This document shows, in pieces, positions 1 through 41,519 of a stretch of DNA of 41,519 bases; position 1 is the stretch's first letter, and each line of letters begins with the position of its first letter. The DNA comes from Campylobacterota bacterium (GTDB taxonomy: Bacteria; Campylobacterota; Campylobacteria; Campylobacterales; Sulfurimonadaceae). Location: positions 1-41,519 of the forward strand of contig JAUPLR010000067.1 in the NCBI GenBank assembly GCA_030836825.1. Direction: 5' to 3'. Below the pieces are notes generated by a model. The model was not told where the DNA came from. It searched no databases and saw only the letters and a list, made by a program, of their open reading frames with translations. Both the position numbers and the translations under genes were made by a program.

Positions 1-14
1 GGGGATTGTAAAAA

Positions 15-44
15 TATGGTGACTCTCCCCTTGGAGTCACCATA
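15..44 (-). terminator. Intrinsic terminator-like hairpin downstream of the MazF-like toxin gene
   Basis: Near-perfect inverted repeat TATGGTGACTC-TCCCCTTG-GAGTCACCATA; on the minus strand it is followed by TTTTTAC, a short U tract. Confidence 0.55.
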
Positions 45-122
45 ACACTTTCCCTGCACAACGTACTTTCAACCACTTTAAGCTTTACTAGGTGACCAAC
101 TTTTCATAAAACTATATTTCAT

Positions 123-458
123 TTAAAAATTTTTGCAAAGATGGGCAATTACAGCATCATATTCAACCGATGTAAGTTTTGCAATTTTCTCTTTTATTCT
201 CATTTTTGAAAGAACTCGGATTTGATTGATTAAAATATCCGAATCTTCTTTGAGACCATCTCTTTTTAAAATTCTGATTCTATATGGATCCATATTATCA
301 AGAAGATCCGTCGAAAGAGGCATAAGAATGACTGTATCTAAGATAGCATTTTCATCATCCCCTGAGATGATTACGGCAGGTCTAATTTTTCCTACTTCAT
401 CACCTTTTTTAGGGTAAAGATTGACAATGACAACATCGCCTCTATTTAAGTCCATCAT
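123..458 (-). CDS. MazF/PemK-family endoribonuclease toxin
   Basis: MDLNRGDVVIVNLYPKKGDEVGKIRPAVIIS...ILMPLSTD is the classic MazF/PemK N-terminal pattern; overlaps the upstream antitoxin ORF. Confidence 0.85.
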   Translation of the reverse strand: MMDLNRGDVVIVNLYPKKGDEVGKIRPAVIISGDDENAILDTVILMPLSTDLLDNMDPYRIRILKRDGLKEDSDILINQIRVLSKMRIKEKIAKLTSVEYDAVIAHLCKNF

Positions 459-690
459 TCACTCCAAGCTCTGCAAATTCCAAATCTTGATGATTTCTTA
501 GTTTATGCAGTTTTGCAAGTTTTTCTTCTCGATCGATTTTTTCGATGATCGGCAAGATAAAGCTTTCATATTTTGAAGAAATAAAATATCCTACAGTAGT
601 ATGCGCTCTTCTATCGATAATTTCAGCCACATCCATTATTTTCATTAAAGAGGGCTTGTTTTGAATATCTGTTACACCATACGTTAACAT
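442..690 (-). CDS. Putative Phd/YefM-like antitoxin
   Basis: 82 aa ORF immediately upstream of and overlapping the mazF-like gene; 'VTDIQNKPSLMKIM...VGYFISSKYESFILPIIEKI' resembles Phd/YefM antitoxins. Confidence 0.6.
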   Translation of the reverse strand: MLTYGVTDIQNKPSLMKIMDVAEIIDRRAHTTVGYFISSKYESFILPIIEKIDREEKLAKLHKLRNHQDLEFAELGVNDGLK

Positions 691-862
691 CTAATATCCT
701 TTTTTTGTATTAATCTATGTGTATTATATCTTATATTTAATATCTTAACTACTAAAATATACTTTTACACTTTACGCTTTCTTTAAACTTTCATAGCCTA
801 TAATGTTTTCAGACATCAAGTAAGGATTCCCCACGCAATCGCAGGACGTTAAAATCATTTTT

Positions 863-2161
863 ATGAGCTTTGTTATTCTCATTGGATTTGGGGCTTTACT
901 CCTAATGCTTCCGTTTGCCCATAATGGTGAGCTCTCTCTCATCGATGCTCTCTTCACTTCCACATCTGCCGTATGTGTGACAGGGTTGATTGTCAAAGAC
1001 ACTCCCGTCGATTTCACCACTTTCGGGCACGTCGTTATCCTCTCTCTGATTCAAATCGGGGGGATAGGGTACATGACTGCGGTGACGTTTATGGCCCTCA
1101 TGCGCCGTCAGAAACTCAACTATCGGGATCGTCTTATCCTCAAAGAGTCCTTAAATTACCCGGGAATGAGCGGAATATTTCGCTTCTTGAAAATTGTTTT
1201 TGCGAGTATCGTTATTATTGAACTCGTTGGCGGTATCATTCTCTCATTGCGTTTCTGGGCAGATATGCCGTTTGGCAAAGCCCTTTGGTTCGGTTTCTTT
1301 CACTCTGTTTCCGCATTTAACAATGCCGGGTTTTCCCTCTACAGTGACAATATGATGGGCTTTAAGGGGGATCTTGTTATCAATCTCACCATACCGCTTC
1401 TCATTATATTGGGTGGACTTGGGTATTTAGTCCTCTTGGAGCTTTACAACTACCGCAAAAAAACGTTAGCCCGTATCTCTACGCATACCAAAATCGTCTT
1501 ATGGACATCGGGATTACTGATTCTAGGGGGGATGATGATCATTCTCACCCTCGAGTGGAACAATCAAAAACTGTTTGGAGATGCGGATGGATGGCACAAA
1601 ATTTTGATTGCGTGGTTTGCCTCTGTCAACTACCGTACAGCAGGTTTTAACACCATCGATTTTTCAATCATGAACGATTCGGATCTCTTTTTTGGAACCA
1701 TATTTATGATGATAGGAGGAAGCCCCGGAGGGACTGCCGGCGGTATCAAAACGACCGTCGTAGCGCTAGCTGTTATCGGAGTCTGGTACACATTACGCGG
1801 ACAGACCAATCCTCATATTTTTCGCAGAAGCCTCAGCGCCTATCAGATCAACAAAGCGTACGCTGTTATTTTTATTGCCACTTTTTATGTTTTGATTTCC
1901 ACCGTTTTACTCAATGAAAGCGAAAGACTCTCCTTTGTGCGAACCCTCTTTGAAACCTGCTCGGCGTTTGGCACCGTAGGGCTTTCTACGGGTAATGGAG
2001 GGGTGTTAAGTTACAGCGCAAATTTCAGCGCTCTTGGAAAGTTCAATATTATCTTATTGATGCTGATGGGAAGAATTGGTGTCTTTGCCTTCACCGTTGT
2101 CATCGTGGGAAAAGCGGTAAAAAGCCGCATTAAATACGCAGAAGGAAAGGTCGTAATATGA
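863..2161 (+). CDS. ktrB: KtrB/TrkH-family potassium uptake membrane subunit (N-terminus uncertain)
   Basis: First filter region DALFTSTSAVCVTGL, later SPGGTAGGIKTT; ends in ATGA overlap with a KtrA/TrkA-like gene. Confidence 0.85.
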   Translation: MSFVILIGFGALLLMLPFAHNGELSLIDALFTSTSAVCVTGLIVKDTPVDFTTFGHVVILSLIQIGGIGYMTAVTFMALMRRQKLNYRDRLILKESLNYPGMSGIFRFLKIVFASIVIIELVGGIILSLRFWADMPFGKALWFGFFHSVSAFNNAGFSLYSDNMMGFKGDLVINLTIPLLIILGGLGYLVLLELYNYRKKTLARISTHTKIVLWTSGLLILGGMMIILTLEWNNQKLFGDADGWHKILIAWFASVNYRTAGFNTIDFSIMNDSDLFFGTIFMMIGGSPGGTAGGIKTTVVALAVIGVWYTLRGQTNPHIFRRSLSAYQINKAYAVIFIATFYVLISTVLLNESERLSFVRTLFETCSAFGTVGLSTGNGGVLSYSANFSALGKFNIILLMLMGRIGVFAFTVVIVGKAVKSRIKYAEGKVVI

Positions 2162-2811
2162 CGTACGTTGTTATCGGATTAGGAAAGTTTGGATTTCACG
2201 TTGCCAAGGGGTTGGCACAGCAAGGAGAAGTCGTTATCGCTATCGATAATGATGAAGAAAAAATTCGCGATATAAGCGAGTTTGTTCAAGACGCAATCAT
2301 GCTTGATTCTACCGATATACGCGCTCTTCGTGAAGCGGGAATTGGGGATGCGGAAATCGCGATAGTCAGTATCGGTGAACATATTGAAGCCAGCATTCTT
2401 ACCGTTATGGCGCTCAAGGAACTGGGCATCGAGACGGTTGTCGCCAAAGCTATTACCCAAGTACACGGGCAAATTCTCTCCAAACTCGGTGCTGCCAAGG
2501 TGATCTATCCCGAGATGGAATCAGCCAAAAAGCTGGTTAAAAAAATCGTTGCCAACATGCACTACGAAACGATCGATCTCTCCATCACAATGAAGCTTGC
2601 CAAAATGACCGTTCCCTCTTTTTGGGTCGGCACTTCGATTCTCTCTCCTATTTTCGAAGAAGAGTATGATGTAAAAGCCATTGCCTACAAGCATCAAGGA
2701 GAATGGCGTACTACCTTTGAAAAAAATGATATTCTGGAAGCCGGCGACATTTTGGTCGTATTGGGCGACAGCAACCATATCGAAGCGCTCAGTAAAAAAC
2801 ATAATCAATGA
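2158..2811 (+). CDS. ktrA: KtrA/TrkA-family RCK regulatory subunit of K+ uptake system
   Basis: Rossmann start TYVVIGLGKFGFHVAKGLAQQGEVVIAIDNDEEK plus RCK_C-like C-terminus; ATGA overlap with upstream KtrB-like CDS. Confidence 0.9.
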   Translation: MTYVVIGLGKFGFHVAKGLAQQGEVVIAIDNDEEKIRDISEFVQDAIMLDSTDIRALREAGIGDAEIAIVSIGEHIEASILTVMALKELGIETVVAKAITQVHGQILSKLGAAKVIYPEMESAKKLVKKIVANMHYETIDLSITMKLAKMTVPSFWVGTSILSPIFEEEYDVKAIAYKHQGEWRTTFEKNDILEAGDILVVLGDSNHIEALSKKHNQ

Positions 2812-3551
2812 TCTTAAAACGCTTTATCTGGCTGTTCTTTCCCCTCTCGATTTACGCACAGACACCCCCTCAACAATGGGGCGAAAATGTTACCGGCGTA
2901 ACTACCAAGTTCCATTCCGATAAAAAAGAGATTGCTCTAACCTTTGATGCATGCGGTGGAAGCGCGCGAAGTTCTCAATACGATGAGGGACTCATCGAGT
3001 TTTTGACGGCACACCGTATCCCTGCCACTCTTTTTATCAACGCCCGCTGGATTGACAGTAATCCTGAAATTTTTATGCAGCTTTCCCGCAATCCCCTCTT
3101 TGAAATCGCCAATCACGGAACAGCCCATAAACCTCTTTCCGTTGAAGGCAAGAGCGCTTACGGCATCCATGGCACTGCCTCCGCGGATGAAGTGATCGCT
3201 GAAATACAGGGAAACAATCAAAAAATAGAAAAACTCACCGGAAAACGTCCAAGATTTTTTCGCGCCGGAACCGCTTATTACGATGAGCAAGCCGTAGCCA
3301 TTGCGCATACACTGGAAATGGAGATTGGCGGGTTTTCGATTTTAGGCGATGCGGGAGCTACCTTTAGCGCCCAAAAAGTAGCTCAATATCTCATCGCTGC
3401 TCGTGCTGGAGATATCATCATCTACCACATGAACCATCCTGAGGGGGGAACGCGTGAGGGAATTATTCAAGGCGTCACAACCCTTATCAAAGAGGGCTAT
3501 ACGTTTGTACGTTTGAGTGATGTTAAAAAGAGCCTCATAAAAATCCCGTAA
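2808..3551 (+). CDS. Polysaccharide deacetylase family protein
   Basis: ALTFDACGGSARSSQYDEGLIEFL, EIANHGTAHKPLS (H-x3-H), N-terminal signal-like segment; ATGA overlap with ktrA-like CDS. Confidence 0.8.
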   Translation: MILKRFIWLFFPLSIYAQTPPQQWGENVTGVTTKFHSDKKEIALTFDACGGSARSSQYDEGLIEFLTAHRIPATLFINARWIDSNPEIFMQLSRNPLFEIANHGTAHKPLSVEGKSAYGIHGTASADEVIAEIQGNNQKIEKLTGKRPRFFRAGTAYYDEQAVAIAHTLEMEIGGFSILGDAGATFSAQKVAQYLIAARAGDIIIYHMNHPEGGTREGIIQGVTTLIKEGYTFVRLSDVKKSLIKIP

Positions 3552-3914
3552 TCACCAGCCATCTCCCGCATGATTGTCGTGCTTTGATTTTTTATAGCGT
3601 CTGGCATTTACCCTTTTTTCAAGCTGATTTTGGGCGTAAAAAAGTTCTTCCTTGATAGTGTTTATCTCCTCATCGCTGTTACGATAATCGAGAATTTTTT
3701 GCCCCAACGCTTCGAGCGCCATGTACTCATCTTTATACAGTTTGACCGCTTCATTTTTTTCTAAAAAACGAAAATTCATGTCCACTTTTTGATCGTACTG
3801 TTCTTTGGTCGGATCCTCGCTTTTGGCAAGATACGACAATATTCCACTTATAAAGCGCCCCAAAAGACGAATGTAGCGAAGTCGCTTTGAGCTTTCGAGT
3901 TTAGAATCGTTCAT
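3552..3914 (-). CDS. Conserved hypothetical protein, charged/coiled-coil
   Basis: ORF track begins at 4013, but the ATG at 3914 (MNDSKLESSK) has a CCGAGG-like RBS and is the better start. Confidence 0.55.
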   Translation of the reverse strand: MNDSKLESSKRLRYIRLLGRFISGILSYLAKSEDPTKEQYDQKVDMNFRFLEKNEAVKLYKDEYMALEALGQKILDYRNSDEEINTIKEELFYAQNQLEKRVNARRYKKSKHDNHAGDGW

Positions 3915-3978
3915 AAAACCTCGGTTAATGATTAAGAAGCTATAATTATATCGACAATATGCACAAAAGGTTTTTTTC

Positions 3979-4377
3979 ATGAAGTGGTTTCTTTCTCTGC
4001 TTTTGCTCGCCAACGTTACGATGGCCGACTACACGGCCAAGCCTCTCGATAAAAAATTGTTTGACTCTAAAATTAAAATCATCGACATACGAACACCTGG
4101 CGAATGGCGAAACACTGGACTTGTCAAAGGATCTATCCCGATTAAATTTTTTGATGAACGCGGAAACTATGATCTCGAAGCATTTCTAAACAGACTCAAT
4201 AAAAACATCAAAGAGGGCGAACGTTTTGCCATCATCTGCGCTACTGGAAATCGCACCAAGATACTAGGTACCCACCTTGGGCAAAAGATGGGCTACAACG
4301 TTATCAATCTGCAAGGCGGAATTCAATGGGCAATAGCAAAAAAAATCCCGATAGAGCCTTATACACCAAAGAGTTAA
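3979..4377 (+). CDS. Exported rhodanese-like domain protein
   Basis: Signal peptide MKWFLSLLLLANVTMA; IIDIRTPGEWRNTGLVKGSI; active-site CATGNRT (CxxGxR). Confidence 0.85.
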   Translation: MKWFLSLLLLANVTMADYTAKPLDKKLFDSKIKIIDIRTPGEWRNTGLVKGSIPIKFFDERGNYDLEAFLNRLNKNIKEGERFAIICATGNRTKILGTHLGQKMGYNVINLQGGIQWAIAKKIPIEPYTPKS

Positions 4378-4475
4378 GCTAGAAAATTCACGAGACCCTT
4401 GGCAGCATAGTGCCTTGCAACATCGTGAATCATTGCTTTAATTCGCGCCCATCTGATACTCTTTTTTAGTATACT

Positions 4476-4493
4476 TTGGTATAGGAATTGCTT
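4476..4493 (+). promoter_or_regulatory. Candidate sigma54 (-24/-12) promoter
   Basis: TTGGTATAGGAATTGCTT: GG and GC separated by exactly 10 nt, in TTGG...TTGCTT context; about 40 nt upstream of ATG 4533. Confidence 0.5.
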
Positions 4494-4532
4494 AGAAATA
4501 GAATCTATGTCCCAAAAGGCGCACCCTATTTT

Positions 4533-5741
4533 ATGGAATCTCTGAAGCTAAAGACCAAACTTCTTTATTTACTCATAAGTGTCGCGCTGGGCCTTCTTGT
4601 TGTCGGTTTTGTAGGTTATTTTAACCTTCTGACAATGAAAAAAAACGTAGATACGCTCTATTTTGGCTCCATGCTTCCTATCACCGAGCTCAGCGCTATC
4701 AACACGGCCTATCACCATGAACTTGAATCCAATGTTTATCGATGGCGGGAAAAAGTACTCAGCGATGAAGATTTCGCCCGTGACGTTACCTTGGGTCTTA
4801 CCAATATTGATCAGCTGTGGGCCAGCTATCGTTCGCATCACACCCGTCCCGAAGAGGTCCCTTACATCACGTACACCGATGGACGTATTGATGTTATGAA
4901 ACGCTATTTTGAGAACATTCGCTCACTTGCCGCCCAGCACACAAATGCATCTTCTGTCTCAATCTTGACCCTTTCCGATAACATCACTTCCATTCACAAT
5001 ACCATTGCGCAACTCATATCCTATGAAATTGCTGTGGCACAATATGAGCGTTCCGTTACCCTTAACCATCATCAAAATTCTTTGATGCAACTTGCCGTCA
5101 TGCTCAGTGTCATTTTAGCAGGGGTGATGACCTTTGCGTGGCGAATCTTTACCCAAATTGAACGGCAACAACAACAGCTTTTGGATTCTTCGAAAGCATT
5201 ACAACACCTTAATATAAAGCTGGAGCAGGCTTCCTACACAGATACCCTTACGGGGATTTTTAACAGGCGCTATTTTAATCTCGTCTATGAGCGTGAATTC
5301 AAGCGCGCTTCTCGCGCCGTTAAACCGATTACTTTTATCATGGTAGATATTGATTACTTCAAACCGTACAATGATACGTATGGGCATTTACAAGGCGACG
5401 TTGCCTTGCAAAATGTCGCGCGTGTATTGAAAACATCGCTCTCGCGTCCCGGAGACTTTGCCTTTCGCTTAGGCGGGGAAGAGTTTGGCGTCGTACTAAG
5501 CGATACCGATGCGGCAAGTGCCCGCCAAATGGCGGAACGCTTGCGTTTCAATGTAGAATCGCTTAATATGGAACATAAAGGGAATAAAAACACGGGGATT
5601 GTCACGATTTCTCTGGGCGCGATTTGCGTCACCCCTACTATGAGTATGGGAAATGAAGCACTCTTGCACACCGCCGATGTCAATCTCTATGCGGCAAAAG
5701 AGAGAGGTCGTAACCAAGTCGTCTTTACGACTACTTTATAG
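4533..5741 (+). CDS. Membrane-associated diguanylate cyclase (GGDEF domain)
   Basis: Two TM segments flanking a probable four-helix-bundle sensor; RLGGEEFGVV active site with RxxD (RPGD) I-site 5 residues upstream. Confidence 0.9.
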   Translation: MESLKLKTKLLYLLISVALGLLVVGFVGYFNLLTMKKNVDTLYFGSMLPITELSAINTAYHHELESNVYRWREKVLSDEDFARDVTLGLTNIDQLWASYRSHHTRPEEVPYITYTDGRIDVMKRYFENIRSLAAQHTNASSVSILTLSDNITSIHNTIAQLISYEIAVAQYERSVTLNHHQNSLMQLAVMLSVILAGVMTFAWRIFTQIERQQQQLLDSSKALQHLNIKLEQASYTDTLTGIFNRRYFNLVYEREFKRASRAVKPITFIMVDIDYFKPYNDTYGHLQGDVALQNVARVLKTSLSRPGDFAFRLGGEEFGVVLSDTDAASARQMAERLRFNVESLNMEHKGNKNTGIVTISLGAICVTPTMSMGNEALLHTADVNLYAAKERGRNQVVFTTTL

Positions 5742-5744
5742 GGC

Positions 5745-6098
5745 TTACTTCGGTTTCTTAAAACAAAAAGAGAGGGCTTCCAACGCTTCACGTATCTTTG
5801 GTCCAATGTCGCCTTGAAACTCCATCCAGCCCTCTTTATACGCACCGCCGCACGCAAGTTTTTTTTTCAAAATGGTCAGTGTTTTTTGCGCAGCCTCATC
5901 ACTTAAACAAAACGGTCCCACGAGGCTCACCGCTTTTCCGCGGCGTTTCTCTTTTTGCAAAATCAACGCATGCTTTGAAGGCTCCTCGATAATGATGATT
6001 TTTGCTTTGGTTTCGCTTTCCAAATTCCATCCGTCATCCCATGATGAACCAAAATCCAGCGAAAACTTCGTCCCCCTAGACATCTTTTTCTCGGACAA
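5745..6098 (-). CDS. SUI1/eIF1-like (YciH-type) translation factor family protein
   Basis: KRRGKAVSLVGPF...TLTILKKKLACGGAYKEGWMEFQGDIGPKIREAL matches the SUI1/YciH pattern. The start may be ATG 6083. Confidence 0.75.
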   Translation of the reverse strand: MSEKKMSRGTKFSLDFGSSWDDGWNLESETKAKIIIIEEPSKHALILQKEKRRGKAVSLVGPFCLSDEAAQKTLTILKKKLACGGAYKEGWMEFQGDIGPKIREALEALSFCFKKPK

Positions 6099-6918
6099 CC
6101 TTCTGAATCAATGCACTCGCGCCGGGGACATTCAGATCTCCTCGATTCACCATCATAAGGATCTGATTCCCGCAATACAGCGCGTTATCGTACACCACCA
6201 CCACAATTTCATCCCCCTCTTTTAGAAACGTGGTTTCGCCAAAATGGGTGTAGCGTGTAGCCCCGATACTAACGATCGCTTGCGTTGGAAACTGAGCCTT
6301 TTTTAGATACTCTCCGATGGATTCCAAGGGTCCGATGTCTTCTTGCGTATTAAGCTGTTGAACCATCCACTGCGTGAGTTTTTCGTAAAAATAACGATAA
6401 CCCTTAAGCTCAACGTCTTCTCCGTAACGCATCGTCAACCCATCACGCTTTAAGAAAGATGCGATTCGATAGCTGTCCATAACCCCGCCCTCAACAAAGC
6501 GATCAATCGGAAAAAGAGTTGACGCTATCCCCTTGGAGAAAGGACCCCAATTTTTTTTGAGGCTAATTTTAGGAACACCTTCTTTGCGAAGAGAACAGTC
6601 GTTGTATGCGCCGAATTGTTTTGGAATAATATGCGTTACCTTCCCGCTAGAATCATACGTTATTTCACAAATAAGCCCTACTTCAGGCTCGATTTGAACA
6701 TTGCACTCTTCTTTTGGAAGAACAATGGTGTCGCAGCTAAGAGGATAAACACCCAAATAACCCTCACGATTGGGGACATAAAAAGGGAACATCCCTTTGG
6801 GACCGTTGGGATCTTCGGTAATGACCTTTTTGAAGTCTTCAATTTCTCCCGCCTGCTCTAAATGCAGGGCAAAATTGCCCGCGACGCCAAAACCGACGTA
6901 ATTTTTATAAAGTTCCAT
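6076..6918 (-). CDS. DUF5718-like conserved protein
   Basis: MELYKNYVGFGVAGNFALHLEQAGE...; start reassigned to ATG 6918, overlapping the ABC-F stop. Family assignment from memory. Confidence 0.6.
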   Translation of the reverse strand: MELYKNYVGFGVAGNFALHLEQAGEIEDFKKVITEDPNGPKGMFPFYVPNREGYLGVYPLSCDTIVLPKEECNVQIEPEVGLICEITYDSSGKVTHIIPKQFGAYNDCSLRKEGVPKISLKKNWGPFSKGIASTLFPIDRFVEGGVMDSYRIASFLKRDGLTMRYGEDVELKGYRYFYEKLTQWMVQQLNTQEDIGPLESIGEYLKKAQFPTQAIVSIGATRYTHFGETTFLKEGDEIVVVVYDNALYCGNQILMMVNRGDLNVPGASALIQKVVREKDV

Positions 6919-8509
6919 TGGCTTTCGCCTCGGCAAACTCTTCATACGTTCCGTGGAAGTCGGTATACGTTCCGTCCAAATGCAATTCGATAATACGTCC
7001 TGCAAATGCATCCAAGAGCTCACGGTCATGACTCACGCAAATAACATTTCCTTCAAACTCATACAAAGCCTCACCCAAAGCAACGATCGCCTCAAGGTCA
7101 AGATGATTGGTAGGTTCATCCAACACAAGGAAATTTCCCCCCTCAAGCATCATCTTGGAGAGCATCATCCGATGTTTTTCTCCTCCGGAGATTTTCTCGA
7201 CACTTTTTTCTTGCTGCTCACCGTTGAACAGCATACGTCCTAAACAATTTCGGATCTCCGAAATCTCACGCTTTGGATCAAAAGCTCTAAGCCAATCATA
7301 CAGCGTCCCAGTCCCTTTTATCTTATCCGCGGTGTCTTGCGGAAAATAACTCGGTTCTATCGTAGCGCCCCACTTAACGGTTCCTTTGGTAGGCGCAAAT
7401 TCCTCCATTATAATTTTACACAACGTTGACTTACCTGCACCATTGGGACCGATAATCGCAATTTTTTCCCCCGGAGCAATCAAGAGATTGATATCATTCA
7501 GCACTTTTAAATCCCCATAGCTGTGATTGATATTCGCGATGGCCAATGCTTCATCTCCCATTTGACGCTTCGCTTTAAAGACGATACTTGGATCACGGCG
7601 GCTCGAGGGCTTAATGTCTTCAATCGTTAGTTTTTCAAGCTGTTTTTGACGAGACGTCGCTTGTTTCGCTTTAGAGGCATTGGCAGAAAAACGGCGCACA
7701 AAGGCTTCAAGCTGCTCTTTTTCTTTTACTTTTTTATCACGATCCAACTGTGCTTGATTCGCCATGACCGTGGATGCGAGATACCAGTCATCATACGTCC
7801 CCGTAAACTCACGGATTTTTTGGAAATCGACATCCAAGATGTTCGTAACAACCGCATTAATAAAGTGACGGTCGTGAGAGATGATCACCAAAGTCCCCTC
7901 ATGGCGCTGAAGCTCGCGTTCCAGCCATCCAATGGTTTCGATATCCAAGTTATTCGTAGGCTCATCGAGGAACAATACGTCCGGTTTTGGATACAGAACT
8001 TGTGCCAAAAGAACTTTAAACTTTTCAGATGACGGAAGGCTTGACATCAATTCTTGATGATGCTCTGAAGAGATACCGACATTTTCCAAAATTTTGGCAA
8101 TCTGAACATCGTATTCGTACGTCGGATCCTCCTCAACGCTGATCATTTCCAATTCCGCAAGACGGTCATTGACTTTATCGTCTTCGAAATCACCGTTGGC
8201 ATAGAGATGTTCTTTCTCTTTGATCGCGTCGTATAAACGTTTATTTCCCCACAAAACCGCATCCGCAATCGTAAAATCTTCAAACGCAAACTGATTTTGT
8301 CCTAGGATGCCGACCTTCAAACCCGGTTCAATCGACACATCTCCCTCATACTCTTTGATTTCACCGCTGAGGATTTTCAAAAAGGTCGTTTTTCCCGCAC
8401 CATTTGCGCCAATCAAACCATAACGCTTGTTTCTATCCAGCTTGAGGTTAATCCCCTCAAACAAAACTCGACTTCCAAAACGCATTGCTAACTTTGTAAC
8501 TTGTACCAT
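6905..8509 (-). CDS. ABC-F family ATPase (translation-associated, YbiT-like)
   Basis: Two ABC modules (GANGAGKTT, GPNGAGKST; LFLDEPTNNLD, LVLDEPTNHLD), no TM segments. Confidence 0.92.
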   Translation of the reverse strand: MVQVTKLAMRFGSRVLFEGINLKLDRNKRYGLIGANGAGKTTFLKILSGEIKEYEGDVSIEPGLKVGILGQNQFAFEDFTIADAVLWGNKRLYDAIKEKEHLYANGDFEDDKVNDRLAELEMISVEEDPTYEYDVQIAKILENVGISSEHHQELMSSLPSSEKFKVLLAQVLYPKPDVLFLDEPTNNLDIETIGWLERELQRHEGTLVIISHDRHFINAVVTNILDVDFQKIREFTGTYDDWYLASTVMANQAQLDRDKKVKEKEQLEAFVRRFSANASKAKQATSRQKQLEKLTIEDIKPSSRRDPSIVFKAKRQMGDEALAIANINHSYGDLKVLNDINLLIAPGEKIAIIGPNGAGKSTLCKIIMEEFAPTKGTVKWGATIEPSYFPQDTADKIKGTGTLYDWLRAFDPKREISEIRNCLGRMLFNGEQQEKSVEKISGGEKHRMMLSKMMLEGGNFLVLDEPTNHLDLEAIVALGEALYEFEGNVICVSHDRELLDAFAGRIIELHLDGTYTDFHGTYEEFAEAKANGTL

Positions 8510-8669
8510 ACTCTTGTGCTCTTTTCAAGGTTTATTAATGTCGCGATTGTATCCAATGTGACTTTAGAGTGCGCTTGATCCAATTTTTAACATTGCCATA
8601 AGATTTCAACCGATAAAATAAGCGCAAGGATTATGCAGGTTATAGTTCGATTTTTTCACGGAGTGCAAT

Positions 8670-8945
8670 GTGACACAAATATATGTTGGGAATATTCCCT
8701 ACGGTAAAGACGAAAATGATCTCAAAGATCTTTTTGGAGAATACGGTGAAGTTAGTTCAGTTAAATTCGTAAACGATAAGGAAACAGGACGTTTTAGAGG
8801 TTTTGGATTTGTTGAAATGGTCAACCAAGATGAAGCCAATAAAGCAATTGCTGCGCTTGAAAACAGTGATTGTGGCGGACGTACGCTACGTGTCAATGAG
8901 GCGCGCCCTCGTGCTCCGCGCCCACCACGTGAGTCTAACTGGTAA
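8670..8945 (+). CDS. RNA-binding protein, RRM domain
   Basis: RNP2 IYVGNIP and RNP1 RGFGFVEM; basic R/P-rich tail. Confidence 0.95.
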   Translation: MTQIYVGNIPYGKDENDLKDLFGEYGEVSSVKFVNDKETGRFRGFGFVEMVNQDEANKAIAALENSDCGGRTLRVNEARPRAPRPPRESNW

Positions 8946-8955
8946 TTTTACGTTT

Positions 8956-8973
8956 ATCCCCATTTATGGGGAT
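8956..8973 (+). other. Short palindromic hairpin downstream of the RRM gene
   Basis: ATCCCCATTTATGGGGAT inverted repeat 10 nt after the stop; followed by TCTCTC rather than a clean T run. Confidence 0.4.
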
Positions 8974-9028
8974 TCTCTCTGCCTCTCTTAATTCTCCAGT
9001 CTATTTATTCTAACTACTTGGATCAAAA

Positions 9029-9232
9029 ATGACCTATACCCTCAACGGTGCATTTATCGAACTGCACAAACTCATCAAACTTCTCGATCTCGTTGACACC
9101 GGAGGTCAAGCGAAAATGCTCATAGAGGATGGATTGGTCCTTCGTAATGGCATCATTGAAACCCGAAAACGGGCTAAAATTATCAAAGGTGAGACAATCG
9201 CTATCGGGGACGTTACAATCACAATTGTCTAG
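9029..9232 (+). CDS. S4-like RNA-binding domain protein (YbcJ-like)
   Basis: FIELHKLIKLLDLVDTGGQAKMLIEDGLVLRNGIIETRKRAKI is the S4-like YbcJ pattern. Confidence 0.85.
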   Translation: MTYTLNGAFIELHKLIKLLDLVDTGGQAKMLIEDGLVLRNGIIETRKRAKIIKGETIAIGDVTITIV

Positions 9233-9261
9233 TTGATTATTAATGGAGTTTTAACTATAAT
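9233..9261 (+). promoter_or_regulatory. Candidate sigma70-type promoter upstream of ctpA
   Basis: TTGATT - 17 nt - TATAAT. Confidence 0.55.
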
Positions 9262-9300
9262 TCCTCATCTAAAAATATGGGCCAAAAGGGTCGGTGAACG

Positions 9301-10629
9301 ATGAAAAATAAAAAAATGATGGTTGTTGGGTTTGTCAGTACGGTAGCCCTCACTCTCGCGCTCTCCACCTCTCTCATTGCCAAGAGCAACACGACCGCCC
9401 AATCCCCAGAACCTTCTCTTGAGGCTTCTCGGCTTCAATCGTTGGCAAAGTTCACCAAAGTCCTTAGCATTGTTGAGCAATACAATGTCGATGGGCTTGG
9501 CATCGATAAGCTCATCGATAAATCTTTGCAGGGCTTGCTCTCAAATCTTGACGCACATTCAAGCTTTATGGATAAAAAAAGCTTTGATTCTCTAAAGAGC
9601 CAAACGGAGGGTGAATTCGGCGGCTTGGGCATTACGGTTGGCATGCGTGACAATGCGCTGACGGTCATCGCCCCGATTGAGGGGACGCCTGCGGACAAAG
9701 CCGGTATCAAAGCGGGTGATATTATCTTGAAAATCAACGATAAAGCAACACTGACCATGAGCATTGATGATGCGGTTGGAATTATGCGCGGAAAACCTAA
9801 AACACCCATTGATCTTACGATTGTTCGCAAAGGTGCTGCTGAACCTCTTAAAATTCACATCATTCGTGACATTATCACCGTTGAATCCGTCTATACACGC
9901 ACCATTGATGACAATATTCTCTATGTACGAGTTACCAGTTTTGATAAAAAAGTGGCTACGGATGTCAAAGCAGCATTGCTAAAGCATGCCGCAAAAAGCA
10001 AAGGGGTTATCCTAGATCTTCGTAACAATCCGGGAGGATTACTTGATCAAGCCGTAGAACTCACCGATCTTTTTGTGGATGAAGGGGTTATTGTTTCTCA
10101 AAAAGGGCGCAACAAAAGCGATGATGTGAGCTACAGTGCTACGAAAAAAGCAACTGTCTGCCGCCTCCCGCTCGTCGTAATGGTCAATGAAGGCAGCGCC
10201 AGCGCTTCTGAGATTGTAAGCGGTGCGATTCAAGACTTTAAACGCGGGGTTGTTGTAGGAGCAACCACTTTTGGCAAGGGGAGCGTACAAGTTGTTATGC
10301 CCATTACCGACGCTGAAGCCATCAAGCTAACGATTGCCCGCTATTATCTCCCTAGCGGACGCACCATACAAGCCGTAGGTGTTGTTCCTGATGTAGAAGT
10401 AGATGCAGATGAAATCAAACAACGCGAGAACACCTTTAATATCAAAGAAGCTGACCTCAAAAAGCACTTAGAAAAAGAACTCGAAAAAGTCGATGGAATG
10501 GTAGATGTTACTGAAGCCAATGCCACCAACAAAACGGTTATTACCAAAGAGCAGCTAAGAAAAGATATACAACTCAAAGAAGGCGTTGGTATCATCAAAG
10601 CCCTTATCATTACCAAAGGAAAAGAATAA
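9301..10629 (+). CDS. ctpA: C-terminal processing serine protease (S41 family) with PDZ domain
   Basis: Signal peptide, GGLGITVG...[42 protein letters not shown]. Confidence 0.93.
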
Positions 10630-11339
10630 TGGAAAAACGTGCAGTCATTTATGAGGGAAAAGCAAAACGTCTCTACAGTACAGACGATGCAAACCTAGTC
10701 ATTGCCCAATTCAAAGATGATCTAACCGCATTTAATGGTGCTAAAAAAGATACCGAAGCCGGCAAAGGTGCGCTCAACAATAAGATCTCGACAGCGCTTT
10801 TTCAGATGCTCGCACAAAACGGTGTTGAGTCGCATTTTGTAGAAATGCTTGACGATACCAACATGCTGTGTAAAAAAGTCGACATCATTATGATCGAAGT
10901 AATCGTGCGTAATGTTGCAACGGGAAGTTTAAGCAAAAATCTTGGCATTCCAGATGGCACGGTGCTTCCATTTACCCTCGTTGAGTTTGATTACAAAAAT
11001 GATGCCTTAGGTGATCCAAAACTAAACGACCAACACTGTTTAATTCTTGAACTGGTTAAAAATGAAGCGGAACTCGATCAGCTTCGTGCCATGTCTCGCC
11101 AAATCAATGATATTTTACGTCCGTACTTCCATGCAAAAGGGCTTAATTTGGTTGATTTCAAACTCGAATTTGGTCGTGATGCAAATGGAAAAATCATCCT
11201 TGCAGACGAAATCAGCCCTGACAATTGCCGTTTTTGGGATTTAACAACGGGTGAAAAAATGGACAAGGACCGCTTCCGTCAAGGAATGGGTGGGCTTAAA
11301 GTCGCCTATGAAGAAGTTCTAAACCGTATCTTAAACTAG
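10629..11339 (+). CDS. purC: Phosphoribosylaminoimidazole-succinocarboxamide synthase
   Basis: [37 protein letters not shown] overlap with ctpA. Confidence 0.97.
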
Positions 11340-11364
11340 TTTTCAAAGAACACAAAGGGAAAAT

Positions 11365-11607
11365 ATGAAAGCCATCGTCAATGTATTTTTAAAAAATGGA
11401 GTTCTTGACTCACAAGGCAAAGCGGTTCAGCATGCGCTTACCGGTCATGGTTTCGCTAACGTTACGGATGTACGTGTGGGAAAACAAATCATTATCGAGA
11501 TGAACGAGAATAATGGTGAATCCGCAAAAGCGAAAGTAGCACAAATGTGCGAAGACCTTTTAGCCAATACGGTTATCGAAGATTATTCCATCGAGATCCA
11601 AGCATGA
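11365..11607 (+). CDS. purS: Phosphoribosylformylglycinamidine synthase subunit PurS
   Basis: 80 aa, GVLDSQGKAVQHALTGHGF; directly upstream of purQ. Confidence 0.95.
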   Translation: MKAIVNVFLKNGVLDSQGKAVQHALTGHGFANVTDVRVGKQIIIEMNENNGESAKAKVAQMCEDLLANTVIEDYSIEIQA

Positions 11608-12284
11608 AGACAACGGTAGGTATCATCCAATTCCCAGGTACCAACTGTGAATATGACGCTCAAAATGCTTTTAAAACATTGGGCTGTGAAACACAAATCC
11701 TTTGGCACAAAGAGAACAGTATCCCCCAAGGGACTGATTTGCTCATAGTCGCAGGCGGGTTTAGCTACGGTGACTATCTGCGAAGCGGTGCTATCGCCAA
11801 GATGTCTCCTATCATGAAAGCGGTCAAAGAATTTGCTGACAATGGCGGAAAAGTGCTCGGTATTTGCAATGGCTTTCAAGTTTTAACCGAATGCGGTCTC
11901 CTTCCCGGGGCACTCAAGCGCAACGAAGGTCTCCATTTCATCTCACGCCATCATCATTTAAAAGTCATTAGTAAAAACAACCCTTTTTTAAACCAATGCA
12001 ATGTCAATGACGTTGTCAATATTCCCATTGCCCATCATGACGGGAACTTTTTCATTGATCCACAAGGGCTCTCAGAGCTATACGCCAACGATCAAGTTTT
12101 ACTAAAATACACGGATGCGCAAGGAAACATTAGCAATCCAAACGGTTCCGTTGACAGCATCGCTGGTATTTGCAATCTTGGTAAAAATGTTTTTGGATTA
12201 ATGCCCCATCCTGAGCGTGCTATGGAATCTCTACTGGGCTCCGAGGATGGACGTCGTATGTTAGAGGGATTTTTATCCGCTTGA
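11604..12284 (+). CDS. purQ: Phosphoribosylformylglycinamidine synthase subunit PurQ (glutaminase)
   Basis: [47 protein letters not shown] overlap with purS. The start is later than in the ORF track. Confidence 0.96.
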
Positions 12285-13426
12285 AAAAGATACTTACCCT
12301 TTTATTATTACTCATACAGACCGCTATTGGTGAGCCATCGGTTTTTACTGATCCCGCAACACTCCCCCAAGAGCAACCAAAAGAAGCCTCCCAAGATACA
12401 GATATTGACGCTTTATTTACCGACGCTGTACAAAGCAGTAGTGTCACACTGGAACATTCTAACATCCCGTCTCATCTTTATATCGGTGAGATCTTTCCCC
12501 TGACCATCAAACTCACACCTACAGATATTGCCTCAGGAAACATCGAATACAGTTTACAAAACGAAGAGGGAATACGTGTCTTTAGTCCAACACCCAAACG
12601 CGTTGCCAAAGCAGACGGCATATACGACACTTTTTACTTTTTAGTACAATCAGCCAATGTTCGATTGCCCGACATTACCGCAACCGTTACCTCCAACGGC
12701 AGTGATTCAAATTCCATCACGGGGGCCGCCCTTACCGCTTCGACGTTGACACCTCCGGCAACATTCGCAAATATATTAGCGGACTCCTTTAAAATCATTG
12801 ACTATAAAACAACCGCTTACAACCAAGAGAGCAATATTGTTGTCTTTACTGCCGTCGCGCGACGTTGTAACATAGGAACTTTTTCGCTTCCAAATACAAT
12901 AAAACAAGGATTTGAATCTAAAACTCCCAATGTAGAAGAATCGAGAATCACCTATTATACTATTATCCCAAACACCCAGCAGAGTCTCGATTTTACCATT
13001 TTCAATCTTGCTAAAAATCGTTATGAATCGCTGAGCATTCCGATTACGGTTGATGATGATACCGTATCAACACAAGAGGACCTCTCCCCAACGGATTCAC
13101 GCCATACGGAGCTAAAAGTAGGGGCAGCTGCAATACTTGCTGTTATTCTCATAGCGATGTATTATTGGAGACGAAAACAAGGGTACCTTCTAGCCTCTGT
13201 TCTCCCTTTCTTTTATGTCGTTTTTACCTTGTTACCCAATGCAAATGTTTGTGTGAAGAAGGGAGCTCCCGTGCAGATCCTCCCTATAAAACACGGGACT
13301 ATTTTTGAAGTTACCATGGAAGAAACAAACGTCGAGGCTGAGGACAAAGTCGGCGACTTCATCAAAGTTCGATTGGACAACAAAAAAGTTGGCTGGATTA
13401 ACAAACGTGATATTTGCTCGAATTAG
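12281..13426 (+). CDS. Exported/membrane protein with C-terminal SH3-like domain
   Basis: TTG start overlapping the purQ stop; signal peptide, one TM near aa 285, C-terminal SH3-like [20 protein letters not shown]...[10 protein letters not shown]. Confidence 0.65.
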
Positions 13427-14102
13427 ATGGCTCTATGCCGTTATCATGATTTTTATGGGGATGGCCCTTATGATCGTGGGTTTCTATCTCCTGCCTCAAC
13501 CCTACTCTGTTAAAATAGGGGCATGGTTTATTCGTATCTTTACTTTTATCGGCGTTGATACCAAAGGAACGCTCGACCCAGACGCACAAATGTTTCTCGT
13601 CAACCACCAAAGCGACATCGATATTGGCATCATCGAAACGATTACCGCTAAAAATATTGCATGGGTAGCGAAAAAAGAACTCTTCTCTGTCCCTTTTTTC
13701 GGGCTTGTCCTGCGACTGCCTAAAAATATTGCTCTGCAACGTGAAAGCAAAACGGCCATCGTCAAACTCATTAAAGAGACCAAGCGGTGCCTAGACGAAG
13801 GGCGTGTCATTACCATTTTTCCAGAAGGGACCCGCACCGAAACAGGCATCATGAAACCCTTCAAGTCTGGGGCAAAAATGGTGGCAGATAAATACGCACT
13901 CAAAGTTCAACCCATCGTCTTGATCGCTACCGCATCTTATTTCAGCAATAAACAAAAAAATTTTCGTCCGGGTTCAATAAAAGCCATCTATTTGGACGCG
14001 TTTTATGCAGACAAAGAAGATCAAAATTGGCTTAGTAATACTCAACTAAAAATGCAAAAGGTATACGATGATGAGCTTTCAAACCGTCCTAGCCATCGGT
14101 AG
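13407..14102 (+). CDS. plsC: 1-acyl-sn-glycerol-3-phosphate acyltransferase
   Basis: NHQSDIDIG (HX4D) and FPEGTRTETG motifs; GTG start at 13407 suggested, upstream part of the ORF overlaps the preceding CDS. Confidence 0.85.
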   Translation: MIFARIRWLYAVIMIFMGMALMIVGFYLLPQPYSVKIGAWFIRIFTFIGVDTKGTLDPDAQMFLVNHQSDIDIGIIETITAKNIAWVAKKELFSVPFFGLVLRLPKNIALQRESKTAIVKLIKETKRCLDEGRVITIFPEGTRTETGIMKPFKSGAKMVADKYALKVQPIVLIATASYFSNKQKNFRPGSIKAIYLDAFYADKEDQNWLSNTQLKMQKVYDDELSNRPSHR

Positions 14103-14457
14103 CGGTGCTTTTATCGGAGCAGTAATGCGGGCCTACCTCAATGGCGTCGTCAATCACCAATTCCCTCATTCACTGCCTTTTGGTACTCTGTCCGTCAATT
14201 TACTCGGAAGTTTTATCATAGGGGCACTTTTTGCTTATTTTAGTTATTCCGCTTATCTTACGCCTCAGGTTAAATCGTTTCTAACCACCGGTTTTTTAGG
14301 GGGTCTAACCACCTATTCAACCTTTGCTATTGAAACCTTTTTTTTGCTCAGCGGTGGACATGTATTGATGGCGGCACTTAACATGGCGCTCAATACTTTT
14401 GGTACCGTTGCCATGGCGGCTTCGGGCTATTACCTCTTTAAAAACACCCTATCCTAA
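14068..14457 (+). CDS. crcB: Fluoride efflux channel CrcB/Fluc
   Basis: GSGAFIGAVMRAYLNG, FGTLSVNLLGSFIIG, GFLGGLTTYSTFAIE. Confidence 0.95.
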   Translation: MMSFQTVLAIGSGAFIGAVMRAYLNGVVNHQFPHSLPFGTLSVNLLGSFIIGALFAYFSYSAYLTPQVKSFLTTGFLGGLTTYSTFAIETFFLLSGGHVLMAALNMALNTFGTVAMAASGYYLFKNTLS

Positions 14458-15024
14458 CCGTATTATTTCATCCGCACACCACTGTGCCAAATGGGCATCA
14501 TGGGTAATTAAAAGCACGCCCATCCCCTCTAAATTAGAGACGATAAGCCTCATAATATCCAACTGATTGAGATTATCGAGCGCCGATGTCGGCTCATCCA
14601 GCAAGAGCAATTTCGGTTTCATTAACAATGCTCGTAAAATCGAACAACGTTGCAGTTGCCCTCCTGAGAGCTTATGAGGCAGTGCACTTAAATGTTCTGC
14701 CGTTAACCCCATCTTCACCATCAACGCTTCATAGCCATCCAAAGAAGCCACTTCAGAAATTTGATCACGGATAGTATAGCTTGGATGAAATGAGCTGTAC
14801 GGGTCTTGAAAAACTTGCGAGAGAGATGCGGAGGCAATAACCCCCTTATGTGGTTTGGAACGTCCCAGTATGAGCTCAAAAAGCGTTGATTTCCCCACAC
14901 CACTGGGTCCAACAATTGCTTTGATCTGCCCTTGAGAAACACTCAAGCTAAAATCATTAAACAGCAGCCTCTCTTTTGAATACCCAAAAGCAAGCGACTC
15001 GATATTCAGCACTTCAAGGCTCAA
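14449..15024 (-). CDS. Orphan ABC transporter ATP-binding protein
   Basis: Walker A GPSGVGKST, signature LSGGQLQR, Walker B LLLLDEPTSA; TTGA overlap with proA; no permease nearby. Confidence 0.85.
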   Translation of the reverse strand: MSLEVLNIESLAFGYSKERLLFNDFSLSVSQGQIKAIVGPSGVGKSTLFELILGRSKPHKGVIASASLSQVFQDPYSSFHPSYTIRDQISEVASLDGYEALMVKMGLTAEHLSALPHKLSGGQLQRCSILRALLMKPKLLLLDEPTSALDNLNQLDIMRLIVSNLEGMGVLLITHDAHLAQWCADEIIRLG

Positions 15025-16253
15025 CGAATTTGCCCTTTTCCATACACTTTGTATTTATAGGTGGTCAATCCCTCGACCCCCATCGGTCCGCGTGCATGAA
15101 GCTTATTGGTGCTGATCCCCACTTCTGCTCCAAATCCAAACGCACCCCCATCCGTAAAACGGGTTGAGGCATTCACATACACACACGCCGCATCGATAGC
15201 ATCCATAAAACGTTCCGCTGTCGTGATGCTTTCGGTGACAATCGCCTCACTGTGCCCTGAGCCAAAACGAACGATATGCTCTATCGCTCCCTCTACTCCA
15301 TCCACCACACGAATGTTTAAAATATTCGCCAAATATTCCGTATCGAAATCTTCTTCGCTCGCAAGGGCAATATCGATCACATTACGGGTTTTTTCACACC
15401 CTTTTAACTGTGTGTGCTCACACTCAAATACCTCTTTGAGCAATGGTAATACCTCTTTGGCGATGGCAGTATCTACCAGCAAGGTTTCCATCGCATTGCA
15501 CACACCCGGACGCTGTACTTTAGCATTGAGGGCAATGGCGATAGCCTTCTCGATGTTCGCCTCTTTATCGATGTACGTATGGCACAATCCCTTGTCGTGT
15601 TTGACCACAGGAACACTGGAGTTTTGACTCACATAACGGATCAAACCTTCTCCCCCGCGCGGAACGATCAAATCAACATACTTATCCATTTTAATAAGCT
15701 TGCTAACTCCTTCTCGTGATGAATCAGGCAATAAAGCTATCAACTCTTTTGGAAAATTGTTCTGAACCAATACCTCTTGCAATACCTCGGCAATAATCGC
15801 ATTCGATGCTTCTGCCTCTTTTCCCCCTTTGAGAACACAGCCATTGGAACTTTTAAAACACAGTGCCGCCGTATCGGAGGTAACATTCGGACGTGATTCA
15901 TAGATGATTCCAATCACCCCAATAGGGATCGAAACTTTTTCAATTTTCAATCCTGCTTCGGTCACCCAGCCCTCGATGACACGTCCTACCGGATCTTTGA
16001 GTGCTGCAATCTCTTCAATCGCTACCGCCATGGCATCGATGCGCTTTTCATCCAACAGCAAACGCTCTTTGAGTGAACTTGCCAAATTTTCTTCATGGGC
16101 TTTGTGCATATCGATACTGTTAGCTTGGATGATCTTAGCTGTATTAGTACGAAGCGCTTGCGCCATCTGCCGTAAAATACGATTGCGCTCACTTCCGCTC
16201 ATGGTTGCTATGATACGACTGGCGGATTTTGCTTTTTCTAAAAATTGTTCCAT
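15021..16253 (-). CDS. proA: Gamma-glutamyl phosphate reductase
   Basis: IGVIGIIYESRPNVTSDTAALCFKSSNGCVLKGGKEA; VQRPGVCNAMETLLVD; FGFGAEVGISTNKLHARGPMGVEGLTTYKY. Confidence 0.97.
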   Translation of the reverse strand: MEQFLEKAKSASRIIATMSGSERNRILRQMAQALRTNTAKIIQANSIDMHKAHEENLASSLKERLLLDEKRIDAMAVAIEEIAALKDPVGRVIEGWVTEAGLKIEKVSIPIGVIGIIYESRPNVTSDTAALCFKSSNGCVLKGGKEAEASNAIIAEVLQEVLVQNNFPKELIALLPDSSREGVSKLIKMDKYVDLIVPRGGEGLIRYVSQNSSVPVVKHDKGLCHTYIDKEANIEKAIAIALNAKVQRPGVCNAMETLLVDTAIAKEVLPLLKEVFECEHTQLKGCEKTRNVIDIALASEEDFDTEYLANILNIRVVDGVEGAIEHIVRFGSGHSEAIVTESITTAERFMDAIDAACVYVNASTRFTDGGAFGFGAEVGISTNKLHARGPMGVEGLTTYKYKVYGKGQIR

Positions 16254-16310
16254 AATAATTCCCTTTTAAGTAGAGATATTATAACAAAGGTGGATTAAGA
16301 AGAGAGAATA

Positions 16311-17417
16311 TCAGAGATACGCTCTAATGTCTTCTATTAATCTATCAAATTTGACCTTATACTGGTCGAAAAGGCTAAAGTAGCTTTGCTCATGTGTATC
16401 ACCCAGAGCCAGTTTCATATTGGAAGCAACTTCACCAAGTGAGCTTGCTCCGATGTTTGCAGCTACACCGATAATGTCAAGAAGATGTGCATCAGCATCT
16501 TGAATATTAGAAGCGCGTAAAAGCTCTCCTAATCTATCCGGTGAATTTCCGTAGTCAGCCATAAACTCTGCTAAGATTTCACGGTAAAAATTCTCATCTC
16601 CGCCACACGTTTCAAGTCCTTTAGCGGTATCAAAACTTTTATTCTCAACAGCTTCTATGCCCTTATCTTTATGCATTTTTTCACCTGTATAAGCATAAAT
16701 TATTTTATATAAGGATTCCATTCTCAAAGGCTTTGCCAGCTGTTCAGACATACCGGCATCTTTCATTTTTTGGATGTCATCAGTTGCAATGTCTCCGCTC
16801 AGTGCTACTACTACAATATGGTCATATTTAGGATTTTCTCGAATCGTACGTGTCGCTTCAAATCCATCGATTCTTGGCATGTGTGCATCCATCAAAATCA
16901 TTAAAAAGTTTGCGTCGTTTTCCAATATGTCCAGCGCTTCTTGACCATCATTGGCCATGACCACTTCTATGCCACTATCGGCCAAAAGACCTAAAATAAC
17001 CTTTTGATTGATGTGATTATCTTCCGCAACCAATATTCGCTCACCGGCGAATTCAGCAAAATTTTGTTTTGTAATTTTTATATACTCAGGAACCGATCGC
17101 TTTTGGATAATATGGTCACTTTTTCGTCTATCCGTTAACTCTTTGAGTTGATCTTCGCGCACCGGTGCTATGACTCCAAAATCTCCTTCTTCTATTCCAT
17201 ATAAAGGAACTTCGGAAAGTGGCTCTATTTGTGGCTCTTGGATAACTACTTCGGGTATATCATTGTTTTGCGATTGATTACTATGAGGTTTTGGAGTTGA
17301 GCTTCTTTTTAAAATAAAGTACAAAACCAAGATGACTGCCGCTATGGCTACGATGACTATCATTGCTTGTTCAAATTCATTAAACATTTGATACTCTTTT
17401 TTCTTTAAATCATACAC
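16311..17417 (-). CDS. Membrane-anchored response regulator: N-terminal TM, REC domain, C-terminal Hpt-like domain
   Basis: TM IVIVAIAAVILVLYFILK; REC ILVAEDNHINQKV...ILMDAHMPRIDG...ALSGD...AKPL; C-terminal Hpt-like DAHLLDIIGVAANIGASSL. The start may be MFNEFEQ. Confidence 0.85.
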   Translation of the reverse strand: MYDLKKKEYQMFNEFEQAMIVIVAIAAVILVLYFILKRSSTPKPHSNQSQNNDIPEVVIQEPQIEPLSEVPLYGIEEGDFGVIAPVREDQLKELTDRRKSDHIIQKRSVPEYIKITKQNFAEFAGERILVAEDNHINQKVILGLLADSGIEVVMANDGQEALDILENDANFLMILMDAHMPRIDGFEATRTIRENPKYDHIVVVALSGDIATDDIQKMKDAGMSEQLAKPLRMESLYKIIYAYTGEKMHKDKGIEAVENKSFDTAKGLETCGGDENFYREILAEFMADYGNSPDRLGELLRASNIQDADAHLLDIIGVAANIGASSLGEVASNMKLALGDTHEQSYFSLFDQYKVKFDRLIEDIRAYL

Positions 17418-17445
17418 TAATAATACAAGTTTTTACAAGAAATAC

Positions 17446-17841
17446 TTATAAATACCAATTTTCGATTTTTAACCCTTTTACTTTTCCGAACTCCCTTTGG
17501 TTTCGGGTAACTAAAGTATAATGATGTGCCAATGCACACCCTGCAATCAATGTGTCAATCGGTCCGATTGGTTCGCCGAGTGCTTCTAATGAGGCTCTAA
17601 TTTTTGCCGAAACACGTGCTTCTTCATTCCCAAACGGTATCACAATCACATTCTCTAATAACATTTTGAGCTGTTGTTCACGTTTTTTCGGTGAGGAAGA
17701 TTTGGCGATTCCCACTTCGAGTTCATAAACAACCAGAGAAGGGATAGCGATTTGAGAGGGGGAGTGCTCGAACATCTTGGCCGCAACATTTCCCTCCCCT
17801 TTAAAAAAATAGATGAGGGTATTGGTATCGAGTAGATACAT
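17446..17841 (-). CDS. vapC: VapC-family PIN-domain ribonuclease toxin
   Basis: MYLLDTNTLIYFFKG, VVYELEVG, GPIDTLIAGCAL, TRNQREFGKVKGLKIENW. Confidence 0.93.
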   Translation of the reverse strand: MYLLDTNTLIYFFKGEGNVAAKMFEHSPSQIAIPSLVVYELEVGIAKSSSPKKREQQLKMLLENVIVIPFGNEEARVSAKIRASLEALGEPIGPIDTLIAGCALAHHYTLVTRNQREFGKVKGLKIENWYL

Positions 17842-18072
17842 TTAAAACGATTCCCGCGCACAATCATGCGCCTCAGGGTGTCGAAGAGTATCAGTATCAG
17901 GAAAATCATCCCATGCACCTGCAAGCTGATGGATAGCGGGAGACCACTCTTCGTGCAACTCTTTACGGATCAATCCTGAAACGAACTGGCTCAAAGATAT
18001 TCCCATCGCGGCAACGTTTTGTTTGACTTTGGATTCAAGTTCATTATCGAGATAAATGGTCATTTGTGCCAT
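17842..18072 (-). CDS. vapB: VapB-type antitoxin (ribbon-helix-helix-like N-terminus)
   Basis: MAQMTIYLDNELESKVKQNVAAMGISLSQFVSGLIRKEL; ATG 18072 has a GGAGGTGT RBS; directly abuts vapC. Confidence 0.85.
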   Translation of the reverse strand: MAQMTIYLDNELESKVKQNVAAMGISLSQFVSGLIRKELHEEWSPAIHQLAGAWDDFPDTDTLRHPEAHDCARESF

Positions 18073-18132
18073 GTTACACCTCCAATACATATAAGTGCAA
18101 GTATAAGTGTGGTGAGCTTAGGGGGAAATTAA

Positions 18133-18561
18133 CTACGATGCCAAAGGCTGAATCATCGCAATATCTTTGGCTTCGGCTTGCATCGAGCGATACAAATCCC
18201 AACGAATTTGCAAATTCAACCAAAAATCTGCCGACATGCTAAAATATTTTGCCAAGCGCAATGCTGTTGCCGGGGTAATCCCCCGCTTTTGATTAATAAT
18301 TTCATTGACACTAAAATTTAATTTTTCTTTCTCTACTGTTATAATCTTTTGAAAAATAAATGAAGGTAACAGTTTTCTATTTTTTTCTAAATCTCTAATA
18401 AATATGATACTAAAGTTTAATTTTTCTCCTTCTTCTTCATAGTGAAACAATAAGGGTATTAATTCATAAAATTGATTTTTTAAATTATCATCTATAAGTT
18501 GTGTACTATTTAACTGATCAAAAAAAGTACTAAACGTTTCAAATATTATTACTTGTGGCAC
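18133..18561 (-). CDS. Chimeric ORF: unknown AT-rich N-terminus joined to the C-terminal part of a HigA-type antitoxin
   Basis: C-terminus NEIINQKRGITPATALRLAKYFSMSADFWLNLQIRWDLY is a strong HigA match; the HigA N-terminal HTH half is absent. GTG start. Confidence 0.6.
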   Translation of the reverse strand: MPQVIIFETFSTFFDQLNSTQLIDDNLKNQFYELIPLLFHYEEEGEKLNFSIIFIRDLEKNRKLLPSFIFQKIITVEKEKLNFSVNEIINQKRGITPATALRLAKYFSMSADFWLNLQIRWDLYRSMQAEAKDIAMIQPLAS

Positions 18562-18663
18562 CTAAATAGCTCCATATAAATTATTTAAAATAATGAATAA
18601 AGATAATAGTAGTTTGTGGCCTTGATAATGCTAAAAAGGAGCTTGATAATATATTGAAGTTGA

Positions 18664-18683
18664 ATTCCCGCTCTCGCGGGAAT
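18664..18683. repeat. Dispersed-repeat motif ATTCCCGC-tctc-GCGGGAAT (followed by GACGG)
   Basis: Perfect 8-bp inverted repeat; matches the widespread 'GTCATTCCCGC...GCGGGAAT' bacterial intergenic repeat pattern. Confidence 0.65.
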
Positions 18684-18697
18684 GACGGAGAAAATAG

Positions 18698-18723
18698 CCC
18701 TTCGACACACTCAGGGCGAACGG
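18698..18723. repeat. Dispersed-repeat motif CCCTTCGACACACTCAGGGCGAACGG
   Basis: Matches the widespread 'CCGTTCGCCCTGAGTGTGTCGAAGGG' intergenic repeat. Translating it gives the familiar spurious peptide 'PVRPECVEG', seen in the 18581..18799 ORF. Confidence 0.65.
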
Positions 18724-18728
18724 GGAAT

Positions 18729-20606
18729 TTATTCGATTTCAGCGTCGATGACATCGTCATCTTTTTTCGCAGATGATGCAGCTGCTTCGCCGCCTTCATT
18801 TTGCTTGTACATTTGTTCTGCCATTTTATGGCTCACATCGGCCAGTTTTTTCGTTGCTGTTTCAATTTGATCTTTGGTAGCATCTGCATCTTTTAGGATC
18901 GCTTTGAGTTCAGCTAGTGCCTCTTCGATTGCTGCTTTTTCACTTGCGTCAATTTTATCCGCCATCTCTTCGAGAGATTTTTCGGTTTGGCTTGCAAGTG
19001 CGTCCGCTTGGTTGCGGAGATCTACGATCTCTTTGCGCGCTGCGTCTTCTGCTTTGTGGCTTTCTGCGTCTTGGACCATTTTATTGATCTCCTCTTCGCT
19101 CAACCCTGAACTTCCAGAGATGGTGATGGACTGAGATTTACCGGTCCCTTTATCCGTAGAGCTTACGGTCAAAATACCGTTGGCATCGATGTCAAACGTT
19201 ACTTCGATTTGAGGCACACCGCGTTTTGCAGCAGGGATACCGGTAAGTTCAAAAAGCCCTAGAGATTTGTTATCACGGGCGAACTCACGCTCACCTTGAC
19301 CAACAGAGATGGAAACCGCTGGCTGGTTGTCTTCTGCTGTTGAGAATACCTGTGATTTCTTAACCGGAATCGTCGTCCCTTTTTCGATGATCTTGGTCAT
19401 GACACCGCCAAGCGTTTCAATTCCAAGACTCAATGGTGTAACGTCGAGAAGAAGAACGTCTTTAACATCTCCACGTAAAACCCCACCTTGGATCGCAGCA
19501 CCCGCAGCTACAACCTCATCCGGATTTACACCCTTGTTGAGTGTCTTACCGCCGAACTCATCGGATACCATTTTTTGTGCGATCGGAAGACGTGTTGAAC
19601 CCCCAACCATAATCACTTCGTTAATCTCATTGTTGCTCATTCCTGCATCTTTCATCGCAGTTTTGATATGAGAAATCGTCTCTTTGACCAAGGTATCGAT
19701 CATTCCCTCGAACTTAGCACGTGTCAATTTAACGACCAAGTGTTTTGGACCCGTTGCATCCGCTGTGATAAACGGAAGATTGATCTCTGTCTCTTCAGCA
19801 GATGAAAGCTCTTTTTTAGCGTTCTCTGCCGCATCTTTAAGACGCTGTAGTGCCATTTTGTCCGCTTTGAGATCGATACCATGATCCGATTTAAACTCTG
19901 ATGCCAAGAAGTCAACGATCTTGTTGTCAAAGTCGTCTCCACCCAAGAAGGCGTTACCGTCGGTTGAAAGAACTTCAAATGTTCCCTCAGAAATCTCAAG
20001 AACCGTTACGTCAAACGTTCCGCCCCCTAGATCGTAAACGAGAACTTTTTCATCCCCTTTTGAATCCAATCCGTATGCCAAAGCAGAAGCCGTTGGCTCG
20101 TTGATGATACGTAAAACGTTCAATCCTGCGATCGTTCCTGCTTCTTTGGTCGCTTTACGCTGTGCATCATTAAAATACGCAGGTACGGTAATAACCGCAT
20201 CGGTTACGGATTGCCCAAGATAGCTTTCCGCATCCGCTTTGAGTTTTGAAAGGATTTTTGCAGAAATCTCTTGCGGCGTGTAAATTTTACCCGCAACGTC
20301 AACCGCAGCCATACCGTTTTTATCCACGATTTTGTACGTGACTTTATCGTGTGCCTCTTTTGCTTTTTCCTCATTCATCATGAGACCCATGATACGCTTG
20401 ACCGAGTAAATCGTTTTATCCGGATTGGTAATCGCCTGACGTTTAGCCGGATCACCTACAAGAATTTCACCCTTATCGGTAAAGGCCACTACCGATGGAG
20501 TGGTATTTTTACCCTCTTTGTTGGGGATGATTTTTGCTTCGCCGCCCTCGTAGACAGCGACACATGAGTTTGTTGTTCCTAAATCGATTCCAATTACTTT
20601 TGACAT
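18729..20606 (-). CDS. dnaK: Molecular chaperone DnaK (Hsp70)
   Basis: [29 protein letters not shown] ... [10 protein letters not shown]; full length. Confidence 0.99.
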
Positions 20607-20630
20607 GTTATTTCCTTAATATTTATTTTT

Positions 20631-21164
20631 TTAGTTTGCTATTACGACCATTGCATCACGCAAGGTTCGTTCTTTATATTTATACCCTTTTTGAAAGGTA
20701 TTAACGATCTCTCCGCTCTCATGAGCGTCGCTATCAACTTTTTGCACCGCGTTGTGAATCTCCGGATCAAACGGATGACTCTCATCGACAGGCGTAACCC
20801 CATGTTTTTCGAGAACACTGAGCATCTGCTTGAGCGTCAGCTCAACACCCTCTTGCAACTTTTCAAGCAAAACCGCTGGCTCTGCTTCGATAGCCGTTGC
20901 CGCGATCGCCATTGACAATGAATCCACTACTGGAATCAAATCTTTGGCGAATTTTTCGTTTGAATACTCAAGCGCTTGATATTTCTCACGCTCTAACCGT
21001 TTTTTGATATTGTCAAAATCAGCATGTACGCGAGCGTACGTATCTTTCAGAGAGGCTAATTCTTCTTTTACTTGTGTTAATTCGTCTTTTTCTTCTTGCA
21101 CATCATTGTCTTCAAGAACAACCTGCTCCTGAGCTTCTGACGCTTCATTAATTTCATTTGACAT
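20631..21164 (-). CDS. grpE: Nucleotide exchange factor GrpE
   Basis: YARVHADFDNIKKRLEREK; HGVTPVDESHPFDPEIHNAVQKV; GYKYKERTLRDAMVVIAN; upstream of dnaK. Confidence 0.97.
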   Translation of the reverse strand: MSNEINEASEAQEQVVLEDNDVQEEKDELTQVKEELASLKDTYARVHADFDNIKKRLEREKYQALEYSNEKFAKDLIPVVDSLSMAIAATAIEAEPAVLLEKLQEGVELTLKQMLSVLEKHGVTPVDESHPFDPEIHNAVQKVDSDAHESGEIVNTFQKGYKYKERTLRDAMVVIAN

Positions 21165-21328
21165 AATTTAGAGATCCTTATTGTTGAAATCTGACGGTAT
21201 TGTACTGCATTGAGCCCTATGATGTCAAGAGTAATATGAAATATTTTATATAGAATAGTTTAGTCATGCGCTATCAAGTCTGCTTTTCTCTTTCAAACTG
21301 CTATAATAAGGGTAAAAAAAGGGTTCTG

Positions 21329-22738
21329 ATGACAAAAAACACCTTCCGAATTTTTACCATTATGGCCCTAGCCCTTTTTGCTTATACGTTATGGATTATG
21401 CCGCCTCCTCTTGATATTGACCCTAAAGCGTGGAGGCTCTTTGCCATTTTTAGCGCCACCATACTCTCGATTTTATTCAATCTTCTTCCCATTATCGCGG
21501 CCTCTATCATTGCCTTGGCAGTGAGCGTTTTGAGCGACGTTATTGAACCTGCAAAAGCCTATGCCGGATTTTCGGAAAGTTTTATTCTTCTTATCGTAGC
21601 TGCCTTTTTAGTCTCTCATGCGGTTCATAAATCGGGGCTTGGCAAACGGCTGTCGCTTCACATGATAAAACGTTTCGGAAAATCAACCCTTGGACTTGGG
21701 TACAGCGTTATGCTTACCGATTTGCTGATTGCTCCTGCGTTTCCAAGCAATACTGCGCGTTCAGGTGCCTTATACCCACTGGTCTACGGTCTCGCTCATG
21801 ACTGCGGCTCCAAAGTAGGTGATGGCACACGCAAGAAAGTCGGGAGTTATTTAATGATGACCTCGATGGCAGGGCTCACCGTCTCCTCCGCTCTCTGGCT
21901 CACCGCAATGGCCGTCAATCCAGTAGGGGCAAAGATCGCTGAAACTATGGGGATTCACATTACCTTCTCCTCTTGGCTCATGGCTTCGATGGTTCCGTCG
22001 CTGATTGCTTTTATGGCAATACCTTGGGTTTTGTATCGTATTTATCCCCCAGAGGTAACCTTCACTCCCGATGCTCCTGCAAATGCACAGGCAATGCTTG
22101 ACATCATGGGTCCTATCAGTCGCAATGAGTGGATCACGGCCGCGGTATTTTTGGGGATGCTCATCCTTTGGTCGCTTTCAGGATTCTTTTCCATCGACAA
22201 AGCAGCCGTTGCTTTTGGCGGATTGGGAATTCTCATAGCAACACGTGTTTTTCGCGTAGAGGACTTTCATTCACAAGGCGAAGCACTAAGTACCCTCATC
22301 TGGTTTGCTATTCTTTTTGCTTTGAGCACGCAATTGGCTGAAATGGGTTTCATGAGTGCCGTAGCCAACCACTTTACCTCTTACCTCGCTGAGATGTCCT
22401 GGATGGCTGTTTACGCTCTGCTTGTTGTTCTTTATGTGACAATCCACTATTTTTTCGTTTCCCAAAGCGCGCATTTACTTGCTCTTTTCGGACTCTTTTT
22501 AAGCATCGGGCTGAGTGCGGGTGTACCGGGTGAACTTATGGCCATGATGCTGTTGTTTGCCTCCAACTTCAATGCGATCATCGCCCCGCAGGGCTCCTCT
22601 GCTAATGCAATCTATTTTAGCTCAGGATACGTAACCGCACGAGAAATCTATATTTATGGGGGAGCCATCACGCTTTTAAATCTTATTATCTATCTTGCCA
22701 TCGGAACACCATGGATACTGGCAGTCACCCGCTCATGA
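21329..22738 (+). CDS. DASS/SLC13 family anion (dicarboxylate/sulfate) transporter
   Basis: Multiple TM segments; APAFPSNTARSGALYPLV and FNAIIAPQGSSANAIYFSSGYV are DASS-type motifs. Start MTKNTFRIF. Confidence 0.88.
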   Translation: MTKNTFRIFTIMALALFAYTLWIMPPPLDIDPKAWRLFAIFSATILSILFNLLPIIAASIIALAVSVLSDVIEPAKAYAGFSESFILLIVAAFLVSHAVHKSGLGKRLSLHMIKRFGKSTLGLGYSVMLTDLLIAPAFPSNTARSGALYPLVYGLAHDCGSKVGDGTRKKVGSYLMMTSMAGLTVSSALWLTAMAVNPVGAKIAETMGIHITFSSWLMASMVPSLIAFMAIPWVLYRIYPPEVTFTPDAPANAQAMLDIMGPISRNEWITAAVFLGMLILWSLSGFFSIDKAAVAFGGLGILIATRVFRVEDFHSQGEALSTLIWFAILFALSTQLAEMGFMSAVANHFTSYLAEMSWMAVYALLVVLYVTIHYFFVSQSAHLLALFGLFLSIGLSAGVPGELMAMMLLFASNFNAIIAPQGSSANAIYFSSGYVTAREIYIYGGAITLLNLIIYLAIGTPWILAVTRS

Positions 22739-23898
22739 AAACAACCTTTATTCAAATAGGTCAATATGGGCTCAAACTTTTACTCTCTACCCTTGCGCTT
22801 GTGATGACTTTGTATCTGCTGCTATTTTCTCCATGGGGAAACAGCTTGACAAAGTCTCTTATTGAAAAAAAACTAATTTCTGTTTTACAAACACCCGTAA
22901 CGATTGATAATTTCACGCTCACCCACAATGCATTAGCCCTTAATTTTCACGATTCCGTAAACAATACCGTTCAAGTAAATGGAAAATATTCACTTATTAC
23001 GCTCACACTTCACGCTTTTTATCAAGCCGATTTGTCTCATATTGGTGAACTCAATACGTTTGGGCTTCCTCTCAAAACTTCCGGATTCCTAAGTGGCGGA
23101 TATGGGCGTATGATGATGCAGGGTTCTGTAAATCTCTTCGATGGAAATTTACGCTATCGCGTCTGGCTCAACCGTTTCCACCCCTCTGACATACATTTCT
23201 CTATCCTGAATATTAAGTATCAAAATTTCATGCAATGGCTCGAGTATCCTCATCACAGCTCCACCGTACTTACGGGAGAAGTTGATCTGCATGGAATAAA
23301 CCGTCGTGATATCCAAGGCAATGTGACACTGCGTACCCGTACGCAAAACTTTTCTCCCTCAAAACTTATAGATGACAACTCTTCGTTTGACTTTTTCTCA
23401 CTATTTACCGACGAGGAGGGTAAAATTCAGCCCTTTCATCTCAATCTCACCCTAAACGCATCGGTGGATGAACTGGGTATTCTTGAACAATTTGCCATGC
23501 TCCCCCTACGTGGAAGCGCTAATCTCAACACCACGCTCCAAGGAGATCAAGAGCGTCTCGTCCTTGATGCACACAGCAATATTGCCAAAAGTGCAACACA
23601 TACGCGCGTGCATTGGAAGAAATTACGCCCTTCCTATCTCTATGCCGATGTGAAACACGCCGATGCCGATGCCCTTTTTCATCTCTTTTCTAAAAAGGCT
23701 CCTACACAAGGGAGTATCTCTCTCAGTGTTGAATCCCTATCCAATGCCATCCACTATCGGGGAAGTTTTACTTCCAAAATCACGCATCTCAACTTCGATA
23801 ACACCACAACGCATGAGAGTATGTTGCAGGATCTTCTAAAAGCCCCATCCCTTAGTCTGTCCACAAAAAGCATCACGCCTGTGTTTGCGCATCCGTAA
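22735..23898 (+). CDS. AsmA-like / DUF748-like membrane-anchored protein
   Basis: N-terminal TM then beta-rich repetitive sequence (LTGEVDLHGINRRDIQGNVTLRTRT); ATGA overlap with the DASS transporter gene. Confidence 0.5.
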   Translation: MKTTFIQIGQYGLKLLLSTLALVMTLYLLLFSPWGNSLTKSLIEKKLISVLQTPVTIDNFTLTHNALALNFHDSVNNTVQVNGKYSLITLTLHAFYQADLSHIGELNTFGLPLKTSGFLSGGYGRMMMQGSVNLFDGNLRYRVWLNRFHPSDIHFSILNIKYQNFMQWLEYPHHSSTVLTGEVDLHGINRRDIQGNVTLRTRTQNFSPSKLIDDNSSFDFFSLFTDEEGKIQPFHLNLTLNASVDELGILEQFAMLPLRGSANLNTTLQGDQERLVLDAHSNIAKSATHTRVHWKKLRPSYLYADVKHADADALFHLFSKKAPTQGSISLSVESLSNAIHYRGSFTSKITHLNFDNTTTHESMLQDLLKAPSLSLSTKSITPVFAHP

Positions 23899-24454
23899 GG
23901 GTCAGACACAAAATCACTTTCTTACCCTGTGCATGAAGCATTTCAGCAGCTTCGGTGAGGGTGGTTCCCGTAGTGACAATATCGTCCACCAAAATGACTT
24001 CTTTCTCATCAAACGGTACATACTGAAACTCTCTTGGATTTGCGAGTCGTTCTTCCACACTTTTTCCCGCGTATTTATGCTGTTTAGCAGCACGGAGTTT
24101 TCCATACAACGGTGTGATAAGCGGTGATTTTAGTGCGCGATTGAGAATCGCTGTATGTGCATAGCCGCTTTTCACATGATCGTCTATGCTGATGGAGGCC
24201 ACCTTTTTTTCATAATTCCACTCTTTGGCAAAGTGTTGCATCGAGCGGCGTGCCATAATGGTATAGAGATAATATCCCAGATCCGTATGTTTGGTGAGGA
24301 GCAAGGGTTCGATGTCGCTGTAGGAGAAAAAAGAGTAGACGGGAATGGAACCTAAGATTTTACGTTTATAGAGACTAGGAGTGAGAAATTCATCTCGACA
24401 CGTGTCACAGATGTGAGAGAAGATGCTCCATCTCTCACACATCATACAGCGCAC
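23873..24454 (-). CDS. ComF-family phosphoribosyltransferase-like protein
   Basis: MRCMMCERWSIFSHICDTCRDEF Zn-binding start; VILVDDIVTTGTTLTEAAEML PRPP loop. Confidence 0.88.
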   Translation of the reverse strand: MRCMMCERWSIFSHICDTCRDEFLTPSLYKRKILGSIPVYSFFSYSDIEPLLLTKHTDLGYYLYTIMARRSMQHFAKEWNYEKKVASISIDDHVKSGYAHTAILNRALKSPLITPLYGKLRAAKQHKYAGKSVEERLANPREFQYVPFDEKEVILVDDIVTTGTTLTEAAEMLHAQGKKVILCLTLTDAQTQA

Positions 24455-24455
24455 G

Positions 24456-26246
24456 TTAGTCCATTTTGAGAACAGACATAAACGCCTCTTGCGGAAGCTG
24501 AACCTTCCCGATTGCCTTCATCCGTTTTTTACCCTCTTTTTGTTTATCGAGAAGTTTACGTTTACGGGAAATATCCCCGCCATAACATTTTGCGGTCACG
24601 TTTTTACCCATCGATTTGACCGTCTCACGGGCAATAACACGATTGCCGATACTGGCCTGAATCGCCACTTCAAAAAGCTGGCGCGGCACAATCTCTTTCA
24701 TATTGCTTACCAACGCTCGTCCGCGATGCTCCGCAGAAGTACGCGGAACGATAACGCTCAACGCATCCACCACTTCACCTGCTACGCGGACATCGAGTTT
24801 GACCAAATCACCCTCACGAAATTCAATAGGGTCGTAGTCAAAGCTCGCGTACCCTTTGGAGGTTGATTTGAGCTTGTCGTAAAAGTCCACAACGATCTCA
24901 TTCATCGGCATGACATAGATGAGCATAACCCGCGTCTCATTGAGATACTCCATCTTCTCCTGCATCCCGCGTTTATTCGTCAATAACGTAATGACATTGC
25001 CCAAATAGTCAGTCGGCGTAATCACCGTTGCGCGCACATACGGTTCTTCGATCTTGTCAATGTGCTGAGGCTCAGGAAGTTCACTCGGATTTTGCACCTC
25101 CACCATCGTCCCGTCGGTTTTATAGACTTTGTAGATAACCGAGGGAGCAGTCGCAATGAGATCGAGATTAAACTCTCGCTCCAACCGCTCTTTGATAACT
25201 TCCATGTGCAGCATCCCCAAAAATCCGACACGAAATCCAAATCCAAGAGCAACGGAAGTTTCGGGTTCATAACTTAAACTGCTGTCGTTGAGTTTGAGCT
25301 TGTCCAATGCATCGCGCACCGCTTCAAACTCATCCGTATCGATCGGGTAGAGCCCCGCAAATACAAACGGTTTCGCAGGAGCATATTCGCCTACCGGCTC
25401 ACGGGCGGGATTTTTCGCATCGGTGATCGTATCACCTACTCGGATACTTCCTACTTCCTTGACACCCAAAATGACGATTCCAATTTCACCGCTTTTGATA
25501 CTTTGCGTTTTTTGACGGCGAAGCGGATGGGGATACATCAGCTCCAATACCGAATGATTCTCATCATTATGCATGAGCTTGATCATCTGTCCCATTTTGA
25601 TCTCACCGTCAAATACACGAACCAGTGCCATAGCCCCCTGATACGCGTCAAACCATGAATCATAGATGATCGCTTTGGTCGTAGCATTTGGATCACCTAC
25701 GGGAGCAGGTATGCGATCCACAATCGCATCGATCAATGTTCTGATCCCTACGCCCGTTTTTGCTGAAATCATCACCGCATCGGTTGCATCGATACCGATC
25801 GTCGTCTCTATCTCTTCAGCGACGCGCTCAGGTTCCGCTGCAGGAAGGTCAATTTTGTTAATAACAGGGATAAGGGTAAGGTTGTTTTCCATTGCCATAT
25901 AGACGTTGGCAATGGTTTGCGCCTCAACCCCTTGTGCCGCATCAACGATCAGCAATGCACCATCGCTGGAAGCAAGCGATTTAGACACTTCGTAGCTAAA
26001 ATCGACATGACCCGGAGTATCGATCAAATTGAGAATGTAATGCTGTCCGTCTTTGACATAATCCAAACGGACACTTTGCGCTTTGATCGTGATCCCACGC
26101 TCTTGCTCGATGTCCATGGTATCCATCATCTGCTTTGAGAGTTCACGATCACTCACGGCTCCGCACTCTTGAATAATACGATCGGCTAACGTACTCTTGC
26201 CGTGGTCGATGTGGGCGATGATTGAAAAGTTGCGAATATTATCCAT
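24456..26246 (-). CDS. lepA: Elongation factor 4 (LepA)
   Basis: [24 protein letters not shown] ... [41 protein letters not shown]. Confidence 0.99.
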
Positions 26247-26377
26247 ATTTTTGATTATCTCATTTATTTAATATTGTCGTGATTATAGCGAAAAGCGACT
26301 TACAGAAGGAGATCATTAAGGATAAAGAAAAGGGCAATTGACTACAATCTTCCTATAAATCCAACTCAAAGATATGT

Positions 26378-27217
26378 ATGAAAAAGAAACCTTTGATCGA
26401 CGTATGTCTCTTCCCGGCTGCAGGATACGGAACGCGCTTTTTACCGGCCACAAAATCGATGCCAAAAGAGATGCTTCCAATCCTGACAAAACCTCTCATC
26501 CAATATGGCGTTGAAGAAGCGATGGAAGCCGGCATGAGCACCATGGCGATCGTTACAGGACGAGGGAAACGGGCTATCGAAGATCACTTTGACGTTAGTT
26601 ATGAACTGGAACACCAAATCAAAGGCACCAGCAAAGAGAAGATGCTCGCCGACATACGTCACATCATTGATAAATGCGTTTTTTCATACACGCGACAAAT
26701 TAAAATGAAAGGACTTGGTCATGCCATTTTAACAGGAAAACCCCTTGTGGGCTATCAGCCTTTTGCTGTTATTCTAGCAGACGACCTATGCGTCAACGAT
26801 GCTGAAGGTATTTTATCTCAAATGGTAAAATTGTATGAAAAATACCAATGTTCCATCGTAGCCATTGAAGAGATTGATCCGCAGCAAACCGACAAATACG
26901 GCATTATCGCAGGAGAGGAGATTGAATCTGGGATTTACCGCGTCAGCACCATGGTTGAAAAACCTGCCCCCCAAGATGCTCCAAGCAACCTTGCCATTAT
27001 CGGGCGCTATATTCTTACCCCCGATATCTTTGATATTTTACAAGAAACCAAGCCGGGAAAGGCGGGCGAGATACAAATCACCGATGCCCTGATGGAGCAA
27101 GCGCTTCAAGGTAAGGTTATCGCGTATAAGTTCGAGGGCAAACGCTACGATTGCGGAAGCATAGACGGTTACGTACAAGCAACCGTTGAGCTGTATCATG
27201 AAATGAAGATTAGCTAA
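26378..27217 (+). CDS. galU: UTP--glucose-1-phosphate uridylyltransferase
   Basis: LFPAAGYGTRFLPATKSMPKEMLPI; AEGILSQMVKLYEKYQCSIVAIEEI; KAGEIQITDAL. Confidence 0.96.
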   Translation: MKKKPLIDVCLFPAAGYGTRFLPATKSMPKEMLPILTKPLIQYGVEEAMEAGMSTMAIVTGRGKRAIEDHFDVSYELEHQIKGTSKEKMLADIRHIIDKCVFSYTRQIKMKGLGHAILTGKPLVGYQPFAVILADDLCVNDAEGILSQMVKLYEKYQCSIVAIEEIDPQQTDKYGIIAGEEIESGIYRVSTMVEKPAPQDAPSNLAIIGRYILTPDIFDILQETKPGKAGEIQITDALMEQALQGKVIAYKFEGKRYDCGSIDGYVQATVELYHEMKIS

Positions 27218-28145
27218 AAAGAGAATTTACGCTCTCATTGTGATAGACACGGCGAATGACTTCCGCAAACAGCGGCGCAACGCTGATGACTTTAATCTTG
27301 TCACTGTGTCCGCGAAGAACAAGCGTGTTCGAGACCACAAGCTCATCGAGTTCACCGTTATTAATATTATCGTAAGCACTCCCGCTCAAAACTGCATGCG
27401 TAGCACACGCCATGACCGAAGTGGCTCCGCGCTTTTTAAGTGCGGCTGCGGCTTTTATCATTGTTCCCGCAGTATCGACCATATCATCGATCATGATAAT
27501 GTCTTTGCCCTCGACGTCACCGATAATGTTCATCACTTCCGATTCGTTCGCTTTTTCGCGGCGCTTGTCGACGATAACCATCTCAAGACCCAGTTTTTCA
27601 GCAAAGTGGCGCGCTCGTGCAACGCCTCCAATATCCGGAGAAGCAATCACCGGATTAGCAAAATTTTTCGAACTGATATACTCTTGGAAGATGATCGAAC
27701 CGTAGAGATTATCGACGGGAATATCAAAGAAGCCTTGGATTTGACCCGCGTGCAAGTCAATCGTAACGACACGGTCAACCCCTGCTTTTTCGAACATATC
27801 GGCGACAAGGCGTGCCGTAATAGGAACACGAGGCGCAGCTTTGCGATCTTGACGTGCATAGCCAAAATAGGGGACAACCGCTGTAATAGAACTCGCAGAT
27901 GAACGACGAAGGGCATCGGTCATAATGAGCAATTCCATTAAGTTGTCATTGGAAGGAGCACCCGTGCTTTGAATAATAAAGACGTCGCGTCCGCGTACGC
28001 TTTCAGCGATTTGAACGTTTATCTCACCGTCACTAAAGCGCTTTATTTCCGCCTTTGAGAGAGGAACATCGAGTGTTTTACAAACTTCGACCGAAAATTC
28101 GGTACATGCCGAACCGCTGAAAATTTTATATCCGCGCATGCGCAC
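27210..28145 (-). CDS. prs: Ribose-phosphate pyrophosphokinase
   Basis: FSDGEINVQIAESVRGRDVFIIQST; DRKAAPRVPITARLVADM; IIMIDDMVDTAGT. Confidence 0.98.
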   Translation of the reverse strand: MRMRGYKIFSGSACTEFSVEVCKTLDVPLSKAEIKRFSDGEINVQIAESVRGRDVFIIQSTGAPSNDNLMELLIMTDALRRSSASSITAVVPYFGYARQDRKAAPRVPITARLVADMFEKAGVDRVVTIDLHAGQIQGFFDIPVDNLYGSIIFQEYISSKNFANPVIASPDIGGVARARHFAEKLGLEMVIVDKRREKANESEVMNIIGDVEGKDIIMIDDMVDTAGTMIKAAAALKKRGATSVMACATHAVLSGSAYDNINNGELDELVVSNTLVLRGHSDKIKVISVAPLFAEVIRRVYHNESVNSLFS

Positions 28146-28198
28146 ATCCTCTTGAAAAAGATTTAAGTAACGAAATTATAACCTGACATCACTTAGGA

Positions 28199-29386
28199 TT
28201 AGGTTCGATAATCCGCATTTATTTTCACGTATTCATAACCCAAATCGCATCCGTACGCTACAAAACTACCACTATCTAATCCTATATCACAGTGAATGGT
28301 AAACGCCTCTTTTTGCATCACCGCAGCGGCAAACGGTTCCAATTTTTCGTCAAAAAGAAGTTCCCCTTTGTTGTAAACACACACCTCATCAAACCAGATA
28401 CTCAAAGTGCTTTCATCACACTCGATACCGCTGGCACCAATGGTCGAAGCAATACGCCCCCAGTTGGGATCTTGACCAAAAAGAGCCGTTTTAACCAACA
28501 AGGAGTTGCTCAATGCCTTTGCGGCAATTTCTGCTTCACCATTGTCTTTTGCGCCTGTTACGTTGTAGGTGACCAATTTAGTAGCCCCCTCCCCATCGCG
28601 AACCATCTCTTTGGCCAAAAAGAGCATGATTGCTTCCAGTGCTTCTTTAAAAGCTTGCGGATGAAAAGTACCGCTTTGTCCGTTGGCCATCAATAACACC
28701 GTATCGTTGGTCGAGGTATCCCCATCCACACTGGCCGCATTAAACGTGGTATGGGTACACTCATCCAACATTTTTTGCATCGTTACCGCATCAACTAAAG
28801 CATCGGTGGTAATAAAACACAGCATCGTCGCCATTGCGGGATTGATCATCCCTGCACCCTTTGCCATCGCACCGATACGAAATGATTTCCCGTCTTCGAG
28901 TTTCACCTCAAATGCAATGCGTTTTGCAAAGGTATCGGTGGTCATAATCGCTTCAGACGCATTTTTTCCCTCTCGCTTGGTGAGATCAAAATTCATTGCA
29001 CCCTCAATGATTTTAACTTTTGGAAGGCGCACACCGATAACCCCCGTAGAACTCATAACAGGATGTTGTATTTGCGGAAATTTGTCACTAAGGGCATTTA
29101 ACACTTCGTCAATATCCGCTATCCCTGAGGGTCCCGTCATGGCGTTGGCATTTTTGGCATTAATAAGGACAAAATTTCCCTTAAATGCCCCCTTTTTACG
29201 AAAATGCCGTATCGGCGCCGCCGTCATTTTATTGGTAGTAAAAACCGAAGCAATTGCACAGGGAGTGTCCGAATAAATAAACGCCAGATCTTTTGCTCCC
29301 TCTTTTTTAAGACCGATAGCAATGCCATCCGCATAAAAACCTGTAGTAGCGCATACACCGCCGTCGATATTTTCAATGGTATACAT
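28199..29386 (-). CDS. argJ: Bifunctional ornithine acetyltransferase / N-acetylglutamate synthase
   Basis: NKMTAAPI, VMSSTGVIGVRLP, AMAKGAGMINPAMATMLCFITTDA, SVDGDTSTNDTVLL. Confidence 0.97.
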   Translation of the reverse strand: MYTIENIDGGVCATTGFYADGIAIGLKKEGAKDLAFIYSDTPCAIASVFTTNKMTAAPIRHFRKKGAFKGNFVLINAKNANAMTGPSGIADIDEVLNALSDKFPQIQHPVMSSTGVIGVRLPKVKIIEGAMNFDLTKREGKNASEAIMTTDTFAKRIAFEVKLEDGKSFRIGAMAKGAGMINPAMATMLCFITTDALVDAVTMQKMLDECTHTTFNAASVDGDTSTNDTVLLMANGQSGTFHPQAFKEALEAIMLFLAKEMVRDGEGATKLVTYNVTGAKDNGEAEIAAKALSNSLLVKTALFGQDPNWGRIASTIGASGIECDESTLSIWFDEVCVYNKGELLFDEKLEPFAAAVMQKEAFTIHCDIGLDSGSFVAYGCDLGYEYVKINADYRT

Positions 29387-29462
29387 GAGAAAAACTCCAA
29401 AATGATTAAGTATCGTATTATAAGTGGATTTTGTTAAAGTGAAGGAAAGTCAAGAGAAAAGA

Positions 29463-29498
29463 TCGGGAAGAACTCCCGAAATGCGTGGGGCACCACGC
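29463..29498 (-). terminator. Tandem hairpins, probable rpmB terminator
   Basis: GCGTGG-GGCA-CCACGC and TCGGGA-AGAAC-TCCCGA inverted repeats; on the minus strand the second hairpin is followed by TCTTTTCTC. Confidence 0.6.
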
Positions 29499-29504
29499 GG
29501 GAAG

Positions 29505-29693
29505 TTACGAATCTTTTTTAAGAGTACGAAGCTCGGAAGCAGCGATTCTGATTTTTTTCGTGGTTCCGTCTTCAAGCGTAATACGAACAGTGCGAAGGTT
29601 TGGTAAAAAACGACGCTTTGTTCTGTTTTTAGCGTGAGAAACGTTGTTCCCGCTCATTGGGCCTTTACCGCTAATAGCACATCTTCTTGCCAT
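29505..29693 (-). CDS. rpmB: 50S ribosomal protein L28
   Basis: [34 protein letters not shown]. Confidence 0.97.
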
Positions 29694-29860
29694 TTGAGGC
29701 TCCTTGCGTAAATTTAGGTTGCGAATACTACCTCATCAAACCCAAAGGTTACCTTAAAAGCATTAGCAATGCAATTCTTTTTGCATACATGTCCCATTTC
29801 AAGAATGTTTTAATTTACTCTGACTACAATAAACATAAAAATACTGGATGCATACCTACC

Positions 29861-30658
29861 GTGATTACAGCAGAAGAAATAGCCCTTTATATAGAAAAAA
29901 TCCCTCCGGCCCCTGCTGTTGTGCAAGAAGCGCTCAATCATGCCCGTGCAGGTGATTTAACAAAAGCATCAAAAAGCGCATCGGAAGACCCCGCTTTGAG
30001 GCTGTATCTCAAAACACTTATCAATCGTCCTATCTATGGATTTCGCAATGAAGTCTCCGATGTTGCGCAGATTTTTGGGATACTGGGACTGGGCGCATCA
30101 CAGCAAACCCTCTATAACTATCTGCTGAGTTTGTTAACTCCGAAAAAATGGGAACTCTTTTCCCTCACCAATCATCAGTTTTATGACCTGCAAGCCTCCA
30201 TCAGTAAACATTGGGAAGCAATATTGGTTCATCTTAAGATCAATGACAAAGAGATCCAAAGTGCCATTTCCCTTATCCCTGCAAGCATTATTGTATGTGA
30301 AGCACTCTTTGCAAAACGTAAAACCGAAGTAGCTCAATTACGCTGCGTAAAAGCTCTTGATTTCAACACCATACTTTTTCGACTCAGCGGCAGTGATCTT
30401 TTTGATCTGTCTGGGGAAATAGCGCGCAAATGGGAAATGCCTGAGCGCATTTCAAAGCTCATCAAATCCGCTTCAGGAATGGACCAAACGCTTACGGGAC
30501 AAGAACGTGTTCTTGCGCAGTGGATGCATTTACTCCTCTTTTATGAACTAAGCCAAAGCGCCTTTGTCAGTGCGGGACTCAATGAATTCATAGATTTTAA
30601 AATCGAGTTTGTCCAAGACATCTACGAATCTTTTGCACAGGTGGTGCAAAACACATGA
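29861..30658 (+). CDS. HDOD-domain protein
   Basis: ITAEEIALYIEKIPPAPAVVQEAL... HDOD-like helical sequence without HD catalytic residues; GTG 29861 preferred, longer ORF starts at 29687. Confidence 0.65.
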   Translation: MITAEEIALYIEKIPPAPAVVQEALNHARAGDLTKASKSASEDPALRLYLKTLINRPIYGFRNEVSDVAQIFGILGLGASQQTLYNYLLSLLTPKKWELFSLTNHQFYDLQASISKHWEAILVHLKINDKEIQSAISLIPASIIVCEALFAKRKTEVAQLRCVKALDFNTILFRLSGSDLFDLSGEIARKWEMPERISKLIKSASGMDQTLTGQERVLAQWMHLLLFYELSQSAFVSAGLNEFIDFKIEFVQDIYESFAQVVQNT

Positions 30659-32049
30659 GAGCGGTAGTAAAAGGACGTATCGGAATTTTTTATCTCCAAG
30701 GATTCTTGGATGGCAATAATGCGCCGAGTTTTTTAACCATAGAGGATGTCAAAGCGACTGAGGATCTTAATGTTGACATGCTTCTTGTTTCTTTGAAAAA
30801 AGTGATCTTTTTCAATAAAAATGGCCTTGAAGTATTTGTTAAGCTGTTATCCACCATTCGCAATCAAAAACACATAATCGTCGGATTTTGTGATTACGAT
30901 CACGCAAAATTCAATGCTATCAATACTTTTTTCAAAGACGAACTCAATTTTTCCTTATTTAAAACCCAAGAGATTGCCGAGCTTTTCACTTCCAGTAACA
31001 AGGGTGAATCCAGAACGGTTTTGCTGTACAATGAAGACTCGTCACAACGTTCGGCAATGGCAATCGAGCTCTTCGATTATGGTCACAACCCGATCATGGC
31101 ACAAAGCAAACATGAATTTGAAGAGAAAAAGAAAGCTTCAGAGCTCTACTACGCTATTATTGAAGATACTAACCTTGGTGTTTATGGACAAAAGGTAGCT
31201 ACCCGTGTTACCGGAAATGCTATTATTTATACCATATCCCATTTTTTAGATGCCGAAATAAATGATACCTTCAATCTCTCTTATCATCTAAACTCTTTGA
31301 ATGTTGGCTTCCGCCTCTTTATCTTTGATGCCTATAAAGTCATCTCGATGAATGTGCACGCACTCAATTTTTTCACCAAACTGGCCTCTGCCGCTGCTGA
31401 ATACAATGCCTCGATCTGTTTTGTTGGGCTCTCGTTTGAGAAAACACCCGAGAGTTTTAAGAACGATCTCGAAGATGCCGGATTGATGTTTTTTGACAAC
31501 ATGGATGATATTCTCAAGAACAAAGAGCTGTTAGAAGAACTCGGTGCTGGCGGCGGAGTTACCGCTAAAAAAAGCCGTTCCCTCAACAAAGCGCTTGTTA
31601 ACGAGCTACCCCTTTTTATAGAAGCTACCGTGAGCACGATCGCCATGATGACCAATGCTGCGGCTACTAAAAACTCCGTTAATATCCAAACATTGACGAT
31701 TCCCAATACACAGGACCAATACGCCAGTTCTATTGGATTTTATGGAGACATTGACGGCTTAATCATCCTTGTATTTCCTAAAAGTATTGCCAAAAAAGCA
31801 TGCGAATTGCTGATTGGGGACCCAGACGCAAGCGAAGAAGAGGTCCTCGATTCTTTGGCCGAATTTGTAAATATCATCGGAGGACGCGCTAAGGTGCTCT
31901 TGTCAAGCAACAAGCACGTTTTGGACATAACCCTCCCCAGAACCTATTCCGACATTAAGACTCTGATGGAAATAGCGCACGATAAAAAAGGGGTACAAGT
32001 TGACCTGACTTTTGAGGGTGAACGCTTTATCTTTTTCCTAACACGGTGA
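30655..32049 (+). CDS. Multidomain signalling protein: STAS-like / degenerate REC-like / STAS-like / CheX-like
   Basis: C-terminal DSLAEFVNIIGGRAKVLL matches the CheX/CheC E-x2-N-x3-G phosphatase motif; STAS-like VDMLLVSLKKVIFFNKNGLEVFVKLL; ATGA overlap with HDOD CDS. Confidence 0.65.
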   Translation: MRAVVKGRIGIFYLQGFLDGNNAPSFLTIEDVKATEDLNVDMLLVSLKKVIFFNKNGLEVFVKLLSTIRNQKHIIVGFCDYDHAKFNAINTFFKDELNFSLFKTQEIAELFTSSNKGESRTVLLYNEDSSQRSAMAIELFDYGHNPIMAQSKHEFEEKKKASELYYAIIEDTNLGVYGQKVATRVTGNAIIYTISHFLDAEINDTFNLSYHLNSLNVGFRLFIFDAYKVISMNVHALNFFTKLASAAAEYNASICFVGLSFEKTPESFKNDLEDAGLMFFDNMDDILKNKELLEELGAGGGVTAKKSRSLNKALVNELPLFIEATVSTIAMMTNAAATKNSVNIQTLTIPNTQDQYASSIGFYGDIDGLIILVFPKSIAKKACELLIGDPDASEEEVLDSLAEFVNIIGGRAKVLLSSNKHVLDITLPRTYSDIKTLMEIAHDKKGVQVDLTFEGERFIFFLTR

Positions 32050-32101
32050 ATAAAGCTCCCTTTTTCGCTAAAATAGCATAAAAATATTCAAGGGTTCCCT
32101 C

Positions 32102-32743
32102 ATGCTCATTGCCCCAAGCGTTCTCTCCGCCGATTTTGGAAATTTAGCACGTGATGTTCGTGCCATTTGCGATGCTGGATGCGATCTGGTCCATGTCGAT
32201 ATCATGGATGGCCACTTTGTTCCCAACATGACGCTTGGGCCTGTTGTTGTCAGTGCCATCGCGAAAGCCGCCACCAAGCCTCTGGATATTCATCTTATGG
32301 TAGAAAATAACACTTTTTTTGTCGATCTTTTCGCTCCCCTAAAACCTGAATTTATTACTTTTCACATCGAAGAAGAAAAAAATCCGCACAGGCTCGTTCA
32401 ATACATACGCTCATTGGGTATTAAACCGGGGATCGTTCTTAATCCGCACACTCCTGCGGAAGCGGCTGAGTATTTGCTGAGTGATGTGGATATGGTACTC
32501 GTTATGAGCGTCAATCCAGGTTTCGGCGGTCAAAAATTCATCCCTACCGTTGTGGAAAAAATTAAACGTTTAAAAACGCTTCGTGATCGGATCAATCCAA
32601 CGTGTCTTATAGAAATAGACGGAGGAGTAGGAAGCAGCAATATCCATCTCTTGAAAGATGCCGGTGTTGACGTCTGTGTCGCCGGAAGCTATGTATTTGG
32701 TGCCGATGATTATAAAACAGCTATTGATGCTCTTCGCGTATGA
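32102..32743 (+). CDS. rpe: Ribulose-phosphate 3-epimerase
   Basis: MLIAPSVLSADFGNL, HVDIMDGHFVPNMTLGP, VMSVNPGFGGQKFI. Confidence 0.98.
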   Translation: MLIAPSVLSADFGNLARDVRAICDAGCDLVHVDIMDGHFVPNMTLGPVVVSAIAKAATKPLDIHLMVENNTFFVDLFAPLKPEFITFHIEEEKNPHRLVQYIRSLGIKPGIVLNPHTPAEAAEYLLSDVDMVLVMSVNPGFGGQKFIPTVVEKIKRLKTLRDRINPTCLIEIDGGVGSSNIHLLKDAGVDVCVAGSYVFGADDYKTAIDALRV

Positions 32744-33327
32744 GAGTCAAAATATGCGGCATAACGTCTCTAAAAGATGCGCAATGTGCCATTGATGCGG
32801 GAGCGGATGCTTTAGGCTTTGTTTTTTATCCGCAGTCCCCTCGATACATTACCCCTGATGATGCGCATAGCCTTATCCAAGCCCTTCCCCCTTTTATCGA
32901 GAAAGTAGCCCTTTTTGTAAATGAAACGCCCCAAACCATCCGCAGCGTCTGCCTTTCTACGGGCTGTACCCTAGCACAAATCCATTTTGACGTGACGGAC
33001 TCTTTTTTCCAAACCCTAGAATTTCCATCGCTTCGGGTTATTCGTGCGCAATGCAAAGAAGACATCCTCCAATACTGCGATCACTACCGCCTCGTTGATG
33101 CCTATTGTGAAGGGTACGGCGGTAGCGGGAAACGCCTCAATATTGAATGGTTTGAGGGCGTTGATTGTTCAAAAATCATCCTTGCAGGGGGATTAGATTC
33201 TCATAATGTTGCCTCACTCAAATCCTATGGCTTCTATGGGGTGGATGTCAGCAGTGGCGTTGAAGCCTCAAAAGGGGTCAAAGATCCATTCCTTGTGCGT
33301 TCTTTTATTAGGGAGGCAAAATCGTGA
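32740..33327 (+). CDS. trpF: Phosphoribosylanthranilate isomerase
   Basis: MRVKICGITSLKDAQCAIDAGADALGFVFYPQSPRYI; ILAGGLDSHNV; GVDVSSGVEASKGVKD. Confidence 0.97.
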   Translation: MRVKICGITSLKDAQCAIDAGADALGFVFYPQSPRYITPDDAHSLIQALPPFIEKVALFVNETPQTIRSVCLSTGCTLAQIHFDVTDSFFQTLEFPSLRVIRAQCKEDILQYCDHYRLVDAYCEGYGGSGKRLNIEWFEGVDCSKIILAGGLDSHNVASLKSYGFYGVDVSSGVEASKGVKDPFLVRSFIREAKS

Positions 33328-34124
33328 AACCTCTCGATCCAAAAATTATTATACGTTTGAGCAAAAAAGGGATCCCCAGAGAAGAATTCGAATCATTACT
33401 GCCAGAACCTAGCTCTTTGAGCCTTGAACTCTTAAGCGCTCAAGGACTGAGTTTGATTCTAAAAAATAATCTGTATTACCTTAGCAGCACCTACACAAAC
33501 GTTGAAGATACGCTCTTTTGTATTGTCGACGTTGAAACCAATGGTTCAAAGCCCTCTCGTGATCAGATCATCGAAGTTGGTGCTGTCAAACTGCGAAACG
33601 GCGTTATCATTGATACCTTTGAGCGCTTAGTATACACGACCGATATTTCAAAACAAATACAAGAGATTACCGGAATCAGCGTCCAACAAACTCTAAAGGC
33701 ACCTGCATTAGCCAAAGTGATGCATGAATTTAAGCTGTTTCTAGGAGATGCCGTTTTTGTAGGGCACGATGCAAAGTTTGATTATAATTTTGTATCCGCC
33801 ATGATGGAGCGTGTCGGATTGGAAGCATTGTTCAACCGATCATTGTGCACCATTGATCTGGCAGAGCGTACCATAGAGAGTGAGCGATATGGACTGGCCT
33901 ATCTAAACGAGCAACTGGAGCTCTACCGTGAAGCAACGCATCATCGCGCCCTCTCAGATGCCATGACAACGACCAAGCTTCTCAAGCGAACCTTGCCATT
34001 GATTCCTAAAACGATTCAGACATGCGAAGAATTAATCGGTTTTTCAAAAGAAGCGAAACGGCTTAAACGACCCAAGCCAACTCCGAAGAAAATCGACGAA
34101 AAAGAGCAAACCTACTCGCAGTAG
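33324..34124 (+). CDS. DnaQ-like 3'-5' exonuclease (DNA polymerase III epsilon-type)
   Basis: [51 protein letters not shown] (DEDDh). Confidence 0.92.
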
Positions 34125-35047
34125 CGTCCTGCACCCACGAGGCGCTTATAGCGCTTCTCGAGACGCTGTTCATCGCTGAGCTTTCGAAGATCCTCTATTT
34201 GCGCCATAAAATACGTTTTGATAGCTTCCGCGGCGCCTTCCTTGTCTCTGTGGGCACCAATCAACGGTTCAGGGATAATATCGTCAATCAAATCCAATGC
34301 CTTCAAATCGGCACTCGTAATTTTGAGCGCTTTCGTTGCCGCTTCTACTTTAGCCGGATCATTCCATAAAATAGCAGAACAGCCCTCCGGCGAGATAACG
34401 CTAAAGACAGAATAACGCATCATCGCGAGCTTATCGGCAACACCGATAGCCAAGGCGCCGCCGCTTCCGCCCTCACCAATAACGATCGAAACCGTAATGG
34501 TATTCAAATTCGACAGTTCCAAAAGATTTCGCGCAATCGCTTCGCTTTGGTTACGCTCTTCCGCCCCAAGCCCTGGGTACGCGCCTGGAGTGTCAATAAG
34601 CATCAACAGAGGTATTTTAAACTTTTCCGCCATCTTAGCGACGCGAAGCGCTTTACGGTACCCTTCTGGATTGGGCATACCAAAATTACGCTTGAGCTTG
34701 TTTTTGGTACCGCGCCCTTTTTGTTCCCCAATGACCATCACCCGTTCTTCACCGATATAGCCGACGTAGCAAACGATAGAAAGATCATCACGAAAATGAC
34801 GGTCTCCATGCAGTTCGTATTTTTTATCAAGCAACAAATTAATGTAATTAATAGCATACGGGCGGTCTTGATGACGCGCTAATTGCAATTCTTGATAAGG
34901 GGAGAGATTTGCGTAGGTTTTGGTGACTTCTTTTTCAAGATCACCTTTTAGGATTTCGACGGCATGATGATCGTAACGAATCTCCGCAGCGATTATATCC
35001 TCTTGGATCTGGCAAATCTTTTGTTCAAAATCAAGATACGTAGCCAA
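34112..35047 (-). CDS. accA: Acetyl-CoA carboxylase carboxyltransferase subunit alpha
   Basis: [59 protein letters not shown]. Confidence 0.98.
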
Positions 35048-35056
35048 TGGAAGCCT

Positions 35057-36274
35057 TTAGATTTTTTTGAAAATAACAACACCGTTCGTGCCGCCAAATC
35101 CAAATGAGTTGCTCATAATAATGTCCAACTCTGCTTTACGTGCAACATTAGGGACGATGTCCAAATCGCAATTTTCGTCAGCGTGCTCATAATTAATCGT
35201 TGGAGGAATAACACCATCGCGCATTGCCATGATACTGACAACCGCTTCAATACCGCCAGCAGCACCCAAACAATGACCCGTTTGCCCCTTAATTGAACTA
35301 ATCGGTGGGCAATTTTCTTTTCCGCCAAATGCCGCTTTGATGGCTGCGGTTTCATTCTTATCATTGGTAGGAGTACTGGTACCGTGCGCATTGATGTAAT
35401 CGATTTTTGGATTTCCTGCCATTCTTAGCGCTGCCTTCATCGCACGAAGAGGACCTTCAAAGCTTGGCGATGTAATGTGACTTGCATCACCGCTTTCTCC
35501 AAATCCAATCAACTCTGCATAAATACGTGCACCGCGAGCAATCGCAGCATCATACTCTTCCAAAACCAGCGCTGCGGCACCCTCACCCATCACAAATCCG
35601 TCACGCTGTGCATCAAAAGGGCGTGAGGCATGTTTTGGATCATCATTACGCGTACTCAATGCTTTCATAGACGCGAACCCACCGACACCAACACCCGTAA
35701 TCGCCGACTCAGCCGCAACTACCAACATTTGGTCTGCTCCGCCCGTCATAATCGTTTTTGCGGCTTCACTGATCCCATGCGTACCCGCAGCACATGCCGT
35801 TACACACGAAAGATTTGGACCCTGCAATCCATGATCAATGCTGACAAATCCGCCGAGCATATTCACCAATGCCCCAGGAATAAAGAAAGGAGAGATACGG
35901 CGCGCTCCTTTGGTTTCTAAGATAATAGAGCTTCGCTCGATCGAAGGAAGTCCCCCAATTCCGGATGCTGCACTGATCCCGAACCGCTCTTTGTCAAAAC
36001 CTTCCGGAAAGCCAGCATCGCCCATTGCTTCTTGCGCGGCCTTGATGCCAAGATGAATAAAGCGATCCGCCTTTTTAACTTCTCTTGCATCCATAACGGT
36101 TTCAGGATCAAAATTTTTAACTTCGCCGGCAATTTGAGCACTGTGTGTTGAGGGATCAAAAACCGTAATCCTATCAATACCGCATTCACCTTCACAGATA
36201 GCTTTAAATGAACTTTCTTTGTCATGACCTACTGCATTGATCATGCCCATGCCGGTTACTACTATTCGTTTCAC
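35057..36274 (-). CDS. fabF: 3-oxoacyl-[acyl-carrier-protein] synthase II
   Basis: VVTGMGMINAVGHD, VTACAAGTHGISEA, INAHGTSTPTNDKNET, NSFGFGGTNGV. Confidence 0.98.
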   Translation of the reverse strand: MKRIVVTGMGMINAVGHDKESSFKAICEGECGIDRITVFDPSTHSAQIAGEVKNFDPETVMDAREVKKADRFIHLGIKAAQEAMGDAGFPEGFDKERFGISAASGIGGLPSIERSSIILETKGARRISPFFIPGALVNMLGGFVSIDHGLQGPNLSCVTACAAGTHGISEAAKTIMTGGADQMLVVAAESAITGVGVGGFASMKALSTRNDDPKHASRPFDAQRDGFVMGEGAAALVLEEYDAAIARGARIYAELIGFGESGDASHITSPSFEGPLRAMKAALRMAGNPKIDYINAHGTSTPTNDKNETAAIKAAFGGKENCPPISSIKGQTGHCLGAAGGIEAVVSIMAMRDGVIPPTINYEHADENCDLDIVPNVARKAELDIIMSNSFGFGGTNGVVIFKKI

Positions 36275-36367
36275 ATTCTCTCCTGCTGATCGCTGATCTT
36301 AGATATTTCTTCGCCGGAATCCCATTCTAAAGAAAAAATATCTAAAGCCACATATAAAATGGCTGAG

Positions 36368-36389
36368 TATCAAGGCACCGGCCTTGATA
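36368..36389 (-). other. Perfect hairpin in the acpP-fabF intergenic region
   Basis: TATCAAGGC-ACCG-GCCTTGATA, 9-bp perfect stem, 4-nt loop, directly after the acpP stop codon. Confidence 0.6.
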
Positions 36390-36395
36390 AAAGGA

Positions 36396-36626
36396 CTACT
36401 TTTTGCCTTCGATGTAATTGATTACATCTTGAACGGTTTGGATTTTTTCCGCTTCATCATCAGGAATTTCGATGTCGAATTTCTCTTCAAGAGCCATTAC
36501 CAATTCAACAACGTCAAGACTGTCTGCTCCAAGGTCTTCTACGAATTTAGAATCCGCTTTGACTTCGTCAGGGTTAACACTTAGTTGTTCAACAACTACT
36601 TCTTTAATATCTTCCAATAGCGCCAT
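36396..36626 (-). CDS. acpP: Acyl carrier protein
   Basis: [50 protein letters not shown]. Confidence 0.98.
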
Positions 36627-36708
36627 AATAGCTCCTGTTTTAATGAGTAAAATCGTGGAAATTATAACATATTTAGCTTAAGTGGCAAAACATTGCCCTT
36701 AAGACTTT

Positions 36709-37452
36709 TTACATGAACATTCCGCCGTTGGCTTTCAGGGTCTCGCCCGTAATGTAACTCGCATGATCGCTCAATAAAAAAGCAGTCGCTTCCGCCACTT
36801 CTTTAGGCTCACCAAAACGCCCCATCGGAATTTTTGCCGTGAAGGAGGCTTTAATCTCATCGCCAAGGACATCCGTCATGTCCGTTGCGATAAAGCCCGG
36901 TGTCACCGTATTGTAACGTATGCCGCTGGTTGCCGCTTCTTGGGCAAAGCTTTTTGTCATTGCAATCACACCACCCTTGGAAGCCGCATAATTTGTTTGA
37001 CCTGCATTACCTGTTTCCCCAACAATGGAGGCGATGTTGACGATTGCGCCAAATTTTTGCTTGCGCATCGCTTTAAACGCCTCGCGACAGCCCACGAACG
37101 CTGAGAGCAAGTTGGCATTGATAACCGCCATAAAATCTTCACTTTTCATACGAAGAGACAAACCGTCTTTGGTAATTCCCGCATTGTTAACCAAATACGA
37201 GAGCGCACCATCCGCATCTACGATCGTTTTGATCGCATCCACAAAGGCAGCTTCATCGCTCACGTCAAATCCGATAACCGCCGCGGTCCCCCCTGCCGCT
37301 TCAATCTCTGCCTTGATCGCATCCGCTGCATCCGCACCGCTACGGTAGTTTATCCATACTTTTAGACCATAACCCGCCAACACACGCGCTACTTCTGCCC
37401 CAATTCCTCGGCTTGACCCCGTTACCAATACATTTTTACCCGTGAACTTCAT
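36709..37452 (-). CDS. fabG: 3-oxoacyl-[acyl-carrier-protein] reductase
   Basis: VTGSSRGIGAEVARVLA, NNAGITKDGLSLRM, YAASKGGVIAMTKSFAQE. Confidence 0.96.
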   Translation of the reverse strand: MKFTGKNVLVTGSSRGIGAEVARVLAGYGLKVWINYRSGADAADAIKAEIEAAGGTAAVIGFDVSDEAAFVDAIKTIVDADGALSYLVNNAGITKDGLSLRMKSEDFMAVINANLLSAFVGCREAFKAMRKQKFGAIVNIASIVGETGNAGQTNYAASKGGVIAMTKSFAQEAATSGIRYNTVTPGFIATDMTDVLGDEIKASFTAKIPMGRFGEPKEVAEATAFLLSDHASYITGETLKANGGMFM

Positions 37453-37466
37453 CTGATTCCTTTTAT

Positions 37467-38963
37467 TTAAATAAGCGCCTGATCCATCTCTGAGGGTTTT
37501 TCAATCCCCATAAGTTTTAAAACGGTAGGTGCGACATTGTTCAGCGCCCCCGGATGAACCTCCTTGATCTCGTCGTCCACGACAAAACACCATACTTTGC
37601 CCACCGTATGATTTGTCAAAATATTTCCTGCATCATCGCGCATCTCTTCACAGTTTCCATGATCGGAGGTAATCACCACAGAATAGTCATTACGTTTACT
37701 GGCTTCAAGTATCCGTGAGAGTTCAGTATCAACGGCCTCTACTGCACGAATCGCCGCTTCATAATTACCGGTGTGTCCTACCATATCGCCATTCGCAAAG
37801 TTAACGACTACGAAATCATATCCCTCATCCATTGCTTTGACGACTGCATTACCTACCTCGGGAGCACTCATAGAGGGTTGCATATCGTAGGTTTTAACCT
37901 GAGGGCTGGGGATAAGCACGCGTGTTTCATTTTCATACGGCTCTTCGATACCGCCATTAAAGAAAAAAGTAACATGGGCATATTTTTCCGTCTCTGCCGT
38001 ATGAAACTGGCGCAAACCGGCATGCGAAAGCACTTGGGCCAAAGTATTAACAGGCGCGTCTTTTGGAAACAGCACCGGAAGCGAAAGATTTTTATCGTAC
38101 TGCGTCATCGTGGCTAAATGGATTGAAACATACGTACGTTCAAACCCTTTAAATTCAGGGTCTCCCAATGCCACCGCGAGTTGGCGCATGCGATCACTAC
38201 GAAAGTTAAGCGTTAAGACCCCATCCCCTTCGCTAAATCCTTCATACCCATCAAAAGCGCACGGAGTAATAAATTCATCCGTTTCCCCTTTTGCATACGC
38301 ATTTTCAATATAATCAGCGACACTTTGTTCACTTTTTGGATGAGCCGATACGATTGCATCGTACCCTTTTTGCACACGATCCCAACGATTATCGCGATCC
38401 ATGGCATAAAAACGTCCGCCAAGAGTGGCTATTTTGATATTTTTCCCGCCATGCGCAAGCACCGTTTGCAAAAAAAGCAGTGCCGATGTCGGAGCTACGT
38501 CACGTCCATCGGTAATAAGATGAAGCCATACTTCACGACCCGCAGTGGCGGCAAGTTCGGCCACGCCCAGCAAATGATCAATATGAGAATGGACACCGCC
38601 ATCGCTCATAAGAGCAATCAAGTGCAATCGATTCGAAGCTTTCAGCAACGTCGCAAACGGGACATTGCGCGCGAAACTCCCATCTTCGAGTGCCAATGAA
38701 ATTTTGACCAAATCTTGATACAAAACTCGACCGCTTCCGATGCTCATGTGCCCAACTTCAGAGTTTCCCATTTGTCCCTCCGGCAGTCCGACGCTAAGAC
38801 CCGAGGTGTCGATTAGAGCATGCGGTACTTCTTTAAACAACCTATCATAGGTCGGTTTTTTGGCCGCGGTAAAGGCATTAAAATCGTGTTTTGGAGAGTA
38901 CCCGATCCCATCAGTAATGACTAAAACCGTTTTTTTTCTCAAAACTTCTCCTTGTTTAATCAA
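37467..38963 (-). CDS. gpmI: 2,3-bisphosphoglycerate-independent phosphoglycerate mutase
   Basis: LVITDGIGYSP, GQMGNSEVGHMSIGSGRVLYQDL, VVVNFANGDMVGHTG, ITSDHGNCEEM. Confidence 0.98.
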   Translation of the reverse strand: MIKQGEVLRKKTVLVITDGIGYSPKHDFNAFTAAKKPTYDRLFKEVPHALIDTSGLSVGLPEGQMGNSEVGHMSIGSGRVLYQDLVKISLALEDGSFARNVPFATLLKASNRLHLIALMSDGGVHSHIDHLLGVAELAATAGREVWLHLITDGRDVAPTSALLFLQTVLAHGGKNIKIATLGGRFYAMDRDNRWDRVQKGYDAIVSAHPKSEQSVADYIENAYAKGETDEFITPCAFDGYEGFSEGDGVLTLNFRSDRMRQLAVALGDPEFKGFERTYVSIHLATMTQYDKNLSLPVLFPKDAPVNTLAQVLSHAGLRQFHTAETEKYAHVTFFFNGGIEEPYENETRVLIPSPQVKTYDMQPSMSAPEVGNAVVKAMDEGYDFVVVNFANGDMVGHTGNYEAAIRAVEAVDTELSRILEASKRNDYSVVITSDHGNCEEMRDDAGNILTNHTVGKVWCFVVDDEIKEVHPGALNNVAPTVLKLMGIEKPSEMDQALI

Positions 38964-39034
38964 ACTTTTTGCCGATTATATTAGAATATCACTTTTGCAT
39001 TGCTTTACATTCCGAACACAAAGAGTCCGCTAAT

Positions 39035-40093
39035 ATGTTACACTGGTTATACACAACGTTCGGCATTAACTTGTTTCATTACATTACCTTGCGTGCAGGG
39101 GTGGCTTTTTTCATCGGTCTCTTCTTGACCATGTTTCTACTGCCGCGCTTTATTGCTTGGGCACAAAAATCAAGCCGCGTTCAGCCAATCAATGAATACG
39201 TCAGTGCCCACCAAGGCAAAGCGAAAACCCCTACGATGGGCGGCATTATCTTCGTTTTTTCAACGGTTATTGCCTCCTTATTGACCGTGAACATCTCCAA
39301 TCCGTATGTCATCGGCGGACTTCTTACTCTTATTTTTTATGCGTATATCGGCTTTACCGATGACTGGGGAAAAATTCGCGGTGCAAACAATTTAGCAGGG
39401 TTAAGCGCCCGTTCTAAAATGCTGTTGCAGATCTTTTTTGGTCTTGCAATCGGTATTTTTTTAATCACCGTCGCAAAACTTGAAACCGGTTTTTACGTCC
39501 CTTTTATGAAAAAAAGCCTTTTTGATATGGGTGATTTCAGTATTGCCTTTTGGGTATTGGTCATTATCGCGACTTCCAATGCGGTCAATTTGACCGATGG
39601 GCTGGACGGATTGGCAACCGTCCCCTCTATCTTTGCGCTTCTCTCTCTTAGCGTCATTGTCTACATCGTGGGAAATGCCGCATTGGCCCACTATCTCCTC
39701 ATGCCAAAGATTCCTGCGGGGGAAGTGGTTATTATTGCCATGGCGCTGATCGGATCGTTGCTGGGATTCTTGTGGTTCAACTGCCATCCGGCGCAAGTTT
39801 TTATGGGGGACAGCGGATCGTTAACGCTGGGTGCATTTATCGCCTATATGGCGATCATCAGTAAAAGCGAAATTTTGCTCGTCCTCATCGGACTCATTTT
39901 CGTTATCGAAACCATCTCGGTTATTGTCCAAGTAGGAAGTTACAAACTGCGTAAAAAACGGGTCTTTTTGATGGCGCCGATTCACCATCACTTTGAGCTG
40001 AAACAATGGGCAGAGAATAAGATTATTGTCCGTTTTTGGATCATTGCGCTATTGTCCAATATTCTCGCCATCATCACGCTAAAGATCCGTTAA
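39035..40093 (+). CDS. mraY: Phospho-N-acetylmuramoyl-pentapeptide transferase
   Basis: KAKTPTMGGIIF, NAVNLTDGLDGLA, GDSGSLTLGAFI, APIHHHFELKQWAE. Start MLHWLYTTFGIN. Confidence 0.98.
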   Translation: MLHWLYTTFGINLFHYITLRAGVAFFIGLFLTMFLLPRFIAWAQKSSRVQPINEYVSAHQGKAKTPTMGGIIFVFSTVIASLLTVNISNPYVIGGLLTLIFYAYIGFTDDWGKIRGANNLAGLSARSKMLLQIFFGLAIGIFLITVAKLETGFYVPFMKKSLFDMGDFSIAFWVLVIIATSNAVNLTDGLDGLATVPSIFALLSLSVIVYIVGNAALAHYLLMPKIPAGEVVIIAMALIGSLLGFLWFNCHPAQVFMGDSGSLTLGAFIAYMAIISKSEILLVLIGLIFVIETISVIVQVGSYKLRKKRVFLMAPIHHHFELKQWAENKIIVRFWIIALLSNILAIITLKIR

Positions 40094-41301
40094 TGCAGCG
40101 TCCAAATATCGCCTGTTTTGGGTATGGTAAAACAACGCGTGCCATTGCAAAAGCATACGGACCCTGTACGTTTTTCGATGACAAAATCACGAAACCGTTT
40201 ACCGACGAAGAAGGCAATAAACTCAAACCGATTGGCGAATTTGACACACGTTCTTTTGCCCATGAAATTCCCTCTCCCGGATTCCCGCCATCGCATCCGC
40301 TCATCCAAAAAGCATCTCATCTCATCAGTGAATACGATTTTTTTGCCCCAGAAATGCCTTTTTCCATCTGGATCAGCGGAACCAACGGTAAAACGACGAC
40401 GACACAAATGGTTGAGCACCTCCTTGCCGATAAGGGAGCTATTAGCGGTGGCAATATCGGCACTCCGCTCGCCGAAATGTCTCTTGATGCGCCGCTGTGG
40501 ATCTTAGAAACCAGTTCGTTTAGTATGCACTACAACAAGATCGCACGCCCCAACATCTACGCTCTGCTTCCCGTAACACCCGACCATGTCAGCTGGCACG
40601 GAAGCATGGAAGCCTATTACGAAGCGAAACTAAAACCTCTCTCACAGATGAAAGAAGGCGAGGCAATCATCCTGCCTAAAATGTTTGCCGATGTTCCAAC
40701 AAAAGGCTTTAAAATCCTCTATGAAACCGAACACGATTTAGCTGAGTATTTTGGTTTTGACGTTAGCCGCATAAAGTTCAAAGGGGCATTTTTGATGGAT
40801 GCTCTGATCGCCATGGGAATTGATAAAATCCTCTATGACCGATGTGATTACGACAAAATCAACGCTTTCATCCTCGACCCTCATCGCCAAGAGGAGTTTC
40901 GCGATGCGAGTAATCGCCTGTGGATCAATGATTCCAAAGCAACCAACATCGACGCAACACTCGCAGCGTGCCGTACCTATGCTGATGCCACTCTCCACCT
41001 CATTCTAGGTGGTGATGATAAAGGGGTAAATCTCGAGGAACTCTTTGTTCCGCTCAAGGCGTATGATGTTCACGTTTACGCTATTGGGTCAAATGCCTTA
41101 CGGCTAGAGGACCTTTGCTTGCAATACGCCATTCCCTGCACCCTTTGCCATACTCTTGATGTGGCAGTTGAGCAAATCAGCAAGGCGCACACCAAACAGA
41201 CAATCGCTATGCTCTCACCGGCTGCGGCAAGTCTCGATCAATTCAGCTCGTATGCGCAGCGCGGAAATCTGTTTAAACAGCTTGCAATGGCGACAAAATA
41301 G
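40093..41301 (+). CDS. murD: UDP-N-acetylmuramoylalanine--D-glutamate ligase
   Basis: IWISGTNGKTTTTQMVEHLL, PDHVSWHGSMEAYYEAKL, INDSKATNIDATLAA; TAATG overlap with mraY. Confidence 0.96.
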   Translation: MQRPNIACFGYGKTTRAIAKAYGPCTFFDDKITKPFTDEEGNKLKPIGEFDTRSFAHEIPSPGFPPSHPLIQKASHLISEYDFFAPEMPFSIWISGTNGKTTTTQMVEHLLADKGAISGGNIGTPLAEMSLDAPLWILETSSFSMHYNKIARPNIYALLPVTPDHVSWHGSMEAYYEAKLKPLSQMKEGEAIILPKMFADVPTKGFKILYETEHDLAEYFGFDVSRIKFKGAFLMDALIAMGIDKILYDRCDYDKINAFILDPHRQEEFRDASNRLWINDSKATNIDATLAACRTYADATLHLILGGDDKGVNLEELFVPLKAYDVHVYAIGSNALRLEDLCLQYAIPCTLCHTLDVAVEQISKAHTKQTIAMLSPAAASLDQFSSYAQRGNLFKQLAMATK

Positions 41302-41354
41302 CCTTTAAGCTTATTTTTAAGCTTACGTGGCTACAATTGCAGTCCACAAAACGT

Positions 41355-41430
41355 GGCTAATTAGCTCAGTCGGTAGAGCAGTAGACTGAAAATCTGCGTG
41401 TCCTTGGTTCGATTCCGAGATTAGCCACCA
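41355..41430 (+). tRNA. tRNA-Phe (anticodon GAA), CCA encoded
   Basis: Cloverleaf closes: GGCTAAT/ATTAGCC acceptor, GCTC/GAGC D stem, GTAGA-CTGAAAA-TCTGC anticodon arm, CTTGG-TTCGATT-CCGAG T arm, ACCA end. Confidence 0.97.
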
Positions 41431-41507
41431 CCCTACCCAAATCTTCTAAGTCAATCCCATTTAAACCATGCTATAATTTTCTCAATAAACAAATCAAAGG
41501 GGATGTT

Positions 41508-41519
41508 ATGACAATGACA
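41508..41519 (+). CDS. Start of a CDS truncated by the window edge
   Basis: AAAGGGGATGTT RBS-like sequence then ATGACAATGACA; TATAAT at about 41472. Confidence 0.35.

Follow-up and report, generated by a model that had tools for sequence, protein, structure and literature searches.

What does a cell do with a gene pair that joins an HDOD-like protein to a protein made of STAS-like, receiver-like and CheX-like parts, and that lies among housekeeping genes? The question is raised by a locus in the window, the whole stretch of 41,519 nucleotides that was analysed, which is contig 62 of a 174-contig genome of about 91% completeness whose named close relatives are Sulfuricurvum MAGs. With a probability of roughly 0.58, I propose that the pair is an undescribed auxiliary component of the F3-class pathway of Campylobacterota, F3 being the class to which the chemosensory systems of Campylobacter, Helicobacter and their free-living relatives belong, and that it would act as a CheY~P phosphatase that is docked or gated by the HDOD protein. 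The locus and its neighbours are as follows.

29505-29693, minus strand: rpmB (ribosomal protein L28), the conserved divergent upstream neighbour (neighbourhood comparison)
29861-30658, plus strand: HDOD-domain protein of 265 aa with a GTG start (Pfam HDOD, AlphaFold2 with Foldseek, start alignment with 39 relatives)
30655-32049, plus strand: STAS1 - half-receiver - STAS2 - CheX protein of 464 aa (ORF, Pfam, model, Foldseek)
32102-34124, plus strand: rpe, trpF and dnaQ, conserved downstream same-strand neighbours (neighbourhood comparison)

Both open reading frames are present where the first-pass annotation had placed them, and they overlap by the ATGA at 30655-30658, an overlap found in exactly this form in 57 of 80 named relatives. 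The pair was also expected to be conserved, and indeed the order rpmB (minus strand), HDOD, STAS-CheX, rpe, trpF, dnaQ is kept in the named relatives from Sulfuricurvum and Sulfurimonas whose contigs reach far enough, and the same gene order, with diverged sequence, recurs in other families. This conservation rules out chance neighbours or an annotation artefact. There are 223 relatives in GTDB species genomes, and the STAS-CheX gene is single copy in the window genome. At the aligned position of the HDOD start codon, 39 relatives carry 21 GTG, 15 TTG and 3 ATG; the GTG start at 29861 is supported because 36 of the 39 have GTG or TTG there, and such a preference across species hints at weak translation initiation. 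Judging from the spacing, rpe-trpF-dnaQ are probably cotranscribed with the pair, and a promoter and terminator scan gave a result near chance. Elsewhere in the window, 16311-17417 on the minus strand encodes a protein of 368 aa in which a hydrophobic segment at the N-terminus is combined with a complete receiver and a C-terminal region resembling HPt.

For the first gene, the HDOD assignment is borne out by both sequence profile and all-helical fold. The Pfam HDOD match lies above the gathering score (E 5e-6, 26.6 bits vs 22.9), and the AlphaFold2 model (pLDDT 92, pTM 0.89) matches in Foldseek the solved HDOD proteins 3hc1, 3m1t, Cj0248 (1vqr) and SadB (9qzk).

In the second gene, Pfam, Foldseek and the model agree on the CheX-like C-terminus that had been read from the letters.

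31576-32046, plus strand: CheX domain, aa 308-464 (Pfam, Foldseek, hmmsearch to PDB CheX chains)
31849-31938, plus strand: CheX catalytic signature D399-x3-E403-x2-N406-x21-P428 (site counts; alignment with the E/N/P of T. maritima CheX)

The Pfam CheX match spans aa 357-450 (E 8.7e-14, above cut-off), and the C-terminus has the fold of CheX/CheC/FliY structures, with Foldseek E-values down to 6e-10. The motif at 31861 is intact, as the annotation held, but its description as E-x2-N-x3-G needs correcting; it is E-x2-N with D upstream and, after 21 residues, P. The E/N mechanism is established for CheX-type phosphatases, where the two residues act on CheY, with CheX N99 orienting water and the acidic residue contacting the receiver Lys (PMC3035606). 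Among 148 aligned homologues, D399, E403, N406 and P428 stand unchanged in all 110 copies from Sulfurimonadaceae, Sulfuricurvum included, and likewise in the three copies that are unlinked (f16-like) and the three that are short. A different pattern is seen in group f11, here called Campylobacter-like, a name guessed from gene content among other features: in most of the copies sampled E and/or N, and thereby the signature, are gone, while the fold is kept and the HDOD neighbour is mostly kept. Homologues from f11 with decayed E/N are L137-L150 and L045.

These copies could mean that the protein serves the F3 system by binding or as a scaffold, its CheX fold holding CheY~P or a part of the motor or array, with catalysis not essential. 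The Campylobacter-like lineages, which keep the gene pair despite decayed catalytic residues, point this way, and such a binding role has precedents in inactive FliY and in the middle domain of FliM; in Campylobacter and Helicobacter, FliY is without phosphatase residues and still in the C ring (PMC6946799). However, throughout the Sulfurimonadaceae, as in the copies that are short or unlinked, all four residues are retained, which is hard to explain without catalysis there, and I consider this reading unlikely. Nevertheless, as the Campylobacter-like lineages lose the residues yet keep the pair, a phosphatase-only reading is incomplete, and a non-catalytic role exists as well.

The front end of the protein consists of three parts.

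30664-30981, plus strand: STAS1, aa 4-109, with N54-K-N-G57 at the phospho-Ser site (Pfam STAS, model, site counts)
31015-31167, plus strand: half-receiver, aa 121-171, beta1-alpha1-beta2-alpha2-beta3 only (model, hhalign to REC 91.8%, site counts)
31201-31515, plus strand: STAS2, aa 183-287, with N233-V-H-A236 at the phospho-Ser site (model, hhalign to STAS1 95.7%, site counts)

The AlphaFold2 model of the 464-aa protein gives the domain order STAS1, a beta-alpha-beta-alpha-beta unit, STAS2 and CheX, with the STAS and CheX folds in the order that had been claimed; its pTM is 0.48, and the packing between domains is not reliable. Both predicted STAS-like segments hold up. The first has a Pfam STAS match at aa 3-72 (E 2e-5, above cut-off), the second is missed by Pfam in the window copy and pairs with STAS1 by hhalign, and the STAS parts match SpoIIAA/RsbV structures in Foldseek. 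Of the proposed pseudo-receiver between them, the relation to REC and the degeneracy stand, and half-receiver is the better name: the middle unit is also truncated to the first half, its match covering just positions 2-54 of the 111 in a REC profile built from the window genome's own receivers, against which STAS1 or STAS2 as control scored <1% (single-pair hhalign E-values being relative measures). In the window copy, N126/E127 occupy the place of the DD pair and D171 the phospho-Asp position, and across the 148 homologues both the phospho-Asp position and the acidic pair vary. At the STAS phospho-Ser position the same homologues have Asn in STAS1 (NKNG/NRNG) and His in STAS2 (NVHA/NIHA).

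Neither STAS domain thus carries the phosphorylatable Ser/Thr of STAS antagonists at the start of helix 2, which rules out a partner switch of the sigma-factor style. The second half of a receiver supplies the Thr and Lys needed for the phospho-switch, and the middle unit is without that half. Since it does not have the complete (beta-alpha)5 fold of a receiver, in which phospho-Asp, acidic pair and Lys come together, the half-receiver cannot serve as a working phospho-acceptor, and a working receiver switch is ruled out.

The window genome holds other CheX-type genes, namely cheX-fliN (L132), which carries the E-x2-N motif, a CheA-type fragment with CheX (L133) and FliY (L134). As cheX-fliN is a separate gene, the locus is not the known F3 cheX (cheX-fliNO), and it lies between rpmB and rpe, not directly upstream of fliN/fliO. 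At L133 (C52, 91-1538), a 330-aa CheA-type ATPase fragment at the contig edge has a CheX-like C-terminus and is followed by cheY; it reads as a fusion of kinase and CheX that has a receiver of its own. The F3 cheA with its receiver is on contig 111, and CheZ gave a sub-threshold Pfam match only, which is uninformative, as epsilon CheZ is remote.

Across the phylum, 298 Campylobacterota genomes of at least 90% completeness were surveyed, with E <= 1e-50 defining a strong STAS-CheX match and a C-terminal receiver defining F3-type CheA. FliG was found in 265, any CheA in 261, F3-type CheA in 233 and STAS-CheX in 95 of the 298, and 94 of the 95 STAS-CheX carriers have F3 CheA. Put differently, STAS-CheX occurs in 94/233 genomes with F3 CheA vs 1/65 without (p 2.5e-11, uncorrected for relatedness), and among flagellated genomes in 94/233 vs 1/32 (likewise uncorrected). 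In the window's own family, f1, the counts are 22/22 with F3 CheA vs 0/5 without. No correction for relatedness enters the P values; it is the nested losses that carry the argument. Ten labels lack both F3 CheA and STAS-CheX (g27, G067, G079, G295, G003, g34, G135, f6, f9 and f18), and because several of these fall within groups whose other members have both, the losses were probably repeated. In G067 and G079, flagellin and FliG are present and both CheA and the pair are missing; their genus-mate G003 is without CheA, flagellin and pair; f9 and f18 have flagella and other CheAs, and neither F3 CheA nor STAS-CheX. A simple link to flagella instead of chemotaxis is less likely, as G067, G079, f9 and f18 have flagellar genes without F3 CheA and no STAS-CheX. 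The sole STAS-CheX carrier without F3 CheA, G220, has N406 changed to Tyr and no HDOD partner. The locus had been described as lying away from any che/fla cluster, which is true locally, but its distribution over genomes ties it to F3 CheA.

The same distribution bears on a second alternative, in which the protein would dephosphorylate some receiver that is not CheY and so feed cyclic di-GMP or transcription control. There are 37 receiver matches in the window genome from which such a substrate could come, receivers besides CheY are conceivable targets of CheX-like enzymes, and the che genes are distant from the locus. I nonetheless regard this as quite unlikely, as most REC proteins are independent of CheA, whereas STAS-CheX follows the presence of F3 CheA and disappears together with it, even from genomes that retain flagella.

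The coupling of the two genes was followed in the same genomes with a dedicated HDOD defined by E <= 1e-16, the cut between dedicated and general HDOD matches. Such an HDOD is present in 67/298 genomes, all 67 of which have STAS-CheX; in 61 the two are adjacent, and in 6 (family f16) they are unlinked yet both kept. Over 82 loci, the pairwise distances of HDOD and STAS-CheX correlate at 0.92, and the partial correlation is 0.71 once rpe, trpF and dnaQ are accounted for, other tested pairs reaching at most 0.35. That the two are neighbours by descent only and do no joint work, their order being frozen as with cheY-prmA, is therefore very improbable, even though rpe-trpF-dnaQ are kept too and passages of PMC9321776 describe functionally unrelated neighbours kept in Campylobacterota, because a dedicated HDOD is always accompanied by STAS-CheX, is retained alongside it when unlinked and co-varies with it beyond the neighbouring genes.

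STAS-CheX is found without the dedicated HDOD in 28 of the 95 genomes. Full-length copies without an HDOD neighbour exist, in one family beside aroE (L039, L040), and forms of 350-358 aa are without STAS2 (L046-L048); aroE (shikimate dehydrogenase) is beside or near STAS-CheX in L039, L040 and L046, that is, in both full-length and short forms. One MAG (L004/L052) has HDOD, the first 60 aa of STAS-CheX, an HDOD fragment and a full STAS-CheX, a partial tandem duplication that may be an assembly effect. At G267:C1:1387565-1388880, STAS-CheX is broken by stops and frameshifts and an unlinked HDOD gene is kept.

For the proposed F3 phosphatase I infer the following course. The CheX domain would bind phosphorylated CheY of the F3 pathway and insert E403 and N406 into its active site, which would speed up hydrolysis of the aspartyl-phosphate and weaken the switching signal to the flagellar motor. 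STAS1, half-receiver and STAS2 would form a non-phosphorylatable docking platform for the co-translated HDOD protein, which may set the activity or position of the phosphatase on an intracellular cue, for which SadB by analogy suggests cyclic di-GMP as one candidate. Given the E-x2-N motif of cheX-fliN in the same genome, the activity could be redundant, and STAS-CheX is missing from many F3-CheA genomes. More tentatively, HDOD, a widespread domain, might be a direct regulator of a response-regulator phosphatase, acting through STAS-half-REC-STAS and setting the lifetime of CheY~P on an intracellular cue, with the Campylobacter-like complex as a non-catalytic CheY~P-binding device; if so, the state of the cell would tune chemotaxis downstream of the receptors.

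As F3 parts are scattered, missing ones are hard to find, and the pair behaves like an overlooked one, missing wherever F3 CheA is lost with the single exception of G220. Several HDOD proteins affect motility, and the pair gives such domains one defined partner, for which CheY~P hydrolysis is predicted as a simple assay. In some Campylobacter-like lineages E/N have decayed naturally, so that nature already offers catalytic and non-catalytic forms to compare.

The domains are known, and their combination is one for which I found no description. A literature search gave no paper naming both HDOD and CheX, or HDOD and Sulfurimonas, and the pair is absent from the main-text passages of PMC9321776, whose supplementary tables may list the gene. 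According to such passages, F3 cheY, cheZ and cheX are dispersed beside housekeeping genes in Campylobacterota, a pattern that the pair with its rpe-trpF-dnaQ neighbours fits. The F3-class cheX (cheX-fliNO) described there resembles the locus as a dispersed single gene with the CheX motif that tracks F3, but it is small, single-domain and adjoins fliN, whereas the locus protein is multidomain and lies elsewhere. CheX of Thermotoga maritima and Borrelia burgdorferi has the same fold and the same D/S-x3-E-x2-N...P signature and is a stand-alone protein of about 155 aa, while here the domain is fused behind STAS-half-REC-STAS and paired with HDOD. The CheA-CheC/CheX fusions of Leptospirae likewise place a CheX-type domain inside a larger chemotaxis protein, but these are kinase fusions without STAS and without HDOD (PMC10542144). 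With the anti-sigma antagonists SpoIIAA/RsbV the locus protein shares the STAS fold, their phosphorylated Ser being replaced by Asn or His in its two STAS domains. Finally, the HDOD fold is common to the locus protein and the regulators Cj0248, GsmR and SadB, mutants of which are reported to have altered motility (PMC11004494, PMC6543031); SadB has an extra YbaK-like domain, and for none of the three is a phosphatase partner described, whereas the HDOD protein of this locus is paired with STAS-CheX.
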